The position numbers were made by a program, and so were the translations under genes. The notes below the pieces were generated by a model that worked only from the letters and a program-made list of their open reading frames with translations, made no database searches and was not told the DNA's origin. 64,000 bases of DNA from Gemmatimonadaceae bacterium (GTDB taxonomy: Bacteria > Gemmatimonadota > Gemmatimonadetes > Gemmatimonadales > Gemmatimonadaceae): contig JANYIN010000163.1 in NCBI GenBank assembly GCA_025362035.1, positions 62,001 through 126,000 on the forward strand, written 5' to 3'. Numbering within the stretch: position 1 is the stretch's first letter; each line of letters opens with the position of its first letter. Shown here one piece after another: positions 1 to 64,000 of this stretch.

Positions 1-467
1 TTGGCCGCTCAGCGACGCACGCGCTGGTGCACCTCCTCGCGGAGCTCGACACGGTGTCGCTGCCGAAGGACGACCAGCTCGGCGACACCACAATCAACAT
101 AGGGTGGCTGTCTGGGGGAGTGGCCGACAACGTGACGGCGCCGAGTGCCGAAGCCCGACTGATGGCGAGACTGGTCACTCCGGCCGATACCGTATGGGAT
201 ATCCTCAACGACTGGGTGCGCGGTCGAGCAGATCTGGAACGCGGCATTGAGGTGCCGCCGGTGCGCCTGGGCACCTTACCCGGCTTCGCAACCTCGGTGG
301 TCGCCTACGCGACCGACATACCAGCGCTGCCCTCGTGGGGCACTCCCTATCTGTTCGGCCCGGGGTCGATCCACGTGGCGCATGGAGCGGACGAGTCCAT
401 CGAGGTCGCGGACCTGCACGCGGCGATCGGCGCGTACGAGCGCATCGTTCGGGAGTTGAGCCGCTAA
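1..467 (+). CDS. M20-family peptidase/deacylase, C-terminal part (5' truncated by window edge)
   Basis: Open from the window start; GRSATHA...GPGSIHVAHGADESIEVADL resembles the C-terminal M20 (ArgE/DapE) catalytic region. Confidence 0.75.
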   Translation, partial: GRSATHALVHLLAELDTVSLPKDDQLGDTTINIGWLSGGVADNVTAPSAEARLMARLVTPADTVWDILNDWVRGRADLERGIEVPPVRLGTLPGFATSVVAYATDIPALPSWGTPYLFGPGSIHVAHGADESIEVADLHAAIGAYERIVRELSR

Positions 468-1570
468 CCGCCGGCTCCGCTGGGTGTGGGATCGCGCTGG
501 GCCTCGAATTCCTCGCTGGACGTGCCACCGTTGCCATTGGTCGTGGAGATGGCGAGAGTCGGGCATTCGTGCACGAACCCGCCGTCTGCTGGAGACCAGT
601 CCACCGTGCGCGACACGGCGTAGGCCTTACCCTCGCCGTCCATGTCCATGAGGTTGGGCGCGATGGTCACGCAGGTGCCGCACCCAGTACACTTCTGGCG
701 ATCCACGAAGATTTCCACGCGCCGTCGCGGGTATACGCAACGCGGGTTGTCCCAGTAGGTGTCGATGTCGCGCAGCGCCCGCATCGCGGCGCGATACCCT
801 TCTTCGATATTCGCCGACGTATCGGCGAAGCTGAGCCAGTTAGCGTCGTTCACCTTCGGCCTGATGAGCACCATTGGCGGTCCGTTCCAGCTCTGTAGCG
901 GGTATTGCTGCAGCGCGTGCATCATCATCGTCGCGGCCCGCATGTAGATCGTCGCGAAGCCCTGGGTGTCGGCGCGCGCAACCTGCGACGCGTCCGAGCT
1001 ACCAACGTCCACGGCGATGATCAGATCAGCGAACTGCGCCGTGATGGAGACGGGAAGATTGTCCACGACGCCACCGTCGATGCAGGTGCGCGCGCCCACG
1101 TGTCCGGGCGGGAAATAGCCGGGCAGGGCGCACGACGCGTACACTGCTTCGCGGACGCTCACATCGCGCAGTCCGGGTAGTCCCCAAACGACGCGCGCGC
1201 CCTGGTCGAGATCGACCGTGTTCACGAGGAGCCTTCGCGGCAGATCGTCGAAGGTGCCCTCGGGTACCGCGTCCGCGCACAACTGCCGCAGCGGCTCCTC
1301 GAGGTAGATGGACCGCGATTGCATCCGGTCCAGAAGCATGCCGAAATGGTTGACGCGAAACAGATCTTTCCGGCGCATGGATTGCACGCGCGCCATCATT
1401 TCGGACACCGAGATGCCGCCCAGGTGCGCCGCGGCGATGAGCGCGCCGATGCTCGTGCCGGCGAACGTATCGGGCACGATGTGGAGTTCTTCGAGTGCGC
1501 GCAGCACTCCGATATGCGCAAATCCCTTCAGCCCACCGCCGCCGAGCACGAGGGCAACACGTCTGGCCAC
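464..1570 (-). CDS. Patatin-like phospholipase with C-terminal ferredoxin domain
   Basis: GGGGLKGFAHIGVL oxyanion motif, GTSIG nucleophile elbow, DGG dyad; C-terminal CTGCGTCVTIAPNLMDMDGEGKA...HECPTLAI ferredoxin motif. Confidence 0.9.
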   Translation of the reverse strand: MARRVALVLGGGGLKGFAHIGVLRALEELHIVPDTFAGTSIGALIAAAHLGGISVSEMMARVQSMRRKDLFRVNHFGMLLDRMQSRSIYLEEPLRQLCADAVPEGTFDDLPRRLLVNTVDLDQGARVVWGLPGLRDVSVREAVYASCALPGYFPPGHVGARTCIDGGVVDNLPVSITAQFADLIIAVDVGSSDASQVARADTQGFATIYMRAATMMMHALQQYPLQSWNGPPMVLIRPKVNDANWLSFADTSANIEEGYRAAMRALRDIDTYWDNPRCVYPRRRVEIFVDRQKCTGCGTCVTIAPNLMDMDGEGKAYAVSRTVDWSPADGGFVHECPTLAISTTNGNGGTSSEEFEAQRDPTPSGAGG

Positions 1571-1805
1571 GTCGCGGATCCTCCGTTCGTGCCGATTGGG
1601 CCGGCGGATGTGGACGACTGCCGCCGCGCCGCAGGATAGTAACGGGTAGCTTCATACCCGGCCTTCTCTGCCCGGCGTGCGATCATCTCGCACGCAGCTG
1701 ATAGTTGCGGCGCTCGTGCCGAGAGACTTGAGGTTCGGTGATCCTCGACACGACAGTGACGTCCGGCGCCCAGACGGCCCCGGACGTTCCCGACGTCGCG
1801 CGGCT

Positions 1806-2186
1806 CTACTGAACGTACTGGTACAGGCCGATCAGCCCCACTACGGCGCCACCCACCGAAATGGCATATCCTGCCCCGCCACCGACGATGAGCCCCGTGA
1901 GCACCGCGGCGCCGCCGACGACCATGAGTGCGACACTCTGTCCATACCCACCGCTTCGCACGGGGGCCGGCGAGGCATTGTGAGAGTCCGTGCCCCTCCG
2001 CACGCCGACCGCGGCGGCATTCATCGTCGGTCCTGCCGCCGGCGCTGGTGCGACCGAATCCACAACGACCGCGGGGGCGGGAGCAGCCGACACCGTGGCC
2101 TCCTGCGCGCGAACTGAAGTAGCCGACAGCACGAGCGCGGCAACGACCAGAAACTGCGGCCGGACAGAACGGATGAGTCGATTCAT
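1806..2186 (-). CDS. Hypothetical secreted/membrane protein with signal peptide and Gly-rich C-terminal TM segments
   Basis: 126 aa; signal peptide ...LVLSATSVRA|QE; hydrophobic GVGGAGYAISVGGAVVGLIGL-type C-terminus. Confidence 0.65.
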   Translation of the reverse strand: MNRLIRSVRPQFLVVAALVLSATSVRAQEATVSAAPAPAVVVDSVAPAPAAGPTMNAAAVGVRRGTDSHNASPAPVRSGGYGQSVALMVVGGAAVLTGLIVGGGAGYAISVGGAVVGLIGLYQYVQ

Positions 2187-2334
2187 TGCGGATCCATTAT
2201 AGGGGACGCGAGGTACAGAGGCGAGCGGCGCATTGTGAAGTATATACCCTCGCGGCGGGCGGTGTTGAGCCGTGGGTCAACGGCGCGTAACTTGAGCGCG
2301 TGCCCATCCATGCTACGAGCCCGGCGCGTCACCA

Positions 2335-3687
2335 GTGACGACATTCGCGAAGCGCCGCGGCGGCGCCGGCGAGGGCAGTCTCATTCGTGCGATCGGAACC
2401 TGGGGGCTTGTCGCCAGCATCGTGAACGTCACGGTGGGCGGCGGCATCTTCCGCCTTCCTGGAAGTGCGGAAATTACCGGCCGACTCGGTGCGGCCGCCC
2501 CGCTCGCGTACGTTGCGTGCGCAATCGTGATGGGATTGATCGTGCTCTGCATCGCGGAAGCCGGCAGCCGTGTGTCCCTCACTGGTGGGCCATACGCCTA
2601 CGTGGAAGCGACGTTTGGACGGTACGTGGGCTTCCTGGTGGGCGTGTTGTTGTGGCTCATCGGCGCCACGGCGATACCGGGCGTTGCCGGGCTGTTTGCG
2701 GACGCAGCCGCGAGACTTGTCCCTGTTCTCGGTTCGTTGGGAGGACGTGCGACGTTCCTCGCGGTCATGTTCGGCATTGTCACGCTGATCAATATCGGAG
2801 GGGTGAAGTATGGGACGCGCTTGAACGCCATCCTCACGGTCGCCAAGCTCGCGCCGCTCCTTCTGCTGCTGGCGGTCGGGGCGTTCGCGGTTCGCGGCGA
2901 AAACCTGCGCTGGCCCAGCGGAATGCCCGCGGCGGTGGATGTTTCGCGGGCTTCTGTGATCTTGATATTCGCCTTTGCCGGTGTCGAATCCGCACTCGTC
3001 CCCAGTGGTGAAGTGCGCGATGCGACGCGCACCGTACCGCGGGCCGTGCTGCTCGCGATGGCGGTGATCACCGTGGTGTACGTCTCTCTGCAACTGGTGG
3101 CTCAGGGTGTACTCGGCCCGGCGCTCGTCGGCGATCCGACGCCACTGGCTACGGCGGCCGGGCGGGTGTTCGGGCCGTGGGGTGTGGTGCTGCTGTCCAC
3201 GGGATTCATGATCTCGGCGTTCGGCTACTTGAGCGGAATGATGCTCGCCGTGCCCAGGGCGCTCTATGCCTTTGGGCGCGATGGCATTCTCCCGCGGCAA
3301 TTCGCTGTCGTCCACCCCCGCTACCGGACCCCATGGGTGGCCATCATCGCGCAATCACTGCTGGCGTGGACGCTATCGGTGACGAACAGCTTCGAAACGC
3401 TCGCCATCATCGCCAACGTGTCGGCGGCGCTGATCTATCTGGGGTGCGCGGCTGCCGCATGGAGGCTTCGCCGAACGGCTCCGTCGGCCGGAGACGGAAC
3501 GCTCTTTCGAATGCCCGGGGGCGCGGTCGTGCCGGCGTTGGCGGCCATGGCCATCCTGTTCCTGCTCGCCACGGTGACAGGAAAGGAGTGGAGCGTGCTC
3601 GCCGCCGTGTTGGCGGTCGCGAGTCTGCTTTACTTCCTCGCGGCCCGGCGTCCCGCCGATATCACCGCCCAGTTCGAGATGCCATGA
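2335..3687 (+). CDS. APC family amino acid permease
   Basis: 450 aa, ~12 TM; N-terminal GGGIFRLPG motif; GTG start. Confidence 0.9.
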   Translation: MTTFAKRRGGAGEGSLIRAIGTWGLVASIVNVTVGGGIFRLPGSAEITGRLGAAAPLAYVACAIVMGLIVLCIAEAGSRVSLTGGPYAYVEATFGRYVGFLVGVLLWLIGATAIPGVAGLFADAAARLVPVLGSLGGRATFLAVMFGIVTLINIGGVKYGTRLNAILTVAKLAPLLLLLAVGAFAVRGENLRWPSGMPAAVDVSRASVILIFAFAGVESALVPSGEVRDATRTVPRAVLLAMAVITVVYVSLQLVAQGVLGPALVGDPTPLATAAGRVFGPWGVVLLSTGFMISAFGYLSGMMLAVPRALYAFGRDGILPRQFAVVHPRYRTPWVAIIAQSLLAWTLSVTNSFETLAIIANVSAALIYLGCAAAAWRLRRTAPSAGDGTLFRMPGGAVVPALAAMAILFLLATVTGKEWSVLAAVLAVASLLYFLAARRPADITAQFEMP

Positions 3688-4880
3688 CACGCGATCCGCT
3701 CCTCCGATTCCGGGCAGAATTTCCCATCCTGGCCACCACCAATTACCAGGTGTCCAATTCGCTGGGCGCCATGCCGCGTGAGGTTCCTGACCGGCTGACC
3801 GAGTATGCGAACCAGTGGGCGACGCGTGGGGTGCGCGCGTGGGCTGAGGGTTGGTGGGACATGCCCGTAGCAGTCGGCGACGAGATCGCGCCGCTCATTG
3901 GCGCCGGCAAGGGCGAGGTGGCGATGGTGGCCAACGTCTCGATCGGACAGGCGCAAGTCTTCTCGGCGCTGGACTACACCGAGGGCGGGCGCGACACGAT
4001 CGTAATGACCGAGCTGGATTTCCCGTCCGTGCGCTATGTGTACGACGCTCTCGCGACCCGTCTCGGCGCCCGCGTGGTGGTGGTGCCGAGCGACGATGGC
4101 ATCGGCATTGATCACGAGCGCCTGCTGGCCGCCATCGACGAACGGACGCGACTGGTTTCCATATCGCACGTACTGTTTCGGTCGGCATACATCATGGATG
4201 CGGCCCGCATCTGCGCGCACGCGCATCGAATGGGCGCGCTTGTATCCCTCGACGCGTATCACTCGGTGGGCATCGTTCCGGTAGACGTACGTGCGCTGGA
4301 CGCTGACTTTCTGACGGGCGGCGTGCTCAAGTGGCTCTGCGGTGGTCCTGGTGGATCCTTTCTCTGGGTGAAGCCCGAGGTCAGCGCGCGATGTGCCCCG
4401 ACGTTGACGGGCTGGCAGGCCCACGAGCACCCGTTCTCGTTCGAGTCGGAGATGTCATACGCGTCCGGCGCGTGGCGTTGGCTCTCTGGTACGCCAGCGG
4501 TTCCGGCGCTCTTTGCGGCGCCGGCCGGTCCGCGCATCGTTCGCGAGGCGGGCATGCCGGCCATTCGCGCCAAGAGCATCCGGCAGACCTCGCGGTTGAT
4601 CGACCTGGCGGACGCGCGAGGGTTCGCGGTCACGGCACCACGGGATCCCGAGCGTCGTGGCGGCACCGTGGCGTTCGACGTCCCTCATGCCCGCGAAGTC
4701 GCTCAGGCGCTACTCGCGCGCGACGTGATCGTGGACTACCGACCGGGTGCCGGCATCCGCGTGGCGCCACACTTCTACACGAGTGATGACGAGGTGGAGC
4801 AGGTCGTCGCGTCGATCGACGACATCCTCGCGCGCGGGTCGTGGAAGCGATACACTGACCAGAGGCTGGTCGTGACGTAA
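3684..4880 (+). CDS. Aminotransferase class V-fold protein, kynureninase-like
   Basis: ATG overlaps the permease stop (ATGA); PLP-Lys region TGGVLKWLCGGPGGSFLWV; SLDAYHSVG; N-terminus FPILATTNYQVSNSLGAMP. Confidence 0.8.
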   Translation: MTRDPLLRFRAEFPILATTNYQVSNSLGAMPREVPDRLTEYANQWATRGVRAWAEGWWDMPVAVGDEIAPLIGAGKGEVAMVANVSIGQAQVFSALDYTEGGRDTIVMTELDFPSVRYVYDALATRLGARVVVVPSDDGIGIDHERLLAAIDERTRLVSISHVLFRSAYIMDAARICAHAHRMGALVSLDAYHSVGIVPVDVRALDADFLTGGVLKWLCGGPGGSFLWVKPEVSARCAPTLTGWQAHEHPFSFESEMSYASGAWRWLSGTPAVPALFAAPAGPRIVREAGMPAIRAKSIRQTSRLIDLADARGFAVTAPRDPERRGGTVAFDVPHAREVAQALLARDVIVDYRPGAGIRVAPHFYTSDDEVEQVVASIDDILARGSWKRYTDQRLVVT

Positions 4881-4922
4881 TCCAGGCACGCTTCGGCCAT
4901 CCCGTTCCTCAACCAGACTCGC

Positions 4923-5168
4923 ATGCCTCCTGCCGCCGAGAAGTTTCGCAAGGCTTACGTCAATGTGGATCATCCGGCCGTGGTGCTTCGTTTCGAGGAC
5001 GGCCACGAGATCCGCGTCGCTCAGGGGAAGGTAAAGACCTTCGACGCCTATCGCGGCGAGGTCATCCGGATCGTCGCGCTGTACGACCCGACCTCCAAGG
5101 ATCGCGATCTCCTGGAGTCGGTCCGGGCGGAGGAACTGCCGGACGCGGAGCCCCACGAATCGCGATGA
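4923..5168 (+). CDS. Hypothetical protein (81 aa)
   Basis: Small ORF between flanking genes, 4-nt overlap with downstream CDS. Confidence 0.6.
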   Translation: MPPAAEKFRKAYVNVDHPAVVLRFEDGHEIRVAQGKVKTFDAYRGEVIRIVALYDPTSKDRDLLESVRAEELPDAEPHESR

Positions 5169-6097
5169 GCACACGGTGCGCGTTGGTGGCGATGCTCGTC
5201 GCGGTTGCTGCGATCCCTGCGGGAGCCGGCGCACAGGGCGGGCGCGATGTATTTCAACACGCCGACACGGCGTCGCTCCACAGGTCGTTCGAGTCGCTCG
5301 CCAACGCCCATCACGGCATCGTCGGGTATTCGGTATCCAACCTGGACACCGGTGAGCGGTTCGAGCGGCGCGGGGACGAAACATTTTCCACGGCGAGTCT
5401 CATCAAGGTGCCCATCCTCGTGACGGTGTATGATCTCGTCGAGAAGGGACAACTCGCACTCGACGACCCGCTCACCGTGCTGAAGCTGGACAAGGTAGGC
5501 GGGTCTGGGCAGCTCCAGTTTCTGCACGACAACGCCCTCATTACCGTGCACGACGCGGCGTGGCTCATGATCACGCTCAGCGACAACACCGCCACCAACC
5601 TCCTGCTCGACCGGATCATCATCCGGCGCGTCTGGGACAAGATGGAGAAGCTGGGCCTTCCCCATACCAAGGTTCACTCAAAGAGCTTCCTGCGGAACTC
5701 GAGCGTCGCCATGGACAGTTCCGTGAAGTACGGTCTGGGTGTGACGACGCCGAACGAGATGGCGCGGCTCTTTGCGCTGCTTGCCGACGGGCGCGCCGTG
5801 AGCCCGCGCGCCGACAGCGCGATGCTCGACATCCTCGCGCACAACGATGCCTTCGACAAACTGCAACGGTATGTCCAGGGGCTGGACGTGCCGCACAAGA
5901 CCGGCGACACCGACCAGGTACGCACCGAGTGCGCGCTCTTTCCCCTGCAGTCGCGCGTGGTGGCCTGCGTGCTCACGAAGGACAATCAGGATCAGCGGTA
6001 CATGATCGACAACGATGCCCACGTGATGATGGCGCACATGGGAGAAGCCCTGGCGGGTGCGTGGCCTCGACGACCAGAGCCCGGGCGGCGGCCTTGA
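5165..6097 (+). CDS. Class A beta-lactamase-fold serine hydrolase
   Basis: Signal peptide AGA|QGG; STASLIK (SxxK), SDN (SDNTATN), KTG (HKTGD). Confidence 0.85.
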   Translation: MSTRCALVAMLVAVAAIPAGAGAQGGRDVFQHADTASLHRSFESLANAHHGIVGYSVSNLDTGERFERRGDETFSTASLIKVPILVTVYDLVEKGQLALDDPLTVLKLDKVGGSGQLQFLHDNALITVHDAAWLMITLSDNTATNLLLDRIIIRRVWDKMEKLGLPHTKVHSKSFLRNSSVAMDSSVKYGLGVTTPNEMARLFALLADGRAVSPRADSAMLDILAHNDAFDKLQRYVQGLDVPHKTGDTDQVRTECALFPLQSRVVACVLTKDNQDQRYMIDNDAHVMMAHMGEALAGAWPRRPEPGRRP

Positions 6098-6140
6098 CTC
6101 GGGTCGGCGCGAAGGGAGACGCTCACAGTCACGTTCCGGG

Positions 6141-7064
6141 ATGCTTGTAGCCCGAATCCGCGTCATCCCCAATGTCGCGTCCGCGCTCGCCTCCGGGCGC
6201 GCCGTGGTCGCCCTGGAGAGCTCGGTGTTGGCGCAAGGCCTGCCCATTCCACAGAATCGCGAGGCCGCCCGTCGCATGGTGCAGGGTGTCGAGCTGGGGG
6301 GGGCTGTGCCGGCCTTCACGGCTGTGGTGTGCGGCGTACCGACGATGGGCCTCGAGCCGGACGAGTTGAATCGGTTTCTGGCTCGCGACGGCGTGCGCAA
6401 GGTCGCAGCGCGGGACCTGGCCGCGACGATCGCGCAGAAAGCGGATGGTGCGACCACCGTATCCGCGTCGCTGTGCATCGCTGGCCTGGCGGGCGTGCGC
6501 GTCTTTGCCACGGGTGGCATCGGAGGCGTGCACCGCGACTCCCCGTTCGACGAATCCGGCGACCTCGCCGAGCTCGCGCGAACACCGATGGTGGTCGTGT
6601 GCGCGGGCGCGAAGTCCATCCTCGACCTGCCTGCCACGCTCGAGCGGCTCGAAACGCTGGGCGTGTTGGTCGTCGGCTACCGGACGAACGAGCTGCCCGG
6701 CTTCTTCACGCAGACTACCGGTCTCATGCTGTCGACGCGCGCCGATTCTCCGGAAGAGATTGCCGCCATCTACCGGGCCGGTCTCGCCTTGGGACGGCCC
6801 CAGGCGATGCTGGTGGTGCAGCAGCCGCCCGACGCCGTGGCGCTGCCGCAGCGCCTGGTGGACGACGCCGTGACCGATGCGCTGGCGCAGGCGCGTTCCT
6901 CGGGCATTTCGGGACCTGCCACCACGCCGTTTCTGCTCGCCGCCGTGCTTCGCGCGACCGATGGGCGATCTTTATCCGCGAATCTCGGATTACTGGAGGA
7001 GAACGCGGCGTTGGCGGGCCGCATCGCGATTGCACTCCAGCGGGAGGCCGATACTCTGTCCTAG
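6141..7064 (+). CDS. psuG: Pseudouridine-5'-phosphate glycosidase (PsuG/IndA family)
   Basis: VALESSVLAQGLPIPQN, TGGIGGVHR, SGISGPATTPFLL family motifs. Confidence 0.9.
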   Translation: MLVARIRVIPNVASALASGRAVVALESSVLAQGLPIPQNREAARRMVQGVELGGAVPAFTAVVCGVPTMGLEPDELNRFLARDGVRKVAARDLAATIAQKADGATTVSASLCIAGLAGVRVFATGGIGGVHRDSPFDESGDLAELARTPMVVVCAGAKSILDLPATLERLETLGVLVVGYRTNELPGFFTQTTGLMLSTRADSPEEIAAIYRAGLALGRPQAMLVVQQPPDAVALPQRLVDDAVTDALAQARSSGISGPATTPFLLAAVLRATDGRSLSANLGLLEENAALAGRIAIALQREADTLS

Positions 7065-7118
7065 CGACGACGGCGTACCGATTTCTCGAGTTTTCTCTCC
7101 AATCGAGGCGCAAAGCCG

Positions 7119-7148
7119 TTGAACTTGTCCGACACCAAATGGTACAAT
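7119..7148 (+). promoter_or_regulatory. Sigma70-like promoter upstream of TPR gene
   Basis: TTGAAC (7119-7124), 18-nt spacer, TACAAT (7143-7148); CDS starts at 7181. Confidence 0.45.
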
Positions 7149-7180
7149 AGGTCATCTCTCACGAGCAGGAGGCTGTACCC

Positions 7181-8350
7181 ATGGCCACTCCGTTCCTGAG
7201 TTCCGAAGAATACGATGAACGCGCGCATCAACTTTACAATGAGGGGCAGTACGATGATGCGCTGACGACGTTGCGCGAGGGGCTTGCGCTGTACCCGAAC
7301 TCGGTCGAGCTGCACATCGGCGTTGGGTACGCGCGCTTGGCGCGGGAGGAATACGCGTGGGCACGGCGAAGCTTCGAGGAGGCCCTGGTACTCGAACCGG
7401 AACACGAGGACGCACTTGCCGGACTCGGCGAGGCGTTGCTCAAGTTCGGGCTCGAAGAGGCCGCGCTTCGCTGTTTCCAACGTACGCTCGAGCTCGGATA
7501 CGCGGACGATCTCGATCTGATGCTCCAGAGCGGGCGCGCCCTGTTCCGTGAGGCATCGGTTCGGGATCGACGCGAGCTTTTCACTGCGGCGAAGGAGTTC
7601 TTCGAGGTCGCTACACAGCAGGCGCCTGAGAGCGCCGAGGCGATCGCGTGCGTGGGCTACGCACAACACCGGCTCGGCGAGGACGATGCGGCGGTGGCCT
7701 CCCTGCGCCGCTCGCTGAAGGCCGACAGCGAACACGCGGAGGCGCGCATCTACCTCGCGAACGTGCTGTACGACCGCGGCGACTATGACGCCGCGCTCTA
7801 TCATTTCGAGCGCACCGCGACCGAGGATCACTGGGACGAGCTCGGGATCTGGCGATTGATCGAACTCAAGCGGGCCGCGCAAAAGCTCAGCGAGCACGAT
7901 CCCGAGCTGAAGCCATGGGAAGATCGCCTGCAGGAGCTGAGCGGGGAGTTGGACGACATCGATGAGCTCTTTATCGAGGTAGACGGCGCGGTCGCGGCCG
8001 AAAGTGGCGATGTCGAAGTCGCCCGCGGCCAACTGGAGTTGTTCGGCACGCTTCTTTCCTCTCTGGCCACGGCGAAGGCGGAGGGCGACGGCATCCCCAA
8101 TGACGAGAACGCGGGGAGTCACGAAGTCCTGACGCCGGACGGTCGGCAGCTGACTGGGTCATGGGAGGACATAGTGCACTCGATGGAACAGGTCGATACC
8201 GAAGCCGGAAAGCATCACACCTTGCAGGACTTCATGTCGCGGGCGGCGAAGCGGGCATTCCGGGAAACCGGCGTGCGCGTGCCGAGCCATGATGCCGAGC
8301 TGTTTGTCCGCGCTAGTGCCCAGGCGGGCCTTCTGCGCATCGTCAGGTGA
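7181..8350 (+). CDS. Tetratricopeptide repeat protein
   Basis: 389 aa; repeated TPR consensus (A..LY..GQYDDAL..L, HAEARIYLANVLYDRGDYDAALYHFE). Confidence 0.85.
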   Translation: MATPFLSSEEYDERAHQLYNEGQYDDALTTLREGLALYPNSVELHIGVGYARLAREEYAWARRSFEEALVLEPEHEDALAGLGEALLKFGLEEAALRCFQRTLELGYADDLDLMLQSGRALFREASVRDRRELFTAAKEFFEVATQQAPESAEAIACVGYAQHRLGEDDAAVASLRRSLKADSEHAEARIYLANVLYDRGDYDAALYHFERTATEDHWDELGIWRLIELKRAAQKLSEHDPELKPWEDRLQELSGELDDIDELFIEVDGAVAAESGDVEVARGQLELFGTLLSSLATAKAEGDGIPNDENAGSHEVLTPDGRQLTGSWEDIVHSMEQVDTEAGKHHTLQDFMSRAAKRAFRETGVRVPSHDAELFVRASAQAGLLRIVR

Positions 8351-9384
8351 CCGGCGGCACGCCGCGCAGCGCGCTCGATGCCGTGCATGCGGCGCGCCCG
8401 ATCGTGGCGCGCCTCAACGCGGGCAACGACAAGGAAGACGTCGCGGCCGACATCATCGAAGCCTGGACCGCCGTTGAAACGGGTTTGCGATCGTTGATCG
8501 GCGGCTCCGTGCTGACGGGGCAGACGCTCATTCGTGAGCTCCGCCAGCGCCAGTTTCTCACCCTCGATCAGGCAAACGCACTCGCGGAGTTTCACGCGGC
8601 GCGCGAGCGTGCGGGCAGCACGTCGTACGCGCCAACCGACAGCGACATCAATGCCGCGCGCGGCGCGTTCCTCAAGCTCGAGTCGGGACTCATGAGTGCC
8701 TCCGAGTCGGCCCGGCGACCGGCGAACACGACGAGCGCCGCGTCGTCGGGCCCGTTGGCGGCACCGGCGTACCCGTCACCCGCCGCGTCCACCGTCGATC
8801 TCCGTTCGCTCCCCGCGCGACCGGCGAGGTCCGCGTGGATCGTGCCGGTACTCGGTGTCGCCGCACTGATCGTCATTGCGGGCATCGCGTGGTACGCGCT
8901 GGCCGCGCGCGGGTCATCCGGCGCGTACGATCAAGGCGTGGTGGCCTATCGCGAGGGCAGGCGGGAAGCCGCCGAGGGTGCGTTTCACAAGGCGGCGCTG
9001 GACCAGCCGAACGATCCCATGCCGCACGTCTACCTGGCTCGAATGGAGCGCGAGCGCGGCAACCTGAACAACGCCAATGCGGAGGCGGTAAAGGCGGTGC
9101 AGCTCGGGCCGGCCAACGACGCCGCATTGCGCGAGCTCGCGAGCGCATTGTTCGCAGAGCAGAACTACGACGGGGCGCGAACCTTTTATACTCGCGCCGT
9201 GCAGGCGGACAGCAGCGACCGGGTAGCGCAGGGCTTCCTGGGCTGTTCCCTCGTACGGCTCGGGCGAGTGACCGAAGGGCGCCGCTGGCTTGATCGAGCG
9301 GGATCGGGTGCGTGGAGCACATGCACTCCCTCATCGATCGGTTCGGTTCCAGCGTACAACGCTCCTGCACTCCGGCGTCAATGA
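8347..9384 (+). CDS. Single-TM protein with C-terminal TPRs
   Basis: One TM (WIVPVLGVAALIVIAGIAWYAL) followed by TPR-like repeats; 4-nt overlap with upstream TPR gene. Confidence 0.8.
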   Translation: MTGGTPRSALDAVHAARPIVARLNAGNDKEDVAADIIEAWTAVETGLRSLIGGSVLTGQTLIRELRQRQFLTLDQANALAEFHAARERAGSTSYAPTDSDINAARGAFLKLESGLMSASESARRPANTTSAASSGPLAAPAYPSPAASTVDLRSLPARPARSAWIVPVLGVAALIVIAGIAWYALAARGSSGAYDQGVVAYREGRREAAEGAFHKAALDQPNDPMPHVYLARMERERGNLNNANAEAVKAVQLGPANDAALRELASALFAEQNYDGARTFYTRAVQADSSDRVAQGFLGCSLVRLGRVTEGRRWLDRAGSGAWSTCTPSSIGSVPAYNAPALRRQ

Positions 9385-9406
9385 TACTGGTGCCCGGCCC
9401 TCGCAC

Positions 9407-10333
9407 GTGATCTCGTTCTCGCACGTCGACAAACACTATCGCGGCTGGGCACAGAGCGAAGTGCGTGCCCTCACGGACCTCTCGCTGGAGGTGCGCACAG
9501 GAGAGGTCTTCGGGCTCGCCGGCCCCAACGGTGCAGGCAAGAGCACCCTGATCTCGCTGCTGCTCGGGTTTCTCGGCGCGACTCGCGGTACTGTCCTTAT
9601 CGACGGTTTGGAGCCCCGGGTCTATATCGAGGCGAACGGCGTCGGGTATCTATCCGAGCTGGTCAACATCCCCCCTGCGTGGCGCGTGTGCGATGCGCTC
9701 GAACGGTATGCGCTGCTCGCGGGCGTTCCGCAGGCGGACCTCTCCGGCCGCGTCTCGAGCGTCGTGGAGCAGCTGGGCCTGGAGGAGCACAGGCGAAAGC
9801 GCGTGCGACAGCTCTCAAAGGGCAACTTGCAGCGGCTCGGACTCGCGCAAGCGCTTCTGTGCGAGGAGCGGGTAATCGTCCTCGACGAGCCGACTCACGG
9901 TCTCGATCCGCTGTGGACACAGCGATTCCGTGACATCGTGGATGGGCTGCGAGCACCGAAGCGCACCATTCTCATCGCGTCGCACAATCTCGACGAGCTG
10001 GCGCGCGTGGCCGATCGCGTGGCCATCCTGGATCACGGTCGTCTGCAACGCATCGTCGATGTGCGGGCCACCCGGAACGATGTCGTCAGGGGCGCGCCCT
10101 ATCGTCTCGTCGTGCAGCTCGGCGACGATCACGTGAAGGAGCAGTTTCCGGGCGCGAGGGCCCTGGGCGGCGGCGAGCATGAATTGCATGGCGAATCGCT
10201 GGAGTCGATCAACGCGGGCGTTGCTCGGCTCATCGAACGCGGGGTGCTCGTGAAGGCCCTGTTCCCCGTGCATTCGGCGCTCGAACAGCAGTTCCGTGAG
10301 GCCGTGGGCGCTGGGGCGGAGAACGGGGCATGA
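9407..10333 (+). CDS. ABC transporter ATP-binding protein
   Basis: Walker A GPNGAGKST, signature LSKGNLQRLGLAQALL, Walker B VIVLDEPTHGLDP; GTG start. Confidence 0.9.
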   Translation: MISFSHVDKHYRGWAQSEVRALTDLSLEVRTGEVFGLAGPNGAGKSTLISLLLGFLGATRGTVLIDGLEPRVYIEANGVGYLSELVNIPPAWRVCDALERYALLAGVPQADLSGRVSSVVEQLGLEEHRRKRVRQLSKGNLQRLGLAQALLCEERVIVLDEPTHGLDPLWTQRFRDIVDGLRAPKRTILIASHNLDELARVADRVAILDHGRLQRIVDVRATRNDVVRGAPYRLVVQLGDDHVKEQFPGARALGGGEHELHGESLESINAGVARLIERGVLVKALFPVHSALEQQFREAVGAGAENGA

Positions 10334-11154
10334 GCATTCCCGTCCACGAAGCCCTGCCGGCGCGTCGCCATCGCGGCCTCGTGGGGCTGTACGGGCTCTG
10401 GCAGTTCCGCGACTATCTCATGGAGCGGGGTGCCGCGACGCTAATCGTTCTCGGACTGTTCAGCTACCTCTCGGTCGGAGAGAAGCTGTCCGAGCTTCAC
10501 TATCGGGCCGAGCACGCCACGGCAGCACAGATCGCTCAGGCCGGCGGAGCGGAGGCTTGGCATACCGCGCAACTGCAGGCGCTCACGTCGAATTTCCTCG
10601 CGAGTTTTCTTGGCGTCGTCGTCTTTGTCGGCGCCGTGTTCGCGACGCAGGGAATCGTGGCGAACGATCGCAAAACGGGATTTTATCGTTTCCTCTTCGC
10701 GAAGCCTGTATCACCGACGCGATACTACGGGCAGGCTTTCGTCATTCACTGGGCCGCCTTCACGGCGCTCGTTTCGGCGATGGCCCTCGTGTATGGAGCG
10801 TTAGTGCAGCCGATTCTGAGCGTGCCGCTCCTGATGGCGGTCGCGGTGATGTTCCTCATGTATGCGGGCATCGAGTTCCTGGCGTCGTCAATGGCGCGCT
10901 GGGACTGGCTGTCGATGGTCGCGGTCGCCGTTACCGCCACATACCTGTGGGGTCGTTTCGGCACGTCGCCCTCGCCCGTCGCACGGCTCGTCTACCTGCT
11001 TCCCCCACTGCATCGGACGGCCGAGGTGTACTCTGCGGTGGCGCAAGGAGACGCATTGCCGTGGCACCTCCTCGCGTGGTTTGGCGGGTACGGACTGGTG
11101 TGCGTCGTGGCCGCGCTGTTCGTGCTCCGGTACAGACGGTTGGCCATCATCTGA
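10330..11154 (+). CDS. ABC transporter permease
   Basis: 274 aa with ~6 TM; 4-nt overlap with ATPase gene. Confidence 0.85.
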   Translation: MSIPVHEALPARRHRGLVGLYGLWQFRDYLMERGAATLIVLGLFSYLSVGEKLSELHYRAEHATAAQIAQAGGAEAWHTAQLQALTSNFLASFLGVVVFVGAVFATQGIVANDRKTGFYRFLFAKPVSPTRYYGQAFVIHWAAFTALVSAMALVYGALVQPILSVPLLMAVAVMFLMYAGIEFLASSMARWDWLSMVAVAVTATYLWGRFGTSPSPVARLVYLLPPLHRTAEVYSAVAQGDALPWHLLAWFGGYGLVCVVAALFVLRYRRLAII

Positions 11155-11247
11155 TCGGGGCGACGGCGAGCCACGCGCTCGGTATCGTCCCTGCACCCGC
11201 GATCTCGACACCACGCACCTGCTTTCTCCACGCTCGGTACTCCGAAC

Positions 11248-13878
11248 ATGACGCCTTCTGATCTCGCGATCGCGCTCGACCCCGCCACCGTTCTGCGCAC
11301 CGTCCTGCCGAACGGTCTCACGGTACTGGTGCGACACGATTCCTCCGCGCCCGTGGTCGCCATCGTGACGTACGTCAAAGCCGGCTACTTCGACGAGACG
11401 GATGACGTGGTGGGCATTGCGCATGTGCTGGAGCATATGTTCTTCAAGGGCACGCCGAGCCGTGCGGTCGGGGCCATTGCGCGCGACACGAAGTCGGTTG
11501 GCGGCTACCTGAACGCGGCCACGATCTACGATCACACGGTCTACTACACGGTTCTCCCATCGGCCGGCTTGGCGACTGGGCTCGACGTGCAGTTCGACGC
11601 GTATGCGCATTCCGTCATCGACGCCGGCGAACTTTCGCGCGAGCTGGAAGTCATCATCCAGGAAGCCAAACGCAAGGCGGATAATCCCGCCGCCGTGGCC
11701 ACCGAGACCCTGTACGAGGTGTTGCACGATCGCCATCGCATCAGGCGCTGGCGCATCGGCCGCGAGCCGGATCTGCGTGCGCTCACGCGCGAGGCGCTGC
11801 ACCGGTTCTATCGCAATTTCTACCAGCCCGGCAACACCATCCTCACCATCGTCGGCCACGTGGACAGCGACACCGTGATGCGTGAGGTGTCTGAGCGGTA
11901 CGGAGCGCTGACGGCGGGAACGCCGGTGCACGCGCCAGGTCCGCCGGAAGAAGGAGCTCCTGGATTCCGCTATCGCGAGTGGACGGGCGACATCGGGCAG
12001 TCGCAGGTCGCATTCGGATGGCGGACTCCAGCCACGCTGCACCCTGACACGCCGGGGCTGGAGCTACTGGCGATGGTCCTTGGTGGCGGCCGCGCCTCCC
12101 GGCTGTATCGCGCGGTACGTGAGCAGAAGCTGGCGACGTCGGTATCGGTATACGACTACACACCCACCAGCCTTGGCGTGTTCGTGGTGCACGCCGAGAC
12201 GCCCCCCCATCGATCGCTCGAGGCGGCGCGCACTATCTGGGCGCAGCTTCGGGCCCTGCTGGCGGAAGGAGTGAGCGAAGCGGAAGTGGTACGCGCCAAG
12301 CGGCTGTACGAGACCCGGTGGGTACGGCGGTTGGAGGACATGGAAGGCCAGGCCAACTATCTCGCCGAGTGGGAGGCGCTGGGCGACTGGCGGCGTGGGG
12401 AGCAGTATCTCGCGCAGGCCCTCGCGACTACGAGCGACGAATTGACGAGCCTCGCGCGTCAGTATCTCCATCCGGATCACGCGGGGATCGTACTGTATCG
12501 CCCGAACGATTCGGTTCGGATCGCGTCTGACGCGAAGGAAATGCATGCCCTGCTCGACGCTGCGCCGCCGGCGGTCGTGGCGCCGACGCCGTTGCCGGCG
12601 GCGCCGTCGCCTGCACTGCGCACGCGCTTGCGAATCGAGAGGGAGGAGGCCGGCGTGCGCGTCTATCGCACAGAGTCGGGAACACCCTTGTTGGTGCGAC
12701 GCAGGGCCGGCGCGTTGCTGCACGCCGGCGTGTATGCGCTGGGCGGAGCGCGCGAGGAGCCGGCGAACCTGGCGGGTCTCACGTTGATGCTCGTACGCAC
12801 GTCGGTGAAGGGCACCACCAGCCGGTCCGCGGACCAGATCTCGGAGGAGGGCGAGCTGCTCGGCGGCAGTGTAAGCGGCGGCACCGGCGCCGAGAGCTTC
12901 GGGTGGACGGTCAGCGTACCAATGCGCTATGCGGCCGAGGCGATCGCGCTGCTGGCGGATGTGGCGCAAAGTCCAACCATTCCCGACGACGCGCTGGAGA
13001 CGGAGCGAAGTCTTGCCCTGAGCAACCTCGTGGCGCTTCGTGACGACATGTACTGGTATCCTGTGCGCCTTGCCACTGAAGCAGCGTGGGCCGGTCACCC
13101 GTATGGCATTCCCGCCAGCGGCGACGAGCAGACGCTGCCCGGTATCGACGCGGAGCGCGTGCGCGAATGGCACCGTACACACTTCCTCGGCGCGCCGTCT
13201 GTTCTCGCGGTTGTCGGCGACGCCGAACCGGACGAGCTTGCGGCCATGATGGCATCGAGATTTCACGCGGTGGTGGGGGGCGATCTCGCGCCGCTCGATC
13301 CGCCGGCCTGGCCAAGTGAACTGGTGCAGCGGGTCGAACAGCGCGCAAAGACGCAAACGGCGTTGGCGATGTTCTTTCAGGGACCCGCCCGCACCGATCC
13401 CTCGCGATTCGCAGCGTCCATGATCGCCGGCGTCGCGAGCGGTCTGGGCGGGCGGTTCTTCGACGAACTACGCGACAGACAGTCGCTCGGCTACACCGTG
13501 CACGCGTTTGCGAGCGAAAGAGCCATGGCTGGAATGTTCGGCGCATACATCGCCACGGGCCCCGACCAGGAAGACATCGCGCGCCGCGGTCTGCTGCGCG
13601 AATTCGCGAAGCTGTGCGAATCGCCGGTCACCGCACAAGAACTCGAGCAGGCAAAGACGTACGCCATCGGAACTCACGCGATCCGTCAACAGAGTGGCGG
13701 CTCCGTGCTGGCCGACATGGTGGACGCCTACCTGTTCGGTTCACTCCGCGACCTCGCCGAATTCGACCAGCGCGTGCGAGGCGTGACCGCCCAGGAAATG
13801 CGGCTGCTCGCCCAAACGTATTTCCGGCCTGATCGTCGAGTGGAAGGCATCGTGCGCGGGGTGGCCAAGGCGGTCTGA
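11248..13878 (+). CDS. M16 family zinc metallopeptidase (fused two-half form)
   Basis: HVLEHMFFKG (HxxEH) motif; 876 aa two-repeat architecture. Confidence 0.95.
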   Translation: MTPSDLAIALDPATVLRTVLPNGLTVLVRHDSSAPVVAIVTYVKAGYFDETDDVVGIAHVLEHMFFKGTPSRAVGAIARDTKSVGGYLNAATIYDHTVYYTVLPSAGLATGLDVQFDAYAHSVIDAGELSRELEVIIQEAKRKADNPAAVATETLYEVLHDRHRIRRWRIGREPDLRALTREALHRFYRNFYQPGNTILTIVGHVDSDTVMREVSERYGALTAGTPVHAPGPPEEGAPGFRYREWTGDIGQSQVAFGWRTPATLHPDTPGLELLAMVLGGGRASRLYRAVREQKLATSVSVYDYTPTSLGVFVVHAETPPHRSLEAARTIWAQLRALLAEGVSEAEVVRAKRLYETRWVRRLEDMEGQANYLAEWEALGDWRRGEQYLAQALATTSDELTSLARQYLHPDHAGIVLYRPNDSVRIASDAKEMHALLDAAPPAVVAPTPLPAAPSPALRTRLRIEREEAGVRVYRTESGTPLLVRRRAGALLHAGVYALGGAREEPANLAGLTLMLVRTSVKGTTSRSADQISEEGELLGGSVSGGTGAESFGWTVSVPMRYAAEAIALLADVAQSPTIPDDALETERSLALSNLVALRDDMYWYPVRLATEAAWAGHPYGIPASGDEQTLPGIDAERVREWHRTHFLGAPSVLAVVGDAEPDELAAMMASRFHAVVGGDLAPLDPPAWPSELVQRVEQRAKTQTALAMFFQGPARTDPSRFAASMIAGVASGLGGRFFDELRDRQSLGYTVHAFASERAMAGMFGAYIATGPDQEDIARRGLLREFAKLCESPVTAQELEQAKTYAIGTHAIRQQSGGSVLADMVDAYLFGSLRDLAEFDQRVRGVTAQEMRLLAQTYFRPDRRVEGIVRGVAKAV

Positions 13879-14037
13879 CGAATCGTTTTGGATGCGGTAC
13901 GCGGTGCGCGCTCCTCGCGCGCGCCTGCTGCACCGATCGCCCCTTTGGTTGCAGCGGATATGGAATCGGATGTCGTCGGTGCTACTCTGTGCCAAGCAAC
14001 TCCGACGGCGTGTCGCGTCCACTCAAGCCCGCTTCTC

Positions 14038-14658
14038 ATGACGGTGTTCGATCTGCTGTTCTTGGCGTGCTGTGTTGGATCTGTGGGGACGCTCGCGCGC
14101 GTGGGGTACCAGCTCGTCCGCGGTCGTTCGGGAGTTGCCCTCCGGTTGATCGTCCGTTGGACAATCCTCGCGACTTGTTACGTCGGGTTGGTCGTCCTGG
14201 TTTCGCTCGCGCAACCGCAACGCACCGTTCCCGTCGGATCGGAACAGTGCTGGGATGATTGGTGCATTACGGTGGACTCGATCGCGCGCTCCGATTCGAT
14301 CGGCCACGAGCGCGCTATGGGGACCTGGGTGGTGGTGACGGCACGCGTGAGCAGCCACATGCGCGTTCGGCGGCAGAGCGAGCCGGATGCGTATGCGTAT
14401 CTGCTCGACGCCGCCGGTAATCGCGTCGAACAATCGGAACGAGGTCAAGCCGCGCTGCAGCGAGCAGGTCTCGCCGGACCACTGCTGGGGGCATTCGTGG
14501 AGCCGGACGGCGCGTTCGTGAGCAGGCTGGCCTTCGATGTTCCGCGTACCGCGCAAGGACTCGGCTTCGTGAAGGAGCGCCGCGCGCGGTTTCCCGGTAT
14601 TGTCATCATCGGTGACAATACGAGCTTGCTGCACATGCGAACCATCGTGCCCCTGTGA
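14038..14658 (+). CDS. Hypothetical membrane protein
   Basis: ATG at 14038, two N-terminal TM helices then a soluble domain. Confidence 0.6.
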   Translation: MTVFDLLFLACCVGSVGTLARVGYQLVRGRSGVALRLIVRWTILATCYVGLVVLVSLAQPQRTVPVGSEQCWDDWCITVDSIARSDSIGHERAMGTWVVVTARVSSHMRVRRQSEPDAYAYLLDAAGNRVEQSERGQAALQRAGLAGPLLGAFVEPDGAFVSRLAFDVPRTAQGLGFVKERRARFPGIVIIGDNTSLLHMRTIVPL

Positions 14659-14663
14659 ATCCG

Positions 14664-14774
14664 CGCGATCCGCCAACAGAGCGGCGGTTCCGTGCTGGCA
14701 GACATGGTCGACGCCTACGTGTTCGGTTCATGCAGCGACCTCGCCGAGTCGAGCAGCGCGTGCGCGTCGTGACG
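14664..14774 (+). pseudogene. Decayed duplicate fragment of M16 peptidase 3' region
   Basis: About 87% nucleotide identity by eye to 13677-13787 inside the intact M16 gene, with a 1-nt deletion that breaks the frame. Confidence 0.85.
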
Positions 14775-14850
14775 TACGCCCTCGCGCCGGTTGACAGCCG
14801 GATCGCCCGACGGCAACGTAACGCCAGTCTTTCCTGTTCGCGGAGCTCAC

Positions 14851-15393
14851 ATGCGCGCCTTGTTCGCCCTGTGTCTGGCGGTGCTCTCGTCCTGCGCGTC
14901 GTCCGGTAGTCCAGAACCAGGACGCCCCATCGCCCAAACCGTGCGCCTGAATGGCGGGAGCGCGGGGAGCCTCACGATCAATCCGTCATCATCGGGGAGT
15001 GCCGCGCCGCTTCCATACTCCGCACAGCAGGTCTGGCGGGTGCTCCCGCAGGTCTTCGACTCGCTCGGGATTCCAATTGGTGTGCTGGACCCGGAGTTGT
15101 ACCAGGTAGGGAATGCGGGATACAAGCTGCGCCGGCAGTTGGGAGGCGTTGCCCTCAGCCGCTATTTCAATTGTGGCGAAACGCAGATCGGCCCGAACGC
15201 GGACAGCTACGACGTCTACCTCCGGGCCATGGCGCAAGTGAACGCGAATCCCGATGGCACCGCGACGATCGCAACGACGATGGATGCCGCCGCCCGCCCG
15301 ATGTCATTCGCACAGGACTACACGCGTTGCTCGAGCACAGGCGAACTCGAGGCGCGTATCATCGAAGCGACCAGGCGCCGGCTGAGCCAGTAG
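14851..15393 (+). CDS. Hypothetical lipoprotein
   Basis: MRALFALCLAVLSSCASS lipobox; 180 aa. Confidence 0.7.
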   Translation: MRALFALCLAVLSSCASSGSPEPGRPIAQTVRLNGGSAGSLTINPSSSGSAAPLPYSAQQVWRVLPQVFDSLGIPIGVLDPELYQVGNAGYKLRRQLGGVALSRYFNCGETQIGPNADSYDVYLRAMAQVNANPDGTATIATTMDAAARPMSFAQDYTRCSSTGELEARIIEATRRRLSQ

Positions 15394-15404
15394 GCGGCTG
15401 GTGT

Positions 15405-16982
15405 TTACCCCCCGACGCGCTGCGGTGACTTCAGCGCGGGCAGCGTGGAGTCGGGAGCGGCCGTTTCGCGCAGTCCCTTGAGCGCGCGCATGATGGCGAA
15501 CGCGACGCGACGCAAGCGGCCGTTCGCGGCACGCACGCCACGGATGGTGCCGTAGTCGCCCGCTTCCGACACGATGAGCCCCTTGATGGAGGGTCGGCTG
15601 GTGGCCCAGGCCAGCGCATCCCATACCGCCCGCTCCTGGCTGGCTTCACCGTGCGCTTCAGGAAAGCCGCCGGAGGCAAAGATCCAGTGGTCCTTCATCG
15701 AGCCGGACTCGCGCATCCATCCGTCGGCGGCATGCCGCGCGGCGTCCAGGGTGATAGTGCCCGACGCCGAGGGATACAGCGAAAAGCCCGGGACGTCTAT
15801 CGGTGAGCCCGCTGCCGCAGCCCAGGCGTACAGCGTACTGTCACGGCGGTCGTAGGCCGATGCGGTCACGCCAATGCGCACCTTGCGATCCGCGCGTTTG
15901 GCTTCGGCGGCGGCATGCGTGAGGTACGCCTCCCAGAACTGCGGCGGATGTGATCCTGCGGCGCGGGTGCCTGACTCGTACGGATCCTCCGCCGGCAGCA
16001 GAATGTCCGGGTGCAATCGCCGCACGATGGGTGCGATGCTTCGCAGCCTTTGGATCTCGCTGAACCTGCGCCCCACGAATGGCAGCATGCTCGACTCATA
16101 GCCCATCGTCACGATCAACTGCGTGCTGTCGCTGCGCAGGAGCTCGAGGGTGTGCGCAATCGAATCCAGCGCCGATCGATCCATCAACTCGGGAATGAGC
16201 GTTACGCTCACGACCGTCACGCCAAGGCTGTCGGTCAACGCCAGGTCGTTCTTGATCGCCACGGGCGGGGGGCCGCCGTCGAGATCGGGAAAGATCTTCA
16301 GTCCGACGTCGAAGTCGCTGGCGGGGCGCTCCTGGAGACGTTCGGTATTCGTGTCATGGCCGTTGTACGAGGCGACCGCCTTGTCCGCGGTGGTGAGTTG
16401 CGAGAGGATGAACACGACCCACACCAACGCCACGATACCCAGAAACAGACGAAAGCTCGCCGCTGACCGATGCAGCGCGGGGAACGCGGGCGCGGTCATC
16501 GGCACGAAGAGGAAGAGCGGAGATCCGATGATCGTCGGCGATTGAGCGGCCAGCGCGAAGGCGGCACTCGTGGCGGCGAGAAAGATGAGCGCACCGTCCG
16601 GCAACATCGCGCCGCGAGACGCAGCATAGCGCAGGATCGCGTCAACGGCGATGACGAGATCGTAGAGTGAGATGAAGAAGCCAAGAAACGGATTCACCAG
16701 GCGGCGGTGCGCCGCATACAACGCCTGCAGCGCGAAGAGCCCCAGGGTCAACGGCCACAGCCAGTCGATCGCCGACACGGAACGTCCCGTGATCGCGTTC
16801 GACAGGGCAAGGTGAATCACCAATGCCGGAAGCAGGAGGAACCCAGCGAGCGCGCTGATGAACACGAACGGACGCGGCAGCGTCGCGCCCTGGACCTGGG
16901 AGATCCGTCCCGTCAGGACGACGTCCCAGATGACGATTACTGCGAAGAGCAGCAGGTGCAGGACCGGTAGCAGAGCAGTCAT
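15405..16982 (-). CDS. Polytopic membrane protein with C-terminal glycosidase-like (TIM barrel-like) domain
   Basis: N-terminal ~7 hydrophobic segments; C-terminal ~250 aa with DILLPAEDPYESG...GVTASAYDRRD...IDVPGFSLYPS...IKGLIVSEAGDYG. Confidence 0.7.
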   Translation of the reverse strand: MTALLPVLHLLLFAVIVIWDVVLTGRISQVQGATLPRPFVFISALAGFLLLPALVIHLALSNAITGRSVSAIDWLWPLTLGLFALQALYAAHRRLVNPFLGFFISLYDLVIAVDAILRYAASRGAMLPDGALIFLAATSAAFALAAQSPTIIGSPLFLFVPMTAPAFPALHRSAASFRLFLGIVALVWVVFILSQLTTADKAVASYNGHDTNTERLQERPASDFDVGLKIFPDLDGGPPPVAIKNDLALTDSLGVTVVSVTLIPELMDRSALDSIAHTLELLRSDSTQLIVTMGYESSMLPFVGRRFSEIQRLRSIAPIVRRLHPDILLPAEDPYESGTRAAGSHPPQFWEAYLTHAAAEAKRADRKVRIGVTASAYDRRDSTLYAWAAAAGSPIDVPGFSLYPSASGTITLDAARHAADGWMRESGSMKDHWIFASGGFPEAHGEASQERAVWDALAWATSRPSIKGLIVSEAGDYGTIRGVRAANGRLRRVAFAIMRALKGLRETAAPDSTLPALKSPQRVGG

Positions 16983-16983
16983 T

Positions 16984-17331
16984 TCAACCGCGCTTTCGCG
17001 TTTCGCTGGCCACTTCCGTTGGCGCCAGGCGACGCACGAACACGTCCAGTGCTTTCACCGCGCCCGCGTTCTCGCGCGCGATCACGTCCACGAGCGCGAG
17101 CCTGCGCTCCGGAAACGAATGGATGCTCAGATGGCAGGGGTCCACGGGCAACAGCGCCGAGATGCCGCCTGACGGCGAGTGGCGCACAATCGGCGCGCCC
17201 ACCGCCTGCAGCCCACCGGCCCCCGCGGCGGCGATGAGCAGTCCCGCCAGCATCGCGGTATCGCGCAATGCGCCCGTGCCCACGCCCGAGAGCTCGGCGC
17301 TGACGTGAAAGAGGCTTTCAGGATCCGTCAC
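16984..17331 (-). CDS. S-adenosylmethionine decarboxylase (SpeD)-family protein, divergent
   Basis: FHVSAELSGVG...LLIAAAGAGGLQAVGAPIVRHSPSGGISALLPVDPCHLSIHSFPERRLALVDV follows SpeD FSPxGVS...ESHxxIHTWPExxxAxVDV; GTG at 17331. Confidence 0.75.
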   Translation of the reverse strand: MTDPESLFHVSAELSGVGTGALRDTAMLAGLLIAAAGAGGLQAVGAPIVRHSPSGGISALLPVDPCHLSIHSFPERRLALVDVIARENAGAVKALDVFVRRLAPTEVASETRKRG

Positions 17332-17335
17332 GACG

Positions 17336-18757
17336 TTACGGCCGCGCGACGGCCGTGGCCGCAGCACGCGCCGGCTGCCCCGCCGCCCGAGCAAGGGAAC
17401 GATGACCGCTGTCGCCCACCGTGCGCACGGCGGCCCATCCGTCGTCGAGCTGGAAGGAAAGCCGATGCGAGGTGTCGGTGCCGACCGGAATGACGCGCTC
17501 CCAGGACGGCGAGGTCGTGCGACGAACCAGCACTTCGTAGCCCAGCGCGCCGGGCACTGGTGCCCAGCTCAGCGTCCATGATTGTCCACCGGACACAACA
17601 CTCTCACGCCTCGCCACCACCGAATCCGGTGACGGCGGAGCAGTGGCGAGGGCGACCAGCGTGGCGGCATTGAGCCGAGCAATCTGCGCGATGTACCCGA
17701 AATTCACGTGATCGAACGCGTCCGTGGAAAGGTGCTGGCGTTTGTAGTTCTCCAGTCGCTCCGTAAAGCGAAGTCCGGGCCAGCCCGCCGCGATATACGG
17801 ACTGTGATCCCCGCCGCGCCCAATCCGGTCCAATCGAAACACCGGAATGATCTCGAACGCCGGCAGATACACCGTGCCCAGCGCCCACACGTAACGGCCG
17901 AGTTCGCGACTGCCAGACGTGTCCGGGTCGGTGGCGTAGATGCGCACGCTCGTGGAGTCGACCACACCGTCCTCCGCCACGACGTTTCCAATGATATCGT
18001 CGGTCATACCGGCGATCACTTGCTTTCCATTCCTGGTCAGCCGCTGGGCCAAACGCGTGGCTCCGAGCAGTCCCTGTTCCTCTGCGGCGTGCAGCACGAA
18101 CACGATCGTCGCGTCCAGGCCCCTTGGATAGCGGTGTGAAATGACGCGCGCCAGCTCCACGACCGCGGATGTGCCGGATCCGTCGTCATCCGCGCCGGGA
18201 GCGAAACTCGTCGAATCGACTCCGCCGTTTGGCGTCACGCTGCACACGCACGAGTCGTAGTGGCCACCGAGGACGATGACCCGGTTGGTGTCGCGCCCCG
18301 GCAGAATAGCCAACACGTTCACGATGTTCGCGGGGAGATGCTGCGGATGGCGCTGGACCGCAACAATCGCGGCGTCATACTCGACACGGAGACAGCCGTC
18401 GCACTCACGACTCGTCTGCTGCAACTGCGCGAACAGCCAACGCCGCGCCGCACCAATGCCGCGCGTTGCGGAGAGCGTGTCGGAAAAGGTGTTTCGCGTC
18501 CCGAACGACACGAGCGCCGAATCCGTGGCGCGAATGCGCGCCGGCGAGACGTCGCCGAGCAGTGCGGCGATTGCCGGATCTCGCGCGAGTCCCATGCGCG
18601 GATCCCCAAGCCATCCCGAGGTGGCGGGGATGATTGCGACATTGCCGCCAGGCGACACACCAACGGTAGTGGTCGTCGTGGCGGAGCTGCACGCGGCCGT
18701 GGCCAGCGCAGCCACTCCGGCAAGTACTGTGAAGCAGAAGCGAAAAATCCGCATCAT
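17336..18757 (-). CDS. M28 family Zn peptidase lipoprotein with C-terminal FN3-like domain
   Basis: LATAACSS lipobox; GGHYDSC, APGADDDGSGT, HAAEEQGLLG metal-binding motifs; C-terminal WTLSWAPVPGALGYEVLVRR. Confidence 0.88.
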   Translation of the reverse strand: MMRIFRFCFTVLAGVAALATAACSSATTTTTVGVSPGGNVAIIPATSGWLGDPRMGLARDPAIAALLGDVSPARIRATDSALVSFGTRNTFSDTLSATRGIGAARRWLFAQLQQTSRECDGCLRVEYDAAIVAVQRHPQHLPANIVNVLAILPGRDTNRVIVLGGHYDSCVCSVTPNGGVDSTSFAPGADDDGSGTSAVVELARVISHRYPRGLDATIVFVLHAAEEQGLLGATRLAQRLTRNGKQVIAGMTDDIIGNVVAEDGVVDSTSVRIYATDPDTSGSRELGRYVWALGTVYLPAFEIIPVFRLDRIGRGGDHSPYIAAGWPGLRFTERLENYKRQHLSTDAFDHVNFGYIAQIARLNAATLVALATAPPSPDSVVARRESVVSGGQSWTLSWAPVPGALGYEVLVRRTTSPSWERVIPVGTDTSHRLSFQLDDGWAAVRTVGDSGHRSLARAAGQPARAAATAVARP

Positions 18758-18848
18758 GGAATGGGAGGCATTGGAGTTCCCGCGTAAGATGGCAGGAGCA
18801 CGCCCATTCCGCATCGCCGATCGCCGCGTGAACGGCGCGACGACGGAC

Positions 18849-19313
18849 CTAGAACATCGACATGGCGAGGAACGATCTCAGTGAGTCGTTCGTGTTCCGC
18901 AACCGGCCGCTGAGAAGGCGCGTCACCGACCAGAGCACCTTGTAAGCCATCTCGCGATTGAAATCGAGCAGCATCTCAAAATCGGGCCGCGTGATCGTGA
19001 GCACGGTAGTGCCGCCGTTCGAGATGGCATGGGTGGACCGGTCGCTCCGATCGAACACGGCCATTTCCCCGAAAAGCGCGCCCGGCTTCAGGACCGCCAG
19101 CGCCTCTTCTCCGCTGCCCGGCACGTCTCGTGAAATGCGGACTTCGCCCTCGACGATGAGATAGAGGCGGTTGCCGGATTCCCCTTCCCGAAAAATGTAT
19201 TCGCCGCTGACGAATTTCTCCTCGCGGCACACCTCTGCGATCTCATCGAGTTCGGACTCGTCGAGGTCCTTGAAGATGGCGACGTTCTTCAGCAGAGCGA
19301 TGGTGTCGGGCAT
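18849..19313 (-). CDS. Cyclic nucleotide-binding domain protein
   Basis: FREGESGNRLYLIVEGEVRI...GALFGEMAVFDRSDRSTHAI cNMP-binding fold. Confidence 0.88.
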   Translation of the reverse strand: MPDTIALLKNVAIFKDLDESELDEIAEVCREEKFVSGEYIFREGESGNRLYLIVEGEVRISRDVPGSGEEALAVLKPGALFGEMAVFDRSDRSTHAISNGGTTVLTITRPDFEMLLDFNREMAYKVLWSVTRLLSGRLRNTNDSLRSFLAMSMF

Positions 19314-19434
19314 GCGGCTTCGCAGGTGACGGGAAGACCCAAAGGTTATGGGCGGCGATCTGGACGGGCAAGCGTTGGCCGGCCAGGCAGGGCAGGAGTT
19401 CTCTGCGGACGCCAGCGATTATCATTCTCACTCG

Positions 19435-19965
19435 ATGATGACCACTCGGCGCGCCCTCGGTAACATCCCGAACCTCCTGTCCTGCTCTCGTCTTGTGCTG
19501 GCAGGTGGGTTCGTGGCGCTCGGTGCGCGTGACGCGCGCGTGGGCCTCATCGGGCTGGCAGCAGTCACCGATTTTCTCGATGGTTGGGTGGCGCGGCGCG
19601 TTCACGCCACCTCCCGTTGGGGAGCGATGCTCGATCCCATCGCCGACCGCGTCTTCGTCCTCACGGTGGTGGGCACCTTCCTCTTCACGGGCGCCCTCGG
19701 CACGGCCGCGTACTTCATTCTTATCAGCCGGGATCTCGCCACTGCGGTGGGCTTCCTGGTGGCGCGCATCATTCCGTGGTTGCGACCGGTGCACTTCAAG
19801 GCACGCCTCCTTGGAAAGCTGGTTACGGTGCTACAACTGCTAACCCTCGTGGCTGTGCTCACGGCGCCACGCACAGTGCCGGTGCTACTGGGTGCGGTGG
19901 CAGCGGCGTCCGGCCTTGCCATTGCCGACTACACGCTGGCGCTGTGGCGCGCCCGCGCCCGGTGA
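19435..19965 (+). CDS. CDP-alcohol phosphatidyltransferase
   Basis: DFLDGWVARRVHATSRWGAMLDPIADR = DGx2ARx8Gx3Dx3D motif. Confidence 0.9.
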   Translation: MMTTRRALGNIPNLLSCSRLVLAGGFVALGARDARVGLIGLAAVTDFLDGWVARRVHATSRWGAMLDPIADRVFVLTVVGTFLFTGALGTAAYFILISRDLATAVGFLVARIIPWLRPVHFKARLLGKLVTVLQLLTLVAVLTAPRTVPVLLGAVAAASGLAIADYTLALWRARAR

Positions 19966-20462
19966 CACGGGCCCGCAGGTGTTCGATACTGATGTTGTGG
20001 GCGGCGTGGCCAGTCGTCGCGCGCGCGCAGGAAACACCGGCGCCAAAGCCCGAGGGGGAGCTGCGAGCGGACGCCATCGTCAACCGCACCCGCACCGTCG
20101 TACAGATCGGCGCGGGCGTGCAGATTCCGGCGGGCTACTACGCGCGGATCGGGGTGGTGGGCGCGCTGGGAGCGGACGCAACAGTCGCCGACGGGAGCAA
20201 CCGCCAGCTCAATGCCCGGGTGGACGTACTCGGGCGCTTCCTGCTCGATCCGTTTCGCCAAACGCCGTGGGGACTGTCGCTCGGCGCCGGCGTTTCAGTG
20301 CGGGCCGAGCCTGCCCGTCCACTTCGACCATTTTTGGTTGCGGTGATCGACCTGGAGGGCCCTCGTGCCGCGGGCGGGGTGTCCCCCGCTCTTCAAGTCG
20401 GACTCGGGGGGGGCGTGCGCATAGGCGGTGCGCTCCGGTGGGGTCACGTAGCGGCGAGGTGA
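19962..20462 (+). CDS. Hypothetical secreted protein (outer-membrane beta-protein-like)
   Basis: GTG start overlapping upstream stop (GTGA); signal peptide VVARA|QE; alternating beta-like sequence. Confidence 0.6.
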   Translation: MTRARRCSILMLWAAWPVVARAQETPAPKPEGELRADAIVNRTRTVVQIGAGVQIPAGYYARIGVVGALGADATVADGSNRQLNARVDVLGRFLLDPFRQTPWGLSLGAGVSVRAEPARPLRPFLVAVIDLEGPRAAGGVSPALQVGLGGGVRIGGALRWGHVAAR

Positions 20463-20482
20463 GCTCGGCGCTGACAACGCAA

Positions 20483-20507
20483 ACGCCCCCACTTCGAATG
20501 GGGGCGT
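20483..20507. terminator. Intrinsic terminator-like hairpin between convergent genes
   Basis: Perfect 9-bp inverted repeat ACGCCCCCA-cttcgaa-TGGGGGCGT; weak T-run on the minus-strand side. Confidence 0.6.
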
Positions 20508-20534
20508 GTCGTGTCTCGTCCTACATCGAGCGCG

Positions 20535-20822
20535 TCAGGCCGCGGAGGCGGCGTCCGACTCGGAGCGAGTCTTGGGCGGCTGTGCGAAACGCAGTCCCAG
20601 TGTCTTGAGTTCGGTGATCTGCTGCTCGCTCAATTCCGGGAACCGCTCCGTCATGTACTTGATCGTTTCGGCGAACCACTCCTCGACGTGCGCGGCATCC
20701 GCGCCGACGACGCCACAACGCATGATGTGCTGGAACAGTTCGTCGCGGGCCTGTTCAAAGGGCGAAGGCTCCACGGGTCCTGCATATCGACGCGCTCCTG
20801 TATTCTTCTGCGGCTTGGCCAT
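20535..20822 (-). CDS. Hypothetical protein (95 aa)
   Basis: Well-formed acidic helical small ORF followed by the hairpin at 20483. Confidence 0.6.
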   Translation of the reverse strand: MAKPQKNTGARRYAGPVEPSPFEQARDELFQHIMRCGVVGADAAHVEEWFAETIKYMTERFPELSEQQITELKTLGLRFAQPPKTRSESDAASAA

Positions 20823-20903
20823 GTAATCGGATAAGGGTGAAAGTCTATATCAAAGTAATATAGCATCCGGAAGGCCAATGTCCCAGCTGTGGCATGATCA
20901 ACT

Positions 20904-21758
20904 CTATGTCGCGCTGGCGCCAATGAACTCCAGCAGCAGGGTCACGAGGGTCTCGGGCGCCTCCTCCGGGACTAACCGTCCTACCCCCGGTAGGTGCACC
21001 ACCCGCGCGCCGGGAATGAGGTCTGCCAGCCGATCAGCGAACTTGGGTCCCACCCAGGGGTCCTGGTCGCCCCAGACGATCAGCGCAGGCTGCGGCAGCT
21101 GCCGCAGCTCGTCCACCTCCATGTCCTCGTCGTCCACCGACCGCGCCAGCAGCAGGAGGTGATTCAATCCTTCCTCGCCCACGAAGGGCGCGAGGTATCT
21201 CGCCACGAGCTGGTCCGGCATATTGGATTCGTCAGCCACGCCACTGTGGAGCATCTCGCCTAGAATCGGCGCGACGCCCAGGATGCTGCTGCCGACCCGG
21301 AATGCGAACCGCGCCGTGTTCCGCTGTAGCGCTGTGATGTCGCCCGATGGCAGTTCGTCCAACGCAACGGGGTTGATCAAAAACAGCTTGTCCACTCGCT
21401 CCGGTCGGCTCGTGGCCAGCCGCAGGGCGACGGCTCCCCCCACATCGAGACCGACGATGGTCGCCTTAGGCAGTCGCAACGCCGTGAGCGCCCGGTCCAC
21501 GAACTCGGCCTGCGCGGAAATCCCGAAATCCGCGTCGAAGGGGCGGTCGGATTCGCCGTAGCCAAACAGGTCGAGGGCGAACGCTGTCCGGTTCGACAAC
21601 GCAATGGGCGGCGCAATGTTGCGCCAAATGAAGCTCGACGTCCCGAAGCCGTGCAGGAGCACCACAGGTGCGCCGCCGTGGCCGTAGCGTTCGACGTGAA
21701 TGCTGCCTGGCCCTACCGGAACTCTCAAGAGATCAGCGTCGATGGGACCTTCCTCCAC
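20904..21758 (-). CDS. Alpha/beta hydrolase
   Basis: VVLLHGFGTSSFIWR, nucleophile region IVGLDVGGAVAL, WGDQDPWVG, C-terminal HLPGVGRLVPEE. Confidence 0.88.
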   Translation of the reverse strand: MEEGPIDADLLRVPVGPGSIHVERYGHGGAPVVLLHGFGTSSFIWRNIAPPIALSNRTAFALDLFGYGESDRPFDADFGISAQAEFVDRALTALRLPKATIVGLDVGGAVALRLATSRPERVDKLFLINPVALDELPSGDITALQRNTARFAFRVGSSILGVAPILGEMLHSGVADESNMPDQLVARYLAPFVGEEGLNHLLLLARSVDDEDMEVDELRQLPQPALIVWGDQDPWVGPKFADRLADLIPGARVVHLPGVGRLVPEEAPETLVTLLLEFIGASAT

Positions 21759-21967
21759 GATCCATGGGTATCTCAGCGCGCTTCGGTCCGACGACGCACT
21801 CGGCTCATCGCCGTGCCGCCGCCGTTGCTGCAGTTAGCGTTCGCGCGCCGTGCCGGTCAAGGCCACTCGTCCCAGTGCACAGGTCGCGCCGCCTGTCTGG
21901 GCTCGTCAAAGGTTGCTTGCATCGAGCCGCACGCTGTCTAGCTTTGTGGCTAACGATTGATGGCTGC

Positions 21968-22279
21968 ATGACGAATCAGACCTACGATGACGGACGCGCC
22001 CGCAATCTCGAGGCGCTTCTCCGCGCACTGGCCGAGCGTATTCGCGAACTCGACAGCGCCGGGAACCTCCTGGCCGGCGCCGCCGAGCTGTCGAGACTCG
22101 TTGGTGACGTCCGAAGTGAGTTGTTCCACTACGAGGTCAGGGCGACCTACGACACGCCCGAGGTGGCGGAAAACCGCCGAATCGTCAACGACGCCATCAA
22201 GCAGTCCGAACAAGGAGAGCAATGGCCAGGAAGGGAGTGGACGGAGGACGGGGGGGACGGTCTCGACACCCCGGAGTAG
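21968..22279 (+). CDS. Hypothetical protein (103 aa)
   Basis: ATG at 21968; overlaps downstream thioredoxin-fold gene. Confidence 0.55.
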   Translation: MTNQTYDDGRARNLEALLRALAERIRELDSAGNLLAGAAELSRLVGDVRSELFHYEVRATYDTPEVAENRRIVNDAIKQSEQGEQWPGREWTEDGGDGLDTPE

Positions 22280-23043
22280 TATCTGCCGCCAAAAAGCGCA
22301 GCGGACCCGGCACGGGATTCTGGGTCGGCGTAGGGCTGTTGGTATTGCTTGGCGTTGGTGCGCTGAGTTGGGTCGCGACACGCCCGAAGGCGGTCGCGAA
22401 GACAGTGGACCCGACGATCAAGCTCAAGGCGGAAGGCTATGTCATGGGCAGCCCCACCGCACCCGTAGAGGTCATCGAGTTTGCTGACTTCGAGTGCCCG
22501 GGCTGCGGCCAGTATGCCACGCTCACTGAGCCCGATGTTCGCACGCGCCTGGTGAACACGGGACAGGTGCGCCTCCGCTATCTCGATTTCCCGCTCGACA
22601 TGCATCCGAACACCTGGGATGCGTCCCTGGCAGCCTCGTGCGCCAACGACCAGGGAAAGTTCTGGGAAATGCACGATCTCATCTTCGCCAATCAGGACAA
22701 GTGGAACGGCGAGGCCACGAGACGTCCGCGCGGGCCGCTCGGCGACCTGGCCAAGAGTCTCAGCCTTGACATGAACAAGTACAACTCGTGCATGGATGCC
22801 GAAACACACCGCGCCCAAATTCAGGCGAATCAGCAGGAGGGAGTGCGTCGGCAGGTGAGTCAGACGCCGACATTCGTGATCGGCAACAAGCAACTCGCCG
22901 GGGCACTGCCCTTTGACCGCTTCAAGCTTCTCGTGGATTCCGAGTTGGTCAGAGCGCACGCGGACTCGGCCAACGGCGCCGCGGCTGCCGCGGGCGCGGC
23001 GAAAAACGGAACGCAGCAGAAACCGGCGTCCAAGGGCCAGTGA
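22222..23043 (+). CDS. DsbA-family thioredoxin-fold protein, membrane anchored
   Basis: N-terminal TM; FADFECPGCGQYA (CPGC) active site; VSQTPTFVIGNKQLAG. Confidence 0.9.
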   Translation: MARKGVDGGRGGRSRHPGVVSAAKKRSGPGTGFWVGVGLLVLLGVGALSWVATRPKAVAKTVDPTIKLKAEGYVMGSPTAPVEVIEFADFECPGCGQYATLTEPDVRTRLVNTGQVRLRYLDFPLDMHPNTWDASLAASCANDQGKFWEMHDLIFANQDKWNGEATRRPRGPLGDLAKSLSLDMNKYNSCMDAETHRAQIQANQQEGVRRQVSQTPTFVIGNKQLAGALPFDRFKLLVDSELVRAHADSANGAAAAAGAAKNGTQQKPASKGQ

Positions 23044-23528
23044 ACAAGCGCATGGCGGTGGTGCTCGTGGCGCTCACGGGAGCGTTCGTGGCACTGTACC
23101 TCACCATGTACAAGCTCGGCTACATCGGCACCTTGGTGTGTGCCGTGGGCTCCTGCGAAAAGGTCCAAACGTCCAAATGGGCGACGTTGCTGGGATTCCC
23201 AGTCGGCGCGTGGGGCGTCGCGTACTACGTCGCCGTCGCGGTGCTTGGGCTCGTTGGGCTTCGCGCGGCGCTGGCCGAGAGCGTCTTCCTGTCGCGATCG
23301 CTCACGTTCATCACGGGCGCAGGCCTCGTATTCTCGATTTGGCTGACGTATCTGGAACTGTTCGTCATTCACGCGATCTGCCAGTGGTGCGTCATCTCTG
23401 CGGTGCTGGCAACCGCCCTGTTCGTCATCTGCGTGGTGGATCTGCGAGAAGTACGCATCGGCGCCGCAGATCTTGCTGCGGACGCGGCAGACTCGCGCGC
23501 GGGGCAGGGATCAGGGAGTACGCTCTGA
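23040..23528 (+). CDS. Vitamin K epoxide reductase (VKOR) family protein
   Basis: 4-5 TM; CAVGSCEKV loop cysteines and CQWCVISA CxxC; overlaps DsbA-like gene by 4 nt. Confidence 0.88.
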   Translation: MNKRMAVVLVALTGAFVALYLTMYKLGYIGTLVCAVGSCEKVQTSKWATLLGFPVGAWGVAYYVAVAVLGLVGLRAALAESVFLSRSLTFITGAGLVFSIWLTYLELFVIHAICQWCVISAVLATALFVICVVDLREVRIGAADLAADAADSRAGQGSGSTL

Positions 23529-23594
23529 CTCAGCGTGGTCCGTGAATACGAAAGACCGAAGTGGAAAGGGCGGGCCAGTCGGTCCGCCCGTGCT

Positions 23595-23984
23595 TCAGGC
23601 CCGTTTTATCCCGCGCTTGGCTTCCGCAGACTCCCCGAGCCTGAGCGGTGGACGCGACTCGTCCTGTGCGGGCGCATCTCCGTCGTCACGCGAGCGGCGA
23701 CGGTAGGGCACGAGATCCTGGCCGAGGACCACTAGTGTGCGCGTGGCCACCGTGCTGGCCAGCGGCTCCGGAATGGCCATCTGCCGAACATACGAGTCGA
23801 TAGCGCGGTCGAATGTCAGGTCTTCAGCGAGCGTATCGACGAACATCAACGCATTGTCGACGTGTGTGCGGATGAGCGACTCCTCCGCCCGCGCCTGCGC
23901 CAATCGCAGACGACGCTCCGCGCTCGGGTCGATCTTCCGAGCGAAGATATTCTCGGGGAACAGGCGCTTGAAGAGGCTCCACAT
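23595..23984 (-). CDS. Hypothetical protein (129 aa)
   Basis: MWSLFKRLFPENIFARKIDPSAERRLRLAQ...; helical. Confidence 0.55.
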   Translation of the reverse strand: MWSLFKRLFPENIFARKIDPSAERRLRLAQARAEESLIRTHVDNALMFVDTLAEDLTFDRAIDSYVRQMAIPEPLASTVATRTLVVLGQDLVPYRRRSRDDGDAPAQDESRPPLRLGESAEAKRGIKRA

Positions 23985-24190
23985 GGTCGTCCGTCCGGTT
24001 GAGTCCGCGAGTGCTAGCGCAGGGAATATACCAAAGTCTCCACACCAGTGATTTACGGGCCACCCGTGTGAAGAACGGGCCGTAACTGTTCGGGGTGTCC
24101 GAGGCGCATCGGCCCCTTGCGACCGGTCGTGTCGGGGGAGACTGTTGCGGCGCCCGAGAGCCGCCCGCCTACACAACCCGCCTTGCCGAG

Positions 24191-25465
24191 ATGCGCCGCC
24201 TTCATCACAACCTGACGTTTCAAGTGCTCCTGGCCATCACGCTGGGCGTGCTGCTCGGCCTGTACGCGCCGGACACGGCCAAGGCGATGCGGCCCATCGG
24301 CGACACGTTCATCAATCTCGTCAGGATGATCATCACGCCGGTCATCTTCCTCACCATCGTGCTCGGCATCGCCAACATGCGCGATCTTGGGAAGGTGGGC
24401 CGGGTCGGCGGCAAGGCCCTGCTGTACTTCGAGATCGTTACCACCTTCGCCTTGGCCATCGGCATGGTGGTCGCGAACGTGACGCGGCCGGGTGACGGCC
24501 TGGATGTCAGCGCGCTCGCAAAGGGTGACGTCTCCAAGTACGCCGAGGCCGGCAAGGCGCTGACGTTCGTGGACTTCGTCACCCACATCGTCCCAACGAG
24601 CGTCGCGGGCGCCTTTGCCAACGGGGACGTGCTTCAGGTCGTGTTCTTCGCGGTGTTATTCGGAGTGTCGCTGGCCTCCCTCGGCGACGCCGGTGCCGCG
24701 CTCACCGAATGGCTCGGCGGGCTGTCGAAGGTGTTCTTCCGGATTGTGGCGATCGTCATGAAGGTCGCTCCACTCGGTGCGTTCGGCGCAATGGCGTACA
24801 CGGTCGGCACTTTCGGCGTGAAGAGTCTCGTGCCGCTCGGACGGCTGATGCTTGACGTCTACCTGACGATGTTCCTGTTCATCTTCGTGGTGTTGAACCT
24901 GATCCTGAAGGCGTACGGCTTCTCGCTCTGGCAGTATCTCAAGTTCATCCGGGAAGAGATCTTCATCGTGTTGGGAACCTCCTCGAGCGAAGCAGCGCTC
25001 CCGCTCATGCTCGACAAGATGGAACGGTATGGATGCGCGCGGTCGGTTGTCGGGCTGGTGATTCCTGCCGGCTATTCCTTCAATCTCGATGGGACGTCCA
25101 TCTATCTCTCCATGGCCGCGCTGTTCGTCGCGCAGGCGTTCAAGGCACACCTGACCATCACGCAGCAATTGAGCGTGCTCGGCGTTCTGATGCTGACGTC
25201 GAAGGGAGCGGCGGGCGTGACCGGGTCGGGGTTCATCGTGCTGGCGAGTACGCTGGGCGCCATGCGGGTGGTGCCGATCGAGGGCGTCGCAATCCTGCTC
25301 GGAGTCGATCGGTTCATGAGCGAAGCGCGGGCGATCACGAATCTCATCGGCAATGGCGCGGCGACGCTTGTCGTGGCGCGGAGCGAGCAGGCCTTCGACG
25401 AACGCGCGCGCGTAAGGGCGGTCGCTGAATTGCACGAGGAGCGGACGTCGGGCGCCACGGCGTGA
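24191..25465 (+). CDS. Dicarboxylate/amino acid:cation symporter (DAACS)
   Basis: LGTSSSEAALP, GYSFNLDGTSIY, SKGAAGVTGSGF motifs. Confidence 0.95.
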   Translation: MRRLHHNLTFQVLLAITLGVLLGLYAPDTAKAMRPIGDTFINLVRMIITPVIFLTIVLGIANMRDLGKVGRVGGKALLYFEIVTTFALAIGMVVANVTRPGDGLDVSALAKGDVSKYAEAGKALTFVDFVTHIVPTSVAGAFANGDVLQVVFFAVLFGVSLASLGDAGAALTEWLGGLSKVFFRIVAIVMKVAPLGAFGAMAYTVGTFGVKSLVPLGRLMLDVYLTMFLFIFVVLNLILKAYGFSLWQYLKFIREEIFIVLGTSSSEAALPLMLDKMERYGCARSVVGLVIPAGYSFNLDGTSIYLSMAALFVAQAFKAHLTITQQLSVLGVLMLTSKGAAGVTGSGFIVLASTLGAMRVVPIEGVAILLGVDRFMSEARAITNLIGNGAATLVVARSEQAFDERARVRAVAELHEERTSGATA

Positions 25466-25519
25466 GCCACAGAACGCTCCGCTCGATCGCGGGGCAGCCC
25501 GAGGGCGCCCGTAACGACG

Positions 25520-27484
25520 TCAGCTCTCCTGCGCTTCGTACATTTCCTTCAGCGCGCTGATCACGTTCGCGTCCGCGAGCGTGCTCGTGTCGCCAAGCGC
25601 GCGGCCTTCGGCGATGTCGCGCAGGAGCCGGCGCATGATCTTTCCCGACCGCGTCTTGGGCAAGTCCGCACTGAAGAGAATGTCGTCCGGCCGGGCGATG
25701 GCGCCGATCTTCTGCACCACGAACTCCCGAAGCTCGTCGCGGAGCTCCGACGAAAAATGGAATCCCTCGCGCAAGGTGACAAAGGCCGCGATCGCCTGGC
25801 CCTTGAGCTCGTGCGCCTTTCCCACGACCGCGGCCTCTGCCACCGCGGGATGCGCTACAAGGGCGCTCTCCACCTCCATGGTGCCGATCCGATGGCCCGC
25901 GACATTCAACACGTCGTCCACGCGACCCAGGATCCAGTAGTTGCCGTCCTCGTCGCGCTTCGCACCGTCCCCCGGGAAGTACAGGTCGGGCCGGCCGGGC
26001 CACTTGGTGAAATACGTCTCCACATAGCGCGCATCGTCGCCCCAGATGGTGCGCAGCATGGACGGCCACGGTTTGGTGATCGCGAGCAGCCCGCCACCCA
26101 CGCGGATCTCGTTCCCCTTCGTGTCGAGCAATGCCATCGCGTAGCCGGGCATCGGAGTGGTCGCACTGCCAGGCGTTGTTGCAGTCACGCCCGGAAGCGG
26201 CGAGATGGCGATGGAGCCCGTCTCCGTTTGCCACCACGTATCGACCACGGGGCAGCGATTGCCGCCGATGTGCTCGCGATACCACATCCATGCTTCGGGG
26301 TTGATCGGCTCGCCGACGGAGCCGAGTAGCCGCAGACGCGACAGGTCGTGCCCCGCGGGCCACACCTCGCCCCACTTCATGAACGCCCGAATTGCCGTCG
26401 GCGCCGTGTACAGGATCGTCACGCCGTAGCGTTCGCAAATCTCCCAGAAACGATCCCGCTCCGGCCAATCAGGGGCTCCTTCGTACATGACGCACGTTGC
26501 CCCATTCGCCATCGGGCCGTACGTGAGGTACGTGTGGCCCGTGATCCAGCCGACGTCCGCGGTGCACCAGTACACGTCGTCATCCTTGAGATCGAACACG
26601 ATCTTCGTGGACGTCGCGGCACCCACCATGTAACCGCCCGTGCTGTGCACGATGCCCTTCGGCTTGCCGGTGGTGCCGGAGGTGTACAGGATGAACAGCG
26701 CATCCTCGGCGTCCATCTGTTCGGGCTCACACCACATGGGCGACTTGCGCATGAGCCGGTGCCACCACTGATCCCGCCCCTCGAGCATCTCGGCAAATCC
26801 TTCGCCGCTCGTGGCGCCGGGTCGGCGCTGAACCACCACGCAGTGGCGGATGGACGGCGTCTCCTCCATCGCCTTGTCGGCGTTCCGTTTGAGTGGAACG
26901 ATGGATCCCCGGCGATAGCCCGCGTCGGCCGTGATGAGCACCGTGCACTGCGAATCGTTGATGCGGTCGCGTACGGATTCCGGCGAGAAGCCGCCAAAGA
27001 TCACCGAATGGATCGCACCAATCCGCGCACACGCGAGCATCGCGATCACGACTTCGGGAATGAGGGGCAGGTAGATCGCGACGCGATCGCCGCGTTCGAC
27101 ACCCAGGGACTTGAGGACGTTTGCGAACTGATTGACCGCCACGTACAGGTCCCAATACGTCAGCGTGCGACGGTCACCCGGTTCCCCTTCGAACACGAGG
27201 GCCGCCTTGTTGCGGCGGCTGGTACGAATGTGCCGATCGAGACAGTTGACCGAAGCGTTCAGGGTGCCGCCGAGAAACCACCGCGCGTGCGGCGGCGTCC
27301 ACTCCAGGATCTGCGTCCACGGCGAGCTCCATTCCAGGGACGCGGCCTGCTCAGCCCAATACGCTTCCGGATCGCGGGCCGCACGGTCGTATACTTCATC
27401 GGACGAGATGTGAGCGGCGGCACGAAACGCGGCGTCAGGCTCGAACTTCCGGTGCTCCTGCAAAAGAACGTCGATATCGGACAT
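25520..27484 (-). CDS. acs: Acetyl-CoA synthetase
   Basis: 654 aa; [48 protein letters not shown]. Confidence 0.96.
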
Positions 27485-27627
27485 GTCGGTGGCTCGGTGA
27501 AAGACGACGGGCTGAGGATTCTGCCCTCCGGTCGCCCGGGAATCAACCCACGCGCGCGCGTGCTCCTTGACGAAGCGGACGCCGCCTGTAGGCTAATCGG
27601 ACTTCTACATCCACGAGAGAGCCTGGA

Positions 27628-29319
27628 ATGCCCAATTCGACACGCAATCAGGTGGAGACGATTCGCGAACCCAGTCTCAGCCTGTCCGCCAGCGAAGTGC
27701 GCCGCGTCATCTTCGCCTCGTCGCTGGGTACCGTGTTCGAGTGGTACGATTTCTACCTATACGGCTCTCTCGCTCCGACGATCAGCAAACAGTTCTTCTC
27801 CGGCGTAGCCAACCCCACCACGGCCTTCATTTTCGCCTTGCTGGCCTTCGCCGCGGGCTTTGCTGTGCGCCCGTTCGGCGCCGTGTTCTTCGGGCGCATC
27901 GGCGATCTCGTCGGCAGGAAATACACCTTCCTCATCACGATACTCATCATGGGCCTGTCCACATCCGTGGTCGGCTTCCTGCCCAACTACGCGCGGATCG
28001 GCATTGCGGCTCCCGCGATCCTGATTCTGCTGCGGCTGTTGCAGGGCCTTGCACTGGGCGGCGAATACGGCGGCGCGGCCACGTACGTCGCCGAGCACGC
28101 CCCGCACGGCAAGCGTGGGGCCTACACGTCGTGGATTCAGACCACGGCGACGCTTGGGCTATTCCTGTCGCTGCTCGTGATCCTGGCATGCCGCACGGCG
28201 CTGGGGAACGACCAGTTCGATGCGTGGGGCTGGCGGATTCCGTTTCTCGTCTCGCTGGTGCTCCTGGGCGTGTCGGTGTGGATACGTCTCAAGCTCGGTG
28301 AGTCGCCGATGTTCAAGCGGATGAAGAGCGAAGGACGGACCTCGAAAGCGCCGCTCACCGAATCATTCGCGAAATGGGGCAATCTTCGAATCGTGTTGCT
28401 TGCTCTCTTCGGCCTTACCGCGGGCCAAGCGGTGGTGTGGTACACCGGGCAGTTCTACACGCTCTTCTTTCTGACGCAGACACTCAAGGTGGATGCGCAG
28501 ACGGCGAACCTGTTGATCGCTGGCTCGCTTCTAGTGGGCACGCCGTTCTTCCTGTTCTTCGGATCGCTGTCCGATCGCGTCGGCCGCAAGCCGATCATCA
28601 TGGCCGGGTTGCTACTCGCCGCCGCGACGTACTTCCCGATCTTCAAAGCCATCACCCACTTCGCGAATCCGGCGCTCGAGTCGGCGCAGGCGGAGTCGCC
28701 GGTAACGGTGGCCGTCAGTCCCGCGGCGTGCTCGGTGCAGTTCGACCCGGTGGGCAAGTCGAAGTTCACCTCGCCCTGCGATGTCGCGAAAGCGGCACTC
28801 GTGAAGCGGGGCGTGCCGTATTCGAATGTCTCCGCTGCGGGCGCCAACGCGGAGGTCCACGTCGGAGCCACAGTTATTCCGGCCTACGACGCCACCGCAC
28901 CGAATGCGGCGGACATGGCGAAGACCTTCGACGGCGCTCTGGCCGCGGCACTGAAGGCCGCGAAATACCCCGCGAAGGCTGACCGGTCAGCGATGAACAT
29001 CGGCATGCTCCTGGTTCTCCTCACGGTGCTGGTGATCTACGTGACGATGGTCTACGGCCCGATCGCCGCGATCCTCGTCGAGTTGTTCCCCACGCGCATT
29101 CGGTACACCTCGATGTCCCTGCCTTACCACATCGGCAATGGCTGGTTCGGTGGCTTCCTGCCGACCACGGCCTTCGCGATCGTGGCCGCCACGGGCAACA
29201 TCTATTCGGGATTGTGGTACCCGGTCATTGTCGCCGCCCTCACTCTGGTGATCGGATCGCTGTTCCTCCACGACACCAAGGATGTGGACATCGGCGCGGT
29301 ACCGGTCCCCTCATCGTAG
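27628..29319 (+). CDS. MFS transporter (metabolite:H+ symporter-like) with large loop insertion
   Basis: TVFEWYDFYLYGSLAP, GRIGDLVGRKYTF, LALGGEYGGAATYVAEHAP; ~110 aa soluble insertion. Confidence 0.9.
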   Translation: MPNSTRNQVETIREPSLSLSASEVRRVIFASSLGTVFEWYDFYLYGSLAPTISKQFFSGVANPTTAFIFALLAFAAGFAVRPFGAVFFGRIGDLVGRKYTFLITILIMGLSTSVVGFLPNYARIGIAAPAILILLRLLQGLALGGEYGGAATYVAEHAPHGKRGAYTSWIQTTATLGLFLSLLVILACRTALGNDQFDAWGWRIPFLVSLVLLGVSVWIRLKLGESPMFKRMKSEGRTSKAPLTESFAKWGNLRIVLLALFGLTAGQAVVWYTGQFYTLFFLTQTLKVDAQTANLLIAGSLLVGTPFFLFFGSLSDRVGRKPIIMAGLLLAAATYFPIFKAITHFANPALESAQAESPVTVAVSPAACSVQFDPVGKSKFTSPCDVAKAALVKRGVPYSNVSAAGANAEVHVGATVIPAYDATAPNAADMAKTFDGALAAALKAAKYPAKADRSAMNIGMLLVLLTVLVIYVTMVYGPIAAILVELFPTRIRYTSMSLPYHIGNGWFGGFLPTTAFAIVAATGNIYSGLWYPVIVAALTLVIGSLFLHDTKDVDIGAVPVPSS

Positions 29320-29360
29320 GCCCGGTCTCCGTCGTCGAAGCTCGTCCTGCCGACATCCCA

Positions 29361-30299
29361 TTACGTCGATGAACCCCGACGGTTCAGATACCGCGCGATT
29401 CCATCCACCGTCATGCCCGTGGGTGTCGCGAGCTCATATGCTCGTGCCAGCTCCGGATCAGGAACTTCAGCCGCAATTTCGGCGTCGCTGCGCCGCTTGA
29501 GTGACGCCGAGATCACCTCACGCGGCAGACCCGCAGCCAGCTCCGACGCGATGTCGCGGGTCCAGGTGTCCAGCCGGCCGAGCAGATCCTCGAAATGCCG
29601 CTCCGGATTGTAGAACCGCCCAAAGTGCGTGAGATCCAGCGCGGCCGGTTCGAGCGCGCGCATCCGGCTCACACTGCGGTGCCAGGCCTCGACGTCGATG
29701 TCGGGTGGCGGCGTTGGCGGACGCACGTAGGTGGCGCCCTGCAGTCGCACCCCTCCCACGTCGCCGGTGAACATGGTTCTGTGCTCCGCGTCGTAGTAGG
29801 TGATGTGGTGCGCGGCGTGTCCAGGCGTGTGGACGGCGCGAAGTAACCGGGCGCCGCACCGGACTTCCGTGTCGTCGGCTAGTTCGATCACGCGATGCGC
29901 CGGGCAAGGTTCGAACGCGCCCCACAGCGAGTCCATCCGGTCGCCGTAAATGCGCGCCGCACTGTGGAGAAGCCGAGATGGATCGATCATGTGCTGCGCG
30001 CCCAGGGGATGCACGAAGAGCCGGGCCTCCGGCAGCCGACGCAGCAACGAACCGGCGGCGCCGGCGTGGTCGAGGTGGATATGTGTCACGACCAACTGCG
30101 TGACGTCGCCAAGCCGCACGCCGGCGCACTCGATGGCATGTTCGAGCGCTCCGATGGTGGCGCCCGGTCCGGTTTCGATGAGCGTGTGTCCGAATGGACC
30201 CGTGATCAGATAGGCGGCGACAACGCCGGGCGCGCCCTGAAAATGAAGATCCAGGAGCCAGAGGTCAGGCTCGAGTTGGCGTGCGGGGGTGAAATCCAT
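29361..30299 (-). CDS. MBL-fold metallo-hydrolase
   Basis: THIHLDHAGAAG; HTPGHAAHH; FTGDVGG. Confidence 0.9.
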   Translation of the reverse strand: MDFTPARQLEPDLWLLDLHFQGAPGVVAAYLITGPFGHTLIETGPGATIGALEHAIECAGVRLGDVTQLVVTHIHLDHAGAAGSLLRRLPEARLFVHPLGAQHMIDPSRLLHSAARIYGDRMDSLWGAFEPCPAHRVIELADDTEVRCGARLLRAVHTPGHAAHHITYYDAEHRTMFTGDVGGVRLQGATYVRPPTPPPDIDVEAWHRSVSRMRALEPAALDLTHFGRFYNPERHFEDLLGRLDTWTRDIASELAAGLPREVISASLKRRSDAEIAAEVPDPELARAYELATPTGMTVDGIARYLNRRGSST

Positions 30300-30419
30300 T
30301 GCGCGCGGTGAAGGGGAGGCACGACGAGTGAAGATAGTCGCGGGCGGACGGTCTCACGACAGCGCCATGAGCCCAGATGTTCCCTCTCGGTGGTGCAGGC
30401 GGGGCGGTATGTTTGACGC

Positions 30420-31169
30420 ATGCCTCAGCAGCCGGCTGGTCCAGTCGCCGCGAGCCCCGACGATCCCGTCGTCGAGGCCGAGGCGCTCGCGCGTCAGTTC
30501 GGAGCGCGCCGCGCCGTGGATGGGGTCAGCTTCGTGTTGCGCGCCGGCGAGTGCCTGGCGCTGTTCGGGCCCAACGGAGCGGGCAAGACGACACTGCTTC
30601 GATTGCTGGCGGGCCTGCTCGCGCCGTCGTCCGGCCACTGTCGCGTGGCCGGTTTGGGTATCCGCGACGGCAAGCTGGCACGGGCGCACGTGGGCCTCGT
30701 GTCGCACGCCAGCATGCTGTACGGCGCGCTCTCGGCGCGCGAAAACGTGGAATTTGCCGCAAAGCTATATGGGATGCCGGACCCGGCTGGCGCGGCGCGT
30801 GACGCGCTCCGCAGCATGCGCGTGCTGGACCGTGCCGAGGCCCCGGTCCGCTCGCTCAGCCGCGGACTACAGCAGCGCGTCTCCATCGCGCGGGCCATCG
30901 TGCATTCTCCCCACGTGCTGTTGTGCGATGAACCATACACGGGGCTGGACGAACTGGGTTCTGCAGCGCTCACCGAAGCGTTGGCGGAGCGCCGCGACAG
31001 CGGCGCCGCGCTCCTGTTGGTCACGCACAATCTCGGAGAGGGGCTCGCGCTTGCCACGCAGGCTGCGATCATGCGCCGCGGCAGCTTCGTGCGCCACGAG
31101 AACAGGTCCGGTGTGGACGCCGGCACGTATGCGATGGAGTACCGCGAACTGGTCACGCTGGATGCGTGA
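30420..31169 (+). CDS. ccmA: ABC transporter ATP-binding protein, haem exporter CcmA-like
   Basis: GPNGAGKTTLLRLLAGLL, SRGLQQRVSIARAIVH, VLLCDEPYTGLDE; followed by ccmB/C-like genes. Confidence 0.88.
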   Translation: MPQQPAGPVAASPDDPVVEAEALARQFGARRAVDGVSFVLRAGECLALFGPNGAGKTTLLRLLAGLLAPSSGHCRVAGLGIRDGKLARAHVGLVSHASMLYGALSARENVEFAAKLYGMPDPAGAARDALRSMRVLDRAEAPVRSLSRGLQQRVSIARAIVHSPHVLLCDEPYTGLDELGSAALTEALAERRDSGAALLLVTHNLGEGLALATQAAIMRRGSFVRHENRSGVDAGTYAMEYRELVTLDA

Positions 31170-31872
31170 GCCAACCCTGATGCAATCGACTCCGCCCGGA
31201 CTGTTCCGCGCCTCGTGGCTCGTGGCGAGAAAGGACCTTGCCATCGAGTTCCGTACGCGAACCGCCTTTTTCTCGACGCTGGTGTTCGCACTGCTCGGAC
31301 TCACCATCTTCTTCTTCGCATGGGACCCGACGACGGTGGCGGCCATCGACCTCGCGCCCGGTGTGCTCTGGGCGATCTTTGCGTTCAGTGGGCTGCTGGG
31401 ACTGCAGCGGTCGTTCGGCGTGGAGCAGGCAGATCGGGCCATGGATGCCCTGCTGGCCGCCCCGCTGGATCGCGAGGCGGTGTATCTCGGCAAGGCCGTG
31501 GCGAACCTTCTGTTCGTGGGCGGCGTTCAACTCGTGACGATCCCCGCGCTGGCACTGTTCTACAATGTTCCCCTGGCGGGCATCGCCCTGCCGCTGGCGG
31601 GCGTGGCGTTGCTGGCCGCCATCGGACTGGTTGCTGTGGGAACGCTCTTCAGCAGCATGGCGGTCAATACCCGGCTCGCCGAACTCTTGCTCCCGATGTT
31701 GAGTCTGCCGTTCTTTCTCCCCATCGTGGTGTCGGCCTCGATGACGACGGCCCGCCTGCTGGCCGGTCGACCCGCGGCCGAGGCATGGCCATGGTTGCGC
31801 ATACTGCTCGCGTTCGACCTCGTGTTCGGCGTCGCATGCACGCTGCTTTTTCCTTTTACGGTTGAAGAATGA
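31162..31872 (+). CDS. ccmB: Haem exporter permease CcmB-like
   Basis: KDLAIEFRTRTAFFSTLVFALL; ~6 TM; in ccm order. Confidence 0.85.
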   Translation: MREPTLMQSTPPGLFRASWLVARKDLAIEFRTRTAFFSTLVFALLGLTIFFFAWDPTTVAAIDLAPGVLWAIFAFSGLLGLQRSFGVEQADRAMDALLAAPLDREAVYLGKAVANLLFVGGVQLVTIPALALFYNVPLAGIALPLAGVALLAAIGLVAVGTLFSSMAVNTRLAELLLPMLSLPFFLPIVVSASMTTARLLAGRPAAEAWPWLRILLAFDLVFGVACTLLFPFTVEE

Positions 31873-32591
31873 CGACTTCCGGTTCGAGTAGCGCGCGCGT
31901 CACCACGGCCTCTGCGCCGTCACAGGGCGTGGACTGGCTCCTTGTCTCCGGCTTTCTTGCTGTCGCCGCATTCTACGTTCGCGCCATCTTCTACACGCCA
32001 ATCGAGGCGGTGCAGGGTCCGGCACAGAAGATTCTGTACGTCCACGCCACGTCGGCATTCGTTGCGCTCTACCTGGCGTTCGGCTTGCTGGGCATCGCGA
32101 GCGCGTTGTATCTGTGGCTGAAGGACGAGAAGCTCGATCTCGTTGCCGAAAGCGCGGCGGAAGTCGGACTCGTGTTCACATCCGTGGTGCTGGTCACGGG
32201 CCCGCTGTGGGGCAAGCCGATCTGGGGCGCGTGGTGGACATGGGACGCGCGCCTCACGCTCACGCTGTTCCTCTGGTTTCTCATCGTAGGGTACCTGGTG
32301 CTCCGCGGCGCCGTCGAGGACCGCGGGATGCGCGCGAGATATTCCGCGGTGCTCGGGTTGCTCTCCATCGTCCTCGTCCCGTTCATTCACTTGAGTGTGT
32401 ACCTGTTCCGCACCATGCATCCCATGCCCATCGTCCTGAAGCCCAGCTCGCCCAGCATGTCGCCGGAAATGCAATGGACGTTCTTTCCGGCGTTCGGCGC
32501 CATGGCGCTCCTGTTCGTCGGGCTGCTCCGGGCCCGCTATCGTCTGGGACTACTGCGCGACGCCGTCGCCGCAACGGAGCGCGAGCGATGA
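31869..32591 (+). CDS. ccmC: Cytochrome c biogenesis protein CcmC-like
   Basis: GPLWGKPIWGAWWTWDARLT (WxWD haem-handling motif). Confidence 0.92.
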   Translation: MTTSGSSSARVTTASAPSQGVDWLLVSGFLAVAAFYVRAIFYTPIEAVQGPAQKILYVHATSAFVALYLAFGLLGIASALYLWLKDEKLDLVAESAAEVGLVFTSVVLVTGPLWGKPIWGAWWTWDARLTLTLFLWFLIVGYLVLRGAVEDRGMRARYSAVLGLLSIVLVPFIHLSVYLFRTMHPMPIVLKPSSPSMSPEMQWTFFPAFGAMALLFVGLLRARYRLGLLRDAVAATERER

Positions 32592-32734
32592 CGCCGGACA
32601 ATTCGGGCTTCTACCATGCCGCGTACATCGCGACGGCTCTCATGTACGCCGGCTACGCGGTTTCGATTCGGGTCCGCGCCCGCGCGTACCGGGCGCGTCT
32701 CGCCGCGGCGACGAGGACGGGCGAGCGCTCGTGA
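32588..32734 (+). CDS. CcmD-like small membrane protein (48 aa)
   Basis: ATG overlaps ccmC stop; one TM (FYHAAYIATALMYAGYAVSI) then basic tail; position typical of CcmD. Confidence 0.7.
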   Translation: MTPDNSGFYHAAYIATALMYAGYAVSIRVRARAYRARLAAATRTGERS

Positions 32735-34278
32735 CTCCGCCGTCGAAGGGAATCGTCTATCTCGTGGGTGCGGGGCCCGGTGACGCGGGACTGCTCACCG
32801 TGCGCGGCCGCGAGCTGCTGGAACACTGCGACGTGATCGCGACCGACGCGCTCGCGAATGCGGCAATCGTCGTCGCCGCACGCCGCGCCAACCCCACGGT
32901 CGAAGTCTTTGAAGTCGGCAAGCGCGGCGGGTCGAAGCACTCACTGCGGCAGGAGGACATCACGGCGCTCATCCTGCGCCTGGGCCTCGAGGGAAAGCGC
33001 GTCGTCAGGTTGAAGGGCGGCGATCCGTTCGTGTTCGGCCGGGGCAGTGAAGAAGTACAGGCGCTGCGGGCCGCCGGCGTCGCGTTCGAAATTGTTCCCG
33101 GTGTAACCGCCGGCATTGCGGCGCCGGCGTACGCGGGAATTCCTGTCACGCACCGTGGCCTCGCGACGTCGGTCACGTTCGTGACCGGTCACGAAGACCC
33201 CACCAAGCCCGAGACGCAAACCGACTGGGCGGCGCTGGCGCGCGCCGGTGGTACCATCGTGCTGTACATGGGCGTGAAGAACCTGTTGCGCATTTCGGCG
33301 GCGCTCATCGCCGGCGGCATGTCGCCCGACACGTCGGCCGCCGCTGTGCAATGGGGTACGCACACGCGCCAGCGGACGGTCACCGCCACGATATCCAACC
33401 TGGCTGACGCCGCCGCCGGCGCCGGCCTCGCGGCGCCGGTAATTACGGTCATTGGCAACGTCGTGTCGCTTCGCGACGAGATCGCGTGGTACGATCGGCG
33501 CCCGCTTTTCGGTAAGCGGATCGTCGTGACCCGTGCTTCCGCTCAGGCAAGCGGTCTGCATTCCGCGCTGGAGGAGCTCGGCGCGGAGGTGCTCGAGCTG
33601 CCCGCGCTTCGCATCGAGCCGCTCGATCAGGCCGCGTTGCGGGCGACCCTCGAGGGCATCGCGCGATACGACTGGATCATCTTCACGAGCCAGAACGCCG
33701 TCTCCATCGTATGGGAAGCGATGCGGGCTCAGGGCCTCGACGCGCGTGCCCTGGCGGGACGCCGGATTGCATGTGTTGGCCGCACCACGAGCGAGGCACT
33801 CCTGGCCCACGGGATCGCGGCCGACGTGGTCCCCGCCCGCTTCATGGCCGAAGGCGTACTCGAAGCCCTGTCGGCGCGCGACGACGTACGCCACGCGCAG
33901 GTGTTGTACCTTGCCGCGGAGGGAGCGCGAGAAGTCCTGCCGGATGGGCTCCGTGCACTCGACTGTCGGGTTGACGTCGTACGGATCTACCGCACGGAGG
34001 CAGACGGCACCGGCGCGGTCGCCCTTCGTGCCGCGCTCGCGGCGGACGAAGTGGACGCGGTTACCTTCGCCTCGGCCTCCGCCGTGCGCGGCTACGTCGA
34101 TGCCGTGGGGCCGAGCCTCGCACGCCGCGCTCCCGCGGTGTCCATCGGGCCGGTCACAACCGTGGCGGTGCGCGACGCCGGTATCGCGCTCATCGGAGAA
34201 GCGCCGGAAGCGACGATTCAACGGCTCGCGCAGGCGGTGGTCGACGCGCTGTCCATGACCGACGCGAGCGCCGCATGA
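32731..34278 (+). CDS. Fused uroporphyrinogen-III C-methyltransferase / uroporphyrinogen-III synthase
   Basis: N-terminal VYLVGAGPGDAGLLTVRG...RLKGGDPFVFGRGSEE (CobA); C-terminal ~250 aa HemD-like domain (ITRASAQA..; FTSQNAV). Confidence 0.92.
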   Translation: MTPPSKGIVYLVGAGPGDAGLLTVRGRELLEHCDVIATDALANAAIVVAARRANPTVEVFEVGKRGGSKHSLRQEDITALILRLGLEGKRVVRLKGGDPFVFGRGSEEVQALRAAGVAFEIVPGVTAGIAAPAYAGIPVTHRGLATSVTFVTGHEDPTKPETQTDWAALARAGGTIVLYMGVKNLLRISAALIAGGMSPDTSAAAVQWGTHTRQRTVTATISNLADAAAGAGLAAPVITVIGNVVSLRDEIAWYDRRPLFGKRIVVTRASAQASGLHSALEELGAEVLELPALRIEPLDQAALRATLEGIARYDWIIFTSQNAVSIVWEAMRAQGLDARALAGRRIACVGRTTSEALLAHGIAADVVPARFMAEGVLEALSARDDVRHAQVLYLAAEGAREVLPDGLRALDCRVDVVRIYRTEADGTGAVALRAALAADEVDAVTFASASAVRGYVDAVGPSLARRAPAVSIGPVTTVAVRDAGIALIGEAPEATIQRLAQAVVDALSMTDASAA

Positions 34279-35231
34279 GCGAGCTCATTCGTGTCGGGAC
34301 GCGCAGTTCGGCGCTCGCGCTGCGGCAGGCGAAGATCGTACAGGCAGAGCTCCATCTGCGCGGCGTGGAGAGCGAACTCGTGACGTTTAAGACGGTAGGC
34401 GACAAGCGGCTCGACGAGCCGCTCAGCGCCATCGGCGCGAAAGGATTGTTCACGAAGGAGCTCGAGATCGCGCTGCTCAAGAAGAAGATCGATCTCGCGG
34501 TGCACTCGCTGAAAGACCTTCCCACCGAGTCGCCGGCGGATTTGCATCTCGCCGCCGTGCTGCCGCGCGAAGACCCTCGCGATGTTCTCGTGGTGAACCA
34601 CCGGATCGACGCGCAGTCGTTGGACGATCTACCAGCCGGATCGCGCGTCGGCACGTCGAGCCTGCGGCGTCGGGCGCAGCTGCTGGCGTTGCGGCCCGAC
34701 CTGGAAGTGGCCGAACTGCGCGGCAATGTCCCCACGCGGCTGATGAAGATCGACGAGGGACGCGTGCACGCGGCAATCCTTGCGGCGGCCGGGCTTCACC
34801 GTCTGGGCTCGCAGCAACACATCACGTGTTATCTGGATGCGCCAGCCTGGCTGCCCGCGGCGGGGCAGGGGGCAATCGCCCTCCAGACGCGCGCCGACGA
34901 CGACCGCATCGTGTCGCTCGCGTTCATGATGAACGATGCCCACACCCTGCGGGCCGTCCGTGCCGAACGGGCATTCCTCGCGGCGCTGGAAGGTGGCTGC
35001 CAAGTGCCCATCGGCGCCCTCGCGATCGACGGCCCCACCGGCGCCACACTGCACGGCCTCATCGCCGACATGCAGGGGAGCCGCGTTGTGCGAGGATCGA
35101 TTGCGCTGGAGCTGGACGATCCCCAGCTGAGCGGCATTCGACTGGCAAATCAGCTCCGCGGCGAAGGGGCCAGCGAAATCCTCGAGGGTCTGCGCCGCGC
35201 GGCGCACCTGCCCGCACCGCAGCCGGAGTAG
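34275..35231 (+). CDS. hemC: Porphobilinogen deaminase
   Basis: [47 protein letters not shown] cofactor Cys. Confidence 0.95.
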
Positions 35232-35284
35232 AATGTCCGCGCGTGAGCAGTCGGAAACGCGCTCACCAGATACCGTCGACCCTG

Positions 35285-36268
35285 ATGCCGGCCTTTCCTG
35301 AATATCGACCGCGTCGCCTTCGCCGCACCGCTGCCCTTCGCGCCTTGGTGCGCGAGACCCTGCTCGCGCCGTCGCAGCTCGTGCTGCCCATGTTCGTGCG
35401 GACCGGCAGCGGCATTCGACAGCCCGTCACCTCCATGCCCGGCGTGAACCAAACGTCCGTGGACGAGTTGCTCGTCGACGCGCGCGCGGCCGCGTTGGCC
35501 GGCGTTGGCGGTGTGTTGCTGTTCGGCCTGCCCGCGTTCAAGGACGCCGAAGGCAGCAGCGCCTGGGACGACGACGGACCCGTGCAGCACGCAGTGCGCG
35601 CGCTCAAGCGTGAATTGCCGCAGTTGGTGGTCATTACCGACGTCTGTCTGTGCGAATACACGGACCATGGACACTGCGGCATTCTGCGCGACGGCGACGT
35701 GGACAACGATGCGACGCTCGCTCTGCTGGCGAAGGAGTCGCTGTCACATGCCCGCGCCGGTGCGGACATCGTGGCCCCGAGCGATATGATGGACGGCCGA
35801 GTGGGCGCGATCAGGAAGGCGTTGGATGCCGCAGGTTACTCGAGCACTGCCATTCTGAGCTATGCCGCCAAGTTCGCCAGCGCGTACTACGGACCGTTCC
35901 GGGAGGCGGCAGAGAGCACGCCGCAGAGCGGCGATCGACGCGGCTACCAGATGGACGTGGCCAATTCCGACGAAGCGCTGCGCGAGACCGCGATGGACAT
36001 CGCGGAGGGGGCGGACATGGTCATGGTGAAGCCGGCGGGACCATTTCTCGACGTCATCGCACGCGTGAAGTCGGAAACCGGCTATCCGCTCGCCGCGTAC
36101 CAGGTGAGCGGTGAGTTTGCTATGATTCATGCGGCGGCACAGCGCGGGTGGATCGACCTGGAACGGGCGATGATGGAAAGCCTGATCGGAATGCGTCGCG
36201 CGGGCGCCGACATGATCATTACCTACTTCGCCACGGACGCCGCGCGCGTGCTTCGCGCCGGCCCATGA
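35285..36268 (+). CDS. hemB: Delta-aminolevulinic acid dehydratase
   Basis: [15 protein letters not shown] Zn site; [26 protein letters not shown]. Confidence 0.95.
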
Positions 36269-36293
36269 CGTTTGCTTTTCCTCGCGGGGTCCA

Positions 36294-37397
36294 ATGAAGT
36301 ATCGCGACTTTCCCAATACCGACGTGCGCGTCAGCGAGATCGGTTTCGGCACCTGGACGGTCTCCACCGGCTGGTGGGGGGAGAAGAGCGATGCCGACGC
36401 GGTGTCCATGATGCGCACCGCGCTCGACCAGCACGGCATCACCTTCTTCGACGCCGCAGACGCATACGGGAACGGCCGGGCCGAGCGACAGATCGCGGAG
36501 GCGTTTCGTGGCCGCCGCGACCAGATCGTCATCGGCACCAAGGTGGGTTACGACATCTACGATGCGGACGCCCAGGCCAGCCGTCGCGGGCAGCAGGAGC
36601 TGCCCATGCGCACCGATCCGCAGTTTCTGCGCTATGCCGTGGAACAATGCCTCGAACGGCTGGAGACCGACTACATCGACGTGCTGCAGATCCACAACGC
36701 GAAGATGGAGCACGTGCGCGATCCCGAACTGTGGGGCACGCTGCGCGACCTCGCGCGCGAGGGCAAGATCCGGACGTGGGGCGCGGCGTTCGGGCCGGCG
36801 ATCGGCTGGTTGTACGAGGCAGTCGAACTGATGGAACGCGAGCCCGACGTCAACACGATTCAGATGATCTGGAATGTGCTTGAACAGCATCCCGGGTCGG
36901 CGATGATCGAGGCGGCGCGTCGGCACGCGCCCAATTGCTGCTTCAACGTTCGCGTGACGCACGCCAGCGGCATGCTCGAGGGGCACTACACCGTGGACAC
37001 GGAATTCCCCGAACACGATCACCGTCGCCATCGCCCGCGAAGCTGGCTGGTGAACGGCGTGGAGAAAGTGAAGACGCTGGACTTCCTGACGCCGCGCATG
37101 ACGCTGGGACAGGCGTCCCTCCAGTGGCTGCTGGCGGAGCCGCTCGTGGTGTCCGCGTTGCCCAACGTCTACGACGACGCACAGGTCGCGGAGTTCGCCG
37201 CGGCGAGCGATCTACCAGCCCTGAGCGAGACCCAAATGGCGCGGGTGCGCGAGCTCGATGCGTCGAACTTCGGCGTGCAGGAAGAGTCGATGAAGTACAA
37301 GGGCGCCATGACCCGCGCCTCGGGGCCGAATACCGATCTGCAGGATGCGCGAAATCCCATCTCACGGCCGGCCATTCCGGCAACTCAGGACGCGTGA
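36294..37397 (+). CDS. Aldo/keto reductase
   Basis: FFDAADAYGNGRAE; DYIDVLQIHN; C-terminal NADPH-binding region. Confidence 0.9.
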   Translation: MKYRDFPNTDVRVSEIGFGTWTVSTGWWGEKSDADAVSMMRTALDQHGITFFDAADAYGNGRAERQIAEAFRGRRDQIVIGTKVGYDIYDADAQASRRGQQELPMRTDPQFLRYAVEQCLERLETDYIDVLQIHNAKMEHVRDPELWGTLRDLAREGKIRTWGAAFGPAIGWLYEAVELMEREPDVNTIQMIWNVLEQHPGSAMIEAARRHAPNCCFNVRVTHASGMLEGHYTVDTEFPEHDHRRHRPRSWLVNGVEKVKTLDFLTPRMTLGQASLQWLLAEPLVVSALPNVYDDAQVAEFAAASDLPALSETQMARVRELDASNFGVQEESMKYKGAMTRASGPNTDLQDARNPISRPAIPATQDA

Positions 37398-37957
37398 TGC
37401 TCAACCTCTGGCACGACCTGCCCGCTGGCTTCAATCCTCCCGAATGCGTGACCGCGGTCGTGGAGATTCCGTCGGGCAGCAGAAACAAGTACGAGCTTGA
37501 CAAGGCCAGCGGCATGCTCAAGCTCGACCGTGTGCTCTTCTCGGCCGTGCACTACCCCGGGGACTATGGGTTCATTCCGCGCACGCTGCACGAGGACAAC
37601 GATCCGCTCGACGTGCTCGTGCTGGTCAAGGAGGAGACGTTCCCCGGGTGCCAGATCGACGTGCGTCCCATCGGCGTCCTCAAGATGCTCGATCGTGGGG
37701 AGCCCGACGACAAGATTCTCGGCGTGCCCCTGCACGATCCATTTCAGCAGGAATTCTTCGACATCGCGGACATCTCCCAGCACATGCTGAAGGAGGTGGA
37801 GCACTTCTTCCGTACGTACAAGGATCTCGAGGGCAAGCGGGTGGAGATCATTGGCTGGGGCAAGAGCGATGAGGCCATCCGCATCATCAACGAGTCGATC
37901 GTGCGGTACGAGTCGACGTACGGTTCGAAGCGCGAACTTCGCACGCTGGAGAATTGA
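37397..37957 (+). CDS. ppa: Inorganic pyrophosphatase
   Basis: EIPSGSRNKYELDK, YPGDYGFIPRT, DNDPLDVLVL. Confidence 0.95.
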   Translation: MLNLWHDLPAGFNPPECVTAVVEIPSGSRNKYELDKASGMLKLDRVLFSAVHYPGDYGFIPRTLHEDNDPLDVLVLVKEETFPGCQIDVRPIGVLKMLDRGEPDDKILGVPLHDPFQQEFFDIADISQHMLKEVEHFFRTYKDLEGKRVEIIGWGKSDEAIRIINESIVRYESTYGSKRELRTLEN

Positions 37958-38093
37958 CGGCCGGGACTTTCTGCCCCACTATTGTCGCGGGATCCGCTCC
38001 GGCACGGGGCCGCGCCGGGCGAAATAGGGACGGAGCACGCGACGCTGCGGTGGCTGCCGTCGAGTTCACCGCACGAGCCGGAGGCAGACTGCC

Positions 38094-38771
38094 ATGTCCA
38101 CCGATTCCCGCGATCGCCGCAGCTTTCTCACCGCACTCGCCGCCAGCTCGGCGGCACTTGCCGCAAGCGGAGCGGCACTGCACTTCGACGCCGGGACCGC
38201 CCACGCCGAAGTTGTGCCGCCCAATGGCTTCTCCGACGCGTGGCTGGGCAAGCTCACCGGCAAGCACAAGCAGTTCTTCGATGCGACCACGGTGAACAGC
38301 GGCTTCCCGCTCGTGTTCGCGATGAACTTCCTGAACTCCAACAACGACGCGCTGAAGCTGCCGGATGCGCACATCAGCGCTGTGGTGGGGCTGCGGCATT
38401 TCGCGGCACCCCTGGGATTCACGGACGACATCTGGGCGAAGTACAAGATCGGCGAGTCGCTCGGCATCATGAATCCGCAGACGAAGCAGCCGGCCACGCA
38501 CAATTTCGTGTACCATCCCCAGGACGGTGACCTCGCGTTCCCAGCGGCCGCGATGGAGAAGCTGATGGCGCGCGGCGTTCAGTTCACGGTTTGCAACGTG
38601 GCGATGACGGCGCTGAGCGGCATGATGTCGAAGAACGCCGGCGTGACGCCCGACGCGGCGCGGAGCGAGTGGCTCGCGGGTATGATTCCCGGTACCGTGC
38701 TGGTCCCGTCCGGCGTCATGGCGGTGAATCGCGCCCAGGAGAGGGGCTGCACGTATTGCAACGGCGGGTGA
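38094..38771 (+). CDS. Twin-arginine exported DsrE-like hypothetical protein
   Basis: DRRSFLTALAASSAALAASG Tat signal; C-terminal CTYC. Confidence 0.7.
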   Translation: MSTDSRDRRSFLTALAASSAALAASGAALHFDAGTAHAEVVPPNGFSDAWLGKLTGKHKQFFDATTVNSGFPLVFAMNFLNSNNDALKLPDAHISAVVGLRHFAAPLGFTDDIWAKYKIGESLGIMNPQTKQPATHNFVYHPQDGDLAFPAAAMEKLMARGVQFTVCNVAMTALSGMMSKNAGVTPDAARSEWLAGMIPGTVLVPSGVMAVNRAQERGCTYCNGG

Positions 38772-38850
38772 CTGGCGGGACTGGCTGGCGTCTGGCGCGG
38801 CACGACAGGGCACGCCAGATGCCGCCTTTGTGCTTTGCACCACAAAGAAC

Positions 38851-38879
38851 TTGACATTCCTGATTAATTTGCGCATCAT
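38851..38879 (+). promoter_or_regulatory. Sigma70-like promoter
   Basis: TTGACA (38851-38856), 17-nt spacer, CATCAT (38874-38879); CDS at 38910. Confidence 0.4.
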
Positions 38880-38909
38880 CCTCTCGGCTTCCCGATCGGA
38901 GATTCGCGG

Positions 38910-39323
38910 ATGACGACGCTCGCTCGACTCCTGTTTCCACTCCCCGCCGTCCGCCGCTCCACCGGCACCCTGTTCGCGTGGTGGGAGACCCGCCGCCCTG
39001 CATTCAACCTGCTTGTCGGCACCGCCGGCCTCATCACCCTCGCCACCACCCAGGCGATCAGCCTGCTCCCGCCGCACCTCAACATCAACATGCACGTGCC
39101 GTGGCAGGTCGTGGTCATCTACGGCCTGGCGGCGAATGTCTGCTATTCCTTCGGCTTTGTATTCGAGACGCTGCTGCAGAAGCTCTGGGGCGACGACGTG
39201 GCCCCCATCGGCCCCACGCTCTTCCGGCACGGACTGGTGTTCAGCATCGGACTGTCGCTCCTCCCGATCGCCGTGGCGTGGGTGGGCTACCTGATCACCA
39301 CCGTGCAGTACCTGCTGCGGTAG
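38910..39323 (+). CDS. Hypothetical membrane protein (137 aa)
   Basis: 3 predicted TM helices. Confidence 0.65.
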   Translation: MTTLARLLFPLPAVRRSTGTLFAWWETRRPAFNLLVGTAGLITLATTQAISLLPPHLNINMHVPWQVVVIYGLAANVCYSFGFVFETLLQKLWGDDVAPIGPTLFRHGLVFSIGLSLLPIAVAWVGYLITTVQYLLR

Positions 39324-39350
39324 CCGCGCCGCCAAAAAGCGACTCCCCCT

Positions 39351-40058
39351 TCACGGCGCGGAACGCACCGCGCCATGATCCGGAGAGTCCTTGCCGCGCC
39401 GCAGAAACAGGCCGTCGTACAAAAGCGCCGCCGCGATACCGCCAATGAGTGGTCCGACCCAGTAAACGATCTGCCCCTCGAGCACCCCGCTCACGATGGC
39501 CGGCCCGAACGACCGCGCGGGGTTCATCGAGGCGCCCGTCCGCGATCCGATCGCAAGGATGTCCGCCGCAACCGTGAGACCGATCGCAAAGCCGCCCACC
39601 TTGGGCGCCGCGGGGTCCACTGCCGTGCCGAACACCACGAACACGAGAAAGAATGTCGCGATCGCCTCACAGAAGATTGCCTGCATGGTATTGAGGTCGC
39701 CCGCCACCGATTGGCCGCCAAGCCGCGTGGAGAGCGCGATGGCTTCTGGAAAGACGGCCTTGAGCGCATAGGCGGCGAGCGCGGCGCCCGTGAGCTGCGC
39801 GACGAGGTAGACGCCCGCCATCATCGGGTCGATGCGCTTGGTGACCAGGAAGCCGATCGTTACCGCAGGGTTCAGGTGCCCCGAAATGCGCATCGTGGCG
39901 GTCACCATGATGGCCAGGATCAGTCCGTGCGCAATCGCCGCAGGCACGAGCGGGTTGATCTGCTGCTGCGCAGCCGACATGATTGCGCCACCACCCACGA
40001 AAACCAGCGCGAAGATTCCAACGAATTCAGCCGCGAAATGACGCCAGGCGTCGCGCAT
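39351..40058 (-). CDS. Aquaporin / MIP-family channel
   Basis: Two NPA boxes (GHLNPAVTIG, SMNPARSFGP). Confidence 0.95.
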   Translation of the reverse strand: MRDAWRHFAAEFVGIFALVFVGGGAIMSAAQQQINPLVPAAIAHGLILAIMVTATMRISGHLNPAVTIGFLVTKRIDPMMAGVYLVAQLTGAALAAYALKAVFPEAIALSTRLGGQSVAGDLNTMQAIFCEAIATFFLVFVVFGTAVDPAAPKVGGFAIGLTVAADILAIGSRTGASMNPARSFGPAIVSGVLEGQIVYWVGPLIGGIAAALLYDGLFLRRGKDSPDHGAVRSAP

Positions 40059-40135
40059 GGAAGGGCTCGACTAAAGGGAGGGACGGGCGGCCGCGCCGCG
40101 AACGGCGGAAGCTTAACGGCCCATCCGCCCGCGCG

Positions 40136-41416
40136 TCAGACCCCGTCGTGCCGTTTCAGCGCCACCGCCGCGTTGATGCCCCCAAAGCCAAAACTGTTGC
40201 TCAACGCAAACTCGACGTCCGCGTCGCGCCCGACATTGGGGATGTAGTCCAGATCGCACCCGTCCGCCGGCGCGTGATGGTTGATAGTCGGCGGTAGCCA
40301 TTTCCGGTCGAGCGCTAACGCGGTGATGGCCAGCTCGATCGCTCCCGATGCGCCCAGCGCGTGCCCGTAATACCCCTTCGTGCCGCTGACCTGAAGCTTC
40401 GGTGCATGGGCCGCGAACACCTGCTTGATGGCTGACGTCTCGGTTGGATCGTTCAGCGGCGTAGAGCTGCCGTGGGCATTCACGTATGCAATCTCGGACG
40501 GCGCGATGCCGGCGTCCTTGAGCGCAAGCCTCATACTACGCGCCGCCTGCGAACCGTCCGGGCGCGGCGCCGTCATGTGGTGCGCGTCGTTCGAGCTTCC
40601 GAATCCGATTATCTCAGCGTAGATGTGCGCGCCGCGCGCCATCGCACGTTCGAGCTCCTCGAGAATCAGCACCGCCGCCCCCTCACCCATGACGAAACCG
40701 TCGCGATCCTTGTCGAACGGTCGCGACGCGGTCGCGGGGTCGTCGTTGCGCGTGGACATGGCCCGGATGATCGAGAACGCGCCGAAGCAGAGCTGTGCCA
40801 GCGGCGCCTCCGCGGCACCGGCGAACATGACATCGGCATAGTCGTCGCGAATGCATCGGAACGCGTCGCCGATCGCGATCGTGCCCGACGCGCAGCTCAT
40901 GGCATTAGTGCTGTTCGGTCCCATGGCACCCAGCTCGATGGCGATGTTGCAACTCGCCGCGCCCCCGAACACGTTCAACGCCAGTGAGGGATCGACGGAC
41001 TTGCTGCCCTCCGTCAGGAAAACCATGAGTTGATCTTCGGCGAAGCGGATGCCGCCCAGCGCGCTCCCCATCATCGCGCCCACCCGCTCCCGGTCTTCCT
41101 TGGCCAGATCGAGTCGCGCGTCGTCCATCGCCATAGACGCGGCCGCGACGGAAAACGCGCCGAAGCGATCGAGACGCTTCGACTTCTTCGCATCGAGATA
41201 GTCGCCGGCATGGAAGTCGTTGACCTCGGCCGCGGTGTGGCTCCGCCACATCGCCGGATCGAAGCGGGTCAGCGTCGCGACGGCGGACTTCTCTCGGCGC
41301 AGGCCCGCCCACAGTCCATCTCGCCCGGTGCCGATGGGCGTGACCGCCCCTATCCCCGTTACTGCTACGCGTCGCCGACCAGTCACGTCGTTTCCTCCAA
41401 AGAGTGTTATCGCCAC
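40136..41416 (-). CDS. fabF: Beta-ketoacyl-ACP synthase II
   Basis: Cys-His-His: NAMSCASGT, VNAHGSSTPLND, GTKGYYGHALGASG. Confidence 0.93.
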   Translation of the reverse strand: MAITLFGGNDVTGRRRVAVTGIGAVTPIGTGRDGLWAGLRREKSAVATLTRFDPAMWRSHTAAEVNDFHAGDYLDAKKSKRLDRFGAFSVAAASMAMDDARLDLAKEDRERVGAMMGSALGGIRFAEDQLMVFLTEGSKSVDPSLALNVFGGAASCNIAIELGAMGPNSTNAMSCASGTIAIGDAFRCIRDDYADVMFAGAAEAPLAQLCFGAFSIIRAMSTRNDDPATASRPFDKDRDGFVMGEGAAVLILEELERAMARGAHIYAEIIGFGSSNDAHHMTAPRPDGSQAARSMRLALKDAGIAPSEIAYVNAHGSSTPLNDPTETSAIKQVFAAHAPKLQVSGTKGYYGHALGASGAIELAITALALDRKWLPPTINHHAPADGCDLDYIPNVGRDADVEFALSNSFGFGGINAAVALKRHDGV

Positions 41417-41449
41417 GAAGGCGCGCCAAGCGCCTCGGGCATTCGATAT

Positions 41450-41986
41450 CTAAATGCCCGCGATGCCAGGTCGTTCCGCGTGGGTAGCAAGCCCTTCCAG
41501 CGTCCGGCTCGCGATGCCGTGGATGAACACCGGCCCGATCACGAGAGTGGCGGCGGCGCCGCCTACCACCGGCACCGACGGGCCGTTCCACACATGCAAG
41601 ATGCGCACGTGCGTGCCTCCCGGCACATCCTGAAAGGTCCACTCCACCTCCATCCCCGCCGTCACCCCTTCAATGTGCGAGAAGCGAATGGACGGGGAGG
41701 GTCTGATGCCCGGCGCGAGCACCTGCATCCTGGAGCGCCACCACGTGGGCCAGCGGACGATGCCGAACGGTCGGTTGGCACTCATGTCCACGATGCCGCC
41801 ACCATCGCGCCGACGTTCGACGAACCGCACGTAGCGGTAGTGCTTCAATAGCGCCGGCCACCCTTCCACCGCAGCGGCGAGTGCGAAGATGCGCGCCATC
41901 GGCGCGCGCACCATGCGCTCGTCCAGTGTCGTCATTTCGCGACCCTGAGGCATGGGTCCGAGATCGAATGGTGCGAGATCGTTCAT
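41450..41986 (-). CDS. SRPBCC family protein
   Basis: START/polyketide cyclase-like pattern ...MARIFALAAAVEGWPALLKHYRYVRFVER... Confidence 0.75.
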   Translation of the reverse strand: MNDLAPFDLGPMPQGREMTTLDERMVRAPMARIFALAAAVEGWPALLKHYRYVRFVERRRDGGGIVDMSANRPFGIVRWPTWWRSRMQVLAPGIRPSPSIRFSHIEGVTAGMEVEWTFQDVPGGTHVRILHVWNGPSVPVVGGAAATLVIGPVFIHGIASRTLEGLATHAERPGIAGI

Positions 41987-42672
41987 AGCGATGGCATCCA
42001 GGTGGCGGTCACACGGTACCCCGGGTGTCGGCGGACCGCGGCAGTGTTACCCGTGGCGGCCCGAACATGTTCGGCGAGCTCGCTGGGCGTGAAGCCGCGG
42101 AGAACGGACACGGCCCCGTCGTGCCGGCTCACCGCGTGAAAGCCGAGCGGCCACGAAGCGAGCCAGAAGCCGGACATGGCCACCCAGCTCCGCCGCAGGT
42201 CGCTCACGATCACGGCGCGGCGCGCCACACGGTCCAGCTCCCGGAGCACACCCCCGAGCTGCACGTCCTCGAAATGATGCAGCACCTGTGAGCAGATCAC
42301 CACGTCAACGCTCGAGGTGGCAAACGGGAGACCCCGCGCGTCGCCGCGCACGCGGCCGTCGAGAATGGCTGCGCTGGCGCGAAGGAGCGACTCCGCCTCG
42401 TCAAGGCCGAACGTGGTGAGCTGGACGTCATGTCTTTTCGCCAGGCTGCGGGCGCGGGACGGAATGTCCGCGAGGCCAGTGCCCACATCCAGTAGCGTCG
42501 CCTGGATGCCGAGCCAGGACATGATCTGCGCAAGCTCGGAGAGCACGGCACCGGCGCCGCCGAGCACGGTGTTGGCGCGGCGGATGTCGGTGAGCGATCG
42601 CTCCCGAAGCGCGGCGTCAGTCGCCGGATCGTCGAGATGCTCGAAACCACGGAAGCGGCGCGGCGTGAACAC
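41983..42672 (-). CDS. Class I SAM-dependent methyltransferase
   Basis: TLLDVGTGLADIP motif I; VICSQVLHHFED; overlaps SRPBCC gene. Confidence 0.88.
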   Translation of the reverse strand: MFTPRRFRGFEHLDDPATDAALRERSLTDIRRANTVLGGAGAVLSELAQIMSWLGIQATLLDVGTGLADIPSRARSLAKRHDVQLTTFGLDEAESLLRASAAILDGRVRGDARGLPFATSSVDVVICSQVLHHFEDVQLGGVLRELDRVARRAVIVSDLRRSWVAMSGFWLASWPLGFHAVSRHDGAVSVLRGFTPSELAEHVRAATGNTAAVRRHPGYRVTATWMPSL

Positions 42673-42678
42673 GCCGTG

Positions 42679-43158
42679 CTAACGCTCCAACTGCGCGTAG
42701 CCGCCGCGATAGTACAACAACGGCCTGCCGCTACTTGCCGACGCACGTTCCACTTCGCCAACGACGATCATGTGATCGCCCGCCGCGTGCCGCGCCACCA
42801 CCGTGCATTCCATATGCGCCAAGGCGTCGTCGAGCATGACGGCGCCGTTCTCGGCCCGCGAGTACCCGATGCCGTCGAAGCGATGCGTGGACTCGACTGC
42901 CGCAAAGCGCCTGGAGAGCGATTCCTGATCGGAGGCAAGGACGTTTACCACGAAGTGCGTCGCCCGTTGCAGGGCGTCGAACATCGAGGCCGCGCGATCG
43001 ATGCACACCTGGATCAGCGATGGATCGAGACTGACCGAGCAGAACGCGCTCACGGTCATGCCCACGTCGCGCCCCTCCACATCCACGGTGGTCACGACGG
43101 TGATGCCGGACGCGAAGCGGCCGAGCACGCTGCGGAAGGAATCGGGGTCGAGCGTCAT
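42679..43158 (-). CDS. Flavin reductase-like domain protein
   Basis: FRSVLGRFASGITVVTT...VSAFCSVSLDPSLIQVCI...FVVNVLASDQ. Confidence 0.9.
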   Translation of the reverse strand: MTLDPDSFRSVLGRFASGITVVTTVDVEGRDVGMTVSAFCSVSLDPSLIQVCIDRAASMFDALQRATHFVVNVLASDQESLSRRFAAVESTHRFDGIGYSRAENGAVMLDDALAHMECTVVARHAAGDHMIVVGEVERASASSGRPLLYYRGGYAQLER

Positions 43159-44432
43159 GCACCTGGTGCGGGAGGGCGGGTGGGTTGGAGAAAGAGATTC
43201 AGCAGGTAACCCGGGCGCAACACTTCCGCGGCGGGAACGAAATCTCCGGTCACCCCCACGAGCAGGTCGGCCATGTCTTTCCGCGATTCGAGCGCGCGCG
43301 CGAAGTAGTTGATGGCGGGCGCGAAGCTCACGGCGGCGTTGATGGCTTTCTCGACGATCCACTTGCCGCGGAACTCGGCGCGCCGCGCGCGGTCGTACGC
43401 ACGGAGCGACGCATCCGCTTCGCGTGCCGTCGCGGCCCCGAGACACTCGAGGGCATGCCGGCCCAGCAGCTCGCCCCCCCGCAGTGCCGAGTAGATGCCT
43501 TCGCCCGTGAAGGGATCGAAGAAATCAGCCGCATCGCCCACGAGCGCTGCACCGGGCGCCCACGCCCGGCGCGCATGTGACGCGAAGGGTCCGGTCGCGA
43601 GCACCGGCGTCACGCGTCGGGCGCCGGCCACGCGCGGCGCGAGCTGCGGCCGATCACGCAGCCACCGCTCGAAGAACGCGGTTCGGTCTGCGCTCACCGC
43701 CCGTCCCGCTGCCGCGGGCACCACCATCGCGACGTTCGTGAGGCCGTCCTCCACCGTGGCGAGCCCTACGTAGCCCACATCGCGCTCCACGTGCATCTCT
43801 CCCCAATCACCCATGCCGCCGAAATTCTCGAAGTGCGCGACCAGGGCAATCCGCCGCGGCCAGATGCGGCTGATGCGCGCGAGCCCGAGCCGCCTTGCGA
43901 TCACGGACCGCAGCCCATCCGCGCCGATCACGAGCGGGGCGCGAATCAACTCGACCTCGCCCGCGGATGGGAGCAGGCGCACGCCGGTCACGCGGCCCGT
44001 CGCGTCGCGCAGCACGTCGGTGACCTGCGCGCCTTCGCGGACGTCTGCACCGGCGGACCGTGCACAATTCAAAAGGATGGGGTCGAGCACTGTACGCCGG
44101 AGCGCCAGGCCGCGATTCCTGAATGCGCTGTAGCCGTGGGACGCTACGAAATCACCGCGCAGCGCCGCGCCGTTTGGCGCGCGAACGATCATGCCGGCCA
44201 GATGCGCGGCGCCCGCGCTCTCCACCGCGGTCAGGGCGCCCATCGCGTTCAATCGTCGTGACGCTTGCGGACTGAGATATTCGGCGCACGCCTTGCTTCG
44301 CGGAAAGGTCGCGCGGTCGAGCACGAGCACGCGCGCGCCTCCCCGCTGCAGCTCGAACGCCGTGGACGAGCCCGATGGGCCGCCGCCGACGACGATCGCG
44401 TCGTATTGTTCCGCGCCGCTTCGCTTGCTCAC
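43155..44432 (-). CDS. FAD-dependent oxidoreductase, geranylgeranyl reductase-like family
   Basis: DAIVVGGGPSGSSTAFELQRGG, GADGLRSVIARRLG, GDAADFFDPFTGEGIYSAL; GTG start. Confidence 0.9.
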   Translation of the reverse strand: MSKRSGAEQYDAIVVGGGPSGSSTAFELQRGGARVLVLDRATFPRSKACAEYLSPQASRRLNAMGALTAVESAGAAHLAGMIVRAPNGAALRGDFVASHGYSAFRNRGLALRRTVLDPILLNCARSAGADVREGAQVTDVLRDATGRVTGVRLLPSAGEVELIRAPLVIGADGLRSVIARRLGLARISRIWPRRIALVAHFENFGGMGDWGEMHVERDVGYVGLATVEDGLTNVAMVVPAAAGRAVSADRTAFFERWLRDRPQLAPRVAGARRVTPVLATGPFASHARRAWAPGAALVGDAADFFDPFTGEGIYSALRGGELLGRHALECLGAATAREADASLRAYDRARRAEFRGKWIVEKAINAAVSFAPAINYFARALESRKDMADLLVGVTGDFVPAAEVLRPGYLLNLFLQPTRPPAPGA

Positions 44433-44442
44433 GCAGTGAAGG

Positions 44443-45243
44443 CTAGAGGGATGCGAGCAGTGATGCCACCGCGGCGCCGACGATGGTGGCAAGCAGATTG
44501 ACGAGATCGTTGTCGAGCCATGCGAATCCGCCGCACAACACGGTGTGTGCGCCGCACGCATGCACTCGTCGTTCCGTCACTCGCTCGCACGTCGAGCACC
44601 AGCGACGTTCCTGCAGCGTGGCGCCCAACAGCGAGTCCGCCAAGGCGCCGGCCACGCCCGCGACCGCGACGATGGCGAAGGAGCCGTCCAGGCGCAGCAG
44701 AATACCGGCGCCCGCCACGAATGCCGCGCCCGCCACCATCGCCATCGATCCAACCACACTCACCGCTCCCGACGTGCCGGGACATACCGCGCGCCATGTG
44801 AGCAGCGATCTCGGGGTGCCCCCGGACAGCGTCCCGATCTCCGTCGCCCACGTGTCCGCCGCGGCCGCCGCCAACGCGCCAAGACCAGCGAATGACATCA
44901 TCGGCGCAAGCTCGTGCGAGCCCGCGATGGCGAGCAACGCACTCGCGGCGAAGATGCCGCCGTTCGCCGCGACCTGCGTGGCGTCGCGCGCTCCTCCCTT
45001 GGCGATCACGCTTCGCGTGCGCGCCTCCTTCTCGGCCGCGCGGAAGCGCGAGAGCGCCGTGGAGGAGACGAAGTAGAGGATGAGCAGCGCTGCCCAACTC
45101 CAACCGGCCGTGACCGCCGCTGCGCCAACGAGAGTGGCCGCCAGCGCACCCGAGGTGGAGAGCGAGCCGAGTCGCCACGCCAGCAAAGCGATGCCGCCGC
45201 CGATGAAGGCGCCCGCCGTGGCGCGATCGAGAATCAGAGGCAT
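44443..45243 (-). CDS. DUF92-family integral membrane protein
   Basis: KGGARDATQVAANGG, DTWATEIGTLSGGTPRSLLTW, DSLLGATLQERRWC motifs of the DUF92 / phytol-phosphate-kinase-related family. Confidence 0.88.
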   Translation of the reverse strand: MPLILDRATAGAFIGGGIALLAWRLGSLSTSGALAATLVGAAAVTAGWSWAALLILYFVSSTALSRFRAAEKEARTRSVIAKGGARDATQVAANGGIFAASALLAIAGSHELAPMMSFAGLGALAAAAADTWATEIGTLSGGTPRSLLTWRAVCPGTSGAVSVVGSMAMVAGAAFVAGAGILLRLDGSFAIVAVAGVAGALADSLLGATLQERRWCSTCERVTERRVHACGAHTVLCGGFAWLDNDLVNLLATIVGAAVASLLASL

Positions 45244-45426
45244 CCAGTGAAGAGGGATCGGTGGGCGGAGTTCGCCGCGCGGGCCGCCGCGCCGCGAACG
45301 TAGGCGGGGGCGCGCCTGGCGGCAAGCGTCTCATGATGGGTGAAGCCATTGAGACGCCCCCGCGTTCCCGTTAGCATTAGCCGTTGCCAGTGCTCGTCCT
45401 GTCGCCCTGCCGTCCCCCGTTGGATT

Positions 45427-46062
45427 ATGCTCGCCACCGTCGATGCTCTGCTCCCGCTCAGCCTGTACGAAGCCATCCGCGACGTAGACACTCCGGAGGG
45501 AGTGGCCGAAGCCGAATTCGTCGATGAACTGAGGAACAAGCGGCTCGGCCTGAGCGACACGGTGTACTCACAGATCAAACGATATACCGAAGCGGTTCGT
45601 CGCAACCAGCGCACCGCGCAGGACGAAGCCATCCAGCTCGCGAGGCTGATCGGACGCCGCCCGGACGCCGAAGCGGTGCTCAGGGCCGCCGGACGGTTCC
45701 TGGCGCGCGAGGCGTACATGACCGTGTCGCCGATCACGCGCGGCGTGCTGCGATTGACGCCGTCGCTGGTCGCCAAGCCGTTGGCGTTCCGCAAGACCAG
45801 GCGCATCGCGCACCGGTACCTGAATGGCAACGTGCGACGCGTGGGACAGTTCGTCCTCCTCGAGGTGCCGCGATCGGTCACGCTCGGTGTGGCGCCCGGC
45901 AGCACGGGTTGCGCGTTCTACGAGTCGACGCTGCGCGAGTTGCTGCGGCTACTCGTCGGCGCCACCGGCGCGGTGGAACACACGCGCTGCGAGGGGCGCG
46001 GTGAAGGATCGTGCGAGTGGCGCGCCGACTGGCGCGGTGCGGATCGCGCGCACTCGAACTGA
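45427..46062 (+). CDS. Hypothetical protein with C-terminal V4R-like Cys motif
   Basis: ...CEGRGEGSCEWRADWRG at C-terminus. Confidence 0.6.
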   Translation: MLATVDALLPLSLYEAIRDVDTPEGVAEAEFVDELRNKRLGLSDTVYSQIKRYTEAVRRNQRTAQDEAIQLARLIGRRPDAEAVLRAAGRFLAREAYMTVSPITRGVLRLTPSLVAKPLAFRKTRRIAHRYLNGNVRRVGQFVLLEVPRSVTLGVAPGSTGCAFYESTLRELLRLLVGATGAVEHTRCEGRGEGSCEWRADWRGADRAHSN

Positions 46063-46080
46063 GAACGGAACCCGTCCGGT

Positions 46081-47262
46081 ATGCTGACTCCCGAATGCCT
46101 GCCCGCGCTGCAGCGCGCCCTGTCCGACGCGCACCTCGACGGCTGGCTGCTCTTCGACTTCCAGGGTACCAATCCGATCGCGACGGGCATGCTGCGCGTC
46201 GAAGGCCTGGCGTCACGACGCATCTTCGCATGGATTCCCGTCACGGGCATACCACATGCGCTCGGTCACGCCATCGAGGGTGGCCCGCTCAGGCACTGGC
46301 CCGCGGAGTGGACGCGGTCGACCTACAGCTCGTGGCGCACGCTCGAGAGTGGCGTGCGCGACATGGTGAACGGAAAGCGCATCGCGATGGAGTACTCCGC
46401 GGGCGATGCGGTTCCGTACCTCGATCGCGTCCCCGCCGGCGTGCTCGAGATGGTGCGCGCGGCGGGAGCCACGGACATTGTGTCCAGTGGCGAGTTGGTG
46501 ACGCGCTTCCACGCATCATGGAGCGACGGCGACATCGCGAGCCATGTGCGTGCCGCTGAAGTCATTGCGCCGATCGCGCGGAAGGCGTTCGCGCTCGCGG
46601 GCGAGCGGGCACGCACGGCAAACCCGATCACCGAGCACGAGCTGATGGGGTGGATTCAGGACAGCTTCGGGCAAGCTGGTCTCTCCACCGACCACGGACC
46701 GAACGTGAGCGCGGGCGCGAATGCTGCTAACCCGCACTACGAACCCTCGGCGGAGCATCCGCGTCAAATACTGCCCGGCGACGTGGTACTCATCGATCTG
46801 TGGGCGCGAGAAGTGGGCGGGGTCTGGGCCGACCAGACGTGGATGGCCACGATCGGCGCGCCCGCACCGCGCGCGGAGGAGATCTGGACAGCGGTGCGCG
46901 ACGCGCGCGATGCCGCCATTCATCTCGTCGTACGCGAGGCGGCCGCCGGCAACGCCATCCGCGGCGGCGACGTGGACGACGCGGCGCGGGCAGTAATCGT
47001 GCAGCGCGGGTTTGGGGAGTACTTCACGCATCGCACTGGCCACTCGATCGACCCCAGGTCGCTCCACGGCTCGGGCCCCCATCTCGACAATCTCGAGACA
47101 CGCGAGGAACGCCTGCTGATTCCCGGCGTTGGCTTCTCCATTGAGCCGGGCATCTACATTCCGGGCGAGATCGGGATGCGTACCGAGGTAAACGCGTACA
47201 TCCTCCCCGGAAGGGCCGTGATCACGCCGGCGCAGATTCAGCGCGAGCTGTTCGTCGTCTGA
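46081..47262 (+). CDS. M24 family Xaa-Pro aminopeptidase-like protein
   Basis: VLIDLWAREVGGVWADQTWM, HRTGHSIDPRSLHG, PGVGFSIEPGIYIPGEIGMRTEVN. Confidence 0.92.
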   Translation: MLTPECLPALQRALSDAHLDGWLLFDFQGTNPIATGMLRVEGLASRRIFAWIPVTGIPHALGHAIEGGPLRHWPAEWTRSTYSSWRTLESGVRDMVNGKRIAMEYSAGDAVPYLDRVPAGVLEMVRAAGATDIVSSGELVTRFHASWSDGDIASHVRAAEVIAPIARKAFALAGERARTANPITEHELMGWIQDSFGQAGLSTDHGPNVSAGANAANPHYEPSAEHPRQILPGDVVLIDLWAREVGGVWADQTWMATIGAPAPRAEEIWTAVRDARDAAIHLVVREAAAGNAIRGGDVDDAARAVIVQRGFGEYFTHRTGHSIDPRSLHGSGPHLDNLETREERLLIPGVGFSIEPGIYIPGEIGMRTEVNAYILPGRAVITPAQIQRELFVV

Positions 47263-47303
47263 GTCACGGGCTCGCGAACGCGCCAGCCGCTGGTGCGGTT
47301 CGA

Positions 47304-48212
47304 ATGGCCCGCGCCTTGCCCTTTCACGACGGCCAATACTTCCATGCCTCGACCGATATCGTGATCGCTGCGCCAATAGAATCCGTGTCCCACCATCATC
47401 GCCGAGCCATTGCCGCGCTGCTCGCCGTTTGCGTGTTCGCTGGATGCTCTCGGGAGGGCAGCGAGTCGCCCAGACGCGCCGCCGCGGCCACGAGGGACAG
47501 CCTGCATACGCAGCGGACCGACGGTCCAGCCGTCATTCCCCTCTTGGCCACCGTGTACGTCGGCGCGGATGTGCCCGCATCGGGCAGTGTTGCAGGAGTC
47601 GTTCGTCTCCGGTCGCCGATCGCGTCGCTGGCGCCAATGGAAACGGGGAGCGACCGCGTCCTGTGCGGACCGTCCATTCCGGATGAGTCCGTGCGCGAAA
47701 AAGGGGGCGGACTCGAAGGCTCCGTGGTGTGGCTCGACGGCGTCCACAGGGGCAAAGTTGTGCCCCTCGAACGACGTCTCGAGCTCGAGATCGACCACTG
47801 CAAACTCCAGCCGCGAGTACAGGCGACGATGCTGGGAAGTGCGGTGAACATCATCGGGCACGACGACAATCGCTCGCATCTGCGCTTCGTCGCCATGGGC
47901 GAGCCGAAGCCGCGCGCTGCGGTGCTGATGGGCGGCGGCGAGCAGGTCATCCCCACCGAACTCCCGTTCACCGCACCGGGATTGGTGTACGTGAGCGACG
48001 CGGACCACGCGTGGTCGCACGCATTCATCGCGGTATTCGATCACCCGTATTACGCGGTCACGTCGCCCACGGGCGCCTTCCTGATCGACGGCGTGCCGCC
48101 GGGCGTATATACGCTGCGCGCGTGGCACGAGCGCACGGGGGTCGTCACGCAGCGGGTTCAGGTGGGTGCGGGCGGCACCGTGAAAGTAGAACTGGCACTG
48201 AGCGGTCAGTAG
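47304..48212 (+). CDS. Hypothetical lipoprotein with carboxypeptidase-regulatory-like beta domain
   Basis: LLAVCVFAGCSREG lipobox; C-terminal AVTSPTGAFLIDGVPPGVYTLRAWHE. Confidence 0.75.
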   Translation: MARALPFHDGQYFHASTDIVIAAPIESVSHHHRRAIAALLAVCVFAGCSREGSESPRRAAAATRDSLHTQRTDGPAVIPLLATVYVGADVPASGSVAGVVRLRSPIASLAPMETGSDRVLCGPSIPDESVREKGGGLEGSVVWLDGVHRGKVVPLERRLELEIDHCKLQPRVQATMLGSAVNIIGHDDNRSHLRFVAMGEPKPRAAVLMGGGEQVIPTELPFTAPGLVYVSDADHAWSHAFIAVFDHPYYAVTSPTGAFLIDGVPPGVYTLRAWHERTGVVTQRVQVGAGGTVKVELALSGQ

Positions 48213-48218
48213 GCCGGA

Positions 48219-48506
48219 TCAGCGCGTCGCGCTTCCCTCCCCGCGAAGCCACAAGCGCACCGCGTATGGCGACTGGTTCATGGACCGGCCGCTCTTCACC
48301 TGTACCTCGAGCCAATCGAGGAGGACGCGCGCCCGTTCGGCACTCAGTCGCGGAGGCGCGCTCCAGTCCTCCGCGCTCCATGATCGGACGTGCACGATGC
48401 CGGCATCATCAGGCGCGCTCACCAGCATCAGTGTCTCGTGCGCCGCGCCAAGCGCACCGATCATCAGCGGCAGTTCGCCAGCTCCCGTCGATGGCACGTC
48501 AGCCAT
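48219..48506 (-). CDS. Hypothetical protein (95 aa)
   Basis: Small ORF overlapping the 3' end of ctaB by 8 nt. Confidence 0.5.
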   Translation of the reverse strand: MADVPSTGAGELPLMIGALGAAHETLMLVSAPDDAGIVHVRSWSAEDWSAPPRLSAERARVLLDWLEVQVKSGRSMNQSPYAVRLWLRGEGSATR

Positions 48507-49425
48507 GGATGGCGAACGCTACACCCAGGCCAGCACGGCCCACCGCGCGATCAACGACCATCGCCGCGAAGAGCAGCGCGAGGTAGAGCAGGGAATATTT
48601 GTAGACGGACCACGCAGGCTTCGTGAAATCAGCGGCGCGCATCACGCGAATGACACCCAGCAGCAAATAGCCGCCCAGCGCGGACGCCATGACGAAGTAC
48701 GGCAGCCCGAGCGCTCCGAACGTGACCGGCAGGAGGCTGAGCGGCAGCAGAATGAGCGTGTACCACAGCATGTTGCGCTTCGTCTCGCGCTCGCCCCAGA
48801 TGAGCGGCGCCATCGGAATGCCCGCGCGCGTGTAATCCTTTTGCTTGTTCAGCGCCAATGCCCAGAAATGTGGCGGCGTCCAGTAGAACACGATCACAAA
48901 GAGATAGACCGCCATCAGGTCGATACGACCGGTCACCGCGGCCCAACCGACCAGCGGTGGAAATGCGCCGGCGGCTCCGCCGATCACGATGTTGTGTGGC
49001 GAGCTCCGCTTCAGCCAACGCGTATAAACGTAGACGTAGGTGTAGAACCCGCCGAGTGCGAGTGCGGCCGTGAGCACGTTCGCCACGTGCGCCAGCAGGA
49101 ACGTCCCCGTCGTGGCGCAGAGCACGCCGAACGCGAACACCAGCTCCGCGCGCATGCGACCACTCGGAATCGGCCGCAACCGGGTGCGTGCCATCCGGTC
49201 GTCGATGTCCCGGTCGATGTACATGTTCACTGCGTTGGCTCCCCCGGCCATGAGGTAGCCGCCCACGAACACGGAAAGCACGAGCTGCCAGCTGGGAGTA
49301 CCGGCCACGTACATCGGCGCGATCGTCGTGACCAGGAGGAGTGAGATGATCCGAGGCTTGGTCAACGAGATCAGGTCACGCGCAAAGCTCGGCGGAGCCA
49401 GCGCGGCGGCCACCAGGTCGCTCAT
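48499..49425 (-). CDS. ctaB: Protohaem IX farnesyltransferase (haem o synthase)
   Basis: LTKPRIISLLLVTT, NMYIDRDIDDRMARTRLRPIPSG UbiA-type motif. Confidence 0.95.
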   Translation of the reverse strand: MSDLVAAALAPPSFARDLISLTKPRIISLLLVTTIAPMYVAGTPSWQLVLSVFVGGYLMAGGANAVNMYIDRDIDDRMARTRLRPIPSGRMRAELVFAFGVLCATTGTFLLAHVANVLTAALALGGFYTYVYVYTRWLKRSSPHNIVIGGAAGAFPPLVGWAAVTGRIDLMAVYLFVIVFYWTPPHFWALALNKQKDYTRAGIPMAPLIWGERETKRNMLWYTLILLPLSLLPVTFGALGLPYFVMASALGGYLLLGVIRVMRAADFTKPAWSVYKYSLLYLALLFAAMVVDRAVGRAGLGVAFAIHG

Positions 49426-50426
49426 TGATCCGCCCCGCGCGCTACGATCACGGCCACGCTGTCCGTCATGGTGGAACGCGGCGCGGGCGAAAAGTGCGGT
49501 ATCGCCACGGCTTCCCTTGACGCGCCGCCGTTCGCGACGCGCGCGAGATACGCCAGCACGAATGTCGAAATCCAGAGGCTCACGCCCATCGCTTCGTGCA
49601 GGGAGCGGAGCACCGGCGGGAGGCGCATGCCGATCATCGCGCCGGCAACCAGCAACTGCGCAATGCCGAGCGCAAACGCGATTGCGAGGGCGCGCCGCAC
49701 CACTGGCGCGTCGCGACGCGTCCGCTGCATCATGAGCTGACCGAACAGATGCAGTATCAGCAGCAGGGCGATCGCGCGATGCGTCAGTTGAATGTGCACC
49801 GCGCCGGGCAACACGTCGGGATTGGGCCCGCAGAGGGGAAACGCCAGACAGGCCACTGAGGCGCCGGGAAACTTCGCGGTGAGTCCGCCCATGACGACGG
49901 CGGTCAACGCCATCGCCGCGGCGCCGAGGGTCGCGCGTTTCGTCTGTATGGACACGACACCGGTGCGCGCGGACAGCCCGCCCAGCCCACCGGCGCGAAT
50001 GATCGAAGCCGCCGCCGTAGCGACGAGACTCATGGCTACTGTCCAATGCGCGACAGTCGCCAGCGGCGGATTGCCCAGCTTCACGGTTACGGCTCCGAGA
50101 ATCGCCGCGGTGAACCCAAGCGTTACCGCCAACCCCGCACTGCGCAGCACTCCACCGCGCCCACGTACCTCGGGCTCATCCCGCCGGCGCCACGCTGCCA
50201 CGAAGAGCGCGATGAGCGACACCAGGAGAATCGACGCCAGATACCGATGCGACACCTCGATGACGAGGTCGGGGCGGTTGAACGGCGGGAACCAGTACCC
50301 GTAGCACTTGGGCCAGTTGTCCCCGCACCCCATCCCGGATCCGGAGATGCGCACGATGGCGCCGAACACCAGGTGCGCGCAGGCGACGAAGAACGCAAAG
50401 AAGGACAACCGACGAAGCGACGACAC
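49422..50426 (-). CDS. ctaA: Haem A synthase
   Basis: GAIVRISGSGMGCGDNWPKCYG; EVSHRYLAS; multiple TM; GTG start at 50426. Confidence 0.93.
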   Translation of the reverse strand: MSSLRRLSFFAFFVACAHLVFGAIVRISGSGMGCGDNWPKCYGYWFPPFNRPDLVIEVSHRYLASILLVSLIALFVAAWRRRDEPEVRGRGGVLRSAGLAVTLGFTAAILGAVTVKLGNPPLATVAHWTVAMSLVATAAASIIRAGGLGGLSARTGVVSIQTKRATLGAAAMALTAVVMGGLTAKFPGASVACLAFPLCGPNPDVLPGAVHIQLTHRAIALLLILHLFGQLMMQRTRRDAPVVRRALAIAFALGIAQLLVAGAMIGMRLPPVLRSLHEAMGVSLWISTFVLAYLARVANGGASREAVAIPHFSPAPRSTMTDSVAVIVARGADQ

Positions 50427-50695
50427 TACGTGGCTCCCACCGCGCGCTCGACTCGCGCCGGCGTAGCGGCGGACATCGCCTGCACGGCCCGCCAGGTGAA
50501 GAACAGGAGCAGCCCCAGCGACAGTGCCGGTAGCACGGCCCACACCATCTCCACTGCGCCACGAGCGCGCGGCAAACCCGCCGTCGGCGCTGGGGCGTGC
50601 CGACTGGCACGCACCGATCGGACGATGAACAGCTGGGCGATGACACAGCACGCCACGGACAGCCAGAAAAGTCCGTTGGCGAAGAGAGGGCGCAT
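50426..50695 (-). CDS. Small membrane protein resembling the CoxB (COX subunit II) N-terminal TM hairpin
   Basis: 89 aa, two TM; second TM preceded by GAVEMVWAVLPALSLGLLLFFTWRAV, cf. CoxB IExVWTVIPxxIL; no CuA motif. Confidence 0.65.
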   Translation of the reverse strand: MRPLFANGLFWLSVACCVIAQLFIVRSVRASRHAPAPTAGLPRARGAVEMVWAVLPALSLGLLLFFTWRAVQAMSAATPARVERAVGAT

Positions 50696-50833
50696 GTGCG
50701 GCGTTGGAGCGGACGACCCTGAACCGGAGCATGAAAGCTCATCAGCCGCCGCACATGGGTCAACTGGTGCGGCTCACGCAAAAAGCGCCGCGGGCTACTC
50801 GCCGCCGTCGCACCCGGGCCGTACCATTCGCCA

Positions 50834-52219
50834 ATGCCGCCCATTTCTCCGTCGCCCGTGAACGCTCCCTCGCTTCAGCGCCGACTCGGCCTGTGGAGCG
50901 CCGTCGCGGTGCTCATTGGATCTACAATCGGATCCGGAATCTTCCGCTCGCCGGCCGGCGTTACGGACAAGCTGCCTGGTCCGCTTCCCCTCATGGCGGT
51001 CTGGGTTGCCGGCGGACTGTTCGCGCTGTGCGGCGCGCTGACGTTGGCCGAACTGACCGGCGCCTTTCCCGAAACCGGCGGCGTGTACGTATTCATCCGC
51101 GAGGGGTGGGGGCGTCTCCCCGCCTTCCTGTTCGGGTGGTCGGAATTGGTGCTCATTCGTGCCGCCTCGCTCGGCGCCATCAGCACGACCTTCGCCGAAT
51201 ATCTCCTGCGCGTGCTTGGCCACGATCCGTCCGTGGCGCCGTATTCCGACTACGTGCACTACGTCGCCGCCGTCGCCATCGGACTCACCGCGACGTTCAA
51301 CTACGTCGGGCTTCGCTGGGGTTCCCTGGTGCAGAACCTCACGACGCTCGCCAAGTACGGCGGTCTCCTCTTCATCGTCGTTCTGGCCATTGCGCTCGGT
51401 ATACCGAGAACAGGCGGACACTTCTCACCCGCGGTCCCTGAAGGCTCGTTCCACGTCGCGGCGTTCGGGCTCGCGCTCGTGTCCGTGCTCTGGGCGTTCG
51501 ACGGCTGGGCGGACCTGAGCTTCGTCGCCGGCGAAGTGAAGGACCCACGAAACACGCTTCCGAAAGCCATCGTCATCGGCACCTGCGCCGTCATCGCGAT
51601 CTATCTGCTGGCCAACGTCGCCTATCTCGCCGTCATGCCCGTCGATCAGATCCGCCACTCAAAACTCGTGGCCGCCGACGTGGCGCAAATTCTGATCGGT
51701 CCACCGGGCGTCGTCTTCGTGGCGGCCACCGTGATGCTGTCGACCTTCGGCACGCTGAACGGCACGCTGCTGACGTCGCCGCGGGTGTTCTTCGCGATGG
51801 CGGACGACGGGCTATTCTTCAGGAAAGTCGCGTCCGTCCACCCGAAGTACAATACCCCGTATGTGTCGATTCTCCTCGTCACCGTGCTGGGGATTCTCTT
51901 CGTGCTGCTCCGCACGTTCGAGCAGCTTGCGGACACGTTCGTCACCGCCATCGTCCCGTTTTACGCGCTCGCTGTTGCTGCGATCTTCGTGGTCCGGAAA
52001 CGCCAGGACTATAATCCACCCTTCCGCACCCCGCTCTATCCCGTCGTGCCGGTGATGTTCATCATCGCCACCTGCTTTCTGCTCGGCAACGCGATCATCG
52101 ATCCCGGCAGTCGCTGGCCGACGTTGGCGGTGATGGGAGTCATCCTGCTCGGAATTCCGGTTTACTATGCGACGGTAGGTAGAGGTGTCGCGCGCGCGCG
52201 CGTTTCGCGGGACAGGTAA
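50834..52219 (+). CDS. APC family amino acid permease
   Basis: 461 aa, ~12 TM; IGSTIGSGIFRSPAGV. Confidence 0.92.
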   Translation: MPPISPSPVNAPSLQRRLGLWSAVAVLIGSTIGSGIFRSPAGVTDKLPGPLPLMAVWVAGGLFALCGALTLAELTGAFPETGGVYVFIREGWGRLPAFLFGWSELVLIRAASLGAISTTFAEYLLRVLGHDPSVAPYSDYVHYVAAVAIGLTATFNYVGLRWGSLVQNLTTLAKYGGLLFIVVLAIALGIPRTGGHFSPAVPEGSFHVAAFGLALVSVLWAFDGWADLSFVAGEVKDPRNTLPKAIVIGTCAVIAIYLLANVAYLAVMPVDQIRHSKLVAADVAQILIGPPGVVFVAATVMLSTFGTLNGTLLTSPRVFFAMADDGLFFRKVASVHPKYNTPYVSILLVTVLGILFVLLRTFEQLADTFVTAIVPFYALAVAAIFVVRKRQDYNPPFRTPLYPVVPVMFIIATCFLLGNAIIDPGSRWPTLAVMGVILLGIPVYYATVGRGVARARVSRDR

Positions 52220-52349
52220 GCGGCAACTGCCTACCGCGGATTCAGCGGATCGACAGCCCGAATCAACGCGGATGCTGCGGCGATGAGGAGACGCACCTCT
52301 CCAGGCTTTTTGGGAGGTGGTCTGCCATTCCAGATACTGCACCAATCCC

Positions 52350-52370
52350 GTACTGCAGTCGTACTGCAGT
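52350..52370. repeat. Tandem direct repeat of palindromic unit GTACTGCAGT(c)
   Basis: GTACTGCAGT at 52350-52359 and 52361-52370. Confidence 0.85.
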
Positions 52371-52425
52371 GTCTGTACTTGAGTATTGTCGCGAATACGC
52401 CTCGTCCACCCGATCCCGACAAGCT

Positions 52426-53328
52426 TTAGAAAATCCGCAGATTGATGTATTTCTTTGGATTGGCCTTGAGATCCGCGAGCACCGAATCTGCCTGCGACAC
52501 GAGCGCGCGAAGATCGCGATAGAGCAGAGTGTCCTTCGCGAACTTGCCGATCGTCCCCTCGCCGCGATCGATGCCGGCCAGCAGGTTGCTGGCGCGCTTG
52601 CTGGTTGAATCGAGATTTGAGGCGATCCGGGTGAGACTCTCGCTCGACGTACGGAAGTTCCTGAGCGTCGAGTCGATCTTGGCCGAGTCCACTGCGCTCG
52701 CGGCCCGCTTGAAGGAGGTCATGACCGCCTCCAGGTTCTTGTTCTGTTGCGCCGCGATCGCGTTGAGTTGCGCGGAGAGTTGCGCGGCCGACGCCATGAG
52801 CGTCGCGGCGCTCGCGAGCGAGCGGCGAACGTCCTTGATCCCGCCGGACTCGATGAGCTCCATGTTCAGGGTGTTTACCATCTTCAGGACGACCTTGCCC
52901 ACGGAGTCCACGCGATCCTCGATCGCCTGGATGTCCACGGCACCGGCGCCCACCGGCACCGTGTCGCCGGGCCCGAACGAGATCTTGCTCGGCCCCGTTG
53001 GCGTCAGTGCGATCGCCGCGTCGCCGAAGATGCCGATCGGCTTGACCGCGGCCTTGGAGTTCTTCGGAACCTTGATGTCGTTGTTCACGCGGAGCAGCAC
53101 GTCCAGGTAGCCGTCGTCCCGGAGCGCCACACTGCTCACGTACCCGACGCTCACGCCGGCGAGCAGCACGGGCTGTCCCTGCTTGAGATTCTGGCCCCAG
53201 GCAAACTTGGTGTAGAGGGGGTAGCCAGACGACAATCCGCCGCGCACCAACCAGAGCACGCCGAGCAGCGCCACCGCGAGTGCAGTGGAAATCAGGGCCC
53301 CCACGAGAACTTCGTCGCGCCGTTTCAT
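52426..53328 (-). CDS. MlaD/MCE-domain lipid transport protein
   Basis: N-terminal TM then GQPVLLAGVSVGYVSSVALRDDGYLDVLLRV MCE motif. Confidence 0.9.
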   Translation of the reverse strand: MKRRDEVLVGALISTALAVALLGVLWLVRGGLSSGYPLYTKFAWGQNLKQGQPVLLAGVSVGYVSSVALRDDGYLDVLLRVNNDIKVPKNSKAAVKPIGIFGDAAIALTPTGPSKISFGPGDTVPVGAGAVDIQAIEDRVDSVGKVVLKMVNTLNMELIESGGIKDVRRSLASAATLMASAAQLSAQLNAIAAQQNKNLEAVMTSFKRAASAVDSAKIDSTLRNFRTSSESLTRIASNLDSTSKRASNLLAGIDRGEGTIGKFAKDTLLYRDLRALVSQADSVLADLKANPKKYINLRIF

Positions 53329-54179
53329 GATTGTAGGTAAGGGGCGAAGAGTGCCGCCGTCAACGCATCCAGCACCAGAATGACTACGGAGGTGATGACG
53401 ACCGCCTTCGCCGTCGACCGGCCAACACCTTCCGCTCCAGCTTCCGTCACGAACCCCTCGTAGGAGCACACGAAAGCGATCGCCGCACCGAACAGGGTGG
53501 CCTTGATGAGCGAGTACACCACCTGAAAGATGCCGAACGCAAGTCGGACGCCCTCCTTGAAGTCCTTCGGTGAGATGTCGGTGGCAAGCACCGAGATCGC
53601 GTATCCGCTGCCCACACCTACCGCGTCCGCGAGAATGACCAGCACCGGCAGCATGACGACCGCCGCGATGAGACGGGGCACGATGAGGAACGCCAACGGG
53701 TCGTACGACAGGGTTTCCAATGCGTCGATCTGCTCGGTCACGCGCATCGTCCCGATTTCAGCGGTCATTCTGGCCCCGACCCGTCCCGTCAGGACAAGTC
53801 CGGTCAGGAGCGGCCCCAACTCCAGGATGATCGTCTGTCGCGTTGCCAGGCCCACCAGGGACAGCTGAACGCCCGCAAACAACTGGTAACGGGTTTGAAG
53901 CGCGATGACGCTGCCGATGAACGCCGCCACGATGACGGTCAGTGGCACCGAGTCCACTCCGATGCCGCGCATCTGCCGAACGGTCTCCGGCACGAATGTG
54001 GCCGGGTCGCCAAACGCCCTGCCGATGTCGCGCAGGAAATAGCCGCGCGCCCCGATCTGCCGAAGCACACCAATGAATGTCCGGGTCGTCCGGCGGAAGA
54101 ACTGCATCCCCTTCCGCTTCACGATCGGGAATTGCTCCGTGGTACGCGGACCGCGAAGCGGGCGATCGAGCTCGGTCAC
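53325..54179 (-). CDS. MlaE-family ABC permease
   Basis: LGPLLTGLVLTGRVGARMTAEIGTMRVTEQIDALETL. Confidence 0.93.
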   Translation of the reverse strand: MTELDRPLRGPRTTEQFPIVKRKGMQFFRRTTRTFIGVLRQIGARGYFLRDIGRAFGDPATFVPETVRQMRGIGVDSVPLTVIVAAFIGSVIALQTRYQLFAGVQLSLVGLATRQTIILELGPLLTGLVLTGRVGARMTAEIGTMRVTEQIDALETLSYDPLAFLIVPRLIAAVVMLPVLVILADAVGVGSGYAISVLATDISPKDFKEGVRLAFGIFQVVYSLIKATLFGAAIAFVCSYEGFVTEAGAEGVGRSTAKAVVITSVVILVLDALTAALFAPYLQS

Positions 54180-55264
54180 GTTCGGACGCGAATCAGCAAC
54201 ACGAGTCCCATGAGGGCAAACAACACGTTCGGCACCCACCCGGCAATGTCCGGCGGGAGCAGGTGCTTTCCGCCAATGGCTTTGGTGAGCTGAATGAGCA
54301 TCAGGAACGTAACTGTAGTGGCAAGGCTCACGCCGATACCGTACGCCGTGCCGCCGCGCTGAGTGCTGGTAGCAAGGGGGGCGCCGAACATCGCGATCAC
54401 CAGACAAGTAACGGGAATGGCGATCTTGAGCGCCCGCTCCACCCGGAGGAGGTTGGCATCCCCACCCGACCGCTCGAGCGACTTGATGAACTGCGTGAGA
54501 TCGTTGAACCGCAGCTCCTGCGGATCGCGCGGTTTGGCCATCAAGTCCTCTGGCCGCTCCGTCATGCGCCGATCCACGAGCTCCCCGAAGCTGATGTCGG
54601 TATTGGGCGTGCTGTCACGAATAATGTGCATGTCTCCCTGTTGCAGCGTCCACGTCCCGGTCCTGGGGTCGAACTTCGCCCCGGTGGACGAGACCAGCAC
54701 GGTGGGGTAATCCGCTCCGCTGCCCTTTCGTTCAATCTGCACATGCTCCATCGAGTTCCGTGTCACATCCAGCATTTGCGCCTTGTACACACGTCCGTAT
54801 TCAGCGGCATACGCAAAGTTGGACCGCAGCGTGCCGGAGCCGATCTTGCTTTCGCCGAGCAGATCGTTGCGCCGCGCATCGGTGATCGGCACCATCTCGC
54901 CGATCACCAGGTCCAGGCCGGCGGCCAGCACTGCGCCGAACAGAATGGGCATGATCAGGCGGTAAAAGCTGATCCCGGACGCCTTGGCTGCCGTGACTTC
55001 CGAATGCCGCGTGAAGTTGCCGATCGAGAACACGGTCGCGAACAGCACCGCCGCGGGCATCGCCATGAACATCGATTGCGGCATCCAGTACACGTAGCTC
55101 AACGCGATGTCGGCGCGCGGAATGTTTCGGTCCAGGTAGGCCTGGAGATGATCAGTGAGATCGATGATCACCAGCAGGAACGGCAGTCCCAATGCGGTGG
55201 ACAAGAAGATCTTCGACCACTCCGTGAAGACGTAGCGGTCCAGGGGGCGGACGAACCGGCTCAT
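54176..55264 (-). CDS. lptG: LptG-like (YjgP/YjgQ) LPS export permease
   Basis: LDRYVFTEWSKIFLSTALGLPFLLVIID; TRHSEVTAAKASGISFYRL. Confidence 0.85.
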   Translation of the reverse strand: MSRFVRPLDRYVFTEWSKIFLSTALGLPFLLVIIDLTDHLQAYLDRNIPRADIALSYVYWMPQSMFMAMPAAVLFATVFSIGNFTRHSEVTAAKASGISFYRLIMPILFGAVLAAGLDLVIGEMVPITDARRNDLLGESKIGSGTLRSNFAYAAEYGRVYKAQMLDVTRNSMEHVQIERKGSGADYPTVLVSSTGAKFDPRTGTWTLQQGDMHIIRDSTPNTDISFGELVDRRMTERPEDLMAKPRDPQELRFNDLTQFIKSLERSGGDANLLRVERALKIAIPVTCLVIAMFGAPLATSTQRGGTAYGIGVSLATTVTFLMLIQLTKAIGGKHLLPPDIAGWVPNVLFALMGLVLLIRVRT

Positions 55265-57087
55265 GCTGCGCCCGCCGTCACCGCCCGGGCGTCTTCACGT
55301 CGCGCCCGCCGGTTGTCGAGCCACTCGCGCAGCCCGCCGCCACGCCCGGACGCTGATTCATGGCCCATGCGTAGCAGCAACACGACTCCCATCAGCGTCA
55401 TGATGACGTTGGTTCCCCACATGGCCCAGAATGGCGGCATGAGCCCCTTGTTGGCAAGCGACTCGCCACCGATCAGTCCCACATAGTACAACGCGAACAC
55501 CGCCAGACTCACGCCGATCACCAGTCCGACGCCGCCGCGCGGAAAGCGGAGCGCCAACGGCGGCGCCACAATGCAGAAGATCAGGCACGCCAGCGCGAGC
55601 GAAAACTTCTTGTGTATCTCGATTTCGTATCGATTCTTCCCACGCTCGGCAATCTCCAGGCGCGTCTTGGCTTCCAGCAGGCGGGCCCGCCTCGCCACGG
55701 CCCCCGTCTCCTCGTGGATCATTCGGCCAGGCGCGGAATGGTGCATCAGCTCCGCCGCGGCCTTCGCCGCGATCGCGGTCTGCATTGCGGTCGAATCCCG
55801 CGCGGCCGAGGACGGTCGCGCGCCACTCACAAGACCAGGTGCACTGCCCGCGGAAGCGGCCGACGGTTGAGCGGGCGTCTGGATCGCGCCGGAAACCGGG
55901 GCGAATTGTCCGGGCACGGGTGGCCCGACCGCACGTCCTCCCTCGAACCGAAAGGGCGCCGCCGCGGCGGCGGGCTGATCACCCCCCTTCACTCCACCGG
56001 TCGTATCGGTGGCTTTCTTCTTCCCCGCGGTATCCTGCGCCGCCACCGCCTTGCTCTTCACCGTATCCTGCGCCTGCTGCGCCCTCGGCACTTCCTCAGC
56101 GAGCGCCTCCTTCACGCTGAAGATCGAGCGCAGCATGGTGCAGTACGCCCAGCCGATGCCGTGTGGCTCTGGGGTCGGCGGGGGGCGGTCGTAGGGTAAT
56201 GCTGCCTCCGTCGCATCGCCCTTGGACTTGACTACGTTGTCGTAGTCGCGGCGCGCAGCCGCGTAATTCATGCTCCCCTGCCAGTACTGCTTCTGCATCT
56301 CGCACACGCTCATTTCGCGGTCGCCCTTGCTCGACGCGCTGGGCGTGCTGGTGCGAAACTCCTTGCCCACGTCCCGAATACGAATGCGGTCCTGCTTGTA
56401 AAAGAGACGATTGAGCTGCGTGGGCTTGTCCGTGTCGACTTCCTGCATCTGACCGCTGAACAGCGTCAGATCGAGATCGACCTTGTTGGCGGCGAACTCG
56501 ATCTTGCCGCGATCGGCGTAGATCGTCCGCCGCTGCGTCGGATTCGCGAGGTCGAAGATGACGACTTCTTTCATCTCCCCGTTCGACTGATCGATTTTAC
56601 CCGCTTTGAGGTAGAACTTTCCCTCGGCGATCGGGTTGATGACCTGATCCTTGAGCAGCAGCGTCGGCTTCGTTTGCGAGATGTCGTCCTGCAGCGTCTT
56701 CAGACGGTGGTTCGCCCGAGGCAGCACCTGATCGTTGAACGCCAGCAGGGCCATGGACATCACCACCCCCCCGCCCAGCGCCGGCATCACCAGCCGCAAC
56801 GGGCTCACGCCATTGGCTTTCATGGCGGTGATCTCGTTCTCCGACGCCAGGCGGCTGTACGCGTACAGCACGGCAACCAGCACGGACATCGGCACGGTCA
56901 GCGCCACCGTGAACGGAATGGACAGCATGAAGAACTCGCCAATCACCGACCACGGCAGTCCCTTGCCGACCAGATCGCCAAATTGGCGGGAGATGAAGTT
57001 CAGCAGCAGCAATGAGGTCAGCGCGGTGAACGCAAACATCAACGGGCCGAAATGTTCCCTCAATATGTAGCGGCTTATTATCTTCAA
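55261..57087 (-). CDS. lptF: LptF-like (YjgP/YjgQ) LPS export permease with large insertion
   Basis: ISRYILREHFGPLMFAFTALTSLLL; LASENEITAMKANGVSPLRLV; 608 aa. Confidence 0.87.
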   Translation of the reverse strand: MKIISRYILREHFGPLMFAFTALTSLLLLNFISRQFGDLVGKGLPWSVIGEFFMLSIPFTVALTVPMSVLVAVLYAYSRLASENEITAMKANGVSPLRLVMPALGGGVVMSMALLAFNDQVLPRANHRLKTLQDDISQTKPTLLLKDQVINPIAEGKFYLKAGKIDQSNGEMKEVVIFDLANPTQRRTIYADRGKIEFAANKVDLDLTLFSGQMQEVDTDKPTQLNRLFYKQDRIRIRDVGKEFRTSTPSASSKGDREMSVCEMQKQYWQGSMNYAAARRDYDNVVKSKGDATEAALPYDRPPPTPEPHGIGWAYCTMLRSIFSVKEALAEEVPRAQQAQDTVKSKAVAAQDTAGKKKATDTTGGVKGGDQPAAAAAPFRFEGGRAVGPPVPGQFAPVSGAIQTPAQPSAASAGSAPGLVSGARPSSAARDSTAMQTAIAAKAAAELMHHSAPGRMIHEETGAVARRARLLEAKTRLEIAERGKNRYEIEIHKKFSLALACLIFCIVAPPLALRFPRGGVGLVIGVSLAVFALYYVGLIGGESLANKGLMPPFWAMWGTNVIMTLMGVVLLLRMGHESASGRGGGLREWLDNRRARREDARAVTAGAA

Positions 57088-57293
57088 TCGATGTCCGGGG
57101 TGCGTAAGGCACGCGGAAGTTCAAGAATGGCACAGGGTTGTCGCGCGCAACGCCGGTTGTAAATTCCGCACGCCCCACGCTGAAATTCAAGTCTTTCCCT
57201 CCGCGCGCCACCTCCAACCGAATCCCGCGCTTCTGCGGGATTGGGTCCCGCAGGCCGGACGCTTTCGACTCCGTACCCCGCCTCCAGGGATTG

Positions 57294-60200
57294 GTGCGCG
57301 CTCTCCGGATCGTCGCCGCTTTGGCGGTGTTTGCCCGGCCCTTCTCCCTCGGCGCGCAAGTTCCCGTGCGCCCGACGCCGGTTCCGCGCGTGGATTCCAC
57401 GCGCGCGGACACGCTGCATCCGCCCGCAAGCGACACGGCGCGGCGCGTCGAGATGCCAAAACCGGTCGCCGCCGATACGGCCCGGAAGCCCACGCTGTTC
57501 GGCCCGAACTCCGACCTGCACCTGGACGTGCGCAGCCGCATCGAGGCGCGCGGGGACAAGCGCTCGGACGAGCGGTGCGACAACGGGCAGCTGCTCACGG
57601 CGGGGCAGACGTGCTCCGGCGTCTTCACGCCGACGTTCAATCCGCAGTTCATGCTGCGGAGCACCGGTACCATCGGCGGCCGCGTGCACGTGAATGTGGA
57701 CTACGACGAGTCGCGCGAATTCGACGCGTCCAACGCGTTCAACATCTACTACGAAGGCAAGACCGCCGCCGACCGGTTGCATCGCCTGGAAATCGGCAAC
57801 GTCGCCTTCACCCTCCCCTCCACCCGATTCCTGTCCAGCGGCGTGCCGAGCGGGAACTATGGGCTCCAGGCCACGGGCCATGTCGGGCCCTTCCGCCTCA
57901 ACGCCATCGCCGCGCAGCAAAAGGGAAACATCGCGCAGGAGCGTACATACTTCATCGGCGATCGTGTGCTCCAGAGCGGCGAGCACGAAATCCTCGACAA
58001 CCAGGTCGAGCCACGCCGATTCTTCTTCACCGTCGATCCCGCGCTGTTCAGAGGGGCCTATCCGAATATCGACCTACTGAATCGCGCGCAACTGGCGTCG
58101 CTCGCGGCATCGCTGCCCGACACGCTACGCCCTCGTCGCGTGGTCCTGTATCGAGTGCAGTTCGGCGCACAGCCGCAAGACCCCAACGGCCCCCGCTTCC
58201 GCCTCAACGGCGATCCAGGCCATGGGCGCCAGACGTATGACGTATTGCGCGAAGGCGTGGACTACTACCTCGATCCGTCGCAGCTCTGGTTCGCGCTCGT
58301 CAGTCCGCTGCGCGAAACCAATGAGCGGCTCGTGGTGGCGTACACGGTGCGCCTCAACGGTCGCGACACGGTCTATACGGCCACCGGCGGCACGCCCGAT
58401 CTGAAGGCCACCGGCGCTGACCAAGTGGCGAATCTCGTGTCGGACCCCAACGTGCTGCCAGGGTCGCCCGCGTTCCGGCGGGAAATTCGCTCGGTGTACC
58501 GCGTGGGCGGTGACGAACAAGTGCGCAGTTCCACTCGGCTGCGCATCGTGAGCGGCGCGGGGGAACAGGAGAAGCCGGCCGCGGGCAACGACGCCACGTA
58601 CCTCCAGATGTTCGGGCTCGCCCAGTCCACGAATCCCGCCTCCTTCGACATCGAGAACCGCCTCTGGCCACGTCCCACCGACCCGAACTACAGCGCGGCG
58701 GCGGGCGGCACCGCTTCGATGATGAATGCGGCGTCGTACGCCAGTGCCGCCATGGCGATGCCATCCAGCAGCGGCCGCATCATCAGAGATCACTTCGTGA
58801 TCTTCCCGTCGCTCCAGCCGTTCGCCACTCGCGACTCGGGACTGGTGGCGCGCGGCAATCCCAGCAACGAAGCGATCTATTCGTCGCCCAGCGAGTACCT
58901 GTATTCGCCGCAGCATCCGGCCAACGTGTATCGCCTCAAGGTCCGCTACGAGACCGACGCGGGGGGCGATGCCGGCGCCATCATGCTCGGCAGCGTGCAG
59001 GTGCGGCGCGGCTCCGAGCGTGTCGTGCTCGATGGCGTGCCGCTGCTCAGGGATGTGGACTACCGGATCGACTACGAGCTCGGTCGCGTCACGTTCGCCA
59101 AAGCGGAAACGCTCTTCACGCGCCAACGCGCCGTGACCGTTCGCTTCGAGGAGAATCCGCTCTCGACGCTGGTCGCCACGCCCACCACGCTGATCGGACT
59201 CACCAGCACCCTGCCGTTTCGCAATGGCGAGTTGAACTTCATGGCCGTGCGCCAGACGCAGAGCACCAACTTCACTCGTCCGCAACTTGGGTTTGAACCG
59301 GTGTCGTCGGTGCTCGCCGGCGTCAACGGCCAGGCCGGCTGGGAGGTGGGTCCGCTCTCGCGCTTCATGAGCAGGCTGCCCTGGGCGAACGCAAAGACGC
59401 CTTCGCGCCTGTATCTCTCCGGCGAGTTCGCCACTAGCCGGCCGCAAGCCGGCGGCTCCACGCAAGCATATGTCGAAAGCTTCGAAGGTGAATCCGGCAT
59501 CACGGTGTCCCTCATCGACCAGGTGTGGTCGCTCTCCAGTCAACCGGCCGACGGTCACCTGCTGCCGAAGCGATACGGGCCGAATCCCTTCGACCTTCGC
59601 CGCGCCTCCACGATTGCCTTCCAGAACCTCGGGACCTCCTTCACCGGTGCTCCCGTGATCGTGCGCGGTGACAGCATCGATCCCAACGCGACGCTCTCGG
59701 GGTTCGGCAACAGCCTGGCGCCCATCGAATATCTGCTCTGGCTCACGCTCTATCCGCTCGCCGTCGGAGGCCGCTACGATCCGCTGTCGCACACGTACGC
59801 GTGGAAGGTGGCGAACGCGCTGCCAGGACGGCGCTTTCGATCCGTGAAGACGGTGCTCAGCCCCGCGGGGGCGGATCTCTCGCGTGCCGAGAACCTTGAA
59901 TTCTGGACACTTGTCGATACCACGGCCGCGCGCCGCGCCGCGAATCCCACGCTCGTGTTCGATCTCGGTGAGATTTCCGAGAACACGCTCGCCTTCGCAC
60001 CCGAAACGCTCACCGTCGTACCCGGCGCTAAGCCCGACTCGCTGTTCAGCGGAAAGAAGCTACAGGGCTTCGATCGGCTCGATTCGGAACGCGATCCCAT
60101 TTCGCGCGCGTTCAACGCCGCCGTCAATGATACCGGTCTTCCCGGCGACGTCGTCGATACGCTCGTGGTCAACACGCCGTCGGGTACCTCGCGCGCTTTC

Positions 60201-63200
60201 AACCTGGCGCTGTGTACCGGAACCGATCGCGCCACCCCGCGGCTGGGCGACACGCGCACCAACTGCACCGTGCACAACAACCGCCTCGACGACGAAGACA
60301 TCGATCTCGATGGCGTATTGAACCTGCCGAGCGGCGCGCGCAACTCCGAGCGACTGCTGCGATTCGTCGTGGACTTGAGCGACCCGCGGCGTTGGGTGCG
60401 CTTCGGCAGGAGTTTCACGCAGCAACTCGACGTCACTGCCACGCCGCACACCCTCCAGTGGGTGTTGGTGCGCGTCCCCTTCCGCACGGCCGACGACACC
60501 CTCAATGACGTATTACTGCGGCGTGTCCGCGCGCTCCGCGTCACCGTGGTCAGCGGCGCCGCCACCGCCGACGACGAGTTCATCCAGCTTCCGTTGGCGC
60601 GCCTCAAGCTCAGCGGCCCGCCATGGCTCAAGCGGAACGCGCAGACGCTGGCCGGCATCGCGGGTGAGACCCCGGCCGGCGGATACACGCAGACCTCCCT
60701 CATCGGCACGGCCGACAAAGGGCTCCTCGGCGGCGACGACTACCAGTCGCCGCCGGGCATCATCGACGCCGCCGACCAGCGCGCCACGCAGTTGGCCACG
60801 GGCTCCGTGCAGATCAACGAGCGCTCGCTGCGCTTGCAGGCGGGCAACGTGCCGGTGTATGGCCGCGCCGAAGCATTCTATCGCTTCCCGAACGGGCAGC
60901 AGAGCTTCATGGGCTACCGCCAGCTGCGGCTCTGGGCGCGCGGCCGCCGCAACGGCTGGGGGCAGAACGGCGAGCTGCAGATGTACGTGAAGATGGGACG
61001 CGACGCGAACAACTTCTATCTGTATCGCACGCCGGTGAGTTCCGGGTCGGGACAGGCCGCATGGAATCCCGAAGTGCTCGTGGACTTCGACCGATTCTTC
61101 GCCCTTCGGCAGAAGCTCCAGAACGCGTACCTTCAGAATAAGGGAGACACGCTCTCGTGCACCGGTGCCGATGTCTCGCTGGTGAATGCCTCGGGCACGC
61201 CGGCGTTGGCGGGACGGCAACGGTACGTCGCGTGCGACGGCCCGTACATGGTCTACACCGTGGAGCCCGGCGCCGCACCGCCCAATCTGGCGGCGGTGCA
61301 GGAGATGGCCGTGGGGTTCGTGCGACTGCCTGCTGGCAATGGGGTGCCCAGCGTCATTGGCCCGGCCGACTCGCTCGAGCTCTGGGTGGACGACATCCGG
61401 CTGGACAAGGTGCTCAATCGGCCGGGCTACGCGGGCCAGATGAGCATGGCACTCTCAGCGTCCGACTTTGCGGACGTGCGTGTGGGCGTCACACGCCGCG
61501 ACGCGAACTTCCGACAGCTCACGGAGCAGCCCACGTTCTCCGACGAACGCGTGTTCGACGTCGTCGGGACGCTGCATCTGGAGAAGTTGCTGCCGCCGAA
61601 TCTCGGCCTGGCAGTCCCGCTCACCATCACGCACGTCTCTTCGTCCAGCGCGCCGCTGTTCCTGAGCGGCACCGATGTGCCGGGTGCCGGCATTCCCAGT
61701 CTCCGGGCTCCCAGTAGCGGCATCACCACGTACGCGCTGAGCGTGCGACGCACTGCGCCCCTGGGCAACCCGCTGCTTGGCGCACTCGTGGACAATCTCG
61801 GTCTGACCTCCACGTACACCACGGGCGACAGTCGCAACGAGTATCAGTCGGGCGCCAACAACAACTTCGCGCTGAGCCTGGACTACAACGTCAACGCCGA
61901 CGCGCGCACCGCGCGGCTGCCCGGTACGCTCGGGTTACCGCTGCATCTCTTTCCCGGCGCACCCCATGACACGGTCGCCGCACCGCCAACGTTTCGCTGG
62001 AATCCCACCGTCATTCGCGTCTCCAGCGGTGTCGTGCGGGGCACGGATCAGCGCCTTTCCTTCTTCAAACCCGCCGGCGCGCCGGACGATTCCGCGCGTA
62101 GCTCGCGCGCCGAGCAGAATCTGTGGCGCAACGCCAGCACACTGGAATTCCGGCCCACAGAAGCGCTCACAGCGCGCTGGGACCTGGTGTCGCTGCGCGA
62201 CCTGCGCGAATACGGCGACACCACCGCCGCGGCGCGCGCCGCCACGGTCGATCGCGCCAGACTGTTCGGCGCCAATGTCGGTCTCGAGCGCGAACGATCG
62301 TTGATGACGTCGGTGGGATACGCGCCCCAGCTCTCCAGCTGGTTCCGCCCGCGCGCCGATTTCGGCACGCAATACGGCATGTTGCGCGATCCCAATCAGC
62401 GCTCCATCGCGGGCCTCACCTTCGGCAATACCGTCACGGATTCGTTGCCGCGACGCATGACCGTGTCCCAGAATATGGGCGGCGGCGTCACCATCGACAT
62501 CGGAAAGGCGCTGGCCACGTACGGCGCCGATTCTTCGTTGGTGCGCCGGCTGGCGCAGGTATTCACGCCGCTCGACATCAACGTCAATCGCAGTCTCCTG
62601 TCGGCCTTCGATGCGACCAGCACCGGAGCGCCGCTGGGCCTCCAGTTCGGGCTGGGCGGCGTTGACGCGTTCCGGCAGGTGAACGGCGAGCTCGCCGCCA
62701 CCACGGGGCTCTCGCAGGCGCTGTCGGCGAGCCAGTCGCTCCTCTTTCCCGGCAACATCGCGCTCGTGAACCGCTTTCGGCGCACCACCACACGAAGCTG
62801 GACTCGACGTGCCGACCTGGCGCAATCCGTGGCCGACGGCGCGCAGACGGTGTTCCCCGACGTGAGCGTCCGCTGGAACTGGAAACCACCCGCGATGCTG
62901 CTGCCGCTCTTCACGTCCGTGGGAGCAAATGCGGGGTACGCGCGCTCTACGGCGTCGAGTTTCCTGCCTGGTGACGAATCCGGACTTCGCCCCGAGCTGC
63001 GCGGATCCCTCGTGCGCACTATTCCGCTGAATGGGTCGGTGGCGTGGGGCTTCGGGCATGGCCTCACGACATCGGGCGGCTACACCCTCACCACGCGCAC
63101 CGATTCGCTTCCGGGCAGCGTGGCCGATGGTCGCTCCGACGACATGAGCGCGGACGTGGGCCGCGCGTTCAAGTTCCCCAAGCGGTTCGGGTTCACCATC

Positions 63201-63467
63201 GACAACGATGTGCGCGCGCGTCTGAGTTGGCAGCGAAGCCGGACCAGCACGTATATCAGCGATTTCGCGCGCATCGGGACGAGCCGCCTGGCGGACAACG
63301 GGCGCACGTCGGTCAGCCTCAATGCCGACACCGATCTCAGCGAGACGGTGATTTTCACGCTGCAGGGGTCGCGCGTGTCCACGTATGACCGCAACTTCAA
63401 TCGCAGCGCGACGCAGTACGTGTTGTCCACGGTCTTCCAGGTACAATTCTTCGGCGACGCAAAGTAG
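57294..63467 (+). CDS. sprA: SprA-like outer-membrane protein (T9SS translocon family)
   Basis: ~2050 aa, signal peptide SLGA|Q; LRSTGTIGGRVHVNVDYDESREFDASNAFNIYYEG, VRYETDAGG, DYRIDYELGRVTF, LGTSFTGAPVIVRGDSIDPNATL, ELWVDDIRLDKV; C-terminal FQVQFFG. ORF extends to ATG 57138; GTG 57294 preferred because the signal peptide follows it. Confidence 0.78.
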   Translation: MRALRIVAALAVFARPFSLGAQVPVRPTPVPRVDSTRADTLHPPASDTARRVEMPKPVAADTARKPTLFGPNSDLHLDVRSRIEARGDKRSDERCDNGQLLTAGQTCSGVFTPTFNPQFMLRSTGTIGGRVHVNVDYDESREFDASNAFNIYYEGKTAADRLHRLEIGNVAFTLPSTRFLSSGVPSGNYGLQATGHVGPFRLNAIAAQQKGNIAQERTYFIGDRVLQSGEHEILDNQVEPRRFFFTVDPALFRGAYPNIDLLNRAQLASLAASLPDTLRPRRVVLYRVQFGAQPQDPNGPRFRLNGDPGHGRQTYDVLREGVDYYLDPSQLWFALVSPLRETNERLVVAYTVRLNGRDTVYTATGGTPDLKATGADQVANLVSDPNVLPGSPAFRREIRSVYRVGGDEQVRSSTRLRIVSGAGEQEKPAAGNDATYLQMFGLAQSTNPASFDIENRLWPRPTDPNYSAAAGGTASMMNAASYASAAMAMPSSSGRIIRDHFVIFPSLQPFATRDSGLVARGNPSNEAIYSSPSEYLYSPQHPANVYRLKVRYETDAGGDAGAIMLGSVQVRRGSERVVLDGVPLLRDVDYRIDYELGRVTFAKAETLFTRQRAVTVRFEENPLSTLVATPTTLIGLTSTLPFRNGELNFMAVRQTQSTNFTRPQLGFEPVSSVLAGVNGQAGWEVGPLSRFMSRLPWANAKTPSRLYLSGEFATSRPQAGGSTQAYVESFEGESGITVSLIDQVWSLSSQPADGHLLPKRYGPNPFDLRRASTIAFQNLGTSFTGAPVIVRGDSIDPNATLSGFGNSLAPIEYLLWLTLYPLAVGGRYDPLSHTYAWKVANALPGRRFRSVKTVLSPAGADLSRAENLEFWTLVDTTAARRAANPTLVFDLGEISENTLAFAPETLTVVPGAKPDSLFSGKKLQGFDRLDSERDPISRAFNAAVNDTGLPGDVVDTLVVNTPSGTSRAFNLALCTGTDRATPRLGDTRTNCTVHNNRLDDEDIDLDGVLNLPSGARNSERLLRFVVDLSDPRRWVRFGRSFTQQLDVTATPHTLQWVLVRVPFRTADDTLNDVLLRRVRALRVTVVSGAATADDEFIQLPLARLKLSGPPWLKRNAQTLAGIAGETPAGGYTQTSLIGTADKGLLGGDDYQSPPGIIDAADQRATQLATGSVQINERSLRLQAGNVPVYGRAEAFYRFPNGQQSFMGYRQLRLWARGRRNGWGQNGELQMYVKMGRDANNFYLYRTPVSSGSGQAAWNPEVLVDFDRFFALRQKLQNAYLQNKGDTLSCTGADVSLVNASGTPALAGRQRYVACDGPYMVYTVEPGAAPPNLAAVQEMAVGFVRLPAGNGVPSVIGPADSLELWVDDIRLDKVLNRPGYAGQMSMALSASDFADVRVGVTRRDANFRQLTEQPTFSDERVFDVVGTLHLEKLLPPNLGLAVPLTITHVSSSSAPLFLSGTDVPGAGIPSLRAPSSGITTYALSVRRTAPLGNPLLGALVDNLGLTSTYTTGDSRNEYQSGANNNFALSLDYNVNADARTARLPGTLGLPLHLFPGAPHDTVAAPPTFRWNPTVIRVSSGVVRGTDQRLSFFKPAGAPDDSARSSRAEQNLWRNASTLEFRPTEALTARWDLVSLRDLREYGDTTAAARAATVDRARLFGANVGLERERSLMTSVGYAPQLSSWFRPRADFGTQYGMLRDPNQRSIAGLTFGNTVTDSLPRRMTVSQNMGGGVTIDIGKALATYGADSSLVRRLAQVFTPLDINVNRSLLSAFDATSTGAPLGLQFGLGGVDAFRQVNGELAATTGLSQALSASQSLLFPGNIALVNRFRRTTTRSWTRRADLAQSVADGAQTVFPDVSVRWNWKPPAMLLPLFTSVGANAGYARSTASSFLPGDESGLRPELRGSLVRTIPLNGSVAWGFGHGLTTSGGYTLTTRTDSLPGSVADGRSDDMSADVGRAFKFPKRFGFTIDNDVRARLSWQRSRTSTYISDFARIGTSRLADNGRTSVSLNADTDLSETVIFTLQGSRVSTYDRNFNRSATQYVLSTVFQVQFFGDAK

Positions 63468-63529
63468 CACGAGCGTCCTTCGTGCTGCGCGCGGCCTTCA
63501 CGTTTCAGCCCGGTTCACAGCTCGTGCGG

Positions 63530-64000
63530 ATGTTCACTCTACTGCTGGTCGCCGCGCTCCCATTGCTCGGCGCGTGCGACAAGCTGACTGTGCGCGCCAA
63601 GACGGCGTTCAACGCCGATTCCGCGCTGTCGTACACGCGCGCGCAGGTCGCCTTCGGGCCGCGCGTTCCGGGTACGGCCGGCGCGGTGAAGGCGGGCGAC
63701 TGGATCGTCGCCATGATGAAGCAGCGCGCCGATACCGTGATCGAACAGCGCTGGAAGCATCGCACCGCCGGTGGCGACTCGGTGCCGATGCGGAACATCC
63801 TGGCGCGCTTTCGCCCCCAGGCCACTCAGCGGGTGCTGTACGTCACCCACTGGGATACGAGGCCCATGGCCGACGCAGACCCGGTGCTTGGCAACCGGCA
63901 CACGCCCATCCTCGGCGCCAATGACGGTGCTTCGGGCGTCGGACTGTTCGTCGCGCTGGGAGACGCACTCAAGAAGACGCCGCCCAATATCGGCGTCGAT
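63530..64000 (+). CDS. Glutaminyl-peptide cyclotransferase-like M28 family lipoprotein (3' truncated by window edge)
   Basis: LLGAC lipobox; FNADSALSYTRAQVAFGPRVPGT...VLYVTHWDTRPMADADP...TPILGANDGASGVG. Confidence 0.82.
   Translation, partial: MFTLLLVAALPLLGACDKLTVRAKTAFNADSALSYTRAQVAFGPRVPGTAGAVKAGDWIVAMMKQRADTVIEQRWKHRTAGGDSVPMRNILARFRPQATQRVLYVTHWDTRPMADADPVLGNRHTPILGANDGASGVGLFVALGDALKKTPPNIGVD

Follow-up and report, generated by a model that had tools for sequence, protein, structure and literature searches.

Gene organization at the locus

The window, that is, the whole stretch of 64,000 nucleotides of Gemmatimonadaceae DNA that was analysed, carries a short gene related to speD, the gene for AdoMet decarboxylase (AdoMetDC), in a tight row of genes read from the minus strand. 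The genes and codons considered here are the following:

15405..16982, minus strand: membrane/TIM-barrel gene, downstream, 1 bp past the stop of the SpeD-like gene; 525 aa, ATG start, membrane helices at the N-terminus and a TIM barrel resembling those of glycoside hydrolases.
16984..17331, minus strand: SpeD-fold pseudoenzyme gene; GTG start at 17331, stop at 16984-16986, 115 aa (from PF02675, the structural model and homologues).
17074..17076, minus strand: Arg86 codon, aligned with the catalytic Cys83; Cys in 0/59 relatives.
17119..17121, minus strand: His71 codon, equivalent to His68 of T. maritima; His in 54/59 relatives and Arg in 5.
17131..17133, minus strand: His67 codon, equivalent to His64 of T. 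maritima; unchanged in 59/59 relatives and in 24/24 active-type SpeDs.
17134..17136, minus strand: Cys66 codon, aligned by HMMER to Ser63 of T. maritima SpeD, the residue that forms the pyruvoyl group.
17336..18814, minus strand: M28 peptidase gene, upstream, 4 bp from the start of the SpeD-like gene; at this place in some relatives only.
18849..19313, minus strand: gene of a cyclic-nucleotide-binding (cNBD) protein (PF00027), next upstream of the M28 gene; 154 aa, single-domain.

The neighbours named in a previous sequence-only reading, an M28 peptidase and a membrane/TIM-barrel gene, are right and all lie on the minus strand, and no speE gene is adjacent at the window locus, as had also been stated; the peptide, described there without a strand, is encoded on this one from 17331 to 16984. 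The protein encoded at 15405-16982 has no counterpart by sequence in Pfam, NCBIfam or the PDB, its TIM barrel is structurally closest to glycoside hydrolases (beta-glucuronidases, PslG), and among the relatives searched it is confined to the window's own family. The cNBD protein shows 67-92% identity across the order where it is present and is clearly more conserved than its neighbours; in several relatives its gene immediately adjoins the SpeD-like gene.

Family membership and predicted fold

The protein encoded at 16984-17331 is a genuine SpeD relative with the AdoMetDC fold, which bears out the SpeD-like assignment made earlier. It matched PF02675 over the full length of the profile with 56.9 bits (E 3.1e-15, cut-off 25), and the same family was matched by 29/29 relatives (E <= 0.001). 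The score against TIGR03330, the AdoMetDC equivalog, was 50.5 bits, under the cut-off of 75.65. The AlphaFold2 model (mean pLDDT 95.9) found its best PDB matches in the bacterial SpeDs 2iii, 1tlu, 1vr7 and 1tmi, with TM 0.88-0.89 at 1.3-1.4 A (TM 0.89 to 1tlu); it fits the AdoMetDC fold, the point on which the sequence-only reading had made its assignment depend. The next structural matches were human spermine synthase 3c6k (TM 0.6) and then eukaryotic AdoMetDC. Against a library of viral structures, the top matches were all SpeD-like proteins of phages, none of them nearer than the SpeDs of the PDB.

Active-site residues in the clade

HMMER alignments with Aquifex 2iii and T. maritima 1tmi/1tlu place Cys66 on Ser63, Pro65 on Glu62 and Arg86 on Cys83, and in the same alignments His67 and His71 fall on His64 and His68, both histidines being retained. 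What had been read from the letters alone, namely a Cys at codon 17134-17136 instead of the self-cleaving Ser, a Pro instead of the preceding Glu, a kept His in the IH motif and an Arg in the column of the missing TCG Cys, was correct at each of these sites.

Residues were counted in 59 distinct sequences of the clade and in 24 active-type SpeDs (ESH motif) from the same phylum, with T. maritima numbering. Position 63 is Cys in 31 of the relatives, Gly in 25, Ala in 3 and Ser in none, and Cys is absent from the Cys83 column in all of them (0/59); Glu62 is retained in 5/59 and Glu72 in 14/59. His64 is found in 59/59 and His68 in 54/59 (Arg in the other 5), and Asp82 is conserved in the clade, at a position where active SpeDs have either Asp or Asn. 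E62, S63, H64, H68 and E72 are each present in 24/24 of the ESH-type proteins. A sequencing error, which ESH in the orthologues would have indicated, or a local oddity is ruled out, since ESH occurs in 0/59 and Ser63 is missing from 59 distinct relatives. On the tree, position 63 has switched at least 7 times within the clade; Cys is constant there inside the genus of the window protein, and the residue just before it varies. In one subclade (L107, L108, L115, L158 and L159) His68 is changed to Arg (CHITLRTLP) and the last processing residue is gone.

By acyl shift and elimination, a pyruvoyl group is unobtainable without Ser63 or, at best, a Cys in its place. The sequence-only reading had suggested altered processing, possibly to a Cys-derived pyruvoyl, together with a new function. 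If Cys63 replaced Ser in this chemistry, the protein would be an active pyruvoyl decarboxylase with a new substrate, and the Cys of the window protein, constant within its genus, would agree with this, as would the processing-site His68 in 54/59. However, a Cys-derived pyruvoyl is improbable because members of the clade have Cys, Gly or Ala interchangeably (at least 7 changes), and in 28/59 sequences position 63 offers no side chain capable of processing; Cys83 and Glu62 have been lost, and 1tmi, the S63A structure of the T. maritima enzyme, is titled in the PDB as a non-processing mutant. S63, H68 and C83 have been stated to be essential for processing (PMC10407285). The parts of the earlier proposal that stand are the loss of Ser63 and Cys83 and a function that must differ from that of AdoMetDC. 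Slow processing of the Cys forms (31/59, the window protein included) could in principle take place; loss of catalysis in the clade is well supported.

The two histidines bear on a further alternative, a non-pyruvoyl enzyme of another kind, for instance metal-dependent, that would work through His64 and His68. The former is constant and the latter nearly so although the pyruvoyl chemistry is gone, and the retained pair could sustain some residual chemistry. Nevertheless, both are equally constant in active-type SpeDs (24/24) and may thus be retained to maintain the fold, 5 members carry Arg in place of His68, and no third conserved ligand is evident beyond Asp82, itself Asp/Asn in active SpeDs, so that such an enzyme is unlikely.

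Distribution and selection

The gene is present in 10/10 sampled genomes of the genus and in 29/60 relatives, the absences being soft because most of these genomes are metagenome assemblies. When 399 genomes of the phylum were searched with the profile, strong matches (E 6.4e-27 or lower) were confined to two families within a single order. The next ones came only after an abrupt fall, at E 1e-17 and weaker, and those of their proteins that were read are of the ESH type. In a tree that omitted the active-site columns, the 59 relatives make up one side of a branch with a support of 91/98, to be taken as good and not final in view of the 103 columns and the long branches. A DNA-pattern scan of a second collection returned named records almost all from Gemmatimonadota, several of them Gemmatimonadaceae; its patterns came from one genus, and outside the phylum it does not imply absence elsewhere. 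The Gemmatimonadota gene row also occurs in a record (L173, on the contig of G236:C1) whose title is Candidatus Kuenenia stuttgartiensis, so that either the assembly or the name given to it is probably mistaken.

The active-type SpeD that scores nearest to the dead family (L128-L133, from another order of the same class) shows an unusual motif, ESHFAIHTYPE...DIVSCA, and adjoins a spermidine-synthase-like gene. It was considered as a missing link and discarded: ESH and Cys83 are kept, its chromosomal place is another one, and the tree puts it with the active SpeDs.

Pairs of at least 83% identity gave dN/dS values of 0.05-0.18, almost all of the roughly 95 strong matches from the phylum search have an uninterrupted frame, and L22, D24, G40, P47, H67 and V97 are unchanged in 29 aligned members. 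The gene is under purifying selection. A functionless, decaying remnant would account for the loss of the catalytic residues save the histidines, and also for the clean absence of the gene from two genomes (G026 and G029), in which the cNBD and TIM-barrel genes are direct neighbours, but the open frames, the dN/dS well below 1 and the constant residues all argue against decay, to which we assign very little probability.

Conservation of the gene row

With genes placed by homology, 27 of 28 loci show the row M16 - (TIM-barrel membrane) - SpeD-like - (M28) - (cNBD) - CDP-alcohol phosphatidyltransferase, in which the bracketed genes are variably present; at the remaining locus (G048) the SpeD-like gene was found at the expected place by profile. 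The site is the same in two families and vertical inheritance is therefore concluded. The gap between the cNBD and TIM-barrel genes of G026 and G029 is about 90 bp and leaves no room for the SpeD-like gene, which can therefore be lost cleanly. The tight row suggests co-expression. The TIM-barrel membrane gene was also considered as an obligate partner, which is unsupported: within the family, the presence of the two genes is not associated (20/3/10/3, Fisher p 0.65), and gene order therefore hints at co-expression and not at an obligate complex.

Polyamine genes in the host genomes

The genome of the window (93% complete) yielded neither a dedicated SpeE nor an active-type (ESH) SpeD, its SpeE-like domains being confined to open frames that are 843 and 1044 aa long; it does encode a full-length SpeA, the PLP arginine decarboxylase (796 bits), which is also present in 42/60 relatives and in 25/29 of those carrying the SpeD-like gene. 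A dedicated SpeE-type synthase is found in 8/60 genomes, all 8 with an ESH-type SpeD, and 23/29 genomes with the SpeD-like gene have none; the ESH-type SpeD co-occurs with the SpeD-like gene in 7/29 genomes, the other 22 being without it. Carboxyspermidine decarboxylase, from the other spermidine route, gave nothing over cut-off in 37 genomes. The SpeD-like gene does not track a dedicated spermidine synthase, and from the distribution of SpeE, SpeA and ESH-type SpeD it follows that the protein neither belongs to the SpeD-SpeE route nor is required for arginine decarboxylation. In G038:C95 (locus L042), from a genome without dedicated SpeE, there is a second SpeD homologue of the ESH type, which is larger (WAESHAAIHTWDE...FSC).

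Recruitment to another decarboxylation, also put forward in the sequence-only reading, would make the protein a pyruvoyl-dependent ornithine or arginine decarboxylase (SpeDC/SpeDA), a class for which a SpeD homologue without SpeE is the criterion (PMC10407285). Yet these SpeD-derived enzymes depend on pyruvoyl and keep S63, H68 and C83, held to be essential, and the genomes that encode them lack canonical SpeA/SpeC (PMC10407285), whereas S63 and C83 are gone here and the host has SpeA. With no pyruvoyl able to form and a full-length PLP SpeA in the host, this recruitment has hardly any probability.

A prozyme-like activator of the trypanosomatid kind, a dead paralogue that turns on an active SpeD by heterodimerising with it, has its precedent in the T. 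brucei prozyme (PMC5201418), and the 7/29 carriers that also have an ESH-type SpeD would offer a partner. But 22/29 carriers, the genome of the window among them, have no active-type SpeD, and where both exist the dead gene and the active one lie at unlinked places. Such a role does not fit because most hosts are without an active SpeD, and it is regarded as very improbable.

Proposed role and significance

The best explanation, to which we give a probability of about 0.75, is a catalytically dead SpeD-fold protein of one origin, inherited vertically at one site and kept for a non-catalytic task. The protein would form no pyruvoyl cofactor, would not cleave itself and would not decarboxylate. 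The family descends from a single origin, as the tree indicates, and vertically at one chromosomal site in two Gemmatimonadota families, as their gene rows indicate, and purifying selection maintains it, presumably for the non-catalytic task. Retirement to a non-catalytic role is probably what took place, and a binding or scaffold role can be proposed. Most likely it would be a small protein, probably a dimer, that binds a ligand or serves as a scaffold by means of the old SpeD pocket, and the tight row with cNBD and membrane TIM-barrel genes might hint at an envelope or signalling role over polyamine synthesis. More tentatively, and with somewhat less than even probability, the AdoMetDC fold without its pyruvoyl chemistry may act on its own within an envelope/signalling row, either as a scaffold or as a sensor, with AdoMet, nucleotides and polyamines as examples of what it might recognise.

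Annotation based on PF02675 can label such proteins as AdoMet decarboxylase, so that genomes are credited with a step of spermidine synthesis that is most likely missing from them. The natural Cys, Gly and Ala variants at position 63 offer a probe of how the AdoMetDC fold is used after the loss of self-cleavage. A search of open-licence PMC papers turned up no bacterial SpeD pseudoenzyme that stands alone, extends through a whole clade and has no active partner.

Comparison with known systems

Class 1b SpeDs (T. maritima 1tlu/1vr7/1tmi and Aquifex 2iii) resemble the window protein in whole-chain fold, PF02675 membership, His64/His68 and length, and differ in that Ser63, Glu62 and Cys83 are absent here, identity is 22-25% and the genome of the window has no SpeE. 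SpeDA and SpeDC are likewise SpeD homologues without SpeE, but they form a Ser-derived pyruvoyl and decarboxylate Arg or Orn (PMC10407285), whereas Ser is lost clade-wide here and SpeA is present. The C-terminal SpeD domain of Lentisphaerota fusions, such as that of Victivallis vadensis, is also without active-site residues and self-cleavage (PMC10407285); that dead domain is fused to an active SpeD domain, unlike the separate gene described here, whose genomes mostly have no active SpeD. Loss of self-cleavage is also thought to have occurred in the C-terminal half of eukaryotic AdoMetDC (PMC10407285).

The trypanosomatid prozyme and ADL are non-self-cleaving, evolutionarily retained relatives of AdoMetDC too, and AdoMet and putrescine binding has been reported for L. 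donovani ADL (PMC5201418, PMC3686867). These proteins belong to the eukaryotic class 2 and partner an active AdoMetDC, in contrast to the present family. Neither they nor the Lentisphaerota domains are the same thing as the protein of the window, because both act with an active partner that is lacking in most genomes here. Human spermine synthase 3c6k, which matches the model at TM 0.6, offers another SpeD-like fold without pyruvoyl, in this case as a domain of a synthase, whereas the window protein stands alone. The SpeD-like part of 3c6k is its N-terminal domain, which serves dimerisation.
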